From an uncultured Arenicella sp. (GTDB lineage Bacteria > Pseudomonadota > Gammaproteobacteria > Arenicellales > Arenicellaceae), in the NCBI GenBank assembly GCA_937974565.1, contig CALJWL010000024.1, positions 1 through 64,000 on the forward strand: a DNA stretch of 64,000 nucleotides, read 5' to 3'. Under the pieces are notes generated by a model, which was not told the DNA's origin, did no database searches, and saw nothing but the letters and a program-made list of their open reading frames with translations. The position numbers and the translations under genes were made by a program. Below are positions 1-64,000 of the stretch, one piece after another (positions within the stretch are counted from its first letter, which is position 1; every line of letters begins with the position of its first letter).

Positions 1-60
1 ATCTTAAAGGAGGCCGCGGTGTTCTTTGCAGGCGAGTCAAAGAACGCTACCCGTTCATAA
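1..60 (+). CDS. IS3-family transposase OrfA, C-terminal end only
   Basis: Frame 1 reads ILKEAAVFFAGESKNATRS and stops at 58-60. The ILKxAxxFFAxE motif is the usual end of the helix-turn-helix OrfA of IS3 elements. OrfA overlaps the OrfB frame, as expected for a family that makes its OrfAB transposase by a -1 ribosomal frameshift. The rest of the gene lies upstream of the window. Confidence 0.75.
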   Translation: MLKEAAVFFAGESKNATRS

Positions 61-104
61 AAGCTCGCAGCGCTGAGTATTCTGTTCGACGGCTTTGTAG
101 TGCG

Positions 105-887
105 ATGCACGTTCACCCCAGTGGCTACTACGATTGGCTGCGTGAATCAGAGTCTCGCAGAGAGGTTGAAGATAAGCGGCTCACGGGTTTTATTAAACAA
201 TTATGGCTTGAGAGCGGCTGCTATTCTGGTTATCGCAACATTCATCTGGATCTGATGGAAGCGAAGATTCCATGTGGCCGAGACCGTGTGTTGCGCCTCA
301 TGAGACAAGCGGATATCGAAGCTCAGCGAGGATATGGTAAGCCTAAAAACATGTACACCGGCAAGCCGCATACTCAGATTCCAAACACACTTGATCGCGA
401 GTTTGAAGTTGAACACCCGAATCAGTGGTGGGTCAGTGATATTACGTACATTAAGACCTATGAAGGTTTTTTGTTTGTCGCTGTCGTTATGGACTTATAT
501 GCGCGTAACATCATTGGCTGGTCGATGAGCTCACGCATGACTGATGATCTTGTGTTGAGCGCGCTGACGATGGCTTATTGGCGGCGTAAGCCGACCAATG
601 GGGTTATGCTTCACTCAGACCAAGGTTCACAATATACGAGTCGTGATTGTCAAAAGTTACTCAAGACACTCAACATTGAGCCAAGTATGAGTCGACGGGG
701 TAACTGCTGGGATAATGCCGTTGCAGAGAGCTTCTTCTCGAACTTAAAGAAGGAGAAAATCCGACGCAAAATCTACAAAACCCGTGACGATGCAAGAGCG
801 GATGTGTTTAACTATATTGAGATGTTCTACAACCCGAAGCGCAGACATACTCACAATGATCGTGTATCACCAAAGGTCTACGAGTAA
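105..887 (+). CDS. IS3-family transposase OrfB (DDE integrase domain)
   Basis: This is the catalytic half of an IS3-family transposase, which joins element ends to target DNA in the cytoplasm. The rve integrase fold is clear: Asp112 in WWVSDITYIK, Asp172 in HSDQGSQYTS and Glu208 in NAVAESFF, with exactly 35 residues between the last two, as expected for DD(35)E enzymes. The ATG at 105 is only the first start codon in frame. The frame is open from base 3, and residues typical of the OrfB N-terminus (KERYPFIKARSAEYSVRRLC) are encoded from about base 39. That stretch has no start codon, so OrfB is probably made as an OrfAB fusion by -1 frameshifting near bases 37-45. No inactivating change is visible. 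Confidence 0.9.
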   Translation: MHVHPSGYYDWLRESESRREVEDKRLTGFIKQLWLESGCYSGYRNIHLDLMEAKIPCGRDRVLRLMRQADIEAQRGYGKPKNMYTGKPHTQIPNTLDREFEVEHPNQWWVSDITYIKTYEGFLFVAVVMDLYARNIIGWSMSSRMTDDLVLSALTMAYWRRKPTNGVMLHSDQGSQYTSRDCQKLLKTLNIEPSMSRRGNCWDNAVAESFFSNLKKEKIRRKIYKTRDDARADVFNYIEMFYNPKRRHTHNDRVSPKVYE

Positions 888-909
888 CGATATTTTTTGA
901 AGCAGGAAA

Positions 910-935
910 GTGTCTAGGAAACTCAGGCCTTACCA
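910..935 (+). repeat. Candidate right terminal inverted repeat of the IS3 element
   Basis: The complement of this segment begins TGGTAAGGCCTGAGTTTCC and continues into AGACAC. It resembles IS2/IS51-type termini (TG end, then TTCC-AGACAC). It follows the OrfB stop by 22 bases, a normal distance. The exact outer base is inferred because the partner repeat is outside the window. Confidence 0.55.
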
Positions 936-1020
936 AACCATAGATTCCCTTCAACCGCTTTGAGCGGTTCATAAACTAAAGCTCCCGGCTTTGTCGAGAG
1001 AAAATAGAGTGAAGATAAAG

Positions 1021-4000
1021 ATGAAAGCACTATTATTGTTACCGTTTAGATTAATAGCGCTTATTACTGGTCGTTTCAGTTGGGATGCACCGTCATGGTT
1101 GCGATATCTTTGTACTTGGATTAATCGTTATCGCAAGCTATTTTTTGGGTTAGTTCTAGGCGGTATCATGGTCTGTTTTATTTACTGGTATGTGGATTCA
1201 CGGCCTAAGCCAGTGTCGGTTATGGCCGTGGTTGAACCACCCACTCTTGCTCAAGGTAATGTTGATTCTAAACCCAGTCCATTGTTTATTAACTTTTCAT
1301 ACGACTTTGCGGCGCTAAGGGAGAACCAGTTGGCCCCAGAGGGTGCGCCGTCGGTGGCGCGTATTGATTTGGTTGGCCAAGAGATCAAAGCCGGGGTGGC
1401 TTTGTCACCGCTTAAAGAGGGGCGCTGGACATGGCTTGATGATCGCCGCATGCAATTTGTGCCGGAGACTGATTGGCCGGCAGGCACTGATTATACAGTT
1501 ACGTTCGAAAATTCAGCATTTACTGACCAAACTATCTTGTCGTCACAACGCGCTTCTTTCACCACAAAACCTCTTGAAATTCAGGTCTCGAGCAGCGAGT
1601 TTTATCAAGACCCTAAAGATATCTCGGTTCGTCGCGTGGTCGCGACAATGAAGTTTTCTCACCCTGTTGAAAAAGAGTCGTTTGAGAGTCGTTTATCAAT
1701 GGGTTTGCAACCGAAAGGAGCGCCCGACTCAAACTTCAGTAAAGTCTACGAGGTGAGTGTGTCTTACGATGAAAATCGACGCACTGCGTATTTGCAATCT
1801 GCCCCTGTGAGTTTGCCAACCGAGCCTAGCTACATGAAGTTCATCGTTGACCGTGGTGTCAAAACCATCTTAGGTGGTGAGGCGAGCATTAGTGGTGTGA
1901 AAGGCAAGGTATTGGTGCCGGATATCTACAGTTTTCTTAAGGTACAACGCGCGCATACGAGCATTGTCAGAAACTCGCTTGATCAGCCTGAGCAAGTATT
2001 GACCTTGGAGTTCACTGATTATATCGACCAACAAGAACTGCTCAGCAAATTGTCGCTCTTTCAATTGCCAATGAGGGATAAGCACGGGGGGCGTCCACGG
2101 GCGAGTTTAAGCCACATTGATGACGAGGTCTTAAGCGCCAGCACCCAAGTGAGCTTTGCCCAAATTGCCAATGAGCGCGATTCTTCTAAGGTCTATAATT
2201 TTGTGATCGACGTGCCAGAGTCAGCACAGCTATATCTAAATATTGATGAGCAGCTGACGTCGGTCAATAAGTTTGTTCATGCATCGCCTTACCAAAATAT
2301 AGTGCGCGCGCCAAGTTACCCTAAAGAAGTAAAGTTGGTGGGTGATGGGTCGGTGCTTACTCACAGCGGCAATCATAAGCTAAGTGTTGTTACCCGTGGT
2401 GTGTCTGATCTTAAATATTCTGTAGGCAAAGTATTGAAAGGGAAAATTAATCATTTGGTTAGCCAAACCAATGGTGATATTACCAGCCCTGCTTTCAAGA
2501 GTTGGAACTTTAATCAGGCAGACCTGGTTGAATATGAATCTAAAATTGTTTCACTAAAACAAACGCACCCTAAACAAGCTAATCATTCTTCATTTGATCT
2601 AAGCGAGTATCTGGCAAGCGCAGAGGAGCGTTTCGGTTTGTTTTTTGTCGACGTTGCTGATTGGGATAAAACTCGAAATTATGCCTCTAGTCATCTTAAA
2701 GATAAGCGTTTGATTCTAGTAACCGATCTTGGCTTAATTGTTAAAGATAATGCCGATCAGTCACACGACGTATTCATTCAATCAATCGCCGATGGCATGC
2801 CGGTAGCCGGTGCCAAGGTCGAGTTGTTAGGCCGTAATGGCGTGGCGATTATGAGCGCGGTTAGCAATGCGCGCGGGCATGTTGCATTCGGGTCGACCAA
2901 GGGCTTTGATGAAGAGAAAGCACCAACGGTTTACATTGTAAAGACCGATCAAGATATGTCGTTTATTCCATTTGAACGACAGTCACGGCAAATCAACCTC
3001 TCTAAATTCGATATCGGAGGCGTTCGCTCCAGGCGAGATGGCGAAGCGTCACTTAAAGGATTTTTATTCAGTGATCGAGGTATTTATCGACCAAGTGAAA
3101 TAGTGAATCTGGGTATGATTGTTAAGAACGACGATCTGAGTAATGTAGAAGGCATTCCGTTAGAAGTTGTAATTAGGGGGCCACGCAATAAAGAGGTAAA
3201 AGTCAGTCGTTTCAATTTACCTAAAAAAGGTTTTGCCGATTTTCAATACGCGACTGAAGCGACATCAGACACGGGTCAACACACTGCAAGTTTGCACTTG
3301 GTTCGCGATGGTCGTTATCGAGGCTCACAAATTGGTAGCGTAGGCTTCAAAGTTGAAGAATTTCAACCGGACACAATGCGCATTCAAAGTCAGTTAGAGG
3401 GTGTGTCTGATATCGGTTGGAATACATCCGAACAAGTAAGCTCGCAAATCACGCTAAACAACTTATTTGGTACGGCGGCACAAGATCGAAAGTTAGGTGC
3501 TTTTGTGAACATCACGCCCACTAATTTCCGCTTTGACAAATTCAAAGATTATCGTTTTACTGAGCAACATTTTGATACTGAAAATAAGCCGCTATCGCTT
3601 AATGAGTCGCTACCAGAACAGCGTACCGATGTAAACGGGAAAGCTCGTTACGACATCGATTTATCCAAGTTCAATAACGGAACATACCGTTTAAATTTTA
3701 CAGTTGAGGGCTTTGATCAAGCGGGCGGTCGCAGTGTTAAAGCGTTTAATTCCATATTGATTTCGCCGCTTGAGTACATTGTCGGCTATAAAGCCGATGG
3801 TAGTCTTGGTTTTATTAAAGCCAATAGTGAGCGCAGCATTGATTTTATTAGCGTTGATAAAACGCTAAACAAATTTAATGCTAACGGTCTTACCTTGAAG
3901 TTGATAGAGATACAACAGGTGTCGACCTTGGTAAAACAGTCGAACGGCACCTATAAATATCAGACCATTAAAAAAGAGAGAGAAGTATCGAGTTCGCCCC

Positions 4001-6765
4001 TGGACATACCAAGTGATGGATATCGCTATGCTATTAATAGCAATGAACCTGGGGATTTCGCACTTGAGGTGTATGATGATGGTAATCGTCGCATGTCCAG
4101 AGTGGAATATAGTGTGGCTGGCTTCGCTGACATGGCTGGCAAGATTGATAAAAACGCGGAGTTGCGATTGACACTCAATAAGTCCGACTATCGTCCTGGC
4201 GAGTTAATTGAAATGAGCATTAAAGCTCCTTATGCTGGTGCTGGGCTGATCACGGTAGAAACGGATAAAGTGCATCAGTTTAAGTGGTTTAAAACAGCGC
4301 AGCAGAGCAGTGTTCAACAGATTAAACTGCCCAGCGATATTGAAGGAACGGCTTACATTAATGTCTCGTTTGCGCGCGACGTTAGCTCCGAAGAAATTTT
4401 TACAAGCCCACTAAGCTATGCGGTTCAACCATTCTCTATTGACCGCAGTAAACGACAGCTTGATATAGATATTGGTGTTGCTCCTCTGGTGCGCCCAGGC
4501 AAGACCATGGAGATAACGTACAGCGTTTCAAAACCATCTCGGATTGCAATCTTTGCGGTGGATGAGGGCATTTTGCAAGTCGCTAATTATCAAACACCTG
4601 AGCCGTTGGCGCACTTTTTAAAGAAGCGAGCGCTGGGTGTTGAAACGCTGCAAATACTTGATTTGATCTTACCTGATTTTGATTTGGTCAAACAGCTATC
4701 GGCCAGCGGAGGCGGCAGTGGATCGCGTGCAGCACTTGCTAAAAACTTAAACCCGTTTTCTAGAAAAAAAGATAAGCCGGCCGTGTTTTGGTCGGGTATC
4801 TATGATGCAGATAAGTCTCGTCAGAGTGTAAACTTTGAGATACCAAACACCTTCTCGGGTGAGTTGCGCGTGATGGCGGTTGCCGTGGCAGATGAAGCCT
4901 TGGGCGTAGAAAGTACATCAACTATTGTTCGAGGCCCATTTGTGATTTCCCCGAACGTGCTTAATATGGTTGCTCCCGGTGACGAGTTTGATGTTACCGT
5001 CGGTGTGGCAAATATTATTGAAGGTTCAGGTAAAGGTGCCTCAGTGCAACTCACAGCGTCGACCAGTGAACACTTAGAAATTATGGGTGAGCCTGCAAGC
5101 CTACTATCGATAGATGAAGGTAGCGAAGGCAGGTTAACCTTCCGTGTGCGTGCAAAACAAAGTCTTGGTGCGGCCGAGTTGTCGTTTACAGCGAGTTACA
5201 AGGACGAGCAACTCACGCGCAGTGCGGGCTTAAGTGTACGCCCCGCCACCCCTTATATCACTGATGTCAAAGGGGGCTACAGTAAAAGCGGTTCGTTCGA
5301 TTTAAGTTTGCCGCGCACTGTTTATCCAGACTTAGCTAAGCAGTCTGTTTCGGCGTCGGCTAGCCCCTTAATGGTTGTTGATGGTTTAAGTGCATATCTT
5401 GAAACCTATCCGCATGGTTGCACGGAGCAGATCGTTAGTAAAGTGTTCCCTGTTGTGGGCTTATTGGCTCACCCAGCTTATTCGGCGCATTTACCGAATG
5501 TGAAACTCCACTTTGATTATTTGATTGACAGGCTTCGTGAACGGCAAATGGCCGACGGGGGGTTCTCATTCTGGCCTGGGTCGCAGCGTTCTGTCGAGTA
5601 CCCCACTATTTATGCGATGCATTTTTTGATCGAAGCCAACGAGTTGGGTTATGCCGTGCCAAGTTCTTTGCTTGTACGCGGTAAAGAATATTTACAAACC
5701 TATGTGCAACGACATCAAACTGAGCTTGGGCAGCAGCGCGATCGTGCTAACGCGATTTACTTACTGACTCGGCTCGGTGACGTCACCAGTAACTATCTGG
5801 TCGATCTTGAAGAAAGCCTATCGCAAGATAAATCTGCTATGTGGCGTAACGATATTCTGTCGGTTTACATGGCTGCTACCTATAAGCTATTGCAAAACGA
5901 CAGCGATGCTGCACGACTAATCAAGGACTATAAAATTGATAATGGCCACAACCAGGTACTGGATGATTTTCATTCATCCTTGGCAATGGATGCGCAATAT
6001 ATCTATCTGTTATCAAAACATTTTTCTAAGCGAGCGCTGAGTTTGGGAGGTGAAAAAGTGCTAACGCTCAGTGAACGAATTTATCAAGGCCAATACAATA
6101 CTATCTCTTCGGCGTATTCAATTTTAGCGATTGGCGCCTATAGCCAACTGGCTCTGCCTGACGCTAAAATCGAGAATATCAACTTCGCTGCCACAGATAC
6201 CCAGAAGAACAAAAGGATACTCGAAGCGTTGGCGACGCCATTTATGACGGCTAATTACCCAGTAGACACTAAAGAATTGCATGTTGATGGCGAAACACCG
6301 CTGTTCTATTTAAACGTGCAGTCGGGTTTTAGTCGTAACCCACCAAAGCAAGCCATAAAAGAAGGCATCGAGATTTTTCGTGACTTTACTGATGAAAATG
6401 GCAAGACTGTGAGCAGTTTTGAACAGGGTAAAGAAATCATCGTGCGTTTAAAGGTAAGGGCGCTTGGCTCAAAGCCGCTCAGTAACATCGCTATTGTCGA
6501 CTTACTGCCAGGCGGTTTTGAGGTGGTTCGCGATTCGGTGCCAAGAACGGCTTACAACTGGCGTGCTGACTACGTTGATATTCGTGAAGACAGAGTTATT
6601 TATTACGGCAGCTTTGATAATCATGTTACCGAGTTGTCTTATAAAGTGAAGCTTACGGCTTCTGGCGAGTTTATAGTGCCACCATCTTACGCTGAATCAA
6701 TGTACGACCGCTCCGTGAGAGCAAATACGGAGGCTTCTCGTTTTATTGTAACGGCTAAACCATGA
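1021..6765 (+). CDS. Bacterial alpha-2-macroglobulin, membrane-anchored (YfhM/MagA-like)
   Basis: Large envelope protein of the bacterial alpha-2-macroglobulin family, thought to trap proteases that enter the periplasm. A single hydrophobic segment near residues 38-58 (LFFGLVLGGIMVCFIYWYV) suggests an inner-membrane anchor, where E. coli YfhM is a lipoprotein. Many MG-type beta domains follow. The thioester motif CTEQ (CxEQ) lies near residue 1466 within YPHGCTEQ, so the covalent trap is likely functional. At about 1,914 residues it is longer than E. coli YfhM (1,653). The ATG at 1021 is chosen because it sits before the hydrophobic N-terminus. A TTG at 991 and a GTG at 1009 are alternatives. 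The stop overlaps the pbpC start by four bases (ATGA), the classical A2M-PbpC pairing. An IS element ends about 86 bases upstream, so the native promoter may be displaced. Confidence 0.9.
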   Translation: MKALLLLPFRLIALITGRFSWDAPSWLRYLCTWINRYRKLFFGLVLGGIMVCFIYWYVDSRPKPVSVMAVVEPPTLAQGNVDSKPSPLFINFSYDFAALRENQLAPEGAPSVARIDLVGQEIKAGVALSPLKEGRWTWLDDRRMQFVPETDWPAGTDYTVTFENSAFTDQTILSSQRASFTTKPLEIQVSSSEFYQDPKDISVRRVVATMKFSHPVEKESFESRLSMGLQPKGAPDSNFSKVYEVSVSYDENRRTAYLQSAPVSLPTEPSYMKFIVDRGVKTILGGEASISGVKGKVLVPDIYSFLKVQRAHTSIVRNSLDQPEQVLTLEFTDYIDQQELLSKLSLFQLPMRDKHGGRPRASLSHIDDEVLSASTQVSFAQIANERDSSKVYNFVIDVPESAQLYLNIDEQLTSVNKFVHASPYQNIVRAPSYPKEVKLVGDGSVLTHSGNHKLSVVTRGVSDLKYSVGKVLKGKINHLVSQTNGDITSPAFKSWNFNQADLVEYESKIVSLKQTHPKQANHSSFDLSEYLASAEERFGLFFVDVADWDKTRNYASSHLKDKRLILVTDLGLIVKDNADQSHDVFIQSIADGMPVAGAKVELLGRNGVAIMSAVSNARGHVAFGSTKGFDEEKAPTVYIVKTDQDMSFIPFERQSRQINLSKFDIGGVRSRRDGEASLKGFLFSDRGIYRPSEIVNLGMIVKNDDLSNVEGIPLEVVIRGPRNKEVKVSRFNLPKKGFADFQYATEATSDTGQHTASLHLVRDGRYRGSQIGSVGFKVEEFQPDTMRIQSQLEGVSDIGWNTSEQVSSQITLNNLFGTAAQDRKLGAFVNITPTNFRFDKFKDYRFTEQHFDTENKPLSLNESLPEQRTDVNGKARYDIDLSKFNNGTYRLNFTVEGFDQAGGRSVKAFNSILISPLEYIVGYKADGSLGFIKANSERSIDFISVDKTLNKFNANGLTLKLIEIQQVSTLVKQSNGTYKYQTIKKEREVSSSPLDIPSDGYRYAINSNEPGDFALEVYDDGNRRMSRVEYSVAGFADMAGKIDKNAELRLTLNKSDYRPGELIEMSIKAPYAGAGLITVETDKVHQFKWFKTAQQSSVQQIKLPSDIEGTAYINVSFARDVSSEEIFTSPLSYAVQPFSIDRSKRQLDIDIGVAPLVRPGKTMEITYSVSKPSRIAIFAVDEGILQVANYQTPEPLAHFLKKRALGVETLQILDLILPDFDLVKQLSASGGGSGSRAALAKNLNPFSRKKDKPAVFWSGIYDADKSRQSVNFEIPNTFSGELRVMAVAVADEALGVESTSTIVRGPFVISPNVLNMVAPGDEFDVTVGVANIIEGSGKGASVQLTASTSEHLEIMGEPASLLSIDEGSEGRLTFRVRAKQSLGAAELSFTASYKDEQLTRSAGLSVRPATPYITDVKGGYSKSGSFDLSLPRTVYPDLAKQSVSASASPLMVVDGLSAYLETYPHGCTEQIVSKVFPVVGLLAHPAYSAHLPNVKLHFDYLIDRLRERQMADGGFSFWPGSQRSVEYPTIYAMHFLIEANELGYAVPSSLLVRGKEYLQTYVQRHQTELGQQRDRANAIYLLTRLGDVTSNYLVDLEESLSQDKSAMWRNDILSVYMAATYKLLQNDSDAARLIKDYKIDNGHNQVLDDFHSSLAMDAQYIYLLSKHFSKRALSLGGEKVLTLSERIYQGQYNTISSAYSILAIGAYSQLALPDAKIENINFAATDTQKNKRILEALATPFMTANYPVDTKELHVDGETPLFYLNVQSGFSRNPPKQAIKEGIEIFRDFTDENGKTVSSFEQGKEIIVRLKVRALGSKPLSNIAIVDLLPGGFEVVRDSVPRTAYNWRADYVDIREDRVIYYGSFDNHVTELSYKVKLTASGEFIVPPSYAESMYDRSVRANTEASRFIVTAKP

Positions 6766-9143
6766 GTGCGCTGCCTGGTGTTAGATCGCTGGTGCAGGTA
6801 GCTAAGAAGCTCGCTTTTGCTGGCACAGGCTTGTCGGCGTCGTTGGTAATCATTTTAGCATTGGCGTATTACTTGGTGCCGCGCCCAGAGTTAATAAACT
6901 ACACGCCGTATTCAAGTGCCTATTTTGATCGAGAGGGAAAATTATTGCGCCTTGGTTTGGCCAATGACGACCGCTACCGGCTTTACCAGCCGTTATCGGC
7001 AATCGCGACTACCATGATTGAAGCCACTGTTTTGTATGAAGACCAAAACTACTACTCGCATAGTGGCGTAGACATTGGCGCCTTAATACGAGCCGCATGG
7101 CAAACCTACGTAGTGCGCGACCGACGAATTGGTGCGTCCACAATATCAATGCAAGTGGCTCGCTTGCGGTGGGGAATTTCAAGCAACAATGTATTTGGTA
7201 AACTGCATCAGATAGCGCGGGCGGTTCAACTCTCTAAGCACTACAGTAAGGACGAGATACTGGAATTTTATCTAAATCTAGCGCCCTATGGTGCAAACAT
7301 AGAAGGCGTCGCCGCGGCTAGTTTAATTTATTTTAATAAGAGACCGAGCCAGTTGAGTTTGCCTGAAGCGCTTACGTTGGCAGTGGTACCGCAGAACCCC
7401 AACAAGCGCAACCCAGCCAGATCAAACTCCTTTGATTTGTTCAGCGCAAGAAAACGTTTGTTTAACCGATGGATTCAAGAGTACCCCGAGGATTCCGTAA
7501 AAATAGGGCAAATAGAATTGCCATTGACCGTTCGTCCACCGAATGAGTTACCCTTTTTAGCGCCGCACTTCGTAGATTATGTTGGTAGTAAGCGCTCGCG
7601 ATGGGACAGTGGTGTGGTGACAACGTCATTGAATCTACTAACGCAAAAAAAATTAGAACGAGGGCTAAAACACTATATTCAAACTAAACAGTCTGTTGGG
7701 ATCAACAACGCGTCGGCGTTGTTGTTGAACTATCAAACAATGTCGATAGAGGCTATGGTCGGCTCGGTTGATTTTTTTGATAAGAGTGTACAAGGTCAAG
7801 TCAATGGTGCAACCGCTAAGCGCTCCCCCGGCTCAACCTTAAAACCATTCGTGTATGGGCTTGCGATGGATGAAGGCTTGATTCACCCAATGTCCTTATT
7901 AAAAGATTCGCCGCAGCGATTTGGTGGTTTTACTCCCGAGAATTACGATAAGCGTTTTCTGGGGCCCATCTCGGCCAAAGATGCGTTGATTGAAAGTCGT
8001 AATGTGCCAGCGGTCGATTTGCAGTCAAGATTAACTGGTCGCTCGTTCTATCAGTTTTTGCAACAAGCGGGCATTGGGGAACTCAAACAAGAATCACACT
8101 ACGGCTTAGCGCTGGCCTTAGGGGGGGGTGAAGTAACTATGCTTGAGTTGGCATCACTGTACGCAGCGCTGGCCAACCAAGGTGTGATGAAACCGATTAA
8201 AGCCGTAGATTTGTCTGACGATATTAATCCTGAGAGTTCACGAATTTTGAGCAAAGAGTCGAGTTATTTAGTGTTAGATATGCTCAAAGAAAATCCGCCG
8301 CCAGAAGTATTAGCACTGAGAGGCAGTGGCGCGAGAAGTAACGAAGTGGCATGGAAAACAGGTACCTCATGGGCGTTTCGCGATGCCTGGGCGGTTGGTG
8401 TTTCTGGCCCTTACGTGTTGGTTGTTTGGGTTGGTAATTTTGACGGTGAAGGCAACGAAGCTTTCGTCGGTCGAACCGCAGCTGGGCCTTTGTTGTTTTC
8501 CTTATTTGATAGTGTTCAAGATAGGCAAGGCTGGCAAGTGAGTGATTTAGTCACTATTGAACATCTTAACCTCAAGCAAGTCGACGTGTGCGATAAGACC
8601 GGAGACCTTTACCAAAAGCACTGTGGCTCCGCAGTTGTCTCGTGGTTTATTCCGGGTGTATCTCCAATCAAAGTTTCCAATATTTATCGGTCGATACCCA
8701 TTAATATGCAAACAGGCTTAAGAGCCTGCTTCCGGCAACCGGGTGTGACAGAGATGAAAATCTACGAATTTTGGCCATCTGACTTTCTACACATTTTTAA
8801 TCAAGCGGGTATTTCTCTAAATACGCCACCTGCCTATGAAGCAAACTGCAACCTTGTTGATAAAAGCAATTCAGGTCGAAAGCCAGTAATTACTTCGCCT
8901 CAAAGAACGATTGAGTATGTGGTCAGATTGGCATCAAAGAATGCTCGGCAAATCCCGCTTAAAGCGATCGTAGATTCCGATGTGACTAATGTGCATTGGT
9001 TTATCGACCAAGCCTACATCGGCAGCACAAAGAATGGCACCACGTTACTGTGGGATTCAAGACCCGGACATTTTCAGGTCTTGGCAGTGGATGACTCAGG
9101 CCGGAGTACAAGCAAACAAATACGAGTGACGCAAGCCAATTAG
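6762..9143 (+). CDS. pbpC: Penicillin-binding protein 1C (GT51 glycosyltransferase / transpeptidase)
   Basis: Bifunctional peptidoglycan synthase of the PBP1C class, anchored in the inner membrane with its domains in the periplasm. An N-terminal membrane segment lies near residues 15-38. The GT51 domain shows the catalytic Glu in EDQNYYSH (about residue 91) and GASTISMQVARL. The transpeptidase domain has SxxK as STLK (about 356), SxN as SRN (about 410) and KTG in WKTGTSW (about 530). The C-terminal 150 residues match the position of the PBP1C-specific C-terminal domain. At 793 residues it has normal family length. It is translationally coupled to the alpha-2-macroglobulin gene, supporting a joint role in repair and defence of the wall. 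Confidence 0.95.
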   Translation: MSALPGVRSLVQVAKKLAFAGTGLSASLVIILALAYYLVPRPELINYTPYSSAYFDREGKLLRLGLANDDRYRLYQPLSAIATTMIEATVLYEDQNYYSHSGVDIGALIRAAWQTYVVRDRRIGASTISMQVARLRWGISSNNVFGKLHQIARAVQLSKHYSKDEILEFYLNLAPYGANIEGVAAASLIYFNKRPSQLSLPEALTLAVVPQNPNKRNPARSNSFDLFSARKRLFNRWIQEYPEDSVKIGQIELPLTVRPPNELPFLAPHFVDYVGSKRSRWDSGVVTTSLNLLTQKKLERGLKHYIQTKQSVGINNASALLLNYQTMSIEAMVGSVDFFDKSVQGQVNGATAKRSPGSTLKPFVYGLAMDEGLIHPMSLLKDSPQRFGGFTPENYDKRFLGPISAKDALIESRNVPAVDLQSRLTGRSFYQFLQQAGIGELKQESHYGLALALGGGEVTMLELASLYAALANQGVMKPIKAVDLSDDINPESSRILSKESSYLVLDMLKENPPPEVLALRGSGARSNEVAWKTGTSWAFRDAWAVGVSGPYVLVVWVGNFDGEGNEAFVGRTAAGPLLFSLFDSVQDRQGWQVSDLVTIEHLNLKQVDVCDKTGDLYQKHCGSAVVSWFIPGVSPIKVSNIYRSIPINMQTGLRACFRQPGVTEMKIYEFWPSDFLHIFNQAGISLNTPPAYEANCNLVDKSNSGRKPVITSPQRTIEYVVRLASKNARQIPLKAIVDSDVTNVHWFIDQAYIGSTKNGTTLLWDSRPGHFQVLAVDDSGRSTSKQIRVTQAN

Positions 9144-9330
9144 CTAGAGACTTCTAGTATCATAGTTAGTAACTCAAGCTTTGATTATTTGTGTCAAGGT
9201 TTGAGTGGTGATAACAAAATTACAACACTCGTTTGCAATCAATGGTACTTGTTCGAAAACACAGGTCTACGCACGCTGCTCGAATTTAGTAGCCTTTATG
9301 AGTTGATGTTCTGGTTGAGCTAGATTCGGA

Positions 9331-9350
9331 GTAAGTGCCAAGTAACCGCC
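9331..9350 (+). repeat. Possible left terminal repeat of a degraded IS66 element
   Basis: The segment starts GTAAGTGCC, close to the GTAAGCGCC start of many IS66-family ends, and lies 77 bases upstream of a tnpA-like start, a normal IS66 distance. I found no matching CTTAC end downstream, so the right side seems lost. Tentative. Confidence 0.35.
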
Positions 9351-9407
9351 CCCCTAGCGTAGTAACAAGATCAAAATTATGTTTCTGACTTTAATCAGGA
9401 GCAAACA

Positions 9408-9740
9408 ATGATCAGGCAAAATAAAGCACAGTGGTTAGATTTAGTTAATGAACAGGCGAGCAGCGGCCTGAGTGCCGTGGAGTTTTGTCGGCGTAATGGC
9501 TTGAACCCAAAGTATTTTAGTTTGCGGCATCGGCGCTTCGCTAAGCTCAACGAAGACTTACGCTCACTGCAAAACGAGCTGTTTGATGAGGCTGAAGCTC
9601 AAAACGCCGAACAAGCCCCTAAATCTGAGAAGCTCACGGTGCCCTTGCATACGCGTAAAAAATTAGGCGGTCGTCAACCATTGCCGAAGAATTTACCGCG
9701 CATTGATCAGCTTCTAAACGAAGCGAGCAAACGAGTGTAG
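9408..9740 (+). pseudogene. IS66 remnant: TnpA helix-turn-helix fused to a TnpC fragment
   Basis: The first 45 or so residues (WLDLVNEQASSGLSAVEFC, then a GLNPKYF segment) match the helix-turn-helix accessory protein TnpA of IS66 elements. From about residue 60 the protein changes to sequence typical of the N-terminal part of the IS66 transposase TnpC: LFDEAEAQN, then HTRKKLGGRQPLPKNLPR. The rest of TnpA, all of TnpB and the catalytic body of TnpC are missing, so an internal deletion has joined two genes in frame. The 110-residue product has no catalytic domain. A good ribosome site (AGGAGCAA) precedes the ATG, so it may still be translated. It is presumably a relic, though it could bind IS66 ends. 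Confidence 0.7.
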
Positions 9741-10084
9741 TCAAAATCGTAAGGGCTCAATTTTGGTGCGGCATTTGCTGAGATGATTTTACTGCCCGAT
9801 GACGAACAACAACGGCCGTCAGTGGGCTTAAGTATTCAGCATGCATCGACAATTAACCCTTCTTAATTTATAGAGTGAATTGCAATGTCATTGGCCTATT
9901 GACGTTCTAACTGTTTAGAATCGTCTTTATTTGTGCCTGAATTAACTAAATTTATAAAATTGGATTACGTGCTTATTTGGCAACAAATTGAAAAAATAGT
10001 ATGCTCGCGACACTAAAGACTAAATAAGATAGTTAGTTGCTGCGCTTATATCATGCTGCAGAAAGCCATCAACAGGAGAGATAA
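9741..10084. other. Intergenic region between the IS66 remnant and parA
   Basis: The first 100 bases may be further IS66-derived sequence but show no convincing reading frame or terminal repeat. The AT-rich second half carries a plausible parA promoter, listed separately. No hairpin terminator is obvious. Confidence 0.5.
9977..10005 (+). promoter_or_regulatory. Candidate sigma-70 promoter of the parA-like gene
   Basis: TTGGCA at 9977-9982 and TATGCT at 10000-10005 are separated by 17 bases in an AT-rich stretch. Transcription would start near 10012, giving a leader of about 70 bases. The start codon at 10085 is preceded by AGGAGAG. Confidence 0.4.
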
Positions 10085-10723
10085 ATGCGTTCAATTTTGG
10101 TTGTGAATCCGAAAGGTGGCTGTGGTAAAACCACCCTTGCCACAAATCTGGCAACGTATTATTCTGTTTGGGATATTCCAACGGCCATTGTCGACTTGGA
10201 TCCGCAACAATCGAGCATGGAATGGCTTAAAGTGCGGCCAAAAAGCGAAAACCCAATTCAAGGCTTTAATGGTTTGAAAGGCAAGATTCACCCAGACGAA
10301 GAGACTGAACGGGTGATTTACGATTGCCCTGCGCGAACGGATAGCAAAAAAGTGGCCAAGCTCATTGAATTAATGGATGTGGTTATCATTCCTGTGATGC
10401 CCAGTGCTATTGATATGCGTGTTGCGGCTAAGTTCGTAGCGGACATTCTTGGCCATACTCGTGATGGCAATTCAAATGCGATTTTGGGCGTGGTGGCAAA
10501 TCGGGCTCATAAAAACTACGCCTCTTATAAGGTATTGGCAAAGTTCTTAAAAGCATTGGATGTGCCTTTTATTGGTGCATTAAGAAATTCACAAAATTAC
10601 ATTAAAGCCGCTGACAGCGGAGTGGGCATATTTGAAATGTCACTCAGTGACGCCAAACCTGACATGAAAGAATGGGAGCCCATTCTCAGTTGGGTAGAAG
10701 GCAAGCGCGTATTAACAAAATAG
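10085..10723 (+). CDS. Orphan ParA/MinD-family ATPase
   Basis: P-loop ATPase of the ParA/MinD (SIMIBI) class that positions cargo by ATP-dependent DNA or membrane binding. The deviant Walker A motif KGGCGKTT with its signature lysine lies at residues 10-17. Walker A' is DLDPQQS (about 38) and Walker B is VIYDCPAR. At 212 residues it is a short form without an N-terminal DNA-binding domain. No ParB-like partner or parS-like repeat is next to it, so it is not a standard chromosome or plasmid partition cassette. The next gene is an M48 lipoprotein protease 117 bases downstream. The cargo is unknown. Confidence 0.85.
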   Translation: MRSILVVNPKGGCGKTTLATNLATYYSVWDIPTAIVDLDPQQSSMEWLKVRPKSENPIQGFNGLKGKIHPDEETERVIYDCPARTDSKKVAKLIELMDVVIIPVMPSAIDMRVAAKFVADILGHTRDGNSNAILGVVANRAHKNYASYKVLAKFLKALDVPFIGALRNSQNYIKAADSGVGIFEMSLSDAKPDMKEWEPILSWVEGKRVLTK

Positions 10724-10840
10724 TGACATTGGTTAGCGGCTAGCGACTGATATCATTTAATGATTCAGCCTCTTGTCTTGCTGAACATGGTAAAAGCACA
10801 GTAGGTGCGTAAACGTAACGTTTTATATTTTGAGGTAAAT

Positions 10841-12289
10841 ATGTCTAGGCATTTTTTCGCACGTATCGTTTCTGTGTGTGTGGTTCTTGGTGTGTTACAG
10901 GGCTGCACCACTAACCCTGTGACAGGGCAACGGCAATTGGCGATGTCCGAAAGTTGGGAAGTTAACACAGGGCGGGCGAATCATCCGAAGATATTGCAAG
11001 AATATTCGGTTTACGATGACCCTGAGTTACAGGATTACGTGAATGACATCGGCCAAAAATTGGCAGCCAAGAGCCACCGCTCTAACCTTGAATACACCTT
11101 TACGCTACTCGACAGCCCTCAGGTCAATGCTTTTGCCTTGCCTGGCGGTTATATTTATATTACCCGCGGAATTATGGCCTACATGACCAAAGAAGCACAC
11201 CTGGCGGGTGTGATTGGGCATGAAATCGGCCACGTAACAGCGGCTCATGGGGCACAACGTGCGGCTCAAGCCCAATTGGGTGGTTTGGCCACGGCGGCGG
11301 TGGCTATTGGCACTGGCAGTGGTGGGTTGGCTCAAGCTTCGCAAATGTTAGGAGGAGCCCTAATAAGTGGGTATGGCCGCAAACAGGAATTGCAGTCAGA
11401 TCGTTTAGGGGCCGAGTATATTGCGCAAAACAATTATTCGCCTGACGATATGGTGGGTGTGATTGGCATTCTCAAAGACCAAGAATTGTTTGCTGCCGAG
11501 CGGGCTCGAAAAGAAGGGCGCCAAGTGCAGGGTTATCACAACTTATTTTCCACACACCCTAAAAACGATCAACGTTTGCAAGAAGTTATTGCCGCGGCGG
11601 ATCGTTTGCGTGACACCACTAAGCCTGAACCTGATGATGGCCGCTTTTTACGTTTAACTAATGGTATGGCCTACGGCGAAGGCGAAAAGCAAGGCATCAC
11701 TCGAGGCAACAAGTTCTATCATAAAGACTTAGATCTGTTCATCGAGTTCCCTCAAGGCTGGCGTTTACAAAACACGCCGTCGGTGCTGGCGGCGCTAGCA
11801 CCTGATGGTTCAAAAATGATCCAGATGCAAATGGATTCAGTGGCACCACCGGTTGATGGCGTGCGTTATTTAGGTACCAAGTTTCCACAGTTTAGAGATG
11901 CGAGAAACGTGCAAACCAACGAAGATCAGGCAGTGGCGGGCGTAGCAACCGTGAGCGACCAACGTTCAGGGCAACAACGAAACCTGCGTGTGGCAATGGT
12001 GACGCGCGGCAATCAAGCCTACGTTCTTTCGGGGATGGGTAAAACTCAACTGCCAACGCAAGAATTTTTCGATGTGGCTAAAAGCGTGCGCCGTTTAAAA
12101 GACAGCGAACGTAAATTGGCTGAAGGCCGCAAAATCAAACTCATAAAAACCAAGCGCGGCGACACCGTTGCCTCATTAGCAAAACAATCTAACTTGGACG
12201 AATACGCAGAGGCGCAGATTAGGTTGATTAATGATCTCTATCCAAGTGGCGAGCCGAAGCCAGGTCAATTAATCAAAATCATTGAGTGA
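10841..12289 (+). CDS. M48-family zinc metalloprotease, lipoprotein, with LysM-like C-terminus
   Basis: Periplasmic quality-control peptidase of the LoiP/BepA group. The ATG at 10841 is preferred over an upstream GTG at 10805, because a GAGGT site lies seven bases before it and the protein then opens with a lipoprotein signal ending in LQGC. The zinc site is HEIGH in GVIGHEIGHVTAAH, with the third ligand glutamate in GRKQELQSDRLGAEYI. The last 50 residues (KTKRGDTVASLAKQ to the end) look like a LysM-type module, which would tie the protein to peptidoglycan. Length about 482 residues. It shares the strand of parA but probably has its own promoter. Confidence 0.9.
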   Translation: MSRHFFARIVSVCVVLGVLQGCTTNPVTGQRQLAMSESWEVNTGRANHPKILQEYSVYDDPELQDYVNDIGQKLAAKSHRSNLEYTFTLLDSPQVNAFALPGGYIYITRGIMAYMTKEAHLAGVIGHEIGHVTAAHGAQRAAQAQLGGLATAAVAIGTGSGGLAQASQMLGGALISGYGRKQELQSDRLGAEYIAQNNYSPDDMVGVIGILKDQELFAAERARKEGRQVQGYHNLFSTHPKNDQRLQEVIAAADRLRDTTKPEPDDGRFLRLTNGMAYGEGEKQGITRGNKFYHKDLDLFIEFPQGWRLQNTPSVLAALAPDGSKMIQMQMDSVAPPVDGVRYLGTKFPQFRDARNVQTNEDQAVAGVATVSDQRSGQQRNLRVAMVTRGNQAYVLSGMGKTQLPTQEFFDVAKSVRRLKDSERKLAEGRKIKLIKTKRGDTVASLAKQSNLDEYAEAQIRLINDLYPSGEPKPGQLIKIIE

Positions 12290-12542
12290 ACGTTATGGCA
12301 GGGCATTACTGCGCTACGCACAATATGTCCAGTTCCAATGACCTAACCCTTCTAAAGTATTATGGTTTGCATTGGTGGATACCTTGATGTTTGTGGTGAC
12401 GTCTAGCTTGAGAATTCGTGCTAGAGCCTCAATTATCATCGCTAGTTTGACAATGACACTGGCGTGACAAATATCAGGCCGGGTCAAACAAGGTCTGGTA
12501 TTGGGAACCCCCCCCGTTGTGTGTGTGGCTTTTGATCTCAGT

Positions 12543-12578
12543 CGGCTTAGAACCCGGCTTAGAACCCGGCTTAGAACC
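12543..12578. repeat. Perfect 12-bp tandem repeat, three copies, at the copB stop codon
   Basis: The unit CGGCTTAGAACC occurs three times without mismatch. On the minus strand each unit carries TTC-TAA, so the copB stop codon at 12571-12573 is followed by two more in-frame TAA codons exactly 12 and 24 bases on. Slipped-strand duplication of the gene end is the simplest explanation. Confidence 0.95.
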
Positions 12579-13281
12579 AAGAGTGCAAACCGAGCATAAT
12601 GGAAACCTCACTGCTATTTTCGGCTTGCGTTCGTGCTAAACGTTTGGTCGCTCCGAAAAGCTGAGTCGCCGTTATACCGACAAAGGGTTGCAGCTTGGAA
12701 CTTCCTCTATTTTCGTAGCCCAGCCGGACACTAAATTCAATTTCGGCCAACCCAGAACCTTCTCCAAAACGCTCATTGCTTCGACCATTAGCGATAATAT
12801 CTAATTCTGGGGTTAGTACCCATTTTTGAGTTAGCATTAATTCACGTTCCAGTTCGATCAGTAATTGACTGCTGGATTCTTCGCCGATGAATACTCGCGC
12901 ATCCACGTCAACAAAATAGGGTGCAGTACCGATAAAACCATACGAAATCCAGTGCCGTGTATGGTTTACAGCGTTTGACTTAAAGTCCTGCCGAAAGCCG
13001 AATTGTTGGTCCCAATAAGCCGTGCTGGCTTTGCTGTACACCAGTTCGATGTTGGCGTTCTCGAGTGATGAACCAGCGTATTCACCTGAACTTTTAAGCC
13101 AAAATTTATGGATGTCTCGGCCATACCACGCGTCAATATCCCACTCGAAAGTGCCCTGCCCTTCAGTGTTTAGATACTCAAATTCAGACACCACTTTGTT
13201 TAACCAAGGGTCATCGTTAAACATGGCCTTGGAGTGTTCCATTGGCAATATCAACAGGCAGGCTAATAGTTGGAGTCTCAT
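12571..13281 (-). CDS. copB: Copper resistance protein B (outer membrane)
   Basis: Outer-membrane beta-barrel protein of the CopB/PcoB family, which works with the periplasmic oxidase CopA in copper tolerance. Recognisable family segments are EGQGTFEWDIDAWYG near the start, KFWLKSSGEY, the AYWDQQFGFRQDF strand, and the terminal aromatic residues HSWF typical of outer-membrane barrels. It has a short signal sequence. The Met/His-rich N-terminal linker found in many CopB proteins is absent, so this is a minimal 236-residue form. The ATG overlaps the copA stop by four bases (ATGA), so the two are translationally coupled. A triplicated 12-bp repeat lies at its stop codon. Confidence 0.9.
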   Translation of the reverse strand: MRLQLLACLLILPMEHSKAMFNDDPWLNKVVSEFEYLNTEGQGTFEWDIDAWYGRDIHKFWLKSSGEYAGSSLENANIELVYSKASTAYWDQQFGFRQDFKSNAVNHTRHWISYGFIGTAPYFVDVDARVFIGEESSSQLLIELERELMLTQKWVLTPELDIIANGRSNERFGEGSGLAEIEFSVRLGYENRGSSKLQPFVGITATQLFGATKRLARTQAENSSEVSIMLGLHSWF

Positions 13282-15167
13282 AACCGCCCCTGATTGCTAA
13301 TGTGTACTTGTCGAAACATACTGGGCATGTGAAATAAAAGATGGCAATGGTAAGCCCATTTACCCAACGCATCGGCGGTAACTAAGTAACTGATTTTAGC
13401 GCCGGGTTGCACAATGGTGGTATGCTTGCGAGGAATATAGTGTTCATCGCCTGTTTCCAATTCACTCCAAACGCCATGCAGATGCATCGGGTGATTCATC
13501 ATGGTGTTATTGATCAAAGTAAAGCGAACGCGCTCACCAAATTTCAGATTGATCGGTTCAGCGTCTTTGGATCTTACACCATTAATCGACCACATATAGC
13601 GACTCATGTTGCCAGTTAAGTGCAACTCGATTTCACGTTCGGGCTCCCTTGGGTCGCTGGTGGGAGTTAAGTTAAATAAGTCGGCATATGTCAACACTCT
13701 TCGGCCGTTGTCTCTTAACCCTACACCAGGGTCGTCTAACCGGTACTGGGCTGCATGAGCGATCATGTCTATGTGCGGTCCCATTTTAATAAGATCGAAA
13801 GACGGCGGCTTGTTCGTGCCGTAACCGGCTTTGCCGGTGGCAAACGTCGGTGTTCTTTTCTGAACCGTTTGTGGTGTTACTTCGCAATGCCCCATCTTAG
13901 CGTGTTCAGGCGTACAGCTTGTGTGTGTGGCTGTGATGGCGGGCAAACCACAGTGCCCCATAGACGCATGCTCTGGCGAACAGTCGCTGGGTTGATTATT
14001 GAACAAATGATTAATGTGATTGTTATGTTGCATACCCATATCGGCATGACTGAGCGTGGGTGACTCGTCCATTTCTGGCACGGTCGGAACCATTTCAGGG
14101 TCAGTTGTTAACGTGCCTCGCGCATAACCAGAGCGATCAATCGTTTGACAGAACAAGGTGTAAGCTTGTTCACTGCTGGGTTGTACAAGCACGTCGTAAG
14201 TTTCCCCCACAGCTAACCTGAACTCATCCACTGAAATCGGTTGTACATACTGACCATCCGCTGCCACTACCGTCATTCGTAACCCCGGAATACGCACATC
14301 AAAAAAGGTCATGGCGGCGGCATTGATAAATCGCAGCAGAATAGTCTCGCCACGCTTAAAGCCTCCAACCCAGCCAGAGGCTGGAGTTTGGCCATTCATC
14401 AAAAACGTATAAGTACGGCCAGTGACGTCGGATAAATCAGTGTCCGACATTCTCATGTTATTCCACATGGCGCGTTGATGTAGCGTTCGAGCTAGGCCCT
14501 TAGTTCGAACATCCTTAGCAAAATCAGCTAAGGTTCGTTGATCAATATTATAAAAATGCGGCTGTTTTTTTAGGTTTGCATAAATGTCTAGTGGGTCTTG
14601 ATCAGACCAGTCGGATAACAGCACTACATGCTCGCGATCATAAACATAGGGCGCAGGTTTTTTAGGCTCTATGATGATCGCTCCATACATACCTTGTTGT
14701 TCCTGAAAGCCTGAATGGCTGTGATACCAGTAAGTGCCGTTTTGTTTTATCTCAAACTGATAGCGATATGTTTCGCCTGGTTTGATGCCCGCAAAACTCA
14801 AGCCTGGCACGCCATCCATGTTTGATGGCAAAATAATTCCATGCCAATGAATGGAGCTGTCGACAGCCAAATGATTGGTTACATCCAACGTGATTCGATC
14901 GCCTTCTTGCCATCGCAAAATTGGTGAAGGCACCGAACCATTAACGCAGTAGGCTTGCTTTAAATAGCCGGTAAAATTAACTGGCGTGTGATTGATGTTC
15001 AGCTTGTAACGAGTGCCAGAAAGTTCTGGCGCTCTTGTGAACGCCGAAGAGTGGTAAAACTCAGCTTGTGCGGAGCCTAAACCGGCTGAATTCAATAGAC
15101 CTAACGTCGTTGATGAAGCCAGGCCAGTGACAAAACGGCGTCTAGACATGGAAAATGGGGTATTCAT
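13278..15167 (-). CDS. copA: Multicopper oxidase CopA, Tat-exported
   Basis: Periplasmic multicopper oxidase of the CopA/PcoA class that oxidises or sequesters copper. A twin-arginine signal (SRRRFVTG) begins at residue 8. The four copper-binding motifs are present: HWHG, HSHS, HPMHLHG and, near the C-terminus, HCHLLFHM. Between the second and third cupredoxin domains lies a Met/His insertion, including MGMQHNNHINH and two copies of a C-x-PEHA-x-MGHC motif at about residues 395 and 422. Cysteine pairs in this loop are less usual than the plain Met/His repeats of plasmid PcoA. Length is 629 residues. The gene follows the CopL-like gene by 49 bases and overlaps copB, forming a copLAB-type operon. 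No copper ATPase or CueR-type regulator is adjacent. Confidence 0.95.
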   Translation of the reverse strand: MNTPFSMSRRRFVTGLASSTTLGLLNSAGLGSAQAEFYHSSAFTRAPELSGTRYKLNINHTPVNFTGYLKQAYCVNGSVPSPILRWQEGDRITLDVTNHLAVDSSIHWHGIILPSNMDGVPGLSFAGIKPGETYRYQFEIKQNGTYWYHSHSGFQEQQGMYGAIIIEPKKPAPYVYDREHVVLLSDWSDQDPLDIYANLKKQPHFYNIDQRTLADFAKDVRTKGLARTLHQRAMWNNMRMSDTDLSDVTGRTYTFLMNGQTPASGWVGGFKRGETILLRFINAAAMTFFDVRIPGLRMTVVAADGQYVQPISVDEFRLAVGETYDVLVQPSSEQAYTLFCQTIDRSGYARGTLTTDPEMVPTVPEMDESPTLSHADMGMQHNNHINHLFNNQPSDCSPEHASMGHCGLPAITATHTSCTPEHAKMGHCEVTPQTVQKRTPTFATGKAGYGTNKPPSFDLIKMGPHIDMIAHAAQYRLDDPGVGLRDNGRRVLTYADLFNLTPTSDPREPEREIELHLTGNMSRYMWSINGVRSKDAEPINLKFGERVRFTLINNTMMNHPMHLHGVWSELETGDEHYIPRKHTTIVQPGAKISYLVTADALGKWAYHCHLLFHMPSMFRQVHISNQGRL

Positions 15168-15216
15168 TTGACCCTCCTAACAAATTAATTAAAAATGGAA
15201 ACGTTTTTGTTAGAGG

Positions 15217-15621
15217 TTATTTAGGTGGGCGTGGGTCAATTGTAAGTAAGCGATTTAATAGGCTGGTTTTAATGTTTGAAATAACAGCGCTGGGTACGGC
15301 GTTTGCTGTGTGAAGAACTAGCCTGCTTGTGAGCCCCTGAGACATCACTGAGCAAAATATTTTGCAAGCGGCAGAGCCGGATGTTTGGCAAGGAGGCTTT
15401 TGTGGTGAATGACAATCCTCGTCTGTGCCAAGTGAGTTGCCGATATCAACGAAATCATGGCGTAACAATTCAGTCTTTGGGTTGCTGTTTGTCAACCCCA
15501 TTGAGGCAGCGTTAGTTGTGCCGGAAAACGTCGGAAGAGCGTGCAATGTTGCGATGCTAGACACTGTTAGATAGCAGACCAGCGAGAGTCGTATAAAAAT
15601 TTTGCGAATGTTTAAAGACAT
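15217..15621 (-). CDS. Small exported Cys-containing protein, CopL-like
   Basis: A 134-residue protein opening with a signal sequence (FIRLSLVCYLTVSSIATLHA). Four cysteines at residues 70, 78, 86 and 90 with neighbouring histidine suggest a periplasmic metal-binding patch. It is the first gene of an operon with copA and copB. In Xanthomonas the equivalent position is held by CopL, a small Cys/His protein needed for copper-dependent expression. The analogy rests on position and composition, not on clear sequence identity, so the name is tentative. No other domain is recognisable. Confidence 0.6.
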   Translation of the reverse strand: MSLNIRKIFIRLSLVCYLTVSSIATLHALPTFSGTTNAASMGLTNSNPKTELLRHDFVDIGNSLGTDEDCHSPQKPPCQTSGSAACKIFCSVMSQGLTSRLVLHTANAVPSAVISNIKTSLLNRLLTIDPRPPK

Positions 15622-15627
15622 TGCCTC

Positions 15628-15658
15628 ATTTTAGCGCTGGGACTCAGGTGTGTGTCAA
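15628..15658 (-). promoter_or_regulatory. Candidate 19-bp-spaced promoter of the copper operon
   Basis: On the minus strand TTGACA (15658-15653) is followed after 19 bases by TAAAAT (15633-15628). A 19-bp spacer is typical of promoters activated by MerR-family regulators such as CueR, but the spacer lacks a clear CueR-type dyad. The start point would fall at about 15621, on the ATG itself, implying a leaderless message or a later start. That weakens the call. Confidence 0.35.
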
Positions 15659-15710
15659 TACCGAATCACTTAAATTTAGCCACTCAGCTTTGCTCGTCCG
15701 GTCATTGGTT

Positions 15711-15729
15711 GTTTCTGAAAATCAGAAAC
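15711..15729. repeat. 19-bp palindrome upstream of the copper operon
   Basis: GTTTCTGA-AAA-TCAGAAAC is a perfect 8-bp inverted repeat with a 3-base centre, 90 bases upstream of the CopL-like start and 65 bases past the mnmM stop. There is no T-run on either side, so an operator is as likely as a transcript-end hairpin. Confidence 0.6.
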
Positions 15730-15793
15730 GTAATCACTAATCGGATGAATAAACAGGGGGCACTTACAATTTATACAGCGCGTTTATGCTGTA

Positions 15794-16342
15794 TTAACGT
15801 TTTGCTGTAACCGTGAACAGCACCGGTGCTTCAGGTTTTGGCGAATTTGAAGTGTGTTCTTTAATATCCCAATGGTCATTAAGTTGGGTAAGCCAGTGCC
15901 GAACATTCTTAGTTTCAATTATTCCTTCTTTATGCCCTGGATAGCAAATCATGCAAAGAAGCCCGTTTGGGTCAAGGTGTTCCAAAATTTGATTGAGCGC
16001 ATTAAGGCTTGATGCGCTTTGCGTTGTAATACTTTTATCAGCGTTGGGTAGGTAACCAAAGTTAAACATGGCACAGCTTATTGGGTTGCAAATAAAGTGT
16101 GATAAATACTCATGGCTCTGCTGATGCAGCGTTACGTTAGTAAAGCGGCCTGATGCAATTCTCTTTTGGGTGTTATTAATTGCTTGAGTTTGTATATCAA
16201 AGCCAATGATTTGCGCGAAGCCCTGTCGTGCAAGAAACTCAGTGTCATGCCCATTGCCACAGGTTGCATCTACGGCCAACCCTTTTTCCTTGTCTAAAAA
16301 ATGATCGTTTACTAAAGAATGCGCTAAACGCGTTAGGGACAT
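15794..16342 (-). CDS. MnmM/YtqB-type class I SAM methyltransferase (tRNA nm5s2U methylation)
   Basis: SAM-dependent methyltransferase of the YtqB family (Pfam rRNA_methylase), shown in Gram-positive bacteria to convert nm5s2U to mnm5s2U at the tRNA wobble position (MnmM). Visible family marks are the SAM loop VDATCGNGHDTEFLA (about residues 24-38), NFGYLPNADKSITTQ (about 94-108) and CYPGHKEG. The ATG has a GGAG site. Enterobacteria use the methyltransferase half of bifunctional MnmC for this step. Here a separate FAD oxidase of a type like the other half of MnmC lies 1 kb away on the same strand. Assignment to the family is firm; substrate identity is by homology. Confidence 0.85.
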   Translation of the reverse strand: MSLTRLAHSLVNDHFLDKEKGLAVDATCGNGHDTEFLARQGFAQIIGFDIQTQAINNTQKRIASGRFTNVTLHQQSHEYLSHFICNPISCAMFNFGYLPNADKSITTQSASSLNALNQILEHLDPNGLLCMICYPGHKEGIIETKNVRHWLTQLNDHWDIKEHTSNSPKPEAPVLFTVTAKR

Positions 16343-16838
16343 TCGTATTCTCCGTTATATTTGTAAAAGTTCGGCATTTTAAAGCAATTTTCTTTGGCGT
16401 GGGTTCCGAGTTGATCAAACTCAACGACGCACTATTTTCACCCATTTAGAGGATGTCACTCTGTTTTACAGTCCGTATAGTAACTGCATGTTGAGTGGGT
16501 TAGTTTTAAATTCACTCATCCTCGAAGGACGGGGATCAGCGGGGCTATTCTGACGTTACGGATAGTGACATTGCTCAGGAGTGTGTGTTCGAAGGACATT
16601 ATGTGAGTATCAGTTTAGAGCATGGTTTTTCAGAGTTAAATAATTTACTTCTGCCGTAATTAAAGTAAGCCGCAATGAGCATTACTGTACCGCTAGATGA
16701 TTAGTAGAGGCTATTGGGAGTCGTCAAAATGCGCTCAGTATTAACCGTTAGAACACCACGTCATGTCAATGATTGTGAGCAACCTATGGCGCGTGGCTGT
16801 CAACGGATCTTTGTAAACAACTTTTAAGGAGTATTAAA
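16343..16838. other. Divergent intergenic region without recognisable genes
   Basis: About 500 bases between the mnmM start and a small plus-strand gene. Only short frames with poor composition are present. No tRNA, strong hairpin terminator or repeat family was seen. A good ribosome site (TTTTAAGGAG) ends the region. Confidence 0.5.
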
Positions 16839-17234
16839 ATGCCAGTAGTAAGCGATTTCACAACCATTTTAGGTGACAGTAATGTCAAAATAGGCGACAA
16901 CTCTAACGAATCAGGTTGGACCCAATCATTTAACACCGGGGGGCGCCATTCGCCGGGCACGGCCATGATCACATTCATGATCAAAGGCATGACGGTAACC
17001 ACCTCTAACGCCACGGTTTTTGTGAATGATAAAAACGTCGGCACCTTGTTCAATAACCGAGGTGGCAATGCCAATCATTGGCAAACACAGACCGTGTCAT
17101 TAAATGGGTCATCACTGAATAACGGCAACAATGTTATTCGAGTGACCCCAGTGACTAACCAAACCAGTTCAACGGATGATTTTGATGATTATTTTCTTCG
17201 TAATGTGATCTGTCATTTTCATCAATCGGCTTAG
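16839..17234 (+). CDS. Orphan small beta-rich (jelly-roll-like) protein of unknown function
   Basis: A 131-residue protein without signal peptide or membrane segment. AAGGAG eight bases upstream of the ATG makes it a convincing gene. Composition is rich in Asn, Thr, Ser and Gly, and the pattern suggests a beta sandwich: GGRHSPGTAMITFMIKGM, then TVFVNDKNVGTLF, then WQTQTVSLNGSSLNNGNNVI. The order of strand, then vNxxxVGxL, then W-x-V-x-L, then L-x-x-G-x-N-x-I is common in galactose-binding-like modules that bind sugars or surfaces. It stands alone between two minus-strand genes, so it is probably monocistronic. I do not recognise the family. Confidence 0.6.
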   Translation: MPVVSDFTTILGDSNVKIGDNSNESGWTQSFNTGGRHSPGTAMITFMIKGMTVTTSNATVFVNDKNVGTLFNNRGGNANHWQTQTVSLNGSSLNNGNNVIRVTPVTNQTSSTDDFDDYFLRNVICHFHQSA

Positions 17235-17364
17235 GTTGATTTAGTATGACGCGTTGTGCTGCTTCGCCATTCCAAATGAGGCAGCGCAATGTTGTCAACT
17301 TTTTTCACCCGTTGAACTGTGCCAGTTAGCCATCAACTTAAGTCAGTCGTTTAGAGTCATTGAA

Positions 17365-18420
17365 TTAGAGCCATTGGGTGTTTTCTCTAGCCAAACTCTT
17401 TTTCAGTAACAGGTGATTGCAAAGTTGTTCTACGTAATGCGGTGCGACTAGGCAGCCTTTACTTCCCAAGCCATTTAAACAATACGCATTAGCCAGGTTG
17501 GTTAACGGGCCAACAAATGGCTGCCTATGTTTGGTGCTGGGTCGAATACCCACTTCGTGCAGTAAAGTCGTTGCTTCTAGTTTGGTGAATTCTCTTAAGC
17601 TCTTATGAAAGGCGTTAGCGGCCTCCTTTGTTTTGACTGGAGAGGTGTCATTCCAAATGTAGTTTGATCCTAATTTGGCCTTATTCTTAGCAAAAGGCAC
17701 TAACCAATTCCCCCAACTTAGCATGCGATCTAACGGTTGTTGGGTTCTAACGGTTAGAATCTCCCCTTTGGCGAGTTTAAAGGGCAGCTGGCCTAGCCAC
17801 GGATTATCAATGGCCTGAAAACCCTCGCAAAATATGACGCTTTTCGCATTTAATTGTAGATCAGCAATTGAGTATTTAAACAGTCCATTGATGACTGTCA
17901 GTTTGTCATAATTAATACGAGTTTGAATGAATGAATTGCGATTTTTTAGCCATTGTTGAATGGCGTATAGCAACGGTTTGGTATCCACGACGGCCGTTCT
18001 AGAAACGTGGATAGCGCCGTGTGGAAATTCGGCGGATTCAGTAAACCAAGCGCCGGTGTTTTGCATGTCCTTCAATAAACTTTGATATTCTGGTTGGCGC
18101 TTACGCTGTTCTAAATACTGAGCTTGGCCGGCGTTCTTGATTAATCGGGTTTGTGCTATTTCGGAATAGATCGAACACCCCAGATCACGTTCTATTTGCC
18201 AATAGAGCTTTCTCGCTTTTTCGGCATAACCAAAAAAACCATTGGTGATATTCAGCCGATGGCCTGTAATCGGGTTTATCAAACCCGCGGCAACTTGGGT
18301 CGCGCAACCGCTGTGATGATTATCAATCACCATTACAGAGCGTCCGCGCTTAATGAGTGAATAAGCCATGAGTGAGCCAGCTAAGCCTTGACCAATGATA
18401 AGGAATTCGGTTGAGAGCAT
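17365..18420 (-). CDS. FAD-dependent oxidoreductase, DAO family (MnmC oxidase-like)
   Basis: Flavoprotein of the D-amino-acid-oxidase fold. The dinucleotide site FLIIGQGLAGSLMAYSLIKRG lies at the N-terminus, followed by VAAGLINPITG, the loop where the MnmC oxidase domain and its relatives approach the flavin. The C-terminus (VGIRPSTKHRQPFVGPL, then YCLNGLGSKG) is the conserved FAD/substrate end. The start is placed at the ATG at 18420, giving 351 residues; the frame is open 50 codons further up, but that extension would precede the Rossmann fold with no homology. Nearby mnmM suggests it could oxidise cmnm5(s2)U to nm5(s2)U. A small-molecule amine or glycine oxidase role is the alternative. 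Confidence 0.75.
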   Translation of the reverse strand: MLSTEFLIIGQGLAGSLMAYSLIKRGRSVMVIDNHHSGCATQVAAGLINPITGHRLNITNGFFGYAEKARKLYWQIERDLGCSIYSEIAQTRLIKNAGQAQYLEQRKRQPEYQSLLKDMQNTGAWFTESAEFPHGAIHVSRTAVVDTKPLLYAIQQWLKNRNSFIQTRINYDKLTVINGLFKYSIADLQLNAKSVIFCEGFQAIDNPWLGQLPFKLAKGEILTVRTQQPLDRMLSWGNWLVPFAKNKAKLGSNYIWNDTSPVKTKEAANAFHKSLREFTKLEATTLLHEVGIRPSTKHRQPFVGPLTNLANAYCLNGLGSKGCLVAPHYVEQLCNHLLLKKSLARENTQWL

Positions 18421-18563
18421 CGAGTAATCTGTTGTGGTTGGCCTGTTTGGCTTATTGCTGTGGGTTTGTGGTAGGCTGTTAATAAATAGTATAGGCCATA
18501 CGATGAGTTGATGGGCTTTGTATTGAGTAAATGCCTTTTTTATAACTGCCTGGGAGGCACGCT

Positions 18564-20423
18564 TTGGCAAAAAAATTGATAGGCGAAAAACGGTTTTTGC
18601 CTTATTTCTGCACGCAATTTCTGGGCGCGTTTAATGACAATATTTATCGTAATGCCTTCGCGATTTTGATTACGTATTTTTTGGCAAAAAACAATCAAGA
18701 CGGCGGTGTGATTATCAATTCTGCTTTGGTTGCGTTTATCCTGCCTTTTTTATTGTTCGGTGCCATTGCGGGTCAATTAGCTGATAAATACGAGAAAGCG
18801 TTTTTAATAAGGCAAATCAAACTGGCCGAGATCGTTGTGATGATTATTGGTAGCGCAGCGCTTTATTTTGAGTCTACGTATGGCATGTTGTTTACTCTGT
18901 TTGCCTTGGGTTCTCAATCGGCGTTTTTTGGCCCGATAAAATACAGCATTTTACCTCAACATGTGACGAAGGATGAATTGCTGGATGCTAACGCTTACGT
19001 TGAAGCGGGCACGTTTATAGCCATTCTTCTTGGCACCGTTTTAGGCGGTGCCCTTGGCAGCCCAGAGTTGATTTATTATCTGATGCTTGCCATTGTTGGT
19101 TTTGCGGTTTTAGGTTGGTTTACCTCGTTATCGATCCCGAGTGCCCCTGCAGCATTGCCCAGCTTGGAGTTTTCGTTCAATGTTCCAAAGGTAACGATCG
19201 AAATTATCAAGGAAGCCGCTTCTAATCGCCCCGTTTTCATGAGCATATTGGCGAACTCTTGGTTTTGGTTTTTTGGTGCAACCATTCTTACGCAATTTCC
19301 GATTTTTGCTAAAGAAGTCCTCGCTGGTGATAAACAAGTGGCGATTTTATTGCTCGCCACGTTTTCGATCGGAATAGGGTTAGGGTCGTACGCTTGTGCC
19401 CTATTTTCGCGTGGGCGAGTTGAAATGGGCCTTGTTCCTTTTGGCGCTATTGGTATTAGCTTTTTTACTTGGCAGTTAAGTCGCACAAATGTTGATGTGG
19501 CTGAGCAGCTGCGAACCTTGAGCGAGGTATTTGCGGTTCCAGGTACTTGGTGGGTGATTTTAAACCTAACGATGATCGCATTCTGTTCCGGTTTGTTTAT
19601 TGTGCCGCTCTATGCGTTCATGCAGCTGTACAGCAAGGAAGAGCATCGATCACGCACTATTGCTGTGAACAACATTATAAATTCAGTATTTATGGTGTCA
19701 GCCGGAGTTATGGCGGCGGCACTGATTCATTTTGGTTTTAACGTCTTAGAGATATTTAAGATTGTTGCAATTATGAACATTATTGTGGCGGTCTATATCT
19801 TTTCTAAAATACCCGAGTACTTTTTGCGACTATTGAGTTGGCTGTTGGTCCATGGAATTTATCGAATCAAAAAAACGAACATCGACAACATACCCAAAGA
19901 AGGCCCAGCACTGATTGTGTGTAATCACGTTAGCTTTTTCGACCCGCCGATATTGCTGGGCGTGCTACCTAGGCCAGCCAGGTTTGTAATGTGGTATGGG
20001 TTCTACAACCTTCCAATAGCTGGGCGACTTTTTAAATGGTTAAAAACCATACCGATAGGCAACGCGCGCGAGCGTGCAGACTTAGTGCCATTGGCGTACG
20101 ATAAAATTGCTGAGGAACTCGAGGCAGGACACTTAGTGGTAATATTTCCCGAAGGTCATATTACCAAGACCGGAGAGCTTAATACTTTTCAGCCGGGCAT
20201 CGATAAAATTTTGAAAAGAACACCGGTGCCCGTTGTCCCCATGGCCTTACGTGGTGTCTGGGGAACTTGGCTCTCAAGAAAAAAAGGTCGAGCATTCAGC
20301 GGTTTTCCTACCACATTCATGAAAAAATTAACCGTGGTAACCGGTGATGTAATGCAACCTGAAAACGTCAGTAAACAGGCTTTGTTTGATAAAGTATTAG
20401 AACTGCGTGGTGATGAAAAATGA
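18564..20423 (+). CDS. LplT-like MFS transporter fused to PlsC-type acyltransferase
   Basis: Inner-membrane fusion protein likely to import or flip lysophospholipids and reacylate them. Residues 1-420 hold about 12 membrane segments of the LplT type, starting with the family signature FLPYFCTQFLGAFNDNIYRN. Residues 430-610 are a glycerolipid acyltransferase with the H(x4)D motif NHVSFFD at about 453 and a FPEG motif (FPEGHITKTG). Aas proteins add an acyl-ACP synthetase domain after PlsC; this one ends without it, so acyl donors must come from elsewhere. The TTG start is supported by GGGAGG six bases upstream. The stop overlaps the tag start by ATGA. It is divergent from the FAD oxidase gene. 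Confidence 0.85.
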   Translation: MAKKLIGEKRFLPYFCTQFLGAFNDNIYRNAFAILITYFLAKNNQDGGVIINSALVAFILPFLLFGAIAGQLADKYEKAFLIRQIKLAEIVVMIIGSAALYFESTYGMLFTLFALGSQSAFFGPIKYSILPQHVTKDELLDANAYVEAGTFIAILLGTVLGGALGSPELIYYLMLAIVGFAVLGWFTSLSIPSAPAALPSLEFSFNVPKVTIEIIKEAASNRPVFMSILANSWFWFFGATILTQFPIFAKEVLAGDKQVAILLLATFSIGIGLGSYACALFSRGRVEMGLVPFGAIGISFFTWQLSRTNVDVAEQLRTLSEVFAVPGTWWVILNLTMIAFCSGLFIVPLYAFMQLYSKEEHRSRTIAVNNIINSVFMVSAGVMAAALIHFGFNVLEIFKIVAIMNIIVAVYIFSKIPEYFLRLLSWLLVHGIYRIKKTNIDNIPKEGPALIVCNHVSFFDPPILLGVLPRPARFVMWYGFYNLPIAGRLFKWLKTIPIGNARERADLVPLAYDKIAEELEAGHLVVIFPEGHITKTGELNTFQPGIDKILKRTPVPVVPMALRGVWGTWLSRKKGRAFSGFPTTFMKKLTVVTGDVMQPENVSKQALFDKVLELRGDEK

Positions 20424-21007
20424 CGATTAAAGATGAAAAAGTGATTCAGCGTTGTCATTGGTGCGAGGGCGACGAACGCTATGAGCGTTATCACGATGAA
20501 GAGTGGGGCGTGCCTGTGTACGATGATAAAAAATTATTCGAAATGCTGAACCTTGAAGGTGCGCAAGCCGGTTTAAGCTGGATAACGGTGCTACGAAAAC
20601 GTGATACTTATCGTTTGGCTTTTGATGGGTTTGACCCAGAAAAAATAGCCCAATACGACGAGGCCAAGCGCGCCGAGCTTCTTAATAACCCAGGCATTAT
20701 TCGTAATAAACTCAAAGTGAACGCATTTATTGTTAATGCTCAGTTGTATTTAGAGATGCAAGCCAAAGCCGCAAAAGATGAAGGCCCACGTTTCGCTGAA
20801 TTTCTTTGGGCGTTTGTTGAAGGCGAGACGGTTGTAAACCAACCGCAGACCTTAACGGATGTGCCAACCTCAACGCCTGAGTCGGAAGCGATGAGTAAAG
20901 CACTTAAAAAAATAGGGTTTAAGTTCGTTGGCAGTACGATTTGTTATGCCTTTATGCAAGCCTGTGGCATGGTGAATGACCATCTTGTGTCGTGCGACTT
21001 TCGTTAG
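20420..21007 (+). CDS. tag: DNA-3-methyladenine glycosylase I
   Basis: Base-excision repair enzyme that removes 3-methyladenine from DNA. Family marks are RCHWCEG at the start with the zinc cysteine, YHDEEWGVP, FEMLNLEGAQAGLSW and LRKRDTYRLAFDGFDP. The zinc-binding C-terminus is GMVNDHLVSC. The 195 residues match the usual length. It overlaps the LplT-PlsC gene by four bases and is probably co-translated, although no functional link is obvious. Confidence 0.95.
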   Translation: MTIKDEKVIQRCHWCEGDERYERYHDEEWGVPVYDDKKLFEMLNLEGAQAGLSWITVLRKRDTYRLAFDGFDPEKIAQYDEAKRAELLNNPGIIRNKLKVNAFIVNAQLYLEMQAKAAKDEGPRFAEFLWAFVEGETVVNQPQTLTDVPTSTPESEAMSKALKKIGFKFVGSTICYAFMQACGMVNDHLVSCDFR

Positions 21008-21059
21008 TTTTAAGAACGCAGTCGCTGCCTAGTTGCCCATGCTGTACTTTCTAAGCAAT

Positions 21060-21818
21060 TTAAACTTTGATTGCTTCAAACCCGTGTTTTTGGCACGCTC
21101 TGAAAACCGAATTGCGCGCTTGTTCTAATTCACTCAGGTCGGTTCCTTTAAATACGAATATTACCCGATAGTCGCTGAATTCAGAATTTTTATCTTGTGG
21201 ATAGCTGCCGATGTCAATGTCTGGATAACGTAATTGAACGGTTTCTAATTCGGCCGCTATCTCACCCTCACCGACATTGGCATGAATGGCAATATTATGA
21301 ATTTGCAAGCCTGTTTCTAGGCACTCAATCACGCCTTCTAACATTAATCGCATAATGCTCGGAACGCCTGCCATAACAAACACATTCTCTATTTGATACC
21401 CAGGGATGATGGAGTGCTTGGTCTCGATAATGTTAGCTCCTTGAGGAGCATAGGCCATGCGTTGTGCCGCCTTAGTAAAGGGTATTCCCTTTTCTTTGAA
21501 GCGGTTTTCTATTTGTTTAAATACGTGCCGTTGCACCACATTTTCCACGCCAAACGCAGCGGCAATGGAGTCTGATGTGATGTCGTCATGCGTGGGGCCA
21601 ATCCCTCCGGTTGTGAAAACGTAGTCAAACTTATTGCGCAAATGAGTTATGGCGTCGACAATCTCGTTTTCGATGTCGGGAATGATGCGCGTTTCACGAA
21701 CGCGAATTCCTCGAACCTCAAGCTCTTTAGCAATATGCGCTAAATTTTTGTCTTGTATGCTGCCAGACAGTAACTCATTGCCTATTAATATGACCGCGGC
21801 ACTTAGTGTGTTTTTCAT
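21060..21818 (-). CDS. CinA N-terminal-type (molybdopterin-binding fold) protein
   Basis: Protein of the competence/damage-inducible CinA family carrying only the MoaB/MogA-like domain. Marks include AVILIGNELLSGSIQDKN at the start and the pterin-site segment FTTGGIGPTHDDIT, then the AYAPQGA and VFVMAGVPSIM segments. At 252 residues it lacks the C-terminal deamidase domain of full CinA, like the short YfaY-type members, so NMN deamidase activity is not expected. It converges on tag with a 52-base gap. Exact substrate is unknown; related domains hydrolyse ADP-ribose-type nucleotides. Confidence 0.85.
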   Translation of the reverse strand: MKNTLSAAVILIGNELLSGSIQDKNLAHIAKELEVRGIRVRETRIIPDIENEIVDAITHLRNKFDYVFTTGGIGPTHDDITSDSIAAAFGVENVVQRHVFKQIENRFKEKGIPFTKAAQRMAYAPQGANIIETKHSIIPGYQIENVFVMAGVPSIMRLMLEGVIECLETGLQIHNIAIHANVGEGEIAAELETVQLRYPDIDIGSYPQDKNSEFSDYRVIFVFKGTDLSELEQARNSVFRACQKHGFEAIKV

Positions 21819-22124
21819 AGTTTAATCTCTGAAAAGTGAAATTTTCCGCCCTTGGGCGTGATGATAAGACGTTTGCGTGAGCGAATACACTCACAAGAGC
21901 CATAAGGTTGCAGTGCGGCTGTAAACAAAAATTGCGAACGCTGTCAGAAAGCAATTTTAAGTAAGAACGCGGTTTTAATTTGATGGCACTCAAATATACA
22001 GAATCTAAGGAAGGGAAGTATAGTTCCTTAATAATGGAGTACTAAATGTCGGTCGTGTGTTTTCTAAAGGCCGTCATTTATTTGGCTTGCAGTCACTGGT
22101 GCATACTGGCACTCTCGCCTCTTT
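21819..22124. other. Divergent intergenic region
   Basis: About 300 bases between the CinA-type gene and the PepSY gene, where promoters for both are expected. A frame starting ATG at 22045 overlaps the PepSY gene out of frame and has no recognisable content. Nothing else is evident. Confidence 0.45.
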
Positions 22125-23189
22125 GTGATAAGCAAGTCATTGACTGTGAGCAATATAAAAATTTTAAAGAAAATCCATCGCTATTTAGGGCTTATTCTAA
22201 GCGTGTTGTTATTGCTTGTTAGTATTACGGGCGTGATGTTGGTTTGGAAGCGTGAATATTTATGGGTGACTATTCCACAAGCACGAGAGTTGCGTGCTGA
22301 GCAGAGCGTACTTGCCGAAGCGGCTGTGGCCATTGCTTCATCGCACCCAGAAGGAGAGGTGATGTTCGTGCGCTTTTATTCTGAGGGGCTAAGCATTCAT
22401 AAGGTGTACCTTACCGGTCGTCGTTACGCTTGGCATGACGAACAGGGCAACTTAATTCAAATTTGGCAAGGCAATGAACGCTTCGAGGATTGGTTGTTGG
22501 ATTTGCACCACCGCTTGTTACTTGGAAACACGTTTGGATTGAATGCCGTTGGCATGGGGGGCTTGTTGGTGATTTTTTTAATGTTGAGTGGCGCTATTAT
22601 CTGGTGGCCTTGGCGCAGAGGCTACAGCATGAATTTTGTGCCAAACAATGGTCGTCACGGTTCATTGCTGAAAAGTCACGGTCAGGTTGGTGTGACCATT
22701 GCTTTACCTGCATTGCTAATCGTGACTACCGGTGTGATTCTGGTTTACCCCACTGAATCACGATATATATTGCGCGACGGTTTGGGTGAGCCTGAGTTGC
22801 CAAGAACGGTGGTGGTCGATGCCCCAGAGTTGTCGAGTGATGTGAGTTGGTCGGCCGCATTTGATTATGCTCAGCGCCGTTTTCCTGAAGGTCATTTGAA
22901 TTGGTTAAGTTATCCTCGTGCTGACTCGACGTCTTTTACCGTGGGGGTGCAAGAGGCCGCCAGTTTTAATGTCATGGCCAACACGACGATTAAGTTTGGT
23001 GTTGAACAAGGTGTGATTGTGAAACATCAGTCGGATCAAACCATCAATCAGCAGGCGCTTGATTATGCTTACCCGCTGCACACTGGAAAGTTTCCAACGT
23101 GGTATCGATTGTTGTTGAGTGTGGTAGGGGTTTTGTTAGCTTGGCTAAGCTTTCTGGGCTTGTTGGCTTTTTCTAAACGAAAACGTTAG
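22125..23189 (+). CDS. PepSY-associated transmembrane protein
   Basis: Inner-membrane protein of the PepSY_TM family, linked in other bacteria to siderophore-iron reduction or electron transfer. Four membrane segments are visible: YLGLILSVLLLLVSITGVML near residue 20, one around GGLLVIFLMLSGAIIWW, one around VTIALPALLIVTTGVILV, and LLLSVVGVLLAWLSFLGLLA at the end. Family histidines appear in HRYLG, LHHRLLLG and YPLHTGKFP, candidates for haem or metal ligands. The start is uncertain: GTG at 22125, TTG at 22140 and GTG at 22146 all lack a clear ribosome site. No TonB receptor is adjacent. Confidence 0.8.
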   Translation: MISKSLTVSNIKILKKIHRYLGLILSVLLLLVSITGVMLVWKREYLWVTIPQARELRAEQSVLAEAAVAIASSHPEGEVMFVRFYSEGLSIHKVYLTGRRYAWHDEQGNLIQIWQGNERFEDWLLDLHHRLLLGNTFGLNAVGMGGLLVIFLMLSGAIIWWPWRRGYSMNFVPNNGRHGSLLKSHGQVGVTIALPALLIVTTGVILVYPTESRYILRDGLGEPELPRTVVVDAPELSSDVSWSAAFDYAQRRFPEGHLNWLSYPRADSTSFTVGVQEAASFNVMANTTIKFGVEQGVIVKHQSDQTINQQALDYAYPLHTGKFPTWYRLLLSVVGVLLAWLSFLGLLAFSKRKR

Positions 23190-23203
23190 GGAATTAAATG
23201 AAA

Positions 23204-23235
23204 CGGTTAGGCAAACAGCAGAGTTTGCCTAGCCG
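23204..23235 (+). terminator. Hairpin after the PepSY gene
   Basis: CGGTTAGGCAAAC pairs with GTTTGCCTAGCCG across a 6-base loop with a single G-T pair. This strong stem begins 15 bases after the stop codon. There is no T-run, so it may stabilise the 3' end rather than act as a classical terminator. Confidence 0.45.
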
Positions 23236-23423
23236 TATACATGAATTTGAGGCTCCGAAATTCACCTCTTTGGCCACCTCTTTGTTGAGCTAATGTTGAA
23301 AGAGTATTAGGAACCCAGCCGCAAAGCTGGTCGTCATTGATATTGAGTCAGCCCGATTGGCTTTCGATGAAGGCTCAGCGGCGACCGGGTCGAATGAGTC
23401 TTCTCGCGTTTCAAAGCCATTTG

Positions 23424-24860
23424 TTATTCGTTGATCAGCCTTGTGTCGGGGAATGCCGCATGCCACCCAAACCAAAAAGCACGATGATAAGGTAAGCGCT
23501 CTAAGCGTTTGCCGATATTATTTACCAAGGCTTCTTCGGTGAGAGACCACGTTTGCCCGTTTGCATCCGTTACTGTTTTGTCTTGGTCATAGTTAACAAA
23601 TTGAACGCCCTTGGGGTCATACACGCGGTTGGCTCCACTGCTGTCGGTTAGCACAACAAACCGTTGTTTGCCCACGCTCTCATAGAAAATAGGGCGTTCA
23701 CGTAGAAAGTCTGTATCGATGGCTAATTGTTTGTCGGGAGCGCCTTGAAAACGCAATGCCAATACTTCTTGTTTGTTTTTTAATCGATTGTCGTTAAACG
23801 GCGTATTGAACATCAAGCGATCGGTGCTGAAATAATCGTGATAAGCAACGCCTTCACCGTAATCACGTTGATGCCCCGTATTTAATGATAGGACGGAGGT
23901 GTTAGGGTGGCGCCTTTTCCATTCGCCCCAAGTGGTTGTCACCACACTTAAATGCTCTAGGGCGATGCCTTTATCGACCAACGGACCAACCACCGGTTCA
24001 CCACGAACTGTACTCCATAAAGAGTGTGTTGTTTGGTCGTACATCAATTTGTTCGAGCGATAAAGAAAACCGCTGGTGCCAAGTTGATGTTTAACTCCGT
24101 TGTGTTGCGTTTTATAAATAATAACGGTGCCGCACAACGTGCAATAGACGCCAGCAATGGGTTCGGCCGAATCACCCTCGCCAAAAGTATCGGTAAACAT
24201 TTCGTGCCAAGCCAAAATACGTTTTGGGTAGGCTCTGGCTTCCCCGTTTATCTTTACTCCAAAAACAACATTGTCGTCGGCCAAATAGTCTTGTTCGCGC
24301 GTTTGGAGCATCTGTGGGTCTCTGAGAGGGGGAATGCCGTCTTGTACCACCCCACCCCAGCGAATTTCATCCAACCTAATACGCGCAGAAGCTTGTCGGC
24401 CAGAAAAATATTCGTCAAAAGCGGGGTCTATTTCTTGATAAAGCTGGGCTTTGAATTCGGCATAATCATCGGTAATTGACTCGGGTTGATTCCACAGCCA
24501 GTGGTACCAGTCATTGGTGCCATCGGCGTGCGTATAGCCCGTTTTTTCGAACAGTAATTTGCCCAATGAGTGGCGCACTAATGATGAGTTGGTGTAGTTC
24601 ATACTCTCAATCATCATAGGTATGTACTTTCGGTGCCAATGTTGTTCTAAGACGCCTAATACGTCCATGGTTTTGTCGGCCTCAGACCCTCGGATCAGTT
24701 CTATGAAATCGGTGTGGGTAAGTATGATAGGCGGTTCTTGAGGCTTGATCTGGGCTGTAGCGCTCCAAGATTTAAATAGCATTAATGCCACGATTGTCAC
24801 CACACTGAGTGCGGCGGCCATGTAAATGAAAGTTGGGTACTTAAATATGGTCAGTTTCAC
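23424..24860 (-). CDS. DUF3179 domain protein, membrane-anchored
   Basis: One membrane segment at about residues 11-29 suggests a signal anchor with the rest in the periplasm. The DUF3179 domain occupies roughly residues 180-470, with the family motifs VYCTLCGTVIIY (a possible metal or disulfide CxxC), LGTSGFLYRSNKLMYDQTT, SLW and the terminal YHRAFWFGWHAAFP. The first 170 residues are a helical region with HEAT-like content. The biochemical function of DUF3179 is not known. It lies 157 bases downstream of the VOC gene on the same strand and might be read through from the SoxR-type promoter. Confidence 0.85.
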   Translation of the reverse strand: MKLTIFKYPTFIYMAAALSVVTIVALMLFKSWSATAQIKPQEPPIILTHTDFIELIRGSEADKTMDVLGVLEQHWHRKYIPMMIESMNYTNSSLVRHSLGKLLFEKTGYTHADGTNDWYHWLWNQPESITDDYAEFKAQLYQEIDPAFDEYFSGRQASARIRLDEIRWGGVVQDGIPPLRDPQMLQTREQDYLADDNVVFGVKINGEARAYPKRILAWHEMFTDTFGEGDSAEPIAGVYCTLCGTVIIYKTQHNGVKHQLGTSGFLYRSNKLMYDQTTHSLWSTVRGEPVVGPLVDKGIALEHLSVVTTTWGEWKRRHPNTSVLSLNTGHQRDYGEGVAYHDYFSTDRLMFNTPFNDNRLKNKQEVLALRFQGAPDKQLAIDTDFLRERPIFYESVGKQRFVVLTDSSGANRVYDPKGVQFVNYDQDKTVTDANGQTWSLTEEALVNNIGKRLERLPYHRAFWFGWHAAFPDTRLINE

Positions 24861-25017
24861 GGGTTTCTCGGTTTACACAAAACTTTGAGCTATGACACAG
24901 AGGACCAAGTACAACTGCGTTTCCTTGCTAGAAGCCGTTCGATGTCGTAAACGGCCTTTAGTATTTCAGGCCGTGTTGATGATTAATTTAAACCTTTGCA
25001 GTGGGAAAGTGAGGTTT

Positions 25018-25401
25018 CTAAGTTTTGTAGCAAACAATCTCAATTTCCAATGAGCTATCGGCCATAAAATAGAAACTTTTGCAGACGCCGTAATCATTAT
25101 GGCTCATGGTTTCATAGCCTTTTGCGAGTATGGTTTGTTCCATGCTGTCGCCATTATTAACGACCAGGCCAATGTGATTTACCGCGCCTTGTCTGAAATG
25201 ATTGGGTTTTGCGGTCATGAGGTTGGGGTGGCTATATAAGGCCATGTATCGTTTATCCGTGCCCACATGCACTGTGTATCCGCTGTCTTTCGATGGGCCA
25301 GACCAGCGAACCTCCCAGTTAAATAACTCACAGAAAAGCGCGGCCAGTTGATCGGGGTTCTCTACTGTTAGATTGACGTGTTCTATGCATGCTAGGGTCA
25401 T
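25018..25401 (-). CDS. VOC-family (glyoxalase/dioxygenase fold) protein, likely SoxR-regulated
   Basis: Single vicinal-oxygen-chelate domain of 127 residues. The two beta-alpha-beta-beta-beta modules are visible: IEHVNLTVENPDQLAAL with the first metal histidine, then GAVNHIGLVV and the final SSLEIEIVCY strand with the terminal glutamate ligand. The family includes glyoxalases, dioxygenases and antibiotic-binding proteins; substrate cannot be read from sequence. A CAGGAG site precedes the ATG. It is divergent from soxR, and the shared intergenic region holds a SoxR box within a promoter pointing at this gene, which suggests a role in coping with redox-cycling compounds or their products. Confidence 0.85.
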   Translation of the reverse strand: MTLACIEHVNLTVENPDQLAALFCELFNWEVRWSGPSKDSGYTVHVGTDKRYMALYSHPNLMTAKPNHFRQGAVNHIGLVVNNGDSMEQTILAKGYETMSHNDYGVCKSFYFMADSSLEIEIVCYKT

Positions 25402-25477
25402 GTTTTACTCCTGATTAAAAGTCATTTTGAATTTAAAAATTGAGGTTCGTTGTTACTCTAGACCTCTTGAATTTGTT

Positions 25478-25508
25478 ATTCTAATATCTAAAGTTAACTT
25501 GAGATCAA
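25478..25508 (-). promoter_or_regulatory. SoxR box within a 19-bp-spaced promoter driving the VOC gene
   Basis: Minus-strand -35 TTGATC (25508-25503) and -10 TAGAAT (25483-25478) are separated by 19 bases, the long spacer typical of MerR-family activation. The spacer contains the palindrome AAGTTAACTT. The 18-bp site at 25487-25504 matches the E. coli soxS operator CCTCAAGTTAACTTGAGG at 15 of 18 positions. The start point would be about 70 bases upstream of the VOC ATG. Confidence 0.85.
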
Positions 25509-25521
25509 GAAGAAATGCATT

Positions 25522-25992
25522 ATGAAAAATAATCCGTTGTTGTCTATTGGGGCCGTAGCGAAACGAGTAGGCTGTGCGGTGTCGGCGATTCGTTTTTACG
25601 CTGACCAAGGTCTGGTGCCCGTGGTTAGGGCCGCCAGTGGGCATAGAGTGTTTCCGCGTTCATCCATTCGCAGAATATCGTTTATATTGATTTCCCAACG
25701 TTTGGGCTATACCTTAGATGAAATTAGAAATGTGCTGAAAAATTTACCCAATGAGCGCACCCCGACAAAGGCTGATTGGCAAAAACTAAGTCGTTACTTT
25801 AGCCAAGACATCGACCAGCGTATCTGTGAACTAGAACAACTAAAGATTAAGCTTACAGGCTGTATTGGGTGTGGGTGTTTGTCGCTTAACAGTTGTCATT
25901 TATACAACCCAGAAGATAAAGTCGGGTTAATGAAAAGCGGCCCAGATTTGTTTTTTAACGGAGTTGAACGTGATGAGGGGTGCGAAAAATAA
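25522..25992 (+). CDS. soxR: Redox-sensitive transcriptional activator SoxR (MerR family, [2Fe-2S])
   Basis: MerR-family dimeric regulator sensing redox-cycling compounds through a [2Fe-2S] cluster. The helix-turn-helix is at residues 8-50 (LLSIGAVAKRVGCAVSAIRF, then YADQGLVP), followed by the dimerisation helix. The cluster motif CIGCGCLSLNSC, spaced Cx2CxCx5C, is at about residues 118-129 and is diagnostic for SoxR. Length 156 is normal. No soxS is present, so as in Pseudomonas and most non-enteric bacteria it probably acts directly on target genes, the neighbouring VOC gene being the evident one. Its own start lies 18 bases from the SoxR box. Confidence 0.97.
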   Translation: MKNNPLLSIGAVAKRVGCAVSAIRFYADQGLVPVVRAASGHRVFPRSSIRRISFILISQRLGYTLDEIRNVLKNLPNERTPTKADWQKLSRYFSQDIDQRICELEQLKIKLTGCIGCGCLSLNSCHLYNPEDKVGLMKSGPDLFFNGVERDEGCEK

Positions 25993-26023
25993 AAGCCCTT
26001 GAACGATAAGGTACAAGGGCTTT
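25992..26023. terminator. Bidirectional terminator between soxR and the DUF4389 gene
   Basis: AAAGCCCTTG pairs perfectly with CAAGGGCTTT across a 12-base loop. The stem starts at the last base of soxR and serves two convergent genes. The A and T ends of the stem give short U-runs on both strands. Confidence 0.75.
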
Positions 26024-26060
26024 AGAGCGAGGTTGTTCTCAACCGGCTTGCAAGGGGCCG

Positions 26061-26354
26061 TTAAGACGATTTTTCACCTTCGATAATGATTCCCGATTGT
26101 GGGAAATCATTGAAAGGAAATGGGCGTTTATCAGCGTTGAAGGTAACAAACGCTAGAATTTCGGCTACATAACGACCTAAGTTTTCGCCCAATTTCATTA
26201 GCTGTTGGTTGGGTTTACCAGAAAATAGCGTGAATAAACATTGGCCAATCACAACGGCTAAAATCACTAATTGTGTGATGTGGAAAACCACCCAAAAAAG
26301 CGCCACAAATAATATTCGTAACCAGGTTGATTTGTTCTCGTATTGCTCGGTCAT
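26061..26354 (-). CDS. DUF4389 membrane protein
   Basis: A 97-residue protein with a hydrophobic stretch at about residues 13-45 (ILFVALFWVVFHITQLVILA) and the DUF4389 marks LFSGKPNQQLMKLGENLGRY and FVTFNADKRPFPFNDFP. Such proteins occur widely in marine Gammaproteobacteria, usually as single genes, with no known function. A GGAGAC site precedes the ATG. Confidence 0.85.
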   Translation of the reverse strand: MTEQYENKSTWLRILFVALFWVVFHITQLVILAVVIGQCLFTLFSGKPNQQLMKLGENLGRYVAEILAFVTFNADKRPFPFNDFPQSGIIIEGEKSS

Positions 26355-26663
26355 TGCTGTCTCCTAAAGTTGGTTGTTAAAAATATTTAGGGCCAATATT
26401 TCATAAATCAATGTTTTGACGCCCCAAGCAACGGCGCTATTTAATTAAGGTTTCTAAAAAACCACAATTTACTCAATAAGTTACCTGCATACGTATTCAA
26501 TTTTATTTTTCTCATTTTTTCCTGACAATGGTTCTGTTCAGCCGATCTGGCATCGGCTTATAACTCAGTAATTATTTTGAAGCTGAATAATTCAAGCACT
26601 TAAAAACAGAACTTAATAAGATGCCGACAGCAAGCATCAGCTTACCTAAACACAGAGGATAAA
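26355..26663. other. Upstream region of the pullulanase gene with two inverted repeats
   Basis: AT-rich, no gene. It holds a hairpin AGCCGAT-CTGGC-ATCGGCT at 26540-26558 and a spaced inverted pair GTTCTGTT (26531-26538) / AACAGAAC (26605-26612). Both lie between the probable promoter zone and the start codon. They could be operators or mRNA structure controlling pullulanase expression. No regulator gene is adjacent. Confidence 0.4.
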
Positions 26664-29600
26664 ATGGAGCAACCCAACCCTACCTTGATGAGCGAATATC
26701 GCGCTCACTGGCCGCTCTTTACAGCAGCACAACCCAGTTCGAAGCAACGAAAATTAAACCAGCCTATTCGAAAAGTGAACGCGGCGCTGGTGTCGACTGT
26801 CTTCAGCCTGTTAGGCATGAGTGCCGCTGTGACTTATGCGGCAGATACCCCAGACCCTACAACGGTTACCATCCCAGGAAATTTACAAGAATCATTGGGT
26901 TGCCCGGGAAATTGGCAGCCTGAATGTCCGAATACACAGCTGGGTCTTATCGAAACGGCCAATGTATGGAAAGGCACATTTGAGATGGTGGTCGGCGATT
27001 ATGAGTACAAAGTTGCGTTAAACCAAACCTGGGGTGAAAATTACGGTGCGAATGCTGAGAGAAATGGCGGCAATGTTGCGCTGTTTTTAGACTCCGATGT
27101 TGCGGTTAGTTTTTATTACGACCATCAGACCAATTGGGTAACGGATAACCAAAATTCCAGAATAGCGATTGCGGCAGGAAATTTTCAAGAATTTTTAGGT
27201 TGCACCGGCAATTGGCAGCCAGACTGCTTAAATGGTTGGCTACAAGACATTGAAAACGATGGTGTGTATACCTTCACCACCACGGCTATTCCAGCCGGCG
27301 ATTATCAAGCCAAAGTGACTATTAATGAGAGTTGGGCTGAAAATTATGGGCAGAATGGGGTCCGTGATGGTGCGAATATCGACTTTACTGTGCCCGCCGA
27401 TGGTGAGGAGATGTTTTTTCGGCTTGAATCAGCCAGCAACAAACTCACGATCAAAGCCGGAGGCGAACCAAGTGGTAATTTGGCCGTGCAACGCGCTCAA
27501 TGGTTGAGTTCGAATACCTTAGCTTGGGATTCGCCATTGTCTGTGGGAGATCAAGTGATCTTGCACTCCAGTCCGAGTGCCGAATTAACGCTTAGCCCCG
27601 AAGGGGTGATTGGTGGCACTCGCTATATCTTAGAGAATGTCACTTCACCGCCGGGGGGTCTTAACGAAGCACTCAGCGCTAAGTTTCCTCACCTGGCCAC
27701 TTACAATGCCGTTAACACCGCTAACCTTGATGATGCAACGAAGCGAGAATTGCTCAAAACGCAGTTGGCCGTGTCGATCATCGACGCCGATGGCAACCTA
27801 AAAGACGCAAGCCGCATTCAGCATCATGGAATAATGGATGACTTATTCGCGTTTGATGGAGAACTTGGCCCCAAAGTGCAAGCGAGTGAGGCTTCAGTAG
27901 CTGTTTGGGCGCCAACGGCGCAAAACGTTGAAGTATTACTGTACAGTGCCAGCACCGACTCTCAGCCAAGTCAAATAGTGCCGATGACCGAGGACACACA
28001 AAGCGGTGTTTGGTCGGCTGAAGTGGGCGATTGGGATCGTAAGTTTTATCGATTTCGAGTTACGGTTTATGCCAGCGTAACGAACCAAATTGAGGTAAAC
28101 GAAGTAACGGACCCGTATTCATTGAGTTTGAGTACAAACAGCCGGTTGAGCCAGTTTGTGAATTTGGATGACCCCGATCTTAAACCTCGCGGCTGGGACG
28201 GTCTTCGTAAACCAGCGCTAAGCGCGCCTGAAGATATCAGTATCTACGAATTGCATGTGCGTGATTTCAGTATTGCCGATCAATCTGTGCCAGAACAACA
28301 ACGCGGAACGTATAATGCATTCAGCCGTTACAGTTCACGTGGGATGCGTCATTTACGTTCATTGTCACGAGCCGGCCTTAGCCACATTCATTTATTGCCT
28401 GCTTTTGATATTGCCACCGTTAATGAGGAAAAGTCCGAACAGTTGAAGATCGAGCAAGATTTGAGCTTGCTTGCGCCAGATTCGCAGGAACAACAGGCGG
28501 CGGTTACGGCCATTCAAAACCAAGACGGTTTTAACTGGGGCTACGACCCACTGCATTATACGGTTCCAGAGGGCGGTTACAGTACTAATGCGGACGGAGT
28601 AACACGCATTCGAGAATTCCGCCAAATGATAAAGTCGTTGAACCGAGTTGGTTTGCGTGTGGTGATGGACGTGGTCTACAACCATACGTCGTCGTTTGGT
28701 CAATTCGACAACTCTGTACTCGATAAAATTGTGCCTGGTTACTATCATCGTTATAACGCTGATGGCGGAGTTGAAATGAGTTCTTGTTGTGCTAATACCG
28801 CGTCAGAAAATCAAATGATGGAAAAGTTGATGATTGATTCGCTGTTAGTTTGGGCAAAAGCGTACAAAGTAGATGGCTTTCGGTTCGATTTAATGGGGCA
28901 TCATTCAAAGGAAAATATGCTGAACGTTCAATCAGCCTTGTCAAGCTTGACGCGCCACAAGGATGGCATTGATGGCGGTAATATCTATCTTTACGGTGAA
29001 GGTTGGAACTTTGGTGAGGTGGCCAATGACGCTCGTTTTGAACAAGCCACACAGCTTAATATGGCGGGCACAGGCATAGGCTCTTTCGATGACCGAGGTC
29101 GAGATGCCATTCGAGGTGGTAACCCCTTTGGTGGCTATCAAGATCAAGGGTTTGGAAACGGCCTTTTTACTAACCCAAATGGTGTGGGTGATGACAGCGA
29201 AGGCACATTGTTAACGCTGGCGGATCGCACTAGAAGCAGCCTAACCGCAGGGCTAAAGGATTATGAGTTTGAAACCCGTAGTGGAGAAATTCTTCGGGCC
29301 GAGCAAATCGATTACAGTGGTTTACCAACGGGCTATACGGATGACCCGCAAGAGCAAATAGCTTATATTTCCGCGCACGATAATGAAACGCTGTTTGATG
29401 GCATAAACCTGAAAGCACCGGAAAGTGCTTCAGTGGTGGACAGAGCGCGCATGCAAAACTTCAGCAGCTCTATTGTGTTGTTGGGGCAGGGCGTGCCATT
29501 TATTCACGCGGGCCAAGACTTTTTGCGCTCAAAGTCACTGGACCGAGACAGCTTTAATTCGGGTGACTGGTTTAATGCCATCGACTTTACTTTTCGTGAA

Positions 29601-30074
29601 AATGGTTGGGGTAAAGGCTTGCCCGTGGCAGAGAAAAACCGAGACGCATGGCCTATCATGGCTCCGTTATTGGCCAATGTTGATTTGAAACCATCACCTT
29701 GGGTGTCGTTTAAGAGCAGCCTTTACTTTAAAGATTGGTTGCGTATACGTTACAGCTCGCCACTGTATCGTTTGCGTAACAAGGCGGCTGTGCAGCGCAG
29801 TGTGTCGTTTCTAAATACGGGGCCTGATCAGGTTCGTGGAGTCATTGTGATGCGTCTTAAAGACCCAGAGCGTCCTTACTTTCCAGAACAAGTTGTGGTG
29901 TTTAACGGCTCCACTGAAGAAGTTGAGTTCAGCAGCGATGAAATAAAAGCTCAACATTACCGCTTACACTCTGTGCAGCGGCGGTCATTCGACCGAACTA
30001 CGGCTAAGTCCAAGTTTAAAAAGGGCGTTTTTACAGTGCCAGCAATGAGTACAGCGGTTTTCGTGGCGCGATAG
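26664..30074 (+). CDS. Exported pullulanase-type alpha-amylase (GH13) with two N-terminal X25-like modules
   Basis: Secreted debranching enzyme for alpha-1,6 links of alpha-glucans such as pullulan, glycogen or starch. The ATG at 26664 has a GAGGA site. A long leader ends in a hydrophobic segment and AYAA at about residue 65. Two tandem modules (about 70-170 and 171-265) share GNxQExLGCxGNWQPxC and the segment WxENYG, matching the X25 type of amylopullulanases. Pullulanase and CBM48-like domains follow, then the GH13 barrel: DVVYNHTS (about 665), GFRFDLMGHH with the nucleophile Asp (about 735), LYGEGWNFG with the acid Glu (about 775), SAHDNETLFD (about 904). A DUF3372-like C-terminus closes the 1,136 residues. 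It heads the carbohydrate island. Confidence 0.93.
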   Translation: MEQPNPTLMSEYRAHWPLFTAAQPSSKQRKLNQPIRKVNAALVSTVFSLLGMSAAVTYAADTPDPTTVTIPGNLQESLGCPGNWQPECPNTQLGLIETANVWKGTFEMVVGDYEYKVALNQTWGENYGANAERNGGNVALFLDSDVAVSFYYDHQTNWVTDNQNSRIAIAAGNFQEFLGCTGNWQPDCLNGWLQDIENDGVYTFTTTAIPAGDYQAKVTINESWAENYGQNGVRDGANIDFTVPADGEEMFFRLESASNKLTIKAGGEPSGNLAVQRAQWLSSNTLAWDSPLSVGDQVILHSSPSAELTLSPEGVIGGTRYILENVTSPPGGLNEALSAKFPHLATYNAVNTANLDDATKRELLKTQLAVSIIDADGNLKDASRIQHHGIMDDLFAFDGELGPKVQASEASVAVWAPTAQNVEVLLYSASTDSQPSQIVPMTEDTQSGVWSAEVGDWDRKFYRFRVTVYASVTNQIEVNEVTDPYSLSLSTNSRLSQFVNLDDPDLKPRGWDGLRKPALSAPEDISIYELHVRDFSIADQSVPEQQRGTYNAFSRYSSRGMRHLRSLSRAGLSHIHLLPAFDIATVNEEKSEQLKIEQDLSLLAPDSQEQQAAVTAIQNQDGFNWGYDPLHYTVPEGGYSTNADGVTRIREFRQMIKSLNRVGLRVVMDVVYNHTSSFGQFDNSVLDKIVPGYYHRYNADGGVEMSSCCANTASENQMMEKLMIDSLLVWAKAYKVDGFRFDLMGHHSKENMLNVQSALSSLTRHKDGIDGGNIYLYGEGWNFGEVANDARFEQATQLNMAGTGIGSFDDRGRDAIRGGNPFGGYQDQGFGNGLFTNPNGVGDDSEGTLLTLADRTRSSLTAGLKDYEFETRSGEILRAEQIDYSGLPTGYTDDPQEQIAYISAHDNETLFDGINLKAPESASVVDRARMQNFSSSIVLLGQGVPFIHAGQDFLRSKSLDRDSFNSGDWFNAIDFTFRENGWGKGLPVAEKNRDAWPIMAPLLANVDLKPSPWVSFKSSLYFKDWLRIRYSSPLYRLRNKAAVQRSVSFLNTGPDQVRGVIVMRLKDPERPYFPEQVVVFNGSTEEVEFSSDEIKAQHYRLHSVQRRSFDRTTAKSKFKKGVFTVPAMSTAVFVAR

Positions 30075-30101
30075 TTTTTATCAAGCTCGCATGACCTTTT
30101 G

Positions 30102-30137
30102 AAAGCCGAGGAGCGTTTTTGCTCTTCGGCTTTTTTT
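30102..30137 (+). terminator. Rho-independent terminator of the pullulanase gene
   Basis: AAAGCCGA-G-GAGC pairs with GCTC-T-TCGGCTTT around a GTTTTT loop and runs into seven T residues. It lies 28 bases after the stop codon. Confidence 0.9.
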
Positions 30138-30295
30138 GTTTAAGAGTAGGCCTTGTTAATGTGGTCTTGGGAACCTAAAAACAATTTGCGGGAAATGCGA
30201 GTTAGAGTAATATTCTTAATAATACAAATTATGACCATCGTAATCGATGTGTCGACTCGGCTTGTCGGTCGTGTTTACATTATGAGGATGCTCGT

Positions 30296-32530
30296 ATGAA
30301 GGCGCCGGATAACGGTTTGATTCACGTAAGCGAAGATCGAGTTTTCAATCTTTCTAATCAACGTATCTCCTATATTTTTCGTGTTTCGCCTGAAGGCATA
30401 TTGGAGCATGTTCATTTTGGTGGGGCGATCGCCTCTGGTCATGGCTTGTCGGCGGGCCCGCGCCGTGAGTTTCGCGGTGCGGTACTTGAGTTTCAAGGCA
30501 TCAAACATTACCAATTAGACGACACACCGCAAGAATACCCTCTGTTTGGTACCTCAGACTCTCGCCAGCCTGCATTGCATGTGCTTAACTCAGCCGGTAA
30601 TACCGTCAACACCCTGTTGTATAAGTCGCATGAGGTTTCGTCAACAAAACCGAAACTCCCCAATTTACCCAATGCTCGTGGTGGCAATAGCCGTACCTTA
30701 AAAGTGAGGCTTGAGGATGCCGTCAGTCGGCTTGAAGTGACGCTTAGTTACACGATTTACGAACATCATAATGTCGTGACAAGATCGGCTGAAATCCGTA
30801 ATGCGGGCACCGAGGCGGTGCGTTTAGACAGCGCCATGAGTTCGTGTGTTGATTTGCCACAAGGGGAGTATGAGTTATTGCATCTGCGTGGCAGTTGGTC
30901 CCGAGAGTTTGAGGTTGAGCGCGTCGGTGTACCTCAAGGGCGTTTTGTGATTGAGTCTGCTCGGGGCACCAGCAGTAACGCGCACAATCCGTTTTTGGCT
31001 CTCATGAGCAAAGGCACCGAAGAACAACATGGCGATGTGATCGGCACGGCTTTGATGTACAGTGGTAATTTCGCGATCGCAGTTGAGAAAAATGAGTTTG
31101 AAAGTGTGCGTATTACGGTTGGCATCAATCCGTTCAACTTTCAATGGCGGTTGGAGCCAAGTGAGATATTTAGCACCCCTGAAGCCGTACACGTGTTCAG
31201 CAATCAAGGCTTGGATGCAATGAGTCAAACGTGGCATGGCTTTGTCAACGACAAAGTTAGCCCACCGCAATTTTCCAGCAAGGCGCGTCCAACGTATTTG
31301 AACTCGTGGGAAGCGGCTTATTTTAATGTGAACCATGACGTGGTGTTAGGGTTGGCTGATAAGGCTAAAGCGCTTGGCGTTGAGATGCTGGTGCTGGATG
31401 ATGGCTGGTTTATGGGTCGCAACAATGACACCAGCTCGCTTGGCGATTGGCAAACAGACGTGGGTAAATTCCCTCAAGGTATTGAGGAGACGGCAAGGCA
31501 GGTTAAGGCCAAAGGGTTAAAGTTTGGCCTTTGGTTTGAGCCAGAAATGATAAGCAAAGCAAGTCAACTGTACACGGCCCACCCAGAATGGTTGATTCAG
31601 GTGCCTGACAGGGTGTTGTCAACGGGTCGATACCAGCACACTCTGGATTTGTCCAGACAAGATGTGGTGGACTATTTATTTGAATGCCTTGATTCCTTTC
31701 TTTCAACAGGCCTAATTGATTATATAAAATGGGATATGAATCGAGTGATGTCCGAAGTCGGTTCGACCGCACTACCCGCGAGTCGGCAATTGGAAGTGCC
31801 ACACCGTTATATGTTGGGCTTGTACCGTTTGGTCGGAAAAATAACGTCCAAATACCCCAATGTGCTGTTTGAAAACTGCGCTTCAGGGGGCAATCGTTTT
31901 GATCTGGGCTTACTGCACTTTATGTCACAAGGTTGGGTCAGTGATATGTGCGACCCTATTGGGCGTTTAAGTATTATTAGCGGCGCGTCTTATCTTTTCC
32001 CGTTGAGTACGTTGGCAAGTTATATAGGCCCAGTACCAAACCATCAAAACGGTCGCGTTAGTTCAGTAAAGATGCGCAAAGAAGTTGGCTTTTTTGCCGC
32101 TGCCCGCGGCTTATCGCTCAGTGAAGCGGACTTAGAGTCGGCTCAAGAAGAAATTATTGACGCCATCAGTCTTTATAAAGCCACGGCGCAGGATCTGGTT
32201 GAGGGTCGTTTTCATCGAATCAAAAACACCGGTAATGAAGTTTGCTGGCAACTTAATAGTAAATGTGGCGGGCGAGTATACGTGGGTTATTATCATGTGT
32301 TATCTGCGCCCAATCTTCCATTTAGGCGCACTAAATTGGTTAATTTGGATGCGAGTGCCAGCTATCGTTTACAATGCAGAAATACGAACTTTGGCGGTGA
32401 CGCATTGATGAATTTGGGGTTCGACTTACCTTACATTGATGCCATGCAAGAGCCGGACGATAATGGTGACGGTCACCGTATGGACCCGGGGGATTTTGTG
32501 TCGAGGTTGCTGCTTTTTAAGAGAAATTGA
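30296..32530 (+). CDS. GH36 alpha-galactosidase
   Basis: Glycoside hydrolase family 36 enzyme cleaving terminal alpha-galactosyl residues of raffinose-type sugars or galactomannan oligomers. No signal peptide is present, so it acts on imported oligosaccharides in the cytoplasm. Family motifs in order: YLNSWEAAYFNVN, VLDDGWFMGRNND, KFGLWFEPEMIS, the nucleophile Asp in DYIKWDMNR (about residue 480), FENCASGGNRFD, and the acid/base Asp in GWVSDMCDP (about 549). The 744 residues match the homotetrameric bacterial group. GAGG lies nine bases before the ATG. It has its own transcription unit after the pullulanase terminator and precedes dgoD. Confidence 0.95.
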   Translation: MKAPDNGLIHVSEDRVFNLSNQRISYIFRVSPEGILEHVHFGGAIASGHGLSAGPRREFRGAVLEFQGIKHYQLDDTPQEYPLFGTSDSRQPALHVLNSAGNTVNTLLYKSHEVSSTKPKLPNLPNARGGNSRTLKVRLEDAVSRLEVTLSYTIYEHHNVVTRSAEIRNAGTEAVRLDSAMSSCVDLPQGEYELLHLRGSWSREFEVERVGVPQGRFVIESARGTSSNAHNPFLALMSKGTEEQHGDVIGTALMYSGNFAIAVEKNEFESVRITVGINPFNFQWRLEPSEIFSTPEAVHVFSNQGLDAMSQTWHGFVNDKVSPPQFSSKARPTYLNSWEAAYFNVNHDVVLGLADKAKALGVEMLVLDDGWFMGRNNDTSSLGDWQTDVGKFPQGIEETARQVKAKGLKFGLWFEPEMISKASQLYTAHPEWLIQVPDRVLSTGRYQHTLDLSRQDVVDYLFECLDSFLSTGLIDYIKWDMNRVMSEVGSTALPASRQLEVPHRYMLGLYRLVGKITSKYPNVLFENCASGGNRFDLGLLHFMSQGWVSDMCDPIGRLSIISGASYLFPLSTLASYIGPVPNHQNGRVSSVKMRKEVGFFAAARGLSLSEADLESAQEEIIDAISLYKATAQDLVEGRFHRIKNTGNEVCWQLNSKCGGRVYVGYYHVLSAPNLPFRRTKLVNLDASASYRLQCRNTNFGGDALMNLGFDLPYIDAMQEPDDNGDGHRMDPGDFVSRLLLFKRN

Positions 32531-32607
32531 GTCATCTTAATAAGGTATTGATGGTTGAGGTGTTTCTTGTATTAGTTGTGTAATAATATTTATAATATAA
32601 ATAAATT

Positions 32608-32634
32608 AAAACAGGCGCTAAGGCCCTGTATTTT
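32608..32634 (+). terminator. Weak terminator-like hairpin after the GH36 gene
   Basis: AAAACAGG and CCTGTATTTT flank a GC-containing loop, giving a short stem with A and T tails 78 bases after the GH36 stop. The stem is only five strong pairs, so this is a guess. Confidence 0.3.
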
Positions 32635-32759
32635 ACTGTATATGGGCAAACCTGCCATATGATTGTGGTAACACAGGCGCCGGCTAAATCGTTTATGGCT
32701 GCACTTTTCACGCAACTAATCTACACGTTTGCCCTGATCTGGGGTTAGAGAGAGATCAA

Positions 32760-33908
32760 ATGAAAATCACACACTTTCACCTCTACTCGGTGCAACCTCG
32801 TTGGTTGTTTCTGGCCGTGGAGACCGATGAAGGGATTACTGGTTGGGGAGAGCCTGTCATTGAGGGTCGGTCGCATTCCGTGGCCGCCGCTGTTGAGGAG
32901 TTGATGAGCTACTTGGTTGGTAAAGACCCTCGGCATATTAACGACCATTGGCAAACCATGTATCGCGGTGGTTTTTATCGTGGTGGTCCGGTTTTAATGT
33001 CGGCCATTGCGGGCATCGATCAAGCTTTATGGGACATCAAAGGCAAAACATTAGGTCAACCGGTTTATGAACTTTTGGGTGGCAAGCTGCGTAATAAAAT
33101 GAAAACCTATTCTTGGGTGGGTGGCGACGACCCTTCTGAAGAAGTGGACCATATGCGCAATTTGATGGGGCAGGGCTGGGATACGTTTAAATTAAACGGT
33201 TGTGGCCGATTAAAAATGGTAGACAGCCATCGCTCGGTTGACAACGTAGTGAAACGGATCGCCACTATTCGTGAATCTCTGGGCTCGACGGTGGACTTTG
33301 GCTTGGATTTTCATGGCCGAGTGTCTGTGCCGATGGCCAAAGTGCTATTGCGAGAGCTGGAACCGTTTCGCCCATTATTTGTTGAAGAGCCTGTATTGGC
33401 TGAACAAGCTGAGCAGTATGAAACATTATCTCGGTCCACCAGCATTATCCTTGCTGCCGGTGAGCGGATGTTCAGTCGTTTTGAATTCAAGCGCGTGTTC
33501 GAAGGGGGCGGCATTGGCATAGTGCAACCCGATTTATCTCATGCGGGTGGCATTACCGAGTGCATGAAAATAGCCTCCATGGCCGAAGCGTACGATGTGG
33601 CGCTTGCGCCGCATTGCCCTCTTGGCCCAATCGCGTTAGCCGCTTGTTTGGCGGTGGACTTTGTTTCACATAACGCGGTTATTCAAGAGCAATCCATGGG
33701 TATTCATTATAATCAAGGGGCTGACTTGCTTGACTACGTGAATAATAAAGACGACTTTATGATTACCAATGGCTATATTAAACCGTTGGATAAACCCGGC
33801 TTGGGTGTGGATGTTAATGAAGAATTTGTAAAAGAAATGGCTGAGAAAGGATGCGATTGGAAGAACCCTGTGTGGCGCCACGAAGACGGCTCTATTGCAG
33901 AATGGTAG
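32760..33908 (+). CDS. dgoD: D-galactonate dehydratase
   Basis: Enolase-superfamily (mandelate racemase subgroup) enzyme converting D-galactonate to 2-keto-3-deoxygalactonate in the cytoplasm. It is closely similar to E. coli DgoD over its whole 382 residues, including [65 protein letters not shown] with the metal Asp, [11 protein letters not shown] with the metal Glu, [18 protein letters not shown] and [16 protein letters not shown] with the catalytic His. The GAGAGAG ribosome site is clear. No galactonate kinase, KDPGal aldolase or galactose dehydrogenase is in the window, so the remaining De Ley-Doudoroff steps must be elsewhere. Its place after an alpha-galactosidase supports galactose catabolism. 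Confidence 0.95.
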
Positions 33909-34007
33909 AAGTGGGTTTCCATTCTTATGCCGTTAGTGGTATCGAAGGGGCATGAGAAGAGGCATGATAGGGTGGCCCGTGGTGTTTTTAAGTCTCGTTA
34001 ACCGTTT

Positions 34008-34394
34008 ATGAAACAATTTGTTGTATTACTGCGTGGAGTAAACGTGGGCGGTAATAATACCGTGCCTATGAAAGAGTTAAAGCCGTTGCTTGCTGAGGCG
34101 GGGTAGGCGATGTTGGCACGGTTATTCAAAGTGGCAATATCGTGTTACGCGCTGAGGCAGACCCAAGCGATGAAATTGCAAATCTGATAGAAAAACATTT
34201 CGTCTTTAAAGGTCGAGACAGAAGAGCTTGAAATTAAAGCAAAGGTGGGGTTTTTGCATGCGCCTAATGGCGTTGGCCGCTCTAAATTAGCCGCCAACTT
34301 AGAGCGCTGCCTTGGCGTGGCCGTGACAGCCCGAAACTTGAATACAGTGAACAAATGGATGTCACTGTTAATCAATGAAACGTTTGTAGATTAA
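34008..34394 (+). pseudogene. DUF1697 pseudogene, frameshifted and internally deleted
   Basis: Three frames together give a broken DUF1697 protein. From the ATG at 34008 the first piece reads KQFVVLLRGVNVGGNNTVPM and stops at 34104-34106. A shift gives VGDVGTVIQSGNIVLRAE up to a second break near 34228. The third piece gives FLHAPNGVGRSKLAANLERC and a TARNLNTV segment to the stop at 34392-34394. These are the start, QSGN motif and GRSKL/TRNxNT end of the family. About 125 residues remain of an expected 180 or so, so the middle is lost. No intact copy is present. Confidence 0.85.
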
Positions 34395-34479
34395 ACAGCG
34401 GCAACGACAAAGGCATTGGAAGGCACACCAGTAAAGCGCGTGTAAAAGCATAAATGTGCTTTCGGGCAGATTACGTTCG

Positions 34480-35064
34480 CTAATAGTTTTCAGGGTGAAA
34501 GCTGCGTTCTATTAGCTCAATAAAGATGTGCAATATCTTGATGTGTAACTCTTGAACTCGATCGGCAAAATCGCCGCCCTTGGTGCAAATGTAAACCGAG
34601 GCAAGGGATTGCAGCTCTTGCGCTTCACGCCCACTTAAGATAATGGCATGCACGCCCATTTCTTTTGCAATGCGAGCCGCTTGTACCACGTTTTTACTTG
34701 TGCCACTGGTGCTGATCCCGAGTAGCACATCGCCTCGCTCAGCATGGCTCTCAATATAACGTGAGAATATAAACTCATAGCCAAAATCATTGGCAACGCA
34801 CGAAATATGGCTTGGGTCACTGATTGATACAGCGGCATGCCCCTTGCGGTTTTTTCGGTAGCGCCCTGTGAGTTCTTCAGCAAAATGCATGGCATCGCAC
34901 ATAGACCCCCCATTGCCACATGAAAAAATAGTGTTGCCGTTTTTTAAGGCATTTATAAGCACACTGGCTGCGGTTTCAATATGGTTGAGTTGGGTGTCAT
35001 TAGCCAGTAAATTATCTAAGGCGGATTGCGCTTCACTAAGGCTTGAACGGATATGGTCTTTCAT
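34480..35064 (-). CDS. gmhA: Sedoheptulose 7-phosphate isomerase
   Basis: SIS-fold isomerase forming D-glycero-D-manno-heptose 7-phosphate, the first step of heptose supply for lipopolysaccharide core. Strong similarity to E. coli GmhA: SCGNGGSMCDAMHFAEELTG, ISDPSHISCVANDFGYE, FSRYIES, LLGISTSGTSKNV and ADRVQELHIKILHI with the metal-site residues. Length 194 is normal. It lies 38 bases after pyrB on the same strand. DiaA, a SIS paralogue, is the alternative, but the CDAMHFAEELTGRYR match favours GmhA. Confidence 0.9.
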   Translation of the reverse strand: MKDHIRSSLSEAQSALDNLLANDTQLNHIETAASVLINALKNGNTIFSCGNGGSMCDAMHFAEELTGRYRKNRKGHAAVSISDPSHISCVANDFGYEFIFSRYIESHAERGDVLLGISTSGTSKNVVQAARIAKEMGVHAIILSGREAQELQSLASVYICTKGGDFADRVQELHIKILHIFIELIERSFHPENY

Positions 35065-35102
35065 GATTGTGTGCGTTTATAACTTGGTGTTGTTTTTGGC
35101 TA

Positions 35103-36023
35103 TTAAATGGCTTTGCCGAGCAGCATACTCAACAGCGCCATGCGAACCGGCACACCGTAGCTTGCTTGTTTAAAATACAACGCATTTGGCAAACAGTCCA
35201 CAGCGGTGTCAATTTCATCAATTCGTGGTAAGGGGTCTAGAATGAGGCAATCCGTGCCTGACACTTTGTCTTGAGTCAGGCGGTACTTTCGTCGATTTGC
35301 TTCAAACAGAGCTGGCTCATTAAAACGTTCTTCTTGCAGGCGATTAACGTAAACGATATCGTAACCATCACTTAAATTCACCTCTGGTACGATCTCGCAT
35401 TGAGCGCCTTTTGATTTCAACTCATTGAGCATGTCAGTGCTGGGGTTGAGTTCGGCTGGGCCAGTAAAGGTGAAGTGGTTATTAGGGTACTGCGCTAATA
35501 AAGTCGATAAAGAGTGGATGCTTCTTGATTGTAATGAATCAAACCCGAATACCACTCGAAGGTTATCAAGTCGGCCCTTATGTTTTGCTATTGTGTAGGC
35601 GTCAATTAAAGCTTGAGTTGGGTGTTCATTGCCACCGTCCCCAGCGTTAATAAACGGTACCTTACTGGTGCCTGCGGCTATCGCCGCACTGCCGGGGCGT
35701 GGGTGGCGCATCACAATGATGTCTGAATAGGACTCAACCATCCGAATGGTGTCTTCCAAGCTCTCGCCTTTTTCGATGGAGGTTGCCGAGGCACTTTGAG
35801 CAAATACCATGCCGGCCTTTAAGCGTTGTGCGGCACTTTGAAAACTCATCATCGTGCGAGAGCTGGGTTCGAAAAACAATAAAGCAACAACTTTGTCGTC
35901 CAGTAAGTCGATGCGCCCTTGCTGTTGAATGTTCGTCGCCATGTTATCCGTTGTGGCGATGATGTCTGAAATAATCTCGGGCGTCAGTTGTGTGGCCGAA
36001 ATCAGTGAATCAAATGGCAGCAT
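35103..36023 (-). CDS. pyrB: Aspartate carbamoyltransferase catalytic subunit
   Basis: Transfers a carbamoyl group to aspartate in de novo pyrimidine synthesis. Carbamoyl-phosphate motif FFEPSSRTMMSF (about residues 50-61), then MRHPRPGSA, GDGGNEHPTQALID and the C-terminal DPLPRIDEI are all present. The start is set at the ATG at 36023; a GTG at 36038 would add five residues and neither has a strong ribosome site. Pseudomonas-type PyrB needs an inactive PyrC-like partner (PyrC'), but here the next gene is gmhA, and no pyrI or pyrC follows. The enzyme therefore may be a simple trimer or find its partner elsewhere. Confidence 0.93.
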   Translation of the reverse strand: MLPFDSLISATQLTPEIISDIIATTDNMATNIQQQGRIDLLDDKVVALLFFEPSSRTMMSFQSAAQRLKAGMVFAQSASATSIEKGESLEDTIRMVESYSDIIVMRHPRPGSAAIAAGTSKVPFINAGDGGNEHPTQALIDAYTIAKHKGRLDNLRVVFGFDSLQSRSIHSLSTLLAQYPNNHFTFTGPAELNPSTDMLNELKSKGAQCEIVPEVNLSDGYDIVYVNRLQEERFNEPALFEANRRKYRLTQDKVSGTDCLILDPLPRIDEIDTAVDCLPNALYFKQASYGVPVRMALLSMLLGKAI

Positions 36024-36205
36024 AAGGGGTGGCACCAATTAAGTTGGGCGCTGGTAGTTAAGAACCCGTGAGTGCAACAGGTTCGGATGTTGATCTGGGT
36101 AAGTTGCGCGAAGGATATCACAGCCCACAGTTTGCGGGTATCCGATCTGAATTTTTAGTGCCTGTAGCCAGCCAGTTACTGAGGGTTGGCGTTAGTTGAA
36201 CGGCC

Positions 36206-36613
36206 TCAGATGAGTGTGTTGAAATAAGTTTCTAGAATCAAGCAAGCGGCAATTTGATCGCGCATTTCTGTTTTTCGGGCCTGGCTCATCGTGCGTTGAG
36301 CCAGCGCTTGATTGGCGGCTGAAGAGGTAAGCTGTTCGTTTATGTCAACCGTTGGAATTTTGTGATGGCGCTGAATGTGGCTTTTGAAGCGGTTTATCGC
36401 CTTGTTGAGATGCGGGTCATCGGTTTGTGGGTCACCAATAACAATCAGGTCTGGCGCCCACTGTTGAATTAGGTCATCGACGGCCGGCCAATCATGACGA
36501 CCACGCGTCACAGCGACTTGCCCTGCTGGCGAGCTTGTTTTTGTCAGCGTCTGCCCAGTGGCTACGCCTGTGCGTTTTAGGCCTATGTCAAACGCAAGAA
36601 GGGTTTGAGACAC
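36206..36613 (-). CDS. ruvX: Putative pre-16S rRNA nuclease / Holliday junction resolvase-like protein
   Basis: RNase H-fold protein of the YqgF family, implicated in 16S rRNA 5'-end maturation. The first acidic motif is AFDIGLKRTGVA at about residues 7-18, followed by the GDPQTDD loop and the final DQIAACLILETYF. In the third motif the usual DERLT reads NEQLTS, so one Arg is replaced by Gln, while the Glu remains. Start is GTG at 36613 with GAGG eight bases upstream. It follows tonB by 32 bases. The yqgE gene that normally sits between tonB and ruvX is missing. Confidence 0.88.
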   Translation of the reverse strand: MSQTLLAFDIGLKRTGVATGQTLTKTSSPAGQVAVTRGRHDWPAVDDLIQQWAPDLIVIGDPQTDDPHLNKAINRFKSHIQRHHKIPTVDINEQLTSSAANQALAQRTMSQARKTEMRDQIAACLILETYFNTLI

Positions 36614-36645
36614 TGCTTTTTCCTCGTATCAGTTGAGGTTTTACA

Positions 36646-37542
36646 CTAACCCCGGTCGCCAGCCGTGCTATCAAAGCTGGCATCGGGTAGAAAGTGTATG
36701 GCTCGCGTAATGACCAAAATATCGGTGTCGTTGAAAAAATCCCCATCTGGGAATACGCCAAAAGGCGAAGCATCACGTACGATTCTCAATGCGGCATCGT
36801 TTAACAATTTGTGCGGGGAAGGTTGAATCACCTTTATTGAGCTGATGGTGCCGTTGCGATTGATTTCGATCGACATGATTAAGGTTCCGGTCAAGCCTCG
36901 GGCTTTGATTTGTATTGGGTAGTTTGCGTTACCCACTTTGACCACTTGCTTTTTCCAAGCGACTAAGTACTCTGCTGCACCATGACCTTTGGTGTTTGGG
37001 CCTAGAAAACGCTTTTGAGGGCGCTTTTGGTAATTTTCCCAGTCGCGGCTGGTTTTGGCTATCAGGCGCTCGCGCTCAAGTTGACGCGCATTGGTTGTGA
37101 GCTTGTCGCGCCCGATGTTGCTGCCGTCTATCCGCAACTCGGTTGGCTTAGGCGTTTGTCTTTGAATCGCCACCTCACTGTCACGCCCGGTAATGATCTG
37201 ATCAGGGGCAATGCTGGTCTGGGTAACGCGTTTGGCGGTTTTCTCCACTGACTGCACGGCAGAGGGAGTAACGGGTTTCCACCGTAGCGGCGTGCTGCCT
37301 TCACGTTCATCGTTGCCCCCGCCAGCATTATCGGCACTGGAAAGCAGCTCGGCGTCCCTATTTTTTTCCTTATTATTGCCATTCATTAAGACAACTTCTA
37401 ATTGGTTGTCGGTATTAGGTCGAGCGGCAATATCAGGCAGACTAAAGTTCACCATTAAAATCAGCACAGCATGAAACAGCGCGGATATAAACGCGGTGAC
37501 GCTGAGCAAATCGTTCTGAGTATTGTTAGCAGTGCCGGCCAT
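36646..37542 (-). CDS. tonB: TonB-family energy transducer
   Basis: Links inner-membrane proton motive force (ExbB/ExbD) to outer-membrane receptors. One membrane segment lies at residues 14-35 (LLSVTAFISALFHAVLILMV), containing the SxxxH pattern with the conserved His. A charged middle region with modest proline content spans the periplasm. The C-terminal TonB domain begins around ARGLTGTLIMSIEINRNGTI and includes IKVIQPSPHKLLNDAAL. Length is 298 residues. In Pseudomonas a tonB gene lies in the same gshB-yqgE-ruvX-pyrB neighbourhood, so the synteny is conserved. No exbBD genes are next to it. Confidence 0.88.
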   Translation of the reverse strand: MAGTANNTQNDLLSVTAFISALFHAVLILMVNFSLPDIAARPNTDNQLEVVLMNGNNKEKNRDAELLSSADNAGGGNDEREGSTPLRWKPVTPSAVQSVEKTAKRVTQTSIAPDQIITGRDSEVAIQRQTPKPTELRIDGSNIGRDKLTTNARQLERERLIAKTSRDWENYQKRPQKRFLGPNTKGHGAAEYLVAWKKQVVKVGNANYPIQIKARGLTGTLIMSIEINRNGTISSIKVIQPSPHKLLNDAALRIVRDASPFGVFPDGDFFNDTDILVITRAIHFLPDASFDSTAGDRG

Positions 37543-37601
37543 GAAAAGTGAAGCTAAAAGAATGTTTGTACGCCGAGTTCAATTGATGAGCCTGTTTTAG
37601 G

Positions 37602-38549
37602 CTAACGTGCAGACAATTTGGTTTGGATAGCGTGCATCAAATCAAGAGCGATATTGGTGCCGTACTCCGCGTTAATTTCTTTAATGCACGTTGGGCTGGT
37701 CACGTTGATTTCAGTAAGGCGATCGCCGATCACGTCTAAGCCCGCAAATAAAATGTTTCGCTTCACCAGTTCTGGGCCCACGGTTTCCGCTATTTTACGG
37801 TCAGTATCACTTAATGGTTGCGCCACGCCACGGCCTCCAGCCGCCAAGTTTCCGCGAGTTTCTCCTTTAGCCGGTAAGCGAGCTAACACATAGGGCACGG
37901 GCTCTCCATTGACCATTAATATGCGCTTATCCCCAGCAACGATCTCTGGCATATAGCGTTGAGCCATCGCGTAAGTGGTTTCGTGATGGGTCAGTGTTTC
38001 GATAATGACACCGATATTGGCCGAACCGGTTTGCATACGAAAAATAGAAGCGCCTCCCATGCCATCAAGAGGCTTAACGATAATGTCCTGATGCTTCTCT
38101 AAAAATGCACGAAAATCAGCCGATTTGCGAGTAATTATTGTGTCTGGACACACGTCAGGGAACCAAGCGCAATACGCTTTTTCGTTGCAATCTCTTAATG
38201 CTTTTGGCGAATTAACCACCAGTGCGCCCTGTTCTTCGGCAAGTTCAAGAATATACGTTGAATAGACAAATTCCATGTCAAAAGGAGGGTCTTTGCGCAT
38301 CAAAATTGCATCCAGATCGCCTAACCTGATGCGTCTCGTTTCGCCTAAATCATACCAATGCTCTGAGTCTTGATAAGCCGTTAACCTGCGTGCGTCTCCT
38401 AAAGCAACTCCGTTGTCGATGGACAAGTCATTCATCTCTAGATATTCGACCTCCCAATTCAACTGTTGGGCCTGCCAGATCATTTCAAAGGTGCTGTCTT
38501 TTTTAATATTAATGGACGAAATAGGGTCCATCACCACGCCGATTTTCAT
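37602..38549 (-). CDS. gshB: Glutathione synthetase
   Basis: ATP-grasp ligase joining gamma-glutamylcysteine and glycine. Visible are the N-terminal KIGVVMDPISSINIKKDSTF, LMRKDPPFDMEFVYSTYILE, the ATP-grasp segments KPLDGMGGASIFR and RGNLAAGGRGVAQPL, and the C-terminal INVTSPTCIKEI. The 315 residues are the typical length. It heads a minus-strand run gshB-tonB-ruvX-pyrB-gmhA and is divergent from an exported M20-like gene across about 290 bases without other genes. Confidence 0.97.
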   Translation of the reverse strand: MKIGVVMDPISSINIKKDSTFEMIWQAQQLNWEVEYLEMNDLSIDNGVALGDARRLTAYQDSEHWYDLGETRRIRLGDLDAILMRKDPPFDMEFVYSTYILELAEEQGALVVNSPKALRDCNEKAYCAWFPDVCPDTIITRKSADFRAFLEKHQDIIVKPLDGMGGASIFRMQTGSANIGVIIETLTHHETTYAMAQRYMPEIVAGDKRILMVNGEPVPYVLARLPAKGETRGNLAAGGRGVAQPLSDTDRKIAETVGPELVKRNILFAGLDVIGDRLTEINVTSPTCIKEINAEYGTNIALDLMHAIQTKLSAR

Positions 38550-38841
38550 AATAATGATGTTGATGAATTGACAATTGATACCAAGAAAACACTTGGGCTA
38601 CTCATCACTAATGGTAACCTGATTTGCTCAGAAAGTAACCTTACCGCAGTAGTATATTTTTCTTGAAACAGGCGGTGGGCGTGATGAACAAATACGGCAA
38701 TGCGATTAGGGTGTGTGAGACTGAAGAAAGTCAATTGCTGATTGCAGAGAATGCTATGCTGGATATGTAGGAGTTATGTTGTCATTAAGCAGAGCTTCAC
38801 TGTTTTTTAGCTCAGTTTGAGCCTTTAACCCGTACCGAGTA

Positions 38842-40035
38842 ATGTTAAAAAAGATTTCTGTTGCTTGTCTAATGTTTGTTGTTTTATCGCCGACTACTAA
38901 ATTCCCATTGGTGGCAAGCGTTGGTGGTTCAAGTCTTACCTTGTTTATGCCTGTTCAAGCCGCTCCTTCTGCACCTCAAAGGCGCTTTAAACCGGCGTTG
39001 AGTGGCAACGTGAGTCGGGCGCAAACGGAGCGCATTGTCAGCCGTTTAGCTGGGCAGCGCTTTGACAGCTTTTCTGACTTTGTGATTGAGGTGTATAAGG
39101 TTGGTGAATCGTTTCTCAGTAATGAGCAAAAAAATGCCATTGCAAAATTTGTCGCCCACGGTTCTTTAACCGACACCGATCGAGAAATCATGTTTAGAGT
39201 ACTGGGAATCTTCGCTCAGCTAAAGTATGGCGGGGAGAGCCTAAGACTGTTAAATGAGTTGTTAAAATCGCATAACGACCTTCAAGGGCCGCTAACGTTG
39301 CAGTTAAAGAAGCAAGCTGAGCGATTTGATATGCGTTTTCGTGCGGTCAATGAGTGGCTTTTTGAATTAAGGTTCTCCAAGCGTACCGCAGCAAAACGTT
39401 CAGAGGGCGGAAAACGAGTGTTATTTTACATTCCCTTGAACTCTGATTTTACAGGTCATCAACAAAAGGAGGGCGCTCAGCCACTGAGCAAACTTAATGG
39501 CTTGCTATACGGGCAACACCTACGAGCTGGAAATTCCGCTTTAGCGGTTGCGTTGCATGCCATGCGCGTTGTGCAAGAAGAGAATGTGAAGTTGCACAAC
39601 GATGTTCGCATGCTTATTGGCGTTGGTGATGCGCCTGCGCAGGCTAATCTGGATTACTACTTGAAAACTTTTCCACGGGTGGATTATGTGATTCGCCTTG
39701 ACGACGCGGCTAAGTTTTCCAGTGTTCCGTTGACGTCAGCGCAAGAGAAAAAGCCGAATTCGTTACACAGAACAACACGTAATGTCTACGCAGAAAACCT
39801 TGGCATTGATCGAAGCCGGGTTCCTAATTCACCGTTGGTAATGAACCCGTTGTTGGGCAACGGCTATGAGACGACGTTCCGTTTATCAGAGCCTGCACCG
39901 TTAGAGTCAGATACTCCCTCTGAGCCGCATTCGAAAATGTCTGATAAGCCGAAGCCGTTAGAAGAATTTCTGTTCAATATTCAAATGCTGACCGAACTCA
40001 TAGCGCGCTTAGGTCAACAGAATCGTTTTCAGTAA
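38842..40035 (+). CDS. Exported protein resembling an M20 dipeptidase without its metal ligands
   Basis: A signal sequence of about 40 residues ends in VQAA. The following segment RFDSFSDFVIEVYKVGESFL and the region from residue 185 resemble M20 (PepV/dipeptidase) enzymes in order: a strand where HxDVVP is expected (here FYIPLNSDF), NGLLYGQHLRAG where NGxLYGRGxxDDKG is expected, ALAVALHAMRVVQEENVKL, then RMLIGVGDAPAQANLDYYL where GTxEExxxxDxxYY is expected, then a DDAAKF segment for PDAxFP. The metal-binding His, Asp and Glu-Glu are all changed, and the C-terminal catalytic part is absent. If homologous, it is a pseudoenzyme acting as a binding or scaffold protein in the periplasm. Homology is my inference from pattern only; the gene itself is convincing. 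Confidence 0.6.
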   Translation: MLKKISVACLMFVVLSPTTKFPLVASVGGSSLTLFMPVQAAPSAPQRRFKPALSGNVSRAQTERIVSRLAGQRFDSFSDFVIEVYKVGESFLSNEQKNAIAKFVAHGSLTDTDREIMFRVLGIFAQLKYGGESLRLLNELLKSHNDLQGPLTLQLKKQAERFDMRFRAVNEWLFELRFSKRTAAKRSEGGKRVLFYIPLNSDFTGHQQKEGAQPLSKLNGLLYGQHLRAGNSALAVALHAMRVVQEENVKLHNDVRMLIGVGDAPAQANLDYYLKTFPRVDYVIRLDDAAKFSSVPLTSAQEKKPNSLHRTTRNVYAENLGIDRSRVPNSPLVMNPLLGNGYETTFRLSEPAPLESDTPSEPHSKMSDKPKPLEEFLFNIQMLTELIARLGQQNRFQ

Positions 40036-40068
40036 AAGACGTTCCAACCTTGGGTGATAGACGCGTCG

Positions 40069-41460
40069 CTAAATAAGAACAAAGCACAGTCCCGCAATTA
40101 ACACCGCAAAGATCAAATTCAAGGCCAAGCCTTCACGCATCATGTGCTGCACGCTAAACATGCCTGTTGAGTAAGCTATCGCATTGGGCGCTGTAGCCAC
40201 TGGAAGCATGAAGGCGCAAGAGGCCGAAATAGTAGCAGGGATCATTAATAACTCTATTGGCAGCCCAGTGCTGGTGGCCGCGGCAGCCAATATGGGCAAT
40301 ACCAGAGTCGTGGTGGCTAAATTAGAGTTCAATTCGGTAAAAAACGTGATGGACAGGCAAATCAACACCACCACCAACAGCGCCGGCATGTTCGTAATGC
40401 CTTGGCTGAACGCTTGACCAATTATTTCGGCAAGGCCGCTTTCAAAAAAGGCCTTAGCAATGGTGATGCCGGCGCTGAACAGCAATAAAATACCCCATGG
40501 GATTTGGGTGGCGGTATCCCAATCCAATAGCCCATCGCCTTTCTCTGAACGCACAGCAAACATGAAAAAGGCCCCCAACATGGCAACGGTAGCATCACCA
40601 ATACCGCTGATACCCAGAGTTTCAGACCACCCCCCGAATGGTTGGCTGCGGAACACCCACAAAAAAATAACCACTGAAAATACAATTACCACGCGCCGTT
40701 CATCAACGCTCCAGTTGGGCAGTCTTGGAAGCTCTATATTGCATTTTCCAGACACATTGCGGGTGAGCCAAAGCCAAGCAATGGGCAGTAAAAAAAACAC
40801 AATAGGGCCGCCGGTCATCATCCAGCTTAAAAAACCAAATTCCTTCCCAGAGGCTTCTTCATAGATGCCAGCAAAAATCACATTAGGCGGAGTGCCAATC
40901 AAGGTGGCGATGCCGCCTATTGAACACGCGTAAGCCACCGCCAACACCAGCGGTGTGTTTAAATTGGTATTGTCGACTTGCTTCAGGCAGGCTAAGACAA
41001 TGGGCATCAGCATTAAACAGGTTGCGGTATTACTGATCCACATTGAAAGCATGGCGCCGGCCAGCATAAAGGCTAACACCAAACGTCGTTGGCTGTTCGG
41101 CCCGACGGCGCGCAGAATCAGAATGGCAAAGCGTTTGTGGGCACCGCTGCGTTCCAGTGCTTTAGCCATTAAGAAGCCACCCAACATCAGCAGTATTATG
41201 TGCGAACCCATTCCCAAGGCGGCGGTTTTATGGTCGATGACACCGAATAAGGGAAATAGCGCAAAAGGGATAAGTGAGGTGGCGGGAATAGGTAAGGCTT
41301 CGGTTGCCCAATACCAAGCGGTTAAAAAGGTGATTGCGGCTGTTGCGCTGGCACTGAACCCCAAGTTGAGATGGTGGCAGAAGGAAAACAATATGAACGC
41401 CAATATTGGCCCAAGTAACAAGGGGCTCAACAGTGCGCGTGTATTAGATGATAATTTCAT
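40069..41460 (-). CDS. SLC13/DASS-family sodium:anion symporter
   Basis: Inner-membrane transporter of the divalent anion:sodium symporter family (di- and tricarboxylates, sulfate or phosphate). About 11-12 hydrophobic segments are present. The two family repeats carry the SNT-type ion and substrate sites: WISNTATCLMLMPI in the first half and ELNSNLATTTLVLPIL in the second, followed by MLPVATAPNAIAYSTG. Length 463 is normal. Substrate cannot be decided; the SNT/T pattern is typical of carboxylate carriers. It is a single-gene unit converging on the M20-like gene. Confidence 0.9.
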   Translation of the reverse strand: MKLSSNTRALLSPLLLGPILAFILFSFCHHLNLGFSASATAAITFLTAWYWATEALPIPATSLIPFALFPLFGVIDHKTAALGMGSHIILLMLGGFLMAKALERSGAHKRFAILILRAVGPNSQRRLVLAFMLAGAMLSMWISNTATCLMLMPIVLACLKQVDNTNLNTPLVLAVAYACSIGGIATLIGTPPNVIFAGIYEEASGKEFGFLSWMMTGGPIVFFLLPIAWLWLTRNVSGKCNIELPRLPNWSVDERRVVIVFSVVIFLWVFRSQPFGGWSETLGISGIGDATVAMLGAFFMFAVRSEKGDGLLDWDTATQIPWGILLLFSAGITIAKAFFESGLAEIIGQAFSQGITNMPALLVVVLICLSITFFTELNSNLATTTLVLPILAAAATSTGLPIELLMIPATISASCAFMLPVATAPNAIAYSTGMFSVQHMMREGLALNLIFAVLIAGLCFVLI

Positions 41461-41557
41461 TAGTGTTAGCAGGCCTTAGCGTAAACGGTGCGATTTTTTG
41501 TTATGATAATGATCGACTGCCAATGAGTTTGACCCATTCTAGGTTACTAAGATAATA

Positions 41558-41842
41558 ATGAAAACACAGATTCTAAATAGACACAGCCACTCAAGAAGCT
41601 TACGCATTGTTACAAATACGTTGATAATGATCTTTTGCGCTACCTTGGTGGCCTGTGGTGGTAATAAAAAAGCCCCTGCCGACCCCGAGACAGGTGAGCC
41701 AATAGCCGATATTACTCGTCCTCCGCAAACCATCGTTGGTCGCAAGGAAGTGCAAGAGCGTAACCCCGAAGAGACCATCTCATTTGATGAATGGCGTAAA
41801 CGCAGGCTTGAAGAGCAAAGACAACAGCAAGCATCGGAATAA
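41558..41842 (+). CDS. Small lipoprotein of unknown function
   Basis: 94 residues. A hydrophobic stretch (IVTNTLIMIFCATLVACGG) ends in a lipobox LVAC at about residues 30-33, followed by Gly-Gly-Asn, so retention in the outer membrane is likely. The mature part is hydrophilic and highly charged, rich in Glu, Arg and Gln (FDEWRKRRLEEQRQQQASE), probably a helix or coiled coil at the end. No known domain. It stands alone between divergent or weakly linked neighbours. Confidence 0.7.
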   Translation: MKTQILNRHSHSRSLRIVTNTLIMIFCATLVACGGNKKAPADPETGEPIADITRPPQTIVGRKEVQERNPEETISFDEWRKRRLEEQRQQQASE

Positions 41843-42089
41843 ACCACGTAGCGTAATAATCTAATATCAGCGGCAAAAGGATTCACAGACGATAGCCTAA
41901 TGTTCAGGTTATCGTTCATTGCTGCGCTAAACTTCAATTTTACATCGTCCCACAAACCTCTTTTATTGTAATAAAGCTGTAATCAAGGCTGGTCAGAATA
42001 CGCTCGTCCGAAGAACTAGGGCATCGAACCAGCCGTACTAAATTAGTTAAATAGTATCGGCCTCCCGAATAAAACGAGGTTAGAGTTAA

Positions 42090-43112
42090 ATGAAAGTTAA
42101 ATTGATTGCAGCGTTGATTGCTGCTTCAGCCATTACCGCTGCCCCTGCTACAAATGCACAAGTAAAAGTATCCACCAAAGGCGGCTTAAAAGTATCAAGT
42201 GGCGATTATAAATTTGAATTCGGTGGTCGTATTATGTATGACTACAATCGATCTGAAGAGAACGGGGTTGTCGATGAAGACGATTTCAATCTTCGCCGTG
42301 GTCGTGTTTTTGCCCGAGGCAATATTGCGAAAAATTGGAAGTTTAAAACGCAATTCAACACCAATGGTGATGGCGTAGAAGATTTGTATCTTCGTTACAC
42401 AGGCTTTGGTAAAGGTGCTGAAGTTACTATTGGTAACCAAAAAATGCCATTTGGCTTGGAAGAGTTGACGTCGTCAAAAGACATCAGTGTCTTAGAGCGT
42501 TCTGCGATTACTGAGCGATACGCTGTTGGCCGCGCAGAAGGCGTTCAATTGCACGGAAAAGCGGGCGGTAACTCAACGTACGCCATTGGTGTGTTCACCG
42601 ACGACGAAAAAGACGCTGAATTTGGTTTTGCTGCTCGTTACACAACGGCTTTTGTGAGTGACAATAGTCTTGTTCACTTAGGCATTGCTTACAAAGACAT
42701 CAATGACGATTCAGCCATCGGTTTCGAGGGTGCTTTTGCTTCTGGGCCTTTCCATGTTCAAGCTGAGTACGTCGACGGTGAAGACAGATCAAGTGATGAT
42801 TTGAGTGGTTATTACTTGCAAGCCGGGTATATTTTAACTGGCGAGACACGGCCTTACAAAGGCGGCAAATTCAAGCGCGTTAATCCAGAAAGTAAAGGTG
42901 GTGCATGGGAATTAGTGGCGCGTTATGAAGACGGTGATGGCAATCACAGTGATATTGAGTTAGGGCGTGACGATGCTTCTGCCTTTACTTTGGGCGTAAA
43001 CTGGTATGCGCATAAAAATGTTCGCTTTGGTGTTAATTATACCGATGGCGAAAGCAATACATCGAACGACGATGGCAATGAGTTTCGCGTGCGGTTCCAA
43101 CTTACTTTCTAA
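42090..43112 (+). CDS. OprO/OprP-type outer-membrane porin
   Basis: Outer-membrane beta-barrel of the phosphate-selective porin family. A signal peptide ends in NAQ at about residue 24. Typical segments are GGRIMYDYNR, then LRRGRVFARGNIAKNWKFK, then DLYLRYTGF, IGNQKMPFGLEELTSSKD and the closing strand ending in FRVRFQLTF with the terminal Phe needed for barrel assembly. Many alternating-hydrophobic strands and acidic loops are present. At 340 residues it is somewhat short. Anion preference is not certain from sequence, since loops are rich in Asp and Glu. A terminator follows. Confidence 0.88.
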   Translation: MKVKLIAALIAASAITAAPATNAQVKVSTKGGLKVSSGDYKFEFGGRIMYDYNRSEENGVVDEDDFNLRRGRVFARGNIAKNWKFKTQFNTNGDGVEDLYLRYTGFGKGAEVTIGNQKMPFGLEELTSSKDISVLERSAITERYAVGRAEGVQLHGKAGGNSTYAIGVFTDDEKDAEFGFAARYTTAFVSDNSLVHLGIAYKDINDDSAIGFEGAFASGPFHVQAEYVDGEDRSSDDLSGYYLQAGYILTGETRPYKGGKFKRVNPESKGGAWELVARYEDGDGNHSDIELGRDDASAFTLGVNWYAHKNVRFGVNYTDGESNTSNDDGNEFRVRFQLTF

Positions 43113-43135
43113 GTTAAGCGAAATTAGCTATTACC

Positions 43136-43170
43136 AAAAAGGCCTTGTGTGAAAACACGAGGCTTTTTTA
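43136..43170 (+). terminator. Rho-independent terminator of the porin gene
   Basis: GCCT-T-GTGT pairs with ACAC-G-AGGC around a GAAA tetraloop and runs into six T residues, 23 bases after the porin stop. The upstream AAAAA extends the stem. Confidence 0.9.
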
Positions 43171-43207
43171 TTTTGGCGGCTTGCGTTGTTGTTGTTACAC
43201 TCAATGA

Positions 43208-44065
43208 ATGAAAAAAACATTCATCACAGTGCGCGGTTTACGAACCCACATTCAAGAGTGGGGCGACCCGTCTAACCCAACGCTAATCATGTTGCATGGC
43301 TGGATGGATTGCGGAGCCAGTTATAAATACATGGCACCGTATTTGGCGACGGATTTTCACTTGGTGGCACCAGATCTCAGGGGGTTTGGTGACACTGAGC
43401 ATGCGCCTGGGTATTGGTTTCCAGACTATTATGCCGACTTGGATGTTATTTTAGATCACTACGCAAAGGGCCAACCCGCAAATTTAGTCGGTCACAGCAT
43501 GGGCGGTAATATTGTCGCTATGTATGCTGGTATTCAGCCGCACCGCGTGAACAGAGTGCTGATACTGGAAGCACTTGGCATGATGCCAACGGCCCCCAAA
43601 GACACGCCAGGTCGATACCGTCGATGGATGCGCGAAATCTTGAGTGGCGAGCCTTCTAAGGTTTATCCAAATGTGGACATTCTTAAAATATCGATTCGCA
43701 AGGGCAACCCCAGTTTGTCTGATGAGATAGTGGAAGAGTTGGTCCAGCTTTGGGCTAAGCCGTATGGCGTTAACGGAGAAATGCAGTTAAAGCACGATCA
43801 CAAACATCGTTACGCTAACCCATTTCGATATAACCACGAAGATGTCTGTGAGGTTTGGAGCCAAGTAACGGCACGCGTAGGCTTGGTGATGGCCGACCAA
43901 TCTTGGGTGTATCAACGCCTTGCTGATTCGGGTCGAATTCAACAAGCCCAAAGTCTACTTAATATTGCTGAAGACGATTACTCATTAGTCATGGATTCAA
44001 ATCACATGTTGCACCTTGAGCAGCCAGAGCAAACGGCTGAACGAATTCAAACGTTCTTTGGCTAA
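43208..44065 (+). CDS. Alpha/beta hydrolase
   Basis: Cytoplasmic alpha/beta-hydrolase-fold enzyme of 285 residues. The oxyanion-hole segment LMLHGWMDCG (about 27-36), DLRGFGDTE, and the nucleophile elbow VGHSMGGN with Ser97 are clear. The catalytic His is probably in SNHMLHLEQPE near residue 270, and an acidic residue after the VGLVMADQSW segment would complete the triad. The profile resembles epoxide-hydrolase or lactonase-like members; substrate unknown. It is a single gene between a porin and BepA on the opposite strand. Confidence 0.88.
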   Translation: MKKTFITVRGLRTHIQEWGDPSNPTLIMLHGWMDCGASYKYMAPYLATDFHLVAPDLRGFGDTEHAPGYWFPDYYADLDVILDHYAKGQPANLVGHSMGGNIVAMYAGIQPHRVNRVLILEALGMMPTAPKDTPGRYRRWMREILSGEPSKVYPNVDILKISIRKGNPSLSDEIVEELVQLWAKPYGVNGEMQLKHDHKHRYANPFRYNHEDVCEVWSQVTARVGLVMADQSWVYQRLADSGRIQQAQSLLNIAEDDYSLVMDSNHMLHLEQPEQTAERIQTFFG

Positions 44066-44138
44066 AGCGCTAAAGCTTTTGAGTAAATTTACTAAGACAA
44101 AATTCAGTTTAATCAGGGGGTTAGAAGTTACTCTTTGC

Positions 44139-45650
44139 TTATAACTTCCTTATCTCTCTAATCTCTTGCTCCACGGTCTCTATTCTGGCGGCTAAACGCT
44201 CGCGTTCGTATTCGGTTTTGGTCAAAATAAAGGCACGTTTAAACTGCTCAATGGCAAATTCGTAGTTTCCACGCATGTAGTGATATTGTCCGCGCTCTAT
44301 ATATGAGCCGCGTGTATCCCCTTGTGCCGCATAGGCCCTTGAGAGTAAGAAGTGCAGGTACGGCTCGTTCTGATTGTTGGATAATGCAGAGCGAATGATA
44401 GGGATGGCTTGATCGGTCCTATTGGTCAACACCAGTGCATTTGCGTAATACACATCCACCATGCGATTGCCGTTAGCATTTTCTTCTGTATACGCTTTTT
44501 CTAGCAGGTTCAAACCGTCATCAATATTACCTGCTTCTAATTCGTTGTCAGCGTGCGACATAATCACGGTTAGGTGTGTTGGGTGGTCTTCAAGCAACGC
44601 CTTGAATGCTTTTCTAGCTTTTTTAAATTCCCCATTCTTTGATAAAGACAGCGCATAACCGTAGCGCACAGGCAGGCTGTTATCGCCTTCGTCAAGGCGT
44701 TGTTTGAATAGGTCGCGAGTCAGTGAGGGTTTCTTAGAGTAGGCCGCTTGAGCTTTTGCTTGCATCAATAAAAATTCACGTTCATCTTGTGGTGGACCTT
44801 CAGGGTAAGCCCTAACGCGTTCTGATGATTCGGTGATGCGTCGAATGGTTAGTGGGTGAGATCGTAAAAATTCAGGAGCCCTTGATTCGTTTATCCGGTT
44901 CTCATCCAGTAGGCGTTTAAAAAAGACTGGCATCGCTTTAGGGTCAAAGCCCGCACGGCTTAGAAGTCTGATGCCCAGTGAATCTGCTTCGGCCTCGAAA
45001 TCTCGAGAGTAACTTAATTGGCGGTCTAAAATACTGGCTTGTGATACACCCAAGGCGGCTTGCGCTGCGTCAGCCCCACCGGCGGCGGCGGCGGCCAGTA
45101 GTGCCCCTAATGCTATCCAACTGTCGTATTTGGAATTTTCTAAACGGCGTGAAATGTGCGATTGAGTTACATGAGATATCTCGTGTGCCACCACTGATGC
45201 CAGTTCGCTTTCACTCTCAGCCTTGGTTAAAATAGCGGTGTGCATGGCAATGTAACCGCCGGGCACAGCGAACGCGTTAATCACGTCGTTATCGATTAAG
45301 TAAAAATGATACTCCTTACCCGCATCAGGGCTGACTTCCAGCAAACGGTTGCCAAGCCGATTAATGTAATCCACCAGTTCAGGGTCTGATACGTACGGGG
45401 TGCGGTAACGAGACTGGCGAATAAACGACCTTCCCAACAGCTTGGCCTTTTCTTCGGATAAAAAAGTGGCGGCTTGAGAGCCAAGGTCAGGCAGTTGATC
45501 ATAATGATCTTGTGGAAACGAGTTTTGTTGCGCATAACCGCCCACGCCAAATACGAATATTAAAGCCGCAACGCTAAATTTGATTAACGTGCGCTGAAAA
45601 AAAGGTGGCAAAGTCGAAACTGGCGTTGTCGTTTTAGTCGTTCTAACCAT
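44139..45650 (-). CDS. BepA-type M48 periplasmic protease/chaperone with TPR domain
   Basis: Periplasmic metalloprotease of the BepA (YfgC) family that assists or degrades outer-membrane proteins such as LptD at the BAM complex. An N-terminal signal (FSVAALIFVFGVGGYAQQ) precedes the peptidase domain. The zinc site is HEISH in VVAHEISHVTQSH, with the third ligand Glu in DFEAEADSLG. The C-terminal 200 residues are TPR-like (KARKAFKALLEDHPTHL and similar), as in E. coli BepA. Length 503 against 487 in E. coli. It is divergent from the tus operon. Confidence 0.92.
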   Translation of the reverse strand: MVRTTKTTTPVSTLPPFFQRTLIKFSVAALIFVFGVGGYAQQNSFPQDHYDQLPDLGSQAATFLSEEKAKLLGRSFIRQSRYRTPYVSDPELVDYINRLGNRLLEVSPDAGKEYHFYLIDNDVINAFAVPGGYIAMHTAILTKAESESELASVVAHEISHVTQSHISRRLENSKYDSWIALGALLAAAAAGGADAAQAALGVSQASILDRQLSYSRDFEAEADSLGIRLLSRAGFDPKAMPVFFKRLLDENRINESRAPEFLRSHPLTIRRITESSERVRAYPEGPPQDEREFLLMQAKAQAAYSKKPSLTRDLFKQRLDEGDNSLPVRYGYALSLSKNGEFKKARKAFKALLEDHPTHLTVIMSHADNELEAGNIDDGLNLLEKAYTEENANGNRMVDVYYANALVLTNRTDQAIPIIRSALSNNQNEPYLHFLLSRAYAAQGDTRGSYIERGQYHYMRGNYEFAIEQFKRAFILTKTEYERERLAARIETVEQEIREIRKL

Positions 45651-45751
45651 AAATTTTTTGCTTCGAATAATTTCCGATTATTTTTATTGAATCTTTTACA
45701 GGCGGCTTGAGATAAGTTTGTTAAAATTCAGACCCAATAAGTATTGAAATT

Positions 45752-45773
45752 ATCCCACCTGAGTGGGATTTTT
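45752..45773 (+). terminator. Orphan intrinsic-terminator hairpin upstream of tusA
   Basis: ATCCCAC-CTGA-GTGGGAT is a perfect 7-bp stem with a 4-base loop followed by TTTT. It lies 52 bases before the tusA ATG, where no upstream plus-strand gene needs termination: the preceding gene is bepA on the minus strand. It could end a short leader or small RNA, or attenuate the tus operon. Confidence 0.65.
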
Positions 45774-45824
45774 CTCTAAACACATTAATACTACACTAAG
45801 CTCGGTGCAAACTGGATTAAAAGC

Positions 45825-46088
45825 ATGTCAGATCAAATTGTCATAGCGCAACAGGTGGACGCTCGTGGCACTCGCTGCCCAGTGCCTTTGCTGCGCGCAA
45901 AACAAGCCTTGAAAACCATTGCAGTGGGCGACTATTTAGAAGTGTTAGCAACGGACCCCAGCGCCAAAGCCGACTTTGATGCCATGCTGCGTCATTTGCC
46001 ACACGGCTTGGTTGAGTATCAGCAAGGTCATGAAACGCCAGGTGTTGATCGTTTTGTTATTTTAAAAGGCGATGACCATGATCAGTGA
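45825..46088 (+). CDS. tusA: TusA-family sulfur carrier
   Basis: SirA/TusA-like protein that accepts persulfide sulfur from IscS and passes it to TusD in tRNA 2-thiouridine synthesis. The diagnostic CPxP motif is present in DARGTRCPVPLLRAKQAL at residues 13-30, with the active Cys at about 19. 87 residues. It is the first gene of a tight cluster with ycgL, tusD, tusC, tusB and tusE, so a complete relay is encoded in one place. Confidence 0.92.
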   Translation: MSDQIVIAQQVDARGTRCPVPLLRAKQALKTIAVGDYLEVLATDPSAKADFDAMLRHLPHGLVEYQQGHETPGVDRFVILKGDDHDQ

Positions 46089-46139
46089 GCGAGCGAGCCT
46101 TTTTCAAAAATACCGTGTCATTTGAGGTTTACCTTAGCC

Positions 46140-46415
46140 ATGCAATGTTATGTTTATAAGGGTGATCGTAAAGACGATCACTATATTTATCTTGCTGAAG
46201 AACTGAACGTGAATGAACCAGATAAAAGCCTGCCTGCGGCGATTACCAAATTGCTAGGAGGCTTGACCTTTGTGTTGGATTTTGAATTAACGCATGAACG
46301 AAAACTGCCGCAAGCGGATGCGCATCAAGTGCTTGCTGACATTGAATCGCAGGGCTTTTATTTGCAAATGCCCAAAAAAGACTTACGCGCCGAAGAAGAT
46401 CGGATATTCAGCTAA
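46140..46415 (+). CDS. ycgL: YcgL-family protein
   Basis: Small cytoplasmic protein of the YcgL family, unknown function. MQCYVYKGDRKDDHYIYL at the start and QGFYLQMPKKDL near the end match the two conserved parts of the family. The ATG at 46140 is preferred over a TTG at 46122, since YcgL proteins begin just before the CxVY strand and a GAGGT lies upstream. Its stop overlaps the tusD start by one base. The placement inside the sulfur relay operon is suggestive but unexplained. Confidence 0.85.
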   Translation: MQCYVYKGDRKDDHYIYLAEELNVNEPDKSLPAAITKLLGGLTFVLDFELTHERKLPQADAHQVLADIESQGFYLQMPKKDLRAEEDRIFS

Positions 46416-46804
46416 TGGACATCAATTTGATTGTAAATGGGGCGGCTTATAGTCGTCAATCGGCCTACACCGCACTCAAGTTTGCTGAGCAGGCGTGCGA
46501 TCAAGGTCACAGTATTAGCCAAGTTTTCTTTTATCGCGACGGCGTGTCTCAAGGCAATTTTTTGGCCATGACACTGGCGGACGAATTTAATGCCGTTGAA
46601 GCTTGGGTGGCCTTTGCTCGTGACCATGATGTTAAGTTAGTGGTGTGTGTTTCCGCAGCAGAGAGACGAGGTATCATCAACCAACAACAACAGGCAGAGT
46701 TTGGCAAACCGAGCGCCAATCTGCATCCTGCCTTTGCTGTTGAAGGTTTGGGTGCGATGCATGACGCCAGCCTGAGCGCGAATCGAACGGTTACCTTTCG
46801 ATGA
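46415..46804 (+). CDS. tusD: Sulfur relay subunit TusD (DsrE family)
   Basis: Sulfur-transfer subunit of the TusBCD hexamer. DsrE fold: INLIVNGAAYSRQSAYTALK at the start, VFFYRDGVSQGNFL, and the active cysteine in LVVCVSAAERRGI at about residue 78, the position of E. coli TusD Cys78. 129 residues. The tusC start overlaps its stop by four bases, so TusD and TusC are co-translated. Confidence 0.93.
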   Translation: MDINLIVNGAAYSRQSAYTALKFAEQACDQGHSISQVFFYRDGVSQGNFLAMTLADEFNAVEAWVAFARDHDVKLVVCVSAAERRGIINQQQQAEFGKPSANLHPAFAVEGLGAMHDASLSANRTVTFR

Positions 46805-47187
46805 GAGCGGTTTCCATGGTTGGCAAAAAAAAATTATTATACGTTTTTGAAGATGGCCCTTATTCAGGCAGTGCCGGCATAGAAGCGCTGGATGCCGTAT
46901 TGATTGGCGCTAGCTTTGAGCAAGAAATTAGTTTGCTTTTTCTTAACGACGGCGTATTTCAGCTTAACGCTGGGCAAAGTGCCAACTCACAACCAACCGG
47001 TCTGAAACAATACACTAACGCCTTTAAGGCGTTGAGTGACTTTGACGTGCATCAAATTTTTGTGCATGACTTAAGTTTAATCGCCCGTGGCTTGTCGCAG
47101 AAAGAACTGCTTATTGATACACGCCTGCTTGACTCACCTAAGGTAGCACAATTGATTGCGCAACAAGATAAGGTGTTTACGTTTTGA
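46801..47187 (+). CDS. tusC: Sulfur relay subunit TusC (DsrF family)
   Basis: Second subunit of the TusBCD complex. The pattern KKLLYVFEDGPYSGSAGIEA, DAVLIGASFEQEISLLFLND and LKQYTNAFKALSDFDVHQIF fits DsrF/TusC, including the final segment IDTRLLD. As in other TusC proteins there is no catalytic cysteine at the TusD position. 128 residues. Overlaps tusD upstream and tusB downstream by four bases each. Confidence 0.92.
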   Translation: MRAVSMVGKKKLLYVFEDGPYSGSAGIEALDAVLIGASFEQEISLLFLNDGVFQLNAGQSANSQPTGLKQYTNAFKALSDFDVHQIFVHDLSLIARGLSQKELLIDTRLLDSPKVAQLIAQQDKVFTF

Positions 47188-47486
47188 GTGCTTTGATTAC
47201 GATCACTGAATCTTTATTTAATCGGCCTTCGTTGTACGAGCAACTTGCTTTTGCCAGCAATGGAGATTCAATTTTACTGATTCAAGATGCCGTACTGGGC
47301 TTGCAAAGCCCAATCGCATTGGCGTCCTTTTTAGCCAAGTGTGATGTTCAGGGAATCGGTGTATTTGCCTTGCAAGAGGACTGTGACTTACGCGGTATCG
47401 ACAATCAATATAACACGATCAGCTTAGTCGACTACGCGGGTTTTGTGGCGTTGGTGGTGGGGAATGAGAAACAGATTGCTTGGTAA
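47184..47486 (+). CDS. tusB: Sulfur relay subunit TusB (DsrH family)
   Basis: Third subunit of TusBCD. The TTG start at 47184 overlaps the tusC stop. MSALITITESLFNRPSLYEQ, DSILLIQDAVLG and the terminal SLVDYAGFVALVV fit the short DsrH/TusB family of about 95-100 residues. It lacks a catalytic Cys at the TusD position, as expected. Confidence 0.9.
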   Translation: MSALITITESLFNRPSLYEQLAFASNGDSILLIQDAVLGLQSPIALASFLAKCDVQGIGVFALQEDCDLRGIDNQYNTISLVDYAGFVALVVGNEKQIAW

Positions 47487-47526
47487 CACGTAATCTCTTT
47501 TATTTCAGTGAGCGCCTAGTTACACT

Positions 47527-47913
47527 ATGATGATGTTCAAACCTACTATTGATGAAGCCACACTTGTCACTCAAAGTGAATATTACATCGAGTTCGACGG
47601 TCAAAAATTTGCCACCGATAACCAAGGTTTTCTGCAGCAAAGGTTGGTTTGGAATGAAGCGTTGGGCCAGCATATGGCAGCCTTGGACGGTATTACGTTG
47701 ACAGGCGAACATTGGGAGATTATTCATTACTTTCGTGAGTATTATGACGATTACAATATTCCGCCGCCCATGCGCATGGTGATGCGTGTGTTTAAAAAAG
47801 CCTTTGGTGAGGAAAATGCCAACAGTCGTTACCTGCTGAAACTGTTCCCTGAAGGCGCAACGAAAGCCGCCAGTAAATTTGCCGGTTTACCCAAGCCAAA
47901 AAATTGTAAATGA
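47527..47913 (+). CDS. tusE: TusE/DsrC-family sulfur acceptor
   Basis: Final protein of the relay, taking persulfide from TusD and delivering it to the thiolase MnmA bound to tRNA. DsrC marks are DNQGFLQQRLVWNEALGQHM, LTGEHWEIIHYFREYY and the flexible C-terminal arm GLPKPKNCK with the essential penultimate Cys. The second DsrC cysteine, about ten residues earlier, is absent, which points to a TusE role rather than dissimilatory sulfite reduction. 128 residues, 40 bases after tusB. Confidence 0.93.
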   Translation: MMMFKPTIDEATLVTQSEYYIEFDGQKFATDNQGFLQQRLVWNEALGQHMAALDGITLTGEHWEIIHYFREYYDDYNIPPPMRMVMRVFKKAFGEENANSRYLLKLFPEGATKAASKFAGLPKPKNCK

Positions 47914-48023
47914 TGGCGTTGCTCCGCGATGGGTGCCGACGTTGTGGCACAGAGAAATATCAGCCATTTACGTTGCAAGTTATCAATTGAATATTTTAAC
48001 AATACGCCCATTTGTATGACTGT

Positions 48024-48773
48024 ATGCAATTTTTAGAAAAATACTTCAGCCTTGAGTCACGAAATCAAGTATTAATCACGGCCCAACAAGGCAGTGACTT
48101 TGCTAAACAAGTGGCTGGAGACTTTAACCCGATTCACGACGTTGGTTCAAAGCGATTTTGTGTGCCTGGAGACCTATTATTTGCCATCGCTTTGCATCAG
48201 TACGGTCTACGTCAGTCGATGACTTTTCGTTTTCTAGACATGGTGAGCGCTGACTCAAGTTTGCTGTACCCAGAATTGTTGAGCCTTGATGGTGCCACGA
48301 TAGCTTATGCCGACGGCAAAGCCAATGGAAAAACAGCGCTGGATATAAAAGCCAGTGGCGATACCTTGAATGAACCCAGTGCCGTTGAATCCATGCTGCG
48401 CAAATACGTGGCTTTTTCGGGTCAAAACTTTCCTCATATTTTGTTGCCACTCATGGAGCAACACGCTGTTATGATTAACCCTCTGCGCCCTTTAGTGATC
48501 TATGAGAGCATGTCTTTTGATCTGCAAACCTTGAATTTTATTGACTTAGACATCAAGCTTGAAGAAACAAGCTTGGATGTTCAAGGCAAGCGTGGCAATG
48601 CCTCACTGAACTTTTCATTTTATGCCTCTGGCGACGAAGTAGGGCGCGGCGTAAAAAAATTGGTTCTCAGTGGTTTGCGCCCCTATGAAGCAAATGCTAT
48701 GAATAAGCTACGCGATGACTACCTTGCTAATGCAACTGAAGACCCGGGTTCAACGCTTGCAGGTGACTGCTGA
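48024..48773 (+). CDS. DUF3581 protein
   Basis: Cytoplasmic protein of the DUF3581 family, common in marine Gammaproteobacteria. The strongest block is GSDFAKQVAGDFNPIHDVGSKRF followed by CVPGDLLFAIAL, which recalls the hot-dog/MaoC hydratase motif (DFNPIH). A role as a hydratase or acyl-binding protein is possible but unproven. The ATG at 48024 is chosen; a TTG four codons upstream is the alternative. About 249 residues. It follows tusE by 110 bases. Confidence 0.82.
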   Translation: MQFLEKYFSLESRNQVLITAQQGSDFAKQVAGDFNPIHDVGSKRFCVPGDLLFAIALHQYGLRQSMTFRFLDMVSADSSLLYPELLSLDGATIAYADGKANGKTALDIKASGDTLNEPSAVESMLRKYVAFSGQNFPHILLPLMEQHAVMINPLRPLVIYESMSFDLQTLNFIDLDIKLEETSLDVQGKRGNASLNFSFYASGDEVGRGVKKLVLSGLRPYEANAMNKLRDDYLANATEDPGSTLAGDC

Positions 48774-48918
48774 TGCGGTTGACTAAACCCTCAACTAAAC
48801 GTTTAACTAAGGAATCTTCGGGTGCAGTCATGATCTGTTTGCCTTTCGATTCGTAACCCGATTTAACCTACCCCCCCCAATAAAACTAGGAAGACAGCTT
48901 AAGAAGCTAGGAAAATTC

Positions 48919-50247
48919 ATGAAAAAAACCATTATCGCTATTGCCGTTGTAGCCGCCGGAGTTCTGGTCGGGGCTCCTTATATCACCGGTTCGGTTGCGG
49001 AGTCTGAAACTAGAACGGCGGTCGACAGCATGAATGCCAAATCAGCGCAATACGGCTCACTGGAAATCGTCAATTATGAGCGAGGTTTTCGTAGCTCTCA
49101 GGTGTCTTATGAATATGAATTGCCAGCGGGCTGGGCCGTAATGACTCAGCTAGAAGGGGCGCTTAAATACGATTGCGAATACGCTCACGGCATCATGGGC
49201 ATTGATTATCATTGTCATTTTAGGGCAAATGAAGGCTATGCCAAGTTTGTGGCTGAAAATTTTGGCGGTGAAGACCCGGTGTCTATCACGGGAGAGATTT
49301 CGGCTTTTGGTGGCGTAACGCAAGAAATAACATCCAAAGCAATTGATAAGAGTGTGGATGGTGGCTCTGTTTTACAAATTGACTCAAGCCGCATTTTTAT
49401 TGAATCCGATTCCAGTTTTTCGGTTTTTGATTCTACCGCTGAGATTGGTAAAATTAAGGTGGTTGATGAAAAAGGTGAGGTGGCTGTGGAGCCAAGCACC
49501 GTAAGTTGGAAAATTATACCGACTGAGTCCGGCCTTTATGAAGGCGACTATTCTCTGGAGACCGGTGCGCTTAATATCATCGCTGATGATAATAAAGTAA
49601 TGATGAGTGATCTGGCCATCACTGGTTCTAATCTTGAGAGTGATGGCAAAATGGATTCCTCTGTGCAGATGAGCTTTGACCGTATTTCCGCAGAAGGCCC
49701 AGAGTCGGTGAGTTTTGAAGATGGTCGCTTTTCAATGGGTTTTCTGGGCTTGAGCAGTGCGGCTTTGCTGGAGTATCAAGAGTTTATAATGACCTTGCAA
49801 ACGGACATAATGGCTAATGTGGAACAAGGTGGCGAACCCAATGTGGATCCAAATCAATTGATGGCACTTTTACCTATTGTCGAAAAAATGCTTGATAAAG
49901 ATTTGAATCTGAAAATGGCGGCGTCAGGGAAGTTAATGGGCAAACCTAACTCTTTTGATATGGATGTTAAATTGTTGGAAAAGACTTCATTCGCCCAACT
50001 GAGTGCTTTTATGTTTAACCCAGAATCGGTGTTGAAAAATTTCGACATTCAATTGAGTGCCAGTCTGAATAAAGAATTGATTGGTGACCACCCCGCTGCT
50101 GGGCCGTTTATCGAAAAAAGCCCTTTGTTTACTCACAGTGATAAAAACTACGAGGCTAAAATTAAGCTGGGTGCTGAGTCACAAGTCAATGGAAAGAAAG
50201 TCAGCTTCGAAGAGCTTCAAGGCATGGTTATGTCTGGCTTGTTATAG
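48919..50247 (+). CDS. DUF945 (YdgA-like) envelope protein
   Basis: Periplasmic protein of the YdgA/DUF945 family. An N-terminal signal anchor (TIIAIAVVAAGVLVGAPYIT) is followed by a conserved start (YGSLEIVNYERGFRSSQVSY). The rest, up to residue 442, is repetitive beta-rich sequence with helical stretches near 280-330. The role is not established in this family. A start site AGGAAAA precedes the ATG. It is a single gene. Confidence 0.85.
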   Translation: MKKTIIAIAVVAAGVLVGAPYITGSVAESETRTAVDSMNAKSAQYGSLEIVNYERGFRSSQVSYEYELPAGWAVMTQLEGALKYDCEYAHGIMGIDYHCHFRANEGYAKFVAENFGGEDPVSITGEISAFGGVTQEITSKAIDKSVDGGSVLQIDSSRIFIESDSSFSVFDSTAEIGKIKVVDEKGEVAVEPSTVSWKIIPTESGLYEGDYSLETGALNIIADDNKVMMSDLAITGSNLESDGKMDSSVQMSFDRISAEGPESVSFEDGRFSMGFLGLSSAALLEYQEFIMTLQTDIMANVEQGGEPNVDPNQLMALLPIVEKMLDKDLNLKMAASGKLMGKPNSFDMDVKLLEKTSFAQLSAFMFNPESVLKNFDIQLSASLNKELIGDHPAAGPFIEKSPLFTHSDKNYEAKIKLGAESQVNGKKVSFEELQGMVMSGLL

Positions 50248-50266
50248 AAGGCCAGCAAGATTCTGA

Positions 50267-50291
50267 GCGACTTTTGGGCTGCGAAAGTCGC
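50267..50291 (+). terminator. Hairpin after the DUF945 gene
   Basis: GCGACTTT pairs with AAAGTCGC around a 9-base loop, 20 bases after the stop. There is no T-run, so termination efficiency is doubtful. Confidence 0.4.
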
Positions 50292-50386
50292 TTGGCACGA
50301 TTAAAATAATTCCACTGAATTCAATACTAAGCGTAATAGCCGTCAAATTAGGCGAAATATAAGCCGAAAGAAGCTAGAATTCGGCC

Positions 50387-51487
50387 ATGAAATTTGTAGA
50401 TGAAGCAGAAATATCCGTGCATGCCGGTAATGGCGGTCATGGTGCGCTGAGCTTCAGGCGTGAAAAGTATATCCCGAGGGGTGGGCCAGACGGCGGAGAC
50501 GGTGGGCGTGGTGGTAGCGTTTACTTGCTTGCCACGCACGGTTTAAACACATTGGCTGACTTTCGCTTCGTAAGGCATTACCAAGCGAAGGGTGGGCAAA
50601 CCGGTGGTGGTAAATTAAAATCAGGTCAAAGCGGTGATGACCTTGTGGTCAAGGTTCCGGTGGGCACGATTGTCTATGACGCTCAAACTGAAGAGCTAAT
50701 TGCCGATCTGACTGACGTTGACCAAAAAGTCATGGTAGCGCAGGGCGGCGAAGGAGGGCTTGGCAATACCACCTTTAAATCAAGCACTAATCAGGCACCA
50801 AGAAAAATCACTAAAGGCAAACCGGGTGACGCTCGAACCTTACGTTTGGAGCTTAAAGTATTGGCTGATGTCGGCTTATTAGGCCTGCCTAATGCCGGTA
50901 AATCGACCTTCTTGCGCTCTGTATCACAGGCGACCCCCAAAGTTGCTGACTACCCGTTTACCACGTTGTATCCAGAGTTAGGCGTGGTCAGTTTGGGGGT
51001 GGGGAGCAGTTTTGTGATCGCCGATATACCAGGTTTAATTGAGGGAGCGTCTGAAGGTGCTGGTCTTGGTATTCAGTTTTTACGTCACTTATCCAGAACC
51101 AAACTATTATTGCACGTCGTGGATATCGCGCCCTATGGCGATGAAGAAGCCAATCTTGCTGGTGACATTCGCACCATCATTGGTGAACTTGAGCAATATT
51201 CCAAGGAAACCGGCGCCGAATTAGGTTCGTTGGACCGATGGTTGGTCATCAATAAAACCGATGTGGTTTTAGATGAAGACCGACAAGAGATTGTTGCAAG
51301 CTTGCTTGCCGAGTTGGATTGGCAGGGGCCGGTGTTCGAAATCAGCGCGATCTCACGTACGGGTACTCAAGCACTTTGCAATGCAATTATGGGGCATCTC
51401 GATCAGCTGAAAAAAGACGCGGAAGAAGAAGTATTTGTCTCAATTCCTAACGAATTGGATCAAGCTCCCAAGGGCTGGACGCCGTAA
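50387..51487 (+). CDS. obgE: GTPase ObgE/CgtA
   Basis: Essential ribosome-associated GTPase. The Obg fold with its glycine-rich repeats covers residues 1-158 ([20 protein letters not shown], then [10 protein letters not shown]). The G domain has G1 GLPNAGKST (about 166), switch [10 protein letters not shown]3 [10 protein letters not shown]4 NKTD and G5 EISAIS. The C-terminus is short. 366 residues. The rplU-rpmA pair usually found upstream is not present in the window. proB follows after 72 bases, a common arrangement. Confidence 0.97.
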
Positions 51488-51559
51488 GACGGTTGTTTGG
51501 CACTCTAGGTCAAAGTCTGTTGCTTGTATTGTTGAATAAATGTTAGTAAAGCGAAATAA

Positions 51560-52675
51560 ATGAAACGCAGCTCATTAAAAGATTGTCGGCGTTGGGTGGT
51601 GAAGGTTGGTAGTGCGCTGTTAACCGACGATGGAAAAGGGTTGAATGGCGCCTTTATCTCAAGCTTGGCAGAACAAATTTCATTCCTTCGCGATCATGGC
51701 GTTGAGGTGGTGCTGGTCTCCTCTGGTTCAGTTGCGGCAGGGGTCAGTCGACTTAATTTGAGTGAGCGGCCTGAGCGAATCAATGAATTGCAAGCCGCTG
51801 CTGCGGTGGGGCAAGCGGCATTGATTCAACACTACCAAGAAGTATTTCACCCCTTAGGTGTAACGGTTTCTCAAGTCTTACTGACGCACGCCGACATTGT
51901 TAATCGTGAGCGTTATTTGAACGCTCGCAGCACGCTCATGACGCTTCTAAACTATGGCGCTTTGACCGTAATTAATGAAAATGACACCGTGGCTAATGAG
52001 GAAATCTGTTTCGGTGATAATGACAGTCTGGGCGGCTTGGTTGCGAACCTTGTTGATGCCGAACTCTTGGTGATTTTAACCGATCAGAACGGCTTGTATA
52101 CGGCAGACCCAAGATACAACCCAGACGCCGTGTTATTAAGTTTGGTCGATGCCGATGATCACAGTTTGATGGGCATGGCATCCGGTGGCTCCAGTGTTGG
52201 CCGTGGAGGCATGGTGACTAAGCTTTCAGCCGCGCAGATTGCGAGTCGCTCAGGCGCCAGCACTATTATTGCCAGTGGGCGTGAACCCCATATCTTAGAC
52301 CGATTGTATCAAGGTGAAGAGTTGGGCACACTATTGACGGCGAAAAGTCGAGTTGCTTCTCGAAAGCAATGGATGGCAGGTCAAATGCGAGTCTCTGGAG
52401 CGTACGTACTAGACTCAGGTGCTGTCACCGTGTTGCAGTCCGCAGGTAAAAGTTTGCTGCCGGTTGGCGTTACTAAAGTAGAGGGTACGTTTACACGAGG
52501 CGAGTTGATCCAGTGTGTGACTGAAGGCGGCATTGAAGTGGCAAGAGGGCTCAGTAATTACTCGGCCGAGGAGGCTGCTAAAATTATTGGCAAGAGCAGT
52601 GACTTAATCAGTGAGTTGCTGGGCTACGGTGGTGAGACGGAGTTGATCCATCGAGATAACCTAGTTCTAATTTAG
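51560..52675 (+). CDS. proB: Glutamate 5-kinase
   Basis: First enzyme of proline synthesis, phosphorylating glutamate. The amino-acid kinase domain begins WVVKVGSALLTDDGKGL and includes VVLVSSGSVAAGVSRL, INENDTVANEEICFGDND and LTDQNGLYTADPR, then the MVTKLSAAQIASRSG loop. The C-terminal 90 residues are a PUA domain (ALDSGAVTVL-type start, then VEVARGLSNYSAEE region). 371 residues, standard length. It lies downstream of obgE as in Pseudomonas and relatives. Confidence 0.96.
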   Translation: MKRSSLKDCRRWVVKVGSALLTDDGKGLNGAFISSLAEQISFLRDHGVEVVLVSSGSVAAGVSRLNLSERPERINELQAAAAVGQAALIQHYQEVFHPLGVTVSQVLLTHADIVNRERYLNARSTLMTLLNYGALTVINENDTVANEEICFGDNDSLGGLVANLVDAELLVILTDQNGLYTADPRYNPDAVLLSLVDADDHSLMGMASGGSSVGRGGMVTKLSAAQIASRSGASTIIASGREPHILDRLYQGEELGTLLTAKSRVASRKQWMAGQMRVSGAYVLDSGAVTVLQSAGKSLLPVGVTKVEGTFTRGELIQCVTEGGIEVARGLSNYSAEEAAKIIGKSSDLISELLGYGGETELIHRDNLVLI

Positions 52676-52780
52676 CGCCGGATTGTTCAATTGAGGCGTT
52701 TGTCACCCACTCTTAATCCTTCTGAGGGCTTTTAGGTTCTTTTTTAAAGCTACGATAGGGCGTGATTGACGAGGGTGCAA

Positions 52781-52805
52781 TAAAAAAGGGCCGTAATGGC
52801 CCTTT
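52781..52805 (-). terminator. Rho-independent terminator of rpsT
   Basis: On the minus strand AAAGGGCC-ATTAC-GGCCCTTT is a perfect 8-bp stem followed by TTTT, 33 bases beyond the rpsT stop. It also lies downstream of the convergent proB gene and could stop both. Confidence 0.9.
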
Positions 52806-52837
52806 CTTGGTGAAGCAAAAACCGGCTAATCAATTTG

Positions 52838-53104
52838 TTAGGCGGCCATTTCTTTCACACGTTTATTTAATCGGCTTTTCAGGCGTGCAGCACGATTCTT
52901 ATGGTGCAAGCCTTTAACTGTCGCTTTGTCGATGATAGAGGCAGACGCTTGATAGGCTTCTTTAGCTTTCGCTTCGTCGCCAGCTACAATCGCTGCTTCC
53001 AATTTTTTGATCGCAGTACGAACGGCCGAACGTTGCGAATGGTTACGCAAACGGCGAACTGTGTTTTGCTTTGCGCGTTTACGCGCTTGTGGAGAATTTG
53101 CCAC
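52838..53104 (-). CDS. rpsT: 30S ribosomal protein S20
   Basis: Small helical protein binding 16S rRNA. MANSPQARKRAKQNTVRRL at the start and HKNRAARLKSRLNKRVKEM at the end are characteristic. 88 residues, rich in Ala, Lys and Arg. It is divergent from murJ, the usual gammaproteobacterial arrangement, and is followed by its own terminator. Confidence 0.98.
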   Translation of the reverse strand: MANSPQARKRAKQNTVRRLRNHSQRSAVRTAIKKLEAAIVAGDEAKAKEAYQASASIIDKATVKGLHHKNRAARLKSRLNKRVKEMAA

Positions 53105-53311
53105 TTTTCTATACCTCGTAAAATCGAACGCGCAATATGCCGATCTGGCCCTCGGTTGTCAAGCGTAATTGAGTGTTTAATACACTAAACCTGATTAACA
53201 GTGAGCGGTTTCTCGCCTTTTTATAAACTCATACAGTTATACTCTGCTTTCTCGAATATTTTGCCATGTGGCCAGTCTTGTTTGGGTAGTACGCCGCCAG
53301 AAATTAACCTT

Positions 53312-54895
53312 ATGTCTAAGTCCATTTTAAAATCCACGGCCATCGTGAGCCTAATGACGTTTGTCTCGCGCATCAGTGGTTTGGTGCGAGATGTTGTGAT
53401 GGCCAATGTTTTGGGTTCCAGTGGTGTGGCAGACGCATTCTTCGTGGCTTTCAGAATACCTAACTTTTTACGTCGTATTTTTGGTGAGGGTGCTTTCGCT
53501 CAGGCCTTTGTTCCGGTTTTTTCTGAGTTAACAGAACACAATACCCTCAAAGCCAAACAATTCGTTAATGCCAGTGCAGGGGTGTTGGCTTTAGCCACCT
53601 TCGTGTTGACGGTATTGGGTGTCATTTTTGCGCCATTTCTGGTTTCGTTTTATGCGGTGGGTTTTCAGGATGATCCAGTCAAGTTTGAGGCCACAGTCGG
53701 TGCTTTAAGAGTGATGTTTCCGTATCTGTTTTGCGTGTCTTTGGTCGCCATGTCTGGCGGAATTTTGAATACTCTTAACCGCTTTGCAGTTCCGGCAGTA
53801 ACACCTGTGCTGCTTAATATTTGCATGATACTGGCTGTATGGATATTAACCCCGTTGGTGAGTGATGGAGCCAGAGCGCTGGCTTACGGGGTGTTGTGTG
53901 CCGGTGTTGTTCAACTGTTGTTTCAAGTGCCCAGCTTGATTAAAGAAGGGTATCTGCCCAATTTCAAAATTGACTTCAAAAACCAAGCGATGCAGCAAGT
54001 ATTCAAACTGATGTTGCCAGCGGTGTTTAGTGTCTCTGTGGCGCAAGTGAATATGTTTGTGAATACGTTGTTGGCGTCGAGCTTGATTACCGGCAGTGTG
54101 TCGTGGCTTTACTACTCAGACAGGTTGATGGAGTTCCCTGTTGGCGTGTTTGGTATTGCATTGGCAACGGTGGTTTTGCCCAGCTTGTCGAGAGTTCACG
54201 CCACTGGAACAGCGCAGCAATTTTCGCAAATGATGGATTGGGCATTAAGGTGGGTGATCCTTGTGTGTTTGCCCGCAACGTTTGCCTTGTATTTTTTAGC
54301 GTCACCGTTGCTGGCAACCATTTTCTTGCACGGCAGTTTTAAACCGTCGGATGTTGAAATGGCGGCGTTGGCTTTGCGTGCATTTGCGGTGGGTGTGTGT
54401 GGTTTTGTGTTTGTCAAAGTTTTGGCACCCGGTTTTTTCGCAAGGCAAGACACGAAAACACCCATGAGAATCGCCGTGATTGCGGTGGCGGTTAATGTGG
54501 TGTTGAGTTTGGTGTTAGTAAGAACAATGCAACACACTGGGTTGGCTTTGGCCATTTCAATCGCCGCTTGGGTAAACTCAAGCTTATTATTTATCACGTT
54601 GAGGTTGCGCGGTGTATTTGCACCGCAGCCGGGTTGGTTTTGGTTTTTATTCAGAGTGGCGATTGCGGTTGCCGTGATGACGGTGGCGTTGCATTATCTA
54701 AACGAAACAAATCAAGTTTGGTTTGAGTGGAGTTTGTTTGAGCGAATATGGCGTTTGTCTACCTTGGTGCTGGTGGGTGCCGTCACTTATTTCGCCAGCT
54801 TGTGGGTGCTGGGTTTGCGCCCCCAGCAATTGCTTTCATATAAACCAGACTTGCAAGACCAGAGCAACAAACACAGCAAGGAAAGCGGCGCATAA
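53312..54895 (+). CDS. murJ: Lipid II flippase MurJ
   Basis: Inner-membrane flippase of the MOP/MVF superfamily moving lipid II to the periplasmic face. The ATG at 53312 is chosen: it begins with SKSILKSTAIVSLMTFVSRI, the normal MurJ N-terminus, whereas an upstream frame adds 37 residues without homology. Conserved ISGLVRDVVMANVLG, FRIPNFLRRIFGEGAFAQAF, and the segment around LYYSDRLMEFPVGVFGIA are present, with about 14 hydrophobic segments. 527 residues. It leads the DUF2203-ribF cluster. Confidence 0.96.
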   Translation: MSKSILKSTAIVSLMTFVSRISGLVRDVVMANVLGSSGVADAFFVAFRIPNFLRRIFGEGAFAQAFVPVFSELTEHNTLKAKQFVNASAGVLALATFVLTVLGVIFAPFLVSFYAVGFQDDPVKFEATVGALRVMFPYLFCVSLVAMSGGILNTLNRFAVPAVTPVLLNICMILAVWILTPLVSDGARALAYGVLCAGVVQLLFQVPSLIKEGYLPNFKIDFKNQAMQQVFKLMLPAVFSVSVAQVNMFVNTLLASSLITGSVSWLYYSDRLMEFPVGVFGIALATVVLPSLSRVHATGTAQQFSQMMDWALRWVILVCLPATFALYFLASPLLATIFLHGSFKPSDVEMAALALRAFAVGVCGFVFVKVLAPGFFARQDTKTPMRIAVIAVAVNVVLSLVLVRTMQHTGLALAISIAAWVNSSLLFITLRLRGVFAPQPGWFWFLFRVAIAVAVMTVALHYLNETNQVWFEWSLFERIWRLSTLVLVGAVTYFASLWVLGLRPQQLLSYKPDLQDQSNKHSKESGA

Positions 54896-54906
54896 AGGTT
54901 GTTGCT

Positions 54907-55287
54907 TTGGACATTAGCTCACAACCCAAGCTTTTTACGCTGTCGGAAGCCGAGTGTCTTCTACCCTTGATTAAAAAAATCACAATAACTCAACGTGAAG
55001 CCTTAGAACCGTGGAAGATCAAGCTTGATCGAACGCTATCAAATGACCCCCGTAGGCCCGTTATTGAACGTGAATACGAGCGACTTGTGTTGGTTTGGCG
55101 CGGTAAAATCAGCCGTGTTGGAGCAAGGGCCGCCGGCCTGTGGGTGGTGGAGTTTGATGTTGGTGATGGTGTTTTAAGTTGGCGTTACCCCGAATTGCGA
55201 ATTGCGCATTTCACGCCAGAAAGCGCTACAATTCGCCGAAAGCTATCCGAATATATTGAGGAAAATGACCCTGATTGGGCATTATGA
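54907..55287 (+). CDS. DUF2203 family protein
   Basis: 126-residue cytoplasmic protein. The opening FTLSEAECLLPLIKKIT matches the FTLxEAxxLLP motif of DUF2203, and AAGLWVVEFDVGDGVLSWRY PELRIAHF is its second conserved block. The TTG at 54907 is the only start before the motif, 11 bases after murJ. Between murJ and ribF it is probably translated from the same message. Function unknown; the motif is found widely in bacteria. Confidence 0.78.
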   Translation: MDISSQPKLFTLSEAECLLPLIKKITITQREALEPWKIKLDRTLSNDPRRPVIEREYERLVLVWRGKISRVGARAAGLWVVEFDVGDGVLSWRYPELRIAHFTPESATIRRKLSEYIEENDPDWAL

Positions 55288-55290
55288 TTT

Positions 55291-56217
55291 ATGACCCTAA
55301 TTCGCGGACTAAACCAAATAACTGAAGAGCATAGACCTTGTGTGGCTTCCATTGGCAACTATGATGGAGTGCATTTGGGTCATCAGCACGTCATTAAAAC
55401 GTTGATCAAAAAGAGTGTCGAGTTGGGTGTGCCCTCGACCGTGATTACATTTGAGCCTTTAGCCAAAGAGTTCTTTGCAGCGAACTCGGTGCCGCGCTTA
55501 ACCAGTATTGAAGCACGAGCCAACTCGTTGTTTGAACTTGGTGTGGATAATGTTCTGTGTATTGAATTTAACGCTGATTTTGCCGCCTATTCGCCTGAAA
55601 CGTTTATTCTAGACGTCTTGATTGATCGTTTGGGGCTTAAGTATTTGTGTGTTGGAGACGATTTTCGTTTTGGTAAAAACCGCGCAGGTGACTTTCAAAT
55701 GCTCAAGCAGGCGGGTTTACTTCATGGGTTTGCGGTGATGGCGCATGAAACTTTCGAGCTAAACGGTACCCGGGTAAGCAGTGGGCGAGTGCGCAAAGCG
55801 CTCGCCGATTCTGATTTTGAGTTGGCTGATCAACTATTGGGCCGCACATATGCGATCAAAGGCGTGGTCTCAAAAGGCCAGCAATTGGGTCGCACCATTG
55901 ATTTTCCTACCGCTAACATAGTGTTGCCAAATTACAAAATGCCTATCAGTGGTGTATTTGCGGTGTTGGTAACGCACCCTAATTTTGGTGTGTTAAACGG
56001 AGTGGCAAACATCGGCACTCGACCCACGGTGAACGGCGTGGAAAATCGTTTAGAGGTCCACCTTTTTGATTTTGATAAGGATGTCTACGGTGATGAGTTG
56101 GAGGTGGCGTTTGTGGAAAAGATACGCAGCGAGCAAAAATTCGATTCATTCGATCTGTTAAAACAACAAATTGAGCGTGATGCTGTCAAAGCAAAGAGGA
56201 TTCTGAGTGGAATTTGA
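55291..56217 (+). CDS. ribF: Bifunctional riboflavin kinase / FAD synthetase
   Basis: Makes FMN and FAD from riboflavin. The N-terminal nucleotidyltransferase domain has SIGNYDGVHLGHQHVI with the HxGH-type site (about residues 20-33), then FEPLAKEFF and GDDFRFGKNRAGD. The C-terminal kinase domain has LGRTIDFPTANIVLPNYKMP, then GVFAVLV and GTRPTVNG. 308 residues. It follows DUF2203 by three bases and precedes ileS by 135 bases, the usual murJ-ribF-ileS order. Confidence 0.96.
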   Translation: MTLIRGLNQITEEHRPCVASIGNYDGVHLGHQHVIKTLIKKSVELGVPSTVITFEPLAKEFFAANSVPRLTSIEARANSLFELGVDNVLCIEFNADFAAYSPETFILDVLIDRLGLKYLCVGDDFRFGKNRAGDFQMLKQAGLLHGFAVMAHETFELNGTRVSSGRVRKALADSDFELADQLLGRTYAIKGVVSKGQQLGRTIDFPTANIVLPNYKMPISGVFAVLVTHPNFGVLNGVANIGTRPTVNGVENRLEVHLFDFDKDVYGDELEVAFVEKIRSEQKFDSFDLLKQQIERDAVKAKRILSGI

Positions 56218-56352
56218 GTGGTTTTTTGACTAAAAGGAGTTTTTGCGGGCATCAATGATTGGTCCGTGGGGCTAAGTGTCTTAGAATAAAGGGTTATACG
56301 AATTACAATCACGATTGCCAGTTTCAGTACTGTTATAACAGCATAGCCAACG

Positions 56353-59193
56353 ATGACTAAAGACAAACCCGGTAGTCAATACAAAGACACCATCAATCTG
56401 CCGAAAACCGCTTTCCCTATGAAGGCGAGCCTGCCCAACCGGGAGCCACAAGTTCTGAAGAAATGGGCTGATCTGGATACCTATAATACTCTGCAAGCCA
56501 AGCGCAAAGACGCGCCTACGTTTGTATTGCATGATGGCCCTCCGTATGCCAATGGCAACATTCATACTGGGCATGCTATGCAGAAAATTCTTAAAGACAT
56601 CATTATCAAATCAAAAAATTTAGCCGGATATCGAGCGCCGTACATTCCGGGTTGGGATTGTCATGGTTTACCAATCGAGATTCAGGTTGAGAAAAAGCAC
56701 GGTAAAGCGGGCCATAAGATCGACAAAAAAACGTTTCGTCAAAAATGTCGGGAATACGCAGCACGCCAGGTGGAACTGCAGAAAAAAGACTTCATTCGTA
56801 TTGGCGTGCAGGGCGATTGGAGCAATCCATACTTAACGATGGATTACCAGACTGAGGCCGACACGGTGCGCAGTTTGTCCAAAATCGTTGAGTCGGGGCA
56901 TTTGTATCACGGTTTGATGCCAGTGTATTGGTGTACTGTTTGTGGTTCGGCCTTGGCTGAAGCCGAAGTCGAATATCAGGATAAAATCTCACCCGCCATT
57001 GATGTGAGGTTTAATGTGATTGACGCCGTGGATTTTGCAAACCGCATTGATTTAGCCCCATCATTGCTCAGTGACCCTGCCGTGGTGATATGGACCACAA
57101 CCCCATGGACATTGCCAGCGAATGAAGCGGTTTCATTGCACCCAGAATTATCGTATGTGTTAGTAAACGCAGGTAATCAGCAGCTGGTCTTGGCTGAAGA
57201 ATTGATGGAATCTGCTCTTCAGCGCTATGAACTGGGTGAGAGCGAGGTTGTCGCACGCTTTGCCGGCTCCGCGTTGGAGCTAATGTCATTGCAACACCCG
57301 TTCTACGATAAACCCGTGCCAGTGATTCTTGGTGACCACGTCACCATTGATGCAGGTACTGGTGCCGTTCATACAGCGCCAGCGCACGGCGGTGAAGATT
57401 TTGCGGTGGGCAAACGCTACGACCTTCCGGTTAATAACCCGGTTGGGGCCAACGGAACCTTTTTGGATTCCACCGAGCTGTTTGCCGGTGAGCATGTTTT
57501 CAAGGCTAATCCGCATGTGGTTAAAGTGCTTGAAGAGCGAGGGGCGCTGTTAAAACACGTGGAGTACGAACACAGTTACCCGCATTGTTGGCGGCATAAA
57601 ACACCAATGATATATCGCGCGACTGCGCAATGGTTTATCGGCATGGAGCATTTAAAAAATGAACACGCGTTACGTTATCGTTCATTGAAGGCCATTGACG
57701 ATGTCAACTGGGAGCCTGGTTGGGGGAAAGCGCGAATTCAAACGATGGTGGAGAATCGCCCCGATTGGTGTGTTTCACGCCAGCGCAACTGGGGGGTGCC
57801 AATTGCTATTTACTTAGATAAGGAGAGCGGTCAATTACACCCTAATACCCCCGCTCTTATGGAAGAAGTTGCCAAACGGATCGAACAAGACGGTTTGCAA
57901 GCCTGGTACGATCTAGACGACGCTGAGCTGTTAGGTAATGACGCTGATCAATACGATAAAATTACCGACACGTTGGACGTTTGGTTTGATTCGGGTGTCA
58001 CCCACAATAGTGTGGTGAATGCTCGCGAAGAACTGCAGTTTCCAGCGGATTTATACTTAGAAGGCTCAGACCAACACCGAGGTTGGTTTCAATCGAGTTT
58101 GATTTCCAGTGTGGCCATGAATGATGGTCAAGCACCCTATAAACATGTGTTAACGCACGGGTTTGTGGTGGATAAAGACGGTCGTAAGATGTCGAAGTCT
58201 TTGGGCAACGTTATTGCACCGCAAGAAGTGTTTAACTCTCTTGGTGCGGATGTCTTACGCCTTTGGGTGGCGGCGACTGATTACAAATCAGAAATGAGCT
58301 TATCGCAGGAGATTTTGCAACGCACATCAGAATCTTATCGACGTATTCGCAATACGGCTCGTTACCTATTGGGCAATTTGAATGGTTTTGACCCAAGTCA
58401 GGCACTCGATTATGAAGACATGTTGAGCTTAGATCAGTGGGCGATGAGATTGACAGCAAATATGCAAAAACAAATTGAAGTTGCCTACAACGACTATCAG
58501 TTTCATCAAATCTATCAACGCCTGCATCAATTTTGTGTGGTGGATATGGGAGGGTTTTATCTTGATATTTTAAAAGACCGCCTGTACACCACTCAAGCCA
58601 CATCTCAAGCCAGATTGTCTGCTCAAACCGCCATGCATCATATCTTGGAAAGCTTGGTGAGAGTATTGGCGCCAATATTGAGTTTCACAGCCGAAGAAAT
58701 ATGGGGGCATATGGCGGGTGAACGTGAAGATTCCGTTCTTTTTGCCACACGTTATGAGTTGTTGGATGCGATTGGCAGTGACGATCAAGCAGACGCGCAT
58801 TGGAACCAAATCATCGCCGTTCGTAATGAAGTAAAAAAGCAGATTGAATCGCTTCGTGTTGAAGGCAAGGTTGGGTCTGCGCTGGATGCCGATGTAAAAC
58901 TGTACGCCGATGGCAATGCCTATGAGGCGCTTGCCAGCATTGAGAGTGAATTGCGTTTTGTGCTGATCACATCGAGTGCAAGTTTAGCGCCATTGAGCGA
59001 TGCGCCAGAGGGTGCCGTGAAAGTGGAAAGTGACTCCCGATTGATGGTTATGGTTGCCAGCTTGGACAATGAAAAATGCGTTCGATGTTGGCATCGACGT
59101 CCTGATGTCGGTCATATTGAAGCGCACCCTGAGTTATGCGGGCGCTGTGTTGAGAATATTGATGGTGACGGGGAAACGCGCTATTTTGCTTAA
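56353..59193 (+). CDS. ileS: Isoleucyl-tRNA synthetase
   Basis: Class I synthetase charging tRNA-Ile. HIGH-type motif HTGH in PPYANGNIHTGHAMQKIL (about residues 57-74), editing domain with TTPWTLPAN, KMSKS in DKDGRKMSKSLGN (about 610) and a C-terminal zinc site with two CxxC pairs (CVRC and CGRC) at about 901-928. 946 residues, the bacterial type 1 form. A perfect terminator follows it, so lspA appears to be transcribed separately. Confidence 0.98.
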   Translation: MTKDKPGSQYKDTINLPKTAFPMKASLPNREPQVLKKWADLDTYNTLQAKRKDAPTFVLHDGPPYANGNIHTGHAMQKILKDIIIKSKNLAGYRAPYIPGWDCHGLPIEIQVEKKHGKAGHKIDKKTFRQKCREYAARQVELQKKDFIRIGVQGDWSNPYLTMDYQTEADTVRSLSKIVESGHLYHGLMPVYWCTVCGSALAEAEVEYQDKISPAIDVRFNVIDAVDFANRIDLAPSLLSDPAVVIWTTTPWTLPANEAVSLHPELSYVLVNAGNQQLVLAEELMESALQRYELGESEVVARFAGSALELMSLQHPFYDKPVPVILGDHVTIDAGTGAVHTAPAHGGEDFAVGKRYDLPVNNPVGANGTFLDSTELFAGEHVFKANPHVVKVLEERGALLKHVEYEHSYPHCWRHKTPMIYRATAQWFIGMEHLKNEHALRYRSLKAIDDVNWEPGWGKARIQTMVENRPDWCVSRQRNWGVPIAIYLDKESGQLHPNTPALMEEVAKRIEQDGLQAWYDLDDAELLGNDADQYDKITDTLDVWFDSGVTHNSVVNAREELQFPADLYLEGSDQHRGWFQSSLISSVAMNDGQAPYKHVLTHGFVVDKDGRKMSKSLGNVIAPQEVFNSLGADVLRLWVAATDYKSEMSLSQEILQRTSESYRRIRNTARYLLGNLNGFDPSQALDYEDMLSLDQWAMRLTANMQKQIEVAYNDYQFHQIYQRLHQFCVVDMGGFYLDILKDRLYTTQATSQARLSAQTAMHHILESLVRVLAPILSFTAEEIWGHMAGEREDSVLFATRYELLDAIGSDDQADAHWNQIIAVRNEVKKQIESLRVEGKVGSALDADVKLYADGNAYEALASIESELRFVLITSSASLAPLSDAPEGAVKVESDSRLMVMVASLDNEKCVRCWHRRPDVGHIEAHPELCGRCVENIDGDGETRYFA

Positions 59194-59227
59194 GTTCCAT
59201 CGTTTTTTGCGCGTGTGAAATGTTTAT

Positions 59228-59252
59228 GGGCCGCAACATAGCGGCCCTTTTT
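59228..59252 (+). terminator. Strong Rho-independent terminator of ileS
   Basis: GGGCCGC-AACATA-GCGGCCC is a perfect 7-bp GC-rich stem followed by five T residues, 34 bases after the ileS stop. It separates ileS from lspA, which are often cotranscribed in other Gammaproteobacteria. Confidence 0.95.
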
Positions 59253-59304
59253 CTCACTATACTAATTCATGCTTTTGTTGAAATAGAGCATCATTGAACC
59301 AATT

Positions 59305-59841
59305 ATGACTCAATCCGTAACTAAATTAACTTGGCTTTGGTTGGCGGTGGCTATCATAGTCGTCGATCAAGCAACTAAATATTGGGCCGAACATATTTTG
59401 CGCTATGGCGTGATTGATATTTTGCCAATCTTTGATCTGTCATTGGCTCATAACACGGGGTCAGCCTTTGGCTTTTTAGGTGGCTTGGGTGGCATCCAGC
59501 ACGTATTTTTTGTGACGTTGGCGGTTGTTGTTAGTATTGTTTTGACGATCTTTATTGCAAAGCTCAAATCACACGAGCGTCATCTGGCGGTTGCATACTC
59601 ATTAATAATAGGCGGCGCCATTGGAAATGCAATTGATCGCCTGATTTATCAGTATGTCATTGATTTCATTCATTGGTTTTATAAAGACTGGCATTACCCA
59701 CATTTTAATGTGGCTGATATTGCCATTTTCATTGGCGCGGCACTATTGATTGCTGAAGCCTTCGAGAAACCATTTTTAAACACGTCAACTACGTTGAACA
59801 ACTCAACTGAGGCCGATTCAAATGAAAATTCTACTCGCTAA
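59305..59841 (+). CDS. lspA: Lipoprotein signal peptidase
   Basis: Inner-membrane aspartic peptidase that removes lipoprotein signal peptides. Four membrane helices are visible, with [11 protein letters not shown] near the start, [10 protein letters not shown] and the two catalytic aspartates in [20 protein letters not shown] and [11 protein letters not shown]. 178 residues, slightly longer than usual because of a polar Asn/Ser/Thr tail. The last 20 bases overlap ispH. The fkpB gene commonly placed between lspA and ispH is absent. Confidence 0.97.
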
Positions 59842-60748
59842 CCCTCGCGGCTTTTGTGCTGGCGTGGACCGCGCAATCGATATTGTGGAGCGTGCGCTTG
59901 AGCTGTTTGGAGCGCCGATCTACGTGCGTCATGAAGTGGTGCATAACCGGTTTGTGGTTGATGGTCTGAAAGAAAAAGGAGCCATCTTTGTGGAAGAGCT
60001 TCACGAAGTGCCTGACAGTTCCACGGTTATTTTCAGTGCTCATGGCGTGTCGCAAGCGGTGCAAGAAGAGGCCGCGGGCCGCGATTTAAAGGTGTTCGAT
60101 GCCACGTGCCCGCTGGTGACTAAAGTGCATATGGAAGTTAAGCGTTACCGAGATCAAGGCACCGAAGTTATACTGATTGGTCATCAAGGCCACCCAGAAG
60201 TGGAAGGCACCATGGGGCAAGCGGATTCAGGCATGCACCTCATTGAAGAGCCAAGTGACGTGGCCGGGTTGAACGTTTTAAACGCAAATAACCTAGCCTA
60301 CGTCACCCAGACAACGCTCTCGGTGGATGACACCAAGATCGTAATAGACACCCTTAAAAAGCGATTTCCCGACATACAAGGGCCAAGAAAAGACGACATT
60401 TGCTACGCCACACAAAATCGCCAAGATGCTGTAAGAGCGTTATCACGAGATTCTGATATTGTATTGGTGGTCGGTTCAACCAACAGTTCTAATTCGAACC
60501 GTTTGAGAGAACTTTCTGAGAATATTGGCGTGCCCAGTTATCTAATTGATCAACCTCAACAAATACAAAAAGAATGGTTTGATGATGTGAGTGTGGTCGG
60601 CATTACCGCTGGCGCTTCAGCTCCCGAAGTGTTAGTTAAACAGGTGATAGATCAGGTCAAAATGTGGGGCGGGAAGGTGGTCAATGAAGCCAGCGGGCCT
60701 GTTGAAAACGTGTCTTTTTCTTTGCCGATTGAACTCAGAACCAACTAA
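59822..60748 (+). CDS. ispH: 4-hydroxy-3-methylbut-2-enyl diphosphate reductase
   Basis: Terminal enzyme of the MEP isoprenoid pathway, an iron-sulfur protein. The three cluster cysteines are in [14 protein letters not shown] (Cys12), [12 protein letters not shown] (about 96) and [11 protein letters not shown] (about 197). Substrate-binding histidines lie in [11 protein letters not shown] and [12 protein letters not shown]. SxN motifs occur in [12 protein letters not shown]. 308 residues. The start overlaps lspA, implying translational coupling. In Pseudomonas the minor-pilin genes follow ispH directly, as here. Confidence 0.97.
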
Positions 60749-60846
60749 ATCACAAGTACTTTTACGCTTATGCCTTGTTTTTTACCACTTATCTTCACGC
60801 CAGTTTCGTGAAATGTCAGACACCTATATGCTGTAATAGTTCAATA

Positions 60847-61416
60847 ATGATTAAAAAACCAATGCGTCATACTTTATCAAACCTTGGCTTCACGCTACTT
60901 GAGCTGCTGATTACTATCGCGATTCTTGCGATTCTTCTGGCTGTGGCTGTTCCATCGTTTACTACGTTTATTGACAACAGGAATGTGAAGCAGCGCGCTT
61001 CAGCCATTACCGATATGCTCAATACCGGCCGTTCAACGGCATTAACAAAGGGCGCCGTAAGCTTGGTGTGCTGGAACCAAACAGCGGCTAATGTGACGCT
61101 GCCAGAACCAGATGATGGGGTGGTGCTTGTTCCTCGGCAAATTGTCGTCATCGATAGCAGTGAAGACGATGCTGATGCTCGACTTGTGAGCCAAACGACT
61201 TTTCCGGCTGATAATTTCAATATTGTAACCGACGTTGTTGGCGGCGGCGGCGCTACATGCATCACCTTTAATACCCAAGGTCGCTCAGACACTGCTGCCA
61301 GAATGGCGGTTTGTAAAGATCAAGGTCAAGAGGTTGATGCAATCACCATACGCCTTAACGTTACTGGGCGCACCAGTATTCAAGACGGCAATAACTCGGG
61401 GGTTGCATGCGTTTAA
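60847..61416 (+). CDS. Minor type IV pilin FimT/GspH family
   Basis: Prepilin with a type III leader: after 14 residues the processing site G-FTLLELLITIAIL appears, with Glu at mature position +5 and a hydrophobic helix. The GspH/FimT fold follows (NVKQRASAITDMLNTGRSTA, then CWNQ). Three start codons are in frame; the ATG at 60847 gives a 14-residue leader, ATG 60862 a 9-residue one, and the TTG at 60775 would be too long. It likely helps prime pilus assembly. The stop overlaps the pilV start. About 189 residues. Confidence 0.88.
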   Translation: MIKKPMRHTLSNLGFTLLELLITIAILAILLAVAVPSFTTFIDNRNVKQRASAITDMLNTGRSTALTKGAVSLVCWNQTAANVTLPEPDDGVVLVPRQIVVIDSSEDDADARLVSQTTFPADNFNIVTDVVGGGGATCITFNTQGRSDTAARMAVCKDQGQEVDAITIRLNVTGRTSIQDGNNSGVACV

Positions 61417-62078
61417 TTATTGATTATTCAAAAAAAGATAAACAAAGAGGCGCAACATTACTCGAATCCATTGTTGCTCTGTTGGTGTTTTCTGTTGGTG
61501 TGTTGGGTATTGCGGCCCTGCAAGCCACCACATTAATCAGAAGCGACGATGTTAAACAACGATCCATTGCGATTTGGAAAGCGCAAGAATTAGCTGATCG
61601 CATTCGAGCCACTAAGCGGCCTGCTAGGCCTGTTGGTGAAGTTCAGCGTTACATTAACTTGATTGGCAACAATACCGCGGTTATCGGCTCATTTGACAAC
61701 GCCAATAATTTTGTGTGCGCGGCGGCGGCTCCCGCGCAGTGTGAAGACACTAGCACAGGGTCATCGAACTTTTGTACTGTTGAAGAAATGGCCCAATTTG
61801 ACGTGTGGAGCGTACTTTGCGACCCAATTAACGGGGTTTCTGATGCTCAGATTAATCTTAATTTGGACGGCTCTAATAAATTAAAAAATTTCGATATGGC
61901 GATTACTCAAGCACCAACAGGGGAAGTTTTTTTGTATTTTGAATGGTTAGCAAGATCGAATGCCGAGAATAGAGAGATAAACCCAGACTTGGCCCCAGTG
62001 ACGGTTACAACAGACTTGTGCGGTACCGATTTCGAGGTGGATGAGCGGCTTGAAACTTATTGTTTGAGGTTTTTCTAA
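61407..62078 (+). CDS. pilV: Type IV pilus minor pilin PilV
   Basis: Minor pilin of the PilV family. The leader ends RG-ATLLESIVALLVFSVGVLG, a processing site with Ala at +1 and Glu at +5. The next conserved part is QRSIAIWKAQELADRIRA. The remainder is a divergent pilin head with four to six cysteines. 223 residues. It starts within the fimT-like gene and its TAA shares a base with the pilW ATG (TAATG). Confidence 0.9.
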   Translation: MRLIIDYSKKDKQRGATLLESIVALLVFSVGVLGIAALQATTLIRSDDVKQRSIAIWKAQELADRIRATKRPARPVGEVQRYINLIGNNTAVIGSFDNANNFVCAAAAPAQCEDTSTGSSNFCTVEEMAQFDVWSVLCDPINGVSDAQINLNLDGSNKLKNFDMAITQAPTGEVFLYFEWLARSNAENREINPDLAPVTVTTDLCGTDFEVDERLETYCLRFF

Positions 62079-62998
62079 TGAGTGAACAAAACCCTGCATT
62101 CCAAGCCTCATCGGTGCGCCCAACTGAAGTAAGAAGCCTTAAGGTTTCGCCTGGCTTTACATTGGTTGAGCTGCTGATTGGTATTTTTTTGTCGCTTTTT
62201 ATTGGCGGCATGGCGTTAACTTTTATGGTGTCATCTTCTCAGTCGTTTCGGGCGCAGACTAATGATGCGGTGTCTAATGAAAATGCGCGTTTTGTCTTAG
62301 AACAATTGTCTCAATATATTCGTATGGCCGGTTGGATTCAGTCACCGAATTCCGAGGCCGTGTCAAATGTCATTGTTAATCAACGACTATGCCCAGTGGA
62401 TGAAAGTGCCATATCAGATGGTGATGCAAGCCGTTGCTCGGCGGATAATATTGCTGGTGGTTCAGACCGGTTGGCGGTTGAATTCGTGATTCATAATAAT
62501 GTTGGGACGGCTACGACCACTTTATGCAACGGAAATACCGTCAGCTCGCCGGCTGGCAGTTCTTTATTGCTGGCACATGTATTTTGGACCGCAGATTTAG
62601 ATGTCCCTGCGGATAATACTCGTTCATTGTATTGTCAGCCGTTAAACCTCAGCGCTAACACGCCTATTGGCCCAGCGGTGCCACTGGTTGATGGTATTGA
62701 TCGTTTGGAAGTGCAATACGGTGTTGATAGTAATGGTGATCAGGTGATTGATCAATATCAATCTTACACCAATTTAGTTGCCGCTGATGCCGGCGGGCTT
62801 AGTAACACGAGAAATGTTCGAGCTATTAGATTTGCCGTTTTAGTTAATGCTGGTTTGGCGGATGTAGGTGATAGCAACATTGAACAAGGCGGAAATAAAC
62901 AATATCAATTATTGGATGGCCCGCAGGTGGTGTTTCAGAACGACCGAGTTTTCCGACAAGTGTATTCAAGTACGGTACTCATTCACAATTCCTTATGA
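62078..62998 (+). CDS. pilW: Type IV pilus minor pilin PilW
   Basis: Minor pilin of the PilW family. The leader ends SPG-FTLVELLIGIFLSLFIGG, with the helix followed by SQSFRAQTNDAVSNENARF and a larger head including VQYGVDSNGDQVIDQYQ, a segment often seen in PilW. The ATG at 62078 overlaps pilV; a GTG or ATG six codons upstream lies inside pilV and is less likely. 306 residues. The leader of about 33 residues is long for a prepilin. Confidence 0.9.
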   Translation: MSEQNPAFQASSVRPTEVRSLKVSPGFTLVELLIGIFLSLFIGGMALTFMVSSSQSFRAQTNDAVSNENARFVLEQLSQYIRMAGWIQSPNSEAVSNVIVNQRLCPVDESAISDGDASRCSADNIAGGSDRLAVEFVIHNNVGTATTTLCNGNTVSSPAGSSLLLAHVFWTADLDVPADNTRSLYCQPLNLSANTPIGPAVPLVDGIDRLEVQYGVDSNGDQVIDQYQSYTNLVAADAGGLSNTRNVRAIRFAVLVNAGLADVGDSNIEQGGNKQYQLLDGPQVVFQNDRVFRQVYSSTVLIHNSL

Positions 62999-63059
62999 AT
63001 TTTACCGTCTCCAGTACTGAGTTTAATTCAGTTTTCTTATTACTAATAATGGTTTTGTT

Positions 63060-63599
63060 ATGTTTGTTTCAAGATTAAATATTGAGCCTGTCAGAAACAT
63101 TGCTCAAGAAGGGGCCGCATTGTTGATATCTGTGGTTGTGTTGCTGGTTCTCACTATTATCGCTTTAGCTTCGACTAATTCTAATCAATTGCAATCACTG
63201 ATGGTCAGAAACGCACAGCTTCGTATGGAAACATTTAATGCCAGTTATACTGAAATAGATGCACAAATTGATGTAATTAATTCGCGCACCATTAGTGAGA
63301 CAGAAAGGCAACCGGACTATATTTTGGAAGTCACTGTTAATAGAGGCAGCGTAGACTCAGAGGGTGGAAGCATTGTCCCTTTACCTAGGTTTGCTCCAGC
63401 CGAAGAGACGTATATGGAACAACAGGTTTCTCAAGAATATATTGCCAGGTTTGTTCGAGAAGGGTTTGATTTAACTGCTCCATCTATACCGGTTGATTAT
63501 TATTTACGTATATCTTCGGATTCTCGCTTAACAGACAGACCTAATATTCGTTCTAATCAGGATCAAGTGTACACATTAGGTCAGCTTGATCCAAGATAA
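63060..63599 (+). CDS. pilX: Type IV pilus protein PilX
   Basis: PilX-type minor pilin, needed with PilV, PilW and PilY1 for pilus priming. The N-terminal EGAALLISVVVLLVLTIIAL is the PilX_N signature, an atypical prepilin helix. Downstream NSNQLQSLMVRNAQLRMETF is also typical. 179 residues. It lies 61 bases after pilW and 49 before pilY1. Confidence 0.88.
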   Translation: MFVSRLNIEPVRNIAQEGAALLISVVVLLVLTIIALASTNSNQLQSLMVRNAQLRMETFNASYTEIDAQIDVINSRTISETERQPDYILEVTVNRGSVDSEGGSIVPLPRFAPAEETYMEQQVSQEYIARFVREGFDLTAPSIPVDYYLRISSDSRLTDRPNIRSNQDQVYTLGQLDPR

Positions 63600-63648
63600 T
63601 AGAAATTATTACTTTAAAAGAGCAACGGTAAACCGTTTGATAAATGTT

Positions 63649-64000
63649 ATGAAAGAACTTAGTAAACACAAATTTAATATGCTCTTCCCGGCCACATCCA
63701 ATAATAAAAAAATGTATGTGGCGCGTTGGCTTGATAAAGTGAAGATAGGGCTGGCCACAATAGTGCTGACTATTTCATCAAGCACTTCCGTTGCGGAGGA
63801 TATTGAGATATACACTGGGGTTATTACTAATTCTACTGGGGTGAATACGAGTATTGCTGATAATCCAGACTTTTTCCCCAATGTGTTATTTATTCTGGAT
63901 AACTCCACCAGTATGGGCGAGACCGAGCCTGTTTTAGATCGTGTGATTACCAAAGACACCGACAGCAGTACAGACTCGGACGATGAGTGTAATATTGATC
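63649..64000 (+). CDS. pilY1: PilY1-type pilus tip protein, N-terminus only
   Basis: The frame from the ATG at 63649 runs open off the end of the window. A hydrophobic signal (IGLATIVLTISSSTSVAED) is followed by FFPNVLFILDNSTSMGE, the start of a von Willebrand A domain with the DxSxS metal site (here DNSTS). Position after pilX and this motif identify PilY1, a large calcium-responsive adhesin and assembly factor. An acidic stretch (DTDSSTDSDDE) comes next. The remaining gene is outside the window. Confidence 0.85.
   Translation, partial: MKELSKHKFNMLFPATSNNKKMYVARWLDKVKIGLATIVLTISSSTSVAEDIEIYTGVITNSTGVNTSIADNPDFFPNVLFILDNSTSMGETEPVLDRVITKDTDSSTDSDDECNID

Follow-up and report, generated by a model that had tools for sequence, protein, structure and literature searches.

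Bifunctional MnmC is the usual enzyme that finishes the wobble-base modification of tRNA, and the E. coli type joins an oxidase (TIGR03197) to a methylase (PF05430). In Gram-positives the methylase is MnmM (YtqB) and its partner is MnmL, which we take to be YtqA; in B. subtilis ytqA and ytqB presumably form an operon. Stand-alone MnmC2/MnmD systems (Bacteroides, alphaproteobacteria, cyanobacteria and archaea) have no known oxidase. According to passages in PMC9976899, MnmE-MnmG is taken as universal in bacteria, MnmM occurs mostly in Firmicutes, Chlamydia, Mollicutes and plants, no MnmC(o)-like enzyme is known for MnmM organisms, and one yet to be identified is also expected alongside the stand-alone MnmC2/MnmD of groups such as Bacteroides, alphaproteobacteria and archaea. 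YtqA has been assigned to the radical SAM family and to the synthesis of mnm5s2U (a passage in PMC12245174, citing Jaroch 2024).

In the window, i.e. the whole stretch of 64,000 nucleotides that was analysed, from a marine Arenicella-type gammaproteobacterium, mnmM is found together with a gene for a DAO-family flavoprotein. The features are as follows:

15794-16342, minus strand: MnmM (YtqB-type), putative nm5(s2)U34 methyltransferase, 182 aa, assigned by its NF053511 score and with 6/7 essential residues retained
16343-17364, no strand: 1,022-bp stretch separating mnmM and the DAO gene, missing from the overlapping pair of relatives and read as a derived insertion
16839-17234, plus strand: 131-aa ORF within the insertion, unique to the window genome's own locus among the loci compared
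17365-17374, minus strand: relic ATGGCTCTAA, in relatives the overlapping mnmM start and DAO stop, no longer the mnmM start in the window
17365-18420, minus strand: stand-alone DAO-family FAD protein, 351 aa, proposed cmnm5(s2)U34 oxidase, MnmC(o)-like by proposed function and in a separate clade
18564-20423, plus strand: divergent MFS/acyltransferase gene, with a homologue beside DAO in the listed relatives (context only)
46415-47913, plus strand: tusD, tusC, tusB and tusE/dsrC, sulphur relay serving 2-thiolation of the same nucleoside (given for context)

The initial annotation had placed an MnmM-type methyltransferase about 1 kb (1,022 bp) from a stand-alone DAO flavoprotein, and both genes were indeed found there on the minus strand. 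The methyltransferase scored 174.6 bits against the NCBIfam model for MnmM (NF053511), over the cut-off of 135, and 132 bits against Pfam PF06962, and gave no match to PF05430, the MnmC2 family. For the flavoprotein, scored on a longer TTG frame of 401 aa, Pfam DAO gave 79.2 bits and the best NCBIfam model was MnmC_Cterm (TIGR03197, MnmC1) with 81.4 bits, under the cut-off of 174.2; assignment as ThiO glycine oxidase (TIGR02352) was dropped, at 72.8 bits against a cut-off of 250.8. The annotation had also drawn on the Tus relay. The relay is present according to family models (TusD, TusC and TusB each over at least one NCBIfam cut-off, the TusE/DsrC protein over a subfamily model), but since it starts ~28 kb from the DAO gene its closeness carries no weight, and the Tus genes were dropped as support for the pairing.

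We propose that the DAO flavoprotein and MnmM jointly replace MnmC, the former converting cmnm5(s2)U34 to nm5(s2)U34 and the latter methylating the product, a reading to which we assign, from sequence comparisons, a probability of about 0.84. MnmEG, assumed for this organism on the basis of its universality, would form cmnm5U34, and s2 would come from MnmA and the Tus relay. The DAO protein would grip the N-CH2-COO- group via the invariant R293 and, with FAD, oxidise the C-alpha-N bond; hydrolysis of the imine would then give glyoxylate and nm5(s2)U34, which MnmM would convert to mnm5(s2)U34 with a methyl group from SAM. For the DAO protein we infer this substrate and reaction as well as the role of R293.

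A whole-genome search for mnmC had been set beforehand as the refuting test. In the window's draft genome (97.87% complete) no MnmC1 oxidase over the cut-off and no PF05430 match at E 0.1 were found, which sets the locus apart from bifunctional MnmC. The organism seems to be without this usual enzyme, and two separate genes, for an oxidase and for MnmM, are probably used in its place. Among 61 genomes of the order, DAO was found in 20 and MnmM in 19, every one in the window's family, and MnmC1 over the cut-off in 7, none of them in this family. Weak PF05430 matches (27-32 bits) occurred in four family genomes (G002, G003, G007, G018); those in G018 and G002 were rejected as MnmC2, being separate 225-aa proteins that are spermidine-synthase-like by inspection.

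At class level, the suggested pairing went beyond chance. MnmM was found in 22 of 274 Gammaproteobacteria (21 over the cut-off), DAO in 20 and both in 19, spanning 12 families (Fisher p 3.4e-25, on class genomes that are not independent draws). None of the 19 carries the MnmC methylase, and MnmC2, present in 63 of the 274, overlaps neither with the MnmM genomes (0, p 0.003) nor with the DAO genomes (0, p 0.0099), on the same non-independent set. In 18 of the 19 genomes the two genes are neighbours; their match ends are at most 73 bp apart in 17, as compared to ~1 kb in the window. In the window's family the genes overlap in 15 of 21 genomes. Exceptions were a single-contig genome with DAO and neither MnmM nor MnmC2 (G094), two genomes with MnmM and no DAO at E 1e-15 (G214, G324) and one with only an MnmM fragment below the cut-off (G328). 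Since only the best first-pass candidates were scored for DAO in each genome (7 at class level, up to 25 at order level), a weak DAO could be missed and its absence from a genome is not firm.

Across phyla, 47 of 80 loci show MnmM next to a DAO of the same orientation, 8 of them with the two in a single ORF. All eight fusions exceed the MnmM cut-off and run oxidase-methylase, the reverse of the MnmC order. DAO and MnmC2 were linked in just 2 of the 80 loci, as neighbours in L119 and ~1.5 kb apart in L138. A partner swap was observed in Omnitrophota, where two sister DAOs (support 100/99) are preceded by different methylases, MnmC2 in L119 and MnmM in L134. In whole genomes, PF05430 was found in 0 of 17 with MnmM-linked DAO as compared to 19 of 33 with MnmM-unlinked DAO (p 3.2e-5), a test that discriminates little in Bacteroidota, because 16 of the 19 PF05430 genomes belong to this phylum, where such a methylase is usual. 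Of 17 Bacteroidota genomes tested, 16 contain DAO together with a PF05430 protein, as do 2 Calditrichota and 1 Omnitrophota; a passage in PMC9976899 lists a Bacteroidota group with an MnmC2-type methylase. The other 14 of the 33 MnmM-unlinked genomes are also without PF05430, and a contig end by DAO or an MnmM on another contig was found in 4 of these, with no such account for 10.

Taken together, the co-occurrence, the gene overlap, the eight fusions and the mutual exclusion with MnmC2 support that DAO and MnmM work as one oxidation-methylation unit made up of separate enzymes, as the initial annotation had suggested, so far as sequence data can tell. Its wider idea of a split replacement of MnmC is well supported for the replacement and fails for the split, because MnmM has no MnmC2-family match and the oxidase forms a clade of its own.

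Compared to MnmC, the pair is predicted to perform the same two steps. The oxidases are alike in their DAO/glycine-oxidase fold, which for the DAO protein is predicted (pLDDT 95.4; Z 33.4 to MnmC, 3ps9), and in an invariant Arg followed by Gly 11 residues later. R293 was found in 61 of 61 DAO alignment rows and G304 in 59 of 61; all 7 MnmC(o) rows have Arg and Gly at these positions, and the spacing of R293 and G304 is that of R567 and G578 in E. coli MnmC, each conserved in >98% of 140 MnmC (a passage in PMC3648344). As in MnmC, the two domains are fused in some relatives, whereas the genes are separate in the window. The window oxidase, under the MnmC1 cut-off, falls in a DAO clade (100/99) apart from the MnmC(o) clade (100/99); a single clade of DAO and MnmC(o) was neither supported nor rejected (p-AU 0.336), with outgroups long-branched in this and in the quick tree.

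Three of the 5 outgroup DAO proteins also have an Arg at the R293 position, an Arg that is shared with a ThiO-like protein, and R293 aligns with Arg302 of B. subtilis glycine oxidase (position counted by eye on the alignment), named the counterpart of a catalytic residue in a passage of PMC3818420. The twelve best VIA-align rows for the predicted fold comprise glycine oxidase, CmiS2, MnmC and iminodiacetate oxidase, with glycine oxidase nearest by Z; for proline and D-arginine dehydrogenases, Z values go up to 31.5. Neither R293 nor the fold is therefore specific. With ThiO and the iminodiacetate oxidase IdaA the DAO protein has in common the fold, the Arg of a WAGLRP-type loop and, by analogy, the proposed chemistry on N-CH2-COO- groups. 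Possibly, it is a ThiO-like small-molecule glycine or amine oxidase merely co-transcribed with MnmM, which would then methylate nm5U made from ammonium by MnmEG. Such production of nm5U is described in passages of PMC3648344 and PMC9976899, and G094 with its DAO and no methylase also fits. However, the ThiO score is far under the cut-off, at many loci the DAO lies with a tRNA methylase, and the eight fusions with MnmM and the methylase swap in Omnitrophota tie the DAO family to this one pathway; we regard a small-molecule oxidase as improbable.

The window MnmM is putatively a SAM-using nm5(s2)U34 methyltransferase. It retains, as D33, N94, Y97, K103, Y134 and H137 (counted by eye on the alignment), all of D34, N101, Y104, K110, Y141 and H144 of B. 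subtilis MnmM, mutants of which have little or no activity according to a passage in PMC9976899, where K11E is also described as nearly inactive. N94, D33 and Y134 occur in 48 of 48 MnmM rows. K11 is not kept, being H8 in the window and likewise His in 41 of the 48 DAO-linked rows; since this is one residue only and the curated cut-off was passed, the filing as MnmM stands. The U35-contact positions Q173 and N175 of S. aureus correspond to P168 and P170 (counted by eye). Changes of this kind could indicate an altered MnmM specificity, with the pair acting on a nucleoside or set of tRNAs related to the usual one but distinct from it, e.g. another carboxymethylamino-type wobble base. We find this still harder to credit, given the residues for U34 and methyl transfer (N94, Y97, Y134, H137) in 46 to 48 of 48 MnmM rows and the exclusion of MnmC2 by the DAO-MnmM pair. 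Least credible of all is deglycination by the radical SAM protein MnmL, as described for Gram-positives (a passage in PMC12245174), with another job for the DAO: MnmM is common to both systems and, of the 22 class MnmM genomes, 5 have TIGR01212 at E 1e-20, but 17 have none, 19 have DAO, and in the window's genome, where the partner is a DAO flavoprotein, the sole TIGR01212 match at E 1e-5 scored 26.1 bits, the cut-off being 180.

Joint replacement of MnmC by DAO and MnmM, which we prefer, offers a concrete candidate oxidase for some of the groups with a missing MnmC(o)-like enzyme, with fusion and partner swap as its links to the pathway, and also a putative DAO-MnmM route in 12 gammaproteobacterial families. 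If DAO pairs with whatever methylase is available, it would be the missing oxidase of orphan-MnmD phyla. On balance we favour the view that the family is a second, unrecognised cmnm5(s2)U34 oxidase over several phyla, with MnmM as partner in Gamma- and Zetaproteobacteria, Verrucomicrobiota, Planctomycetota and some Omnitrophota, and stand-alone MnmC2/MnmD, in place of the MnmM used in the window, in Bacteroidota, Calditrichota and other Omnitrophota; the MnmM fusion would then be a convergent MnmC of reversed domain order that arose more than once. The oxidase question becomes directly testable in an E. coli mnmC mutant with one or two cloned genes. No DAO-MnmM pair or fusion in print was found among the matches listed in the literature search. 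The abstract of Jaroch et al. 2024 (J Bacteriol) reportedly refers to fusion proteins and to alternate arrangements; some of the finding may therefore have been published already.

As judged from the overlap in family genomes and the relic mnmM start retained in the window, the gap between mnmM and DAO is derived, and the 1-kb spacing was dropped as an ancestral state. The 131-aa ORF within the insertion matched neither Pfam nor NCBIfam models at E 0.001, and no convincing repeats were found at the insertion edges. A promoter and terminator scan around the pair gave counts similar to those of shuffled sequence. We infer that the window pair is still functional after the insertion. A plasmid search with the DAO protein returned a single distant match, from Paenibacillus.

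The minus strand of the window encodes two adjoining proteins that we jointly assign, with a probability of roughly 0.84, as candidates for the oxidation and the methylation step of mnm5(s2)U34 synthesis:

17365-18420, minus strand: DAO-family flavoprotein (DAO), 351 aa
15794-16342, minus strand: MnmM methylase, 182 aa, 1,022 bp downstream of DAO

In the proposed pathway MnmEG would convert U34 to cmnm5U34, DAO would oxidize this to nm5U34 and MnmM would methylate the product to mnm5U34, with sulphur being added by Tus/MnmA. MnmM scored above its NCBIfam equivalog cut-off (174.6 vs. 135 bits). The top NCBIfam model for DAO was the MnmC oxidase domain (81.4 bits, cut-off 174.2), followed by the glycine oxidase ThiO (72.8 bits, cut-off 250.8), both below cut-off, and its closest titled relatives are mostly from uncultured Arenicella (Arenicellaceae, Gammaproteobacteria). 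The radical SAM protein YtqA is also known as MnmL. PMC9976899 describes MnmM and the oxidase missing beside it, PMC12245174 places YtqA in mnm5s2U synthesis, and a review lists MnmC/MnmL for the nm5s2U step (PMC12548931). The DAO-MnmM pair was not found among the literature matches listed, in a search that did not cover the key 2024 paper.

A complete mnmC elsewhere in the genome would speak against the split replacement of MnmC that the initial annotation proposed. None was found in the assembly from which the window comes, 72 contigs of 3.37 Mb in total and 97.87% complete: no protein exceeded the MnmC1 cut-off, the top match being the window DAO itself, and the MnmC methylase domain PF05430 had no match at E 0.1. 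The model for YtqA-type radical SAM proteins (TIGR01212) gave no more than 26.1 bits (cut-off 180).

The two families co-occur among 274 Gammaproteobacteria drawn across the class, where MnmM was present in 22 genomes (21 over cut-off), DAO in 20 and both in 19 genomes of 12 families (Fisher 3.4e-25). MnmC2 was present in 63 genomes, none shared with MnmM (p 0.003) or DAO (p 0.0099); these class p-values overstate the association, because the genomes are non-independent draws, and the family count and gene linkage matter more as evidence. The two genes lie side by side on one contig in 18 of the 19 genomes having both, with match ends at most 73 bp apart in 17 of those 18, the window with its 1 kb being the other; in the nineteenth (G139) they are on different contigs. 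Exceptions were one genome with DAO only (G094), two with MnmM only (G214 and G324) and one with nothing but an MnmM fragment (G328). Five of the 22 genomes with MnmM also had a TIGR01212 match at E 1e-20, which in 4 exceeded the cut-off. In the order (61 genomes), both DAO and MnmM were confined to the window's family, and MnmC1 exceeded its cut-off in 7 genomes, all of other families.

The single-contig genome G094 carries its DAO at 5600-6736 of locus L240, beside a gene resembling rdgC (a name given from reading the sequence), and has a TIGR01212 protein and neither MnmM nor MnmC2. G214 and G324 (loci L238 and L239) belong to one family and have MnmM without DAO, MnmC2 or TIGR01212 at the thresholds used. 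At these thresholds, MnmM and a PF05430 methylase are both missing from 189 of the 274 genomes, and therefore MnmC may have a narrower spread in the class than is assumed, or many members may stop at cmnm5U.

Scanning genome contigs with the family alignment yielded 441 relatives, of which the best 80 were kept; in 47 of these 80 loci MnmM adjoins DAO, every time on the same strand. MnmM is behind DAO, or fused behind it, in 46 of the 47, and ahead of it in L134 only; the gap is 204-760 bp in three of the linked loci, from methanotrophs. At L123 another MnmM start is cut off by the contig end. In eight loci (four Mariprofundus, three Schlesneria and one gammaproteobacterial MAG) the two genes form a single open frame of 551-614 aa. 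All eight exceed the NCBIfam cut-off for MnmM and stay below those of the DAO-type models, and both domains were present in all three fusions checked in Pfam. The order, oxidase then methylase, is the reverse of that in MnmC. On a tree including six of the eight, fusion required 3 changes, at least 2 of them forced by strong branches. Three further methanotroph loci (L097, L099 and L110) have DAO directly behind a conserved gene of ~200 aa, which we take to be VF530-like, and have neither an MnmM in the locus nor a PF05430 protein anywhere in the genome.

Two Omnitrophota DAOs are sisters (support 100/99) with different partners. Immediately upstream of DAO lies MnmC2 in L119 (NF033855, 223 bits, cut-off 136) and MnmM in L134 (220 bits, cut-off 135), and each methylase gene overlaps the DAO start by a few bases. 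Such a pairing of one oxidase with two different methylases for a single reaction would be difficult to account for if the oxidase did not provide the substrate of both. As a test, 50 of the 80 genomes were searched for PF05430, which was present in 0 of 17 with MnmM-linked DAO vs. 19 of 33 with unlinked DAO (p 3.2e-5). The 19 are 16 Bacteroidota (of 17 tested), where this methylase type is usual, two Calditrichota and one Omnitrophota, the L119 genome. Of the 14 unlinked genomes lacking PF05430, four are explained by a contig that breaks off or by MnmM being located on a different contig; the other ten have no such explanation.

DAO residue R293 is invariant (61/61 rows) and aligns with Arg in 7/7 rows of the MnmC oxidase domain, MnmC(o), and also in 3/5 outgroup rows. 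Its spacing to G304, 11 residues, equals that from R567 to G578 of E. coli MnmC (PMC3648344). By manual count on the alignment, R293 is opposite Arg302 of the B. subtilis glycine oxidase, a position that according to PMC3818420 corresponds to a catalytic residue. The AlphaFold model of DAO (pLDDT 95.4), also compared by Foldseek, was closest to glycine oxidase (Z 35.6), CmiS2 (34.8), E. coli MnmC (33.4) and iminodiacetate oxidase (32.9), followed by proline and D-arginine dehydrogenases (31.5), a predicted common fold that is no proof of substrate. Computed pI was 9.6 for the window DAO, with medians of 8.4 (61 DAO rows), 7.0 (6 fused DAO parts), 9.2 (7 MnmC(o) rows) and 6.1 (5 outgroup rows), a comparison that proves nothing. 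A careful tree with 42 rows placed the 30 DAO rows in one clade and the 7 MnmC(o) rows in another (both 100/99), and a sister relation of the two clades was neither supported nor rejected (p-AU 0.336). With its clade apart from MnmC(o), DAO is not filed as MnmC1, though proposed to work like MnmC(o). Among 48 MnmM rows, D33, N94 and Y134 are invariant, and Y97, H137 and K103 are kept in 47, 46 and 43. The window MnmM has H8 at the K11 position of the Firmicutes enzyme and changed U35-contact positions, which may give it a tRNA range other than that of Firmicutes MnmM.

Of 21 genomes of the family, the window's included, 20 have DAO and 19 MnmM. The genes overlap in 15, in most of them by 10 bp, with mnmM starting within the last codons of DAO, vs. 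a spacing of 1,022 bp in the window. Two genomes of another genus have spacings of 5 and 38 bp, G018 has them on separate contigs, the contig of G008 breaks off, and G002 has neither gene. The window DAO still closes with ATGGCTCTAA, the overlapping mnmM start of its relatives; from this old start a stop is reached after five codons, and the present start lies 1 kb further on with its own GGAG ahead. The 1-kb gap is read as a derived state. Inside the insertion splitting the pair, a 131-aa ORF (16839-17234) runs on the plus strand, opposite to DAO and mnmM; it had no match in Pfam or NCBIfam at E 0.001 and, among the loci compared, occurs only in this genome's own. Next to mnmM lie the copper resistance genes copA, which scores 798 bits against the copper_res_A model, and copB (window 12571-15621); upstream of them a 134-aa protein is encoded that matches no family.
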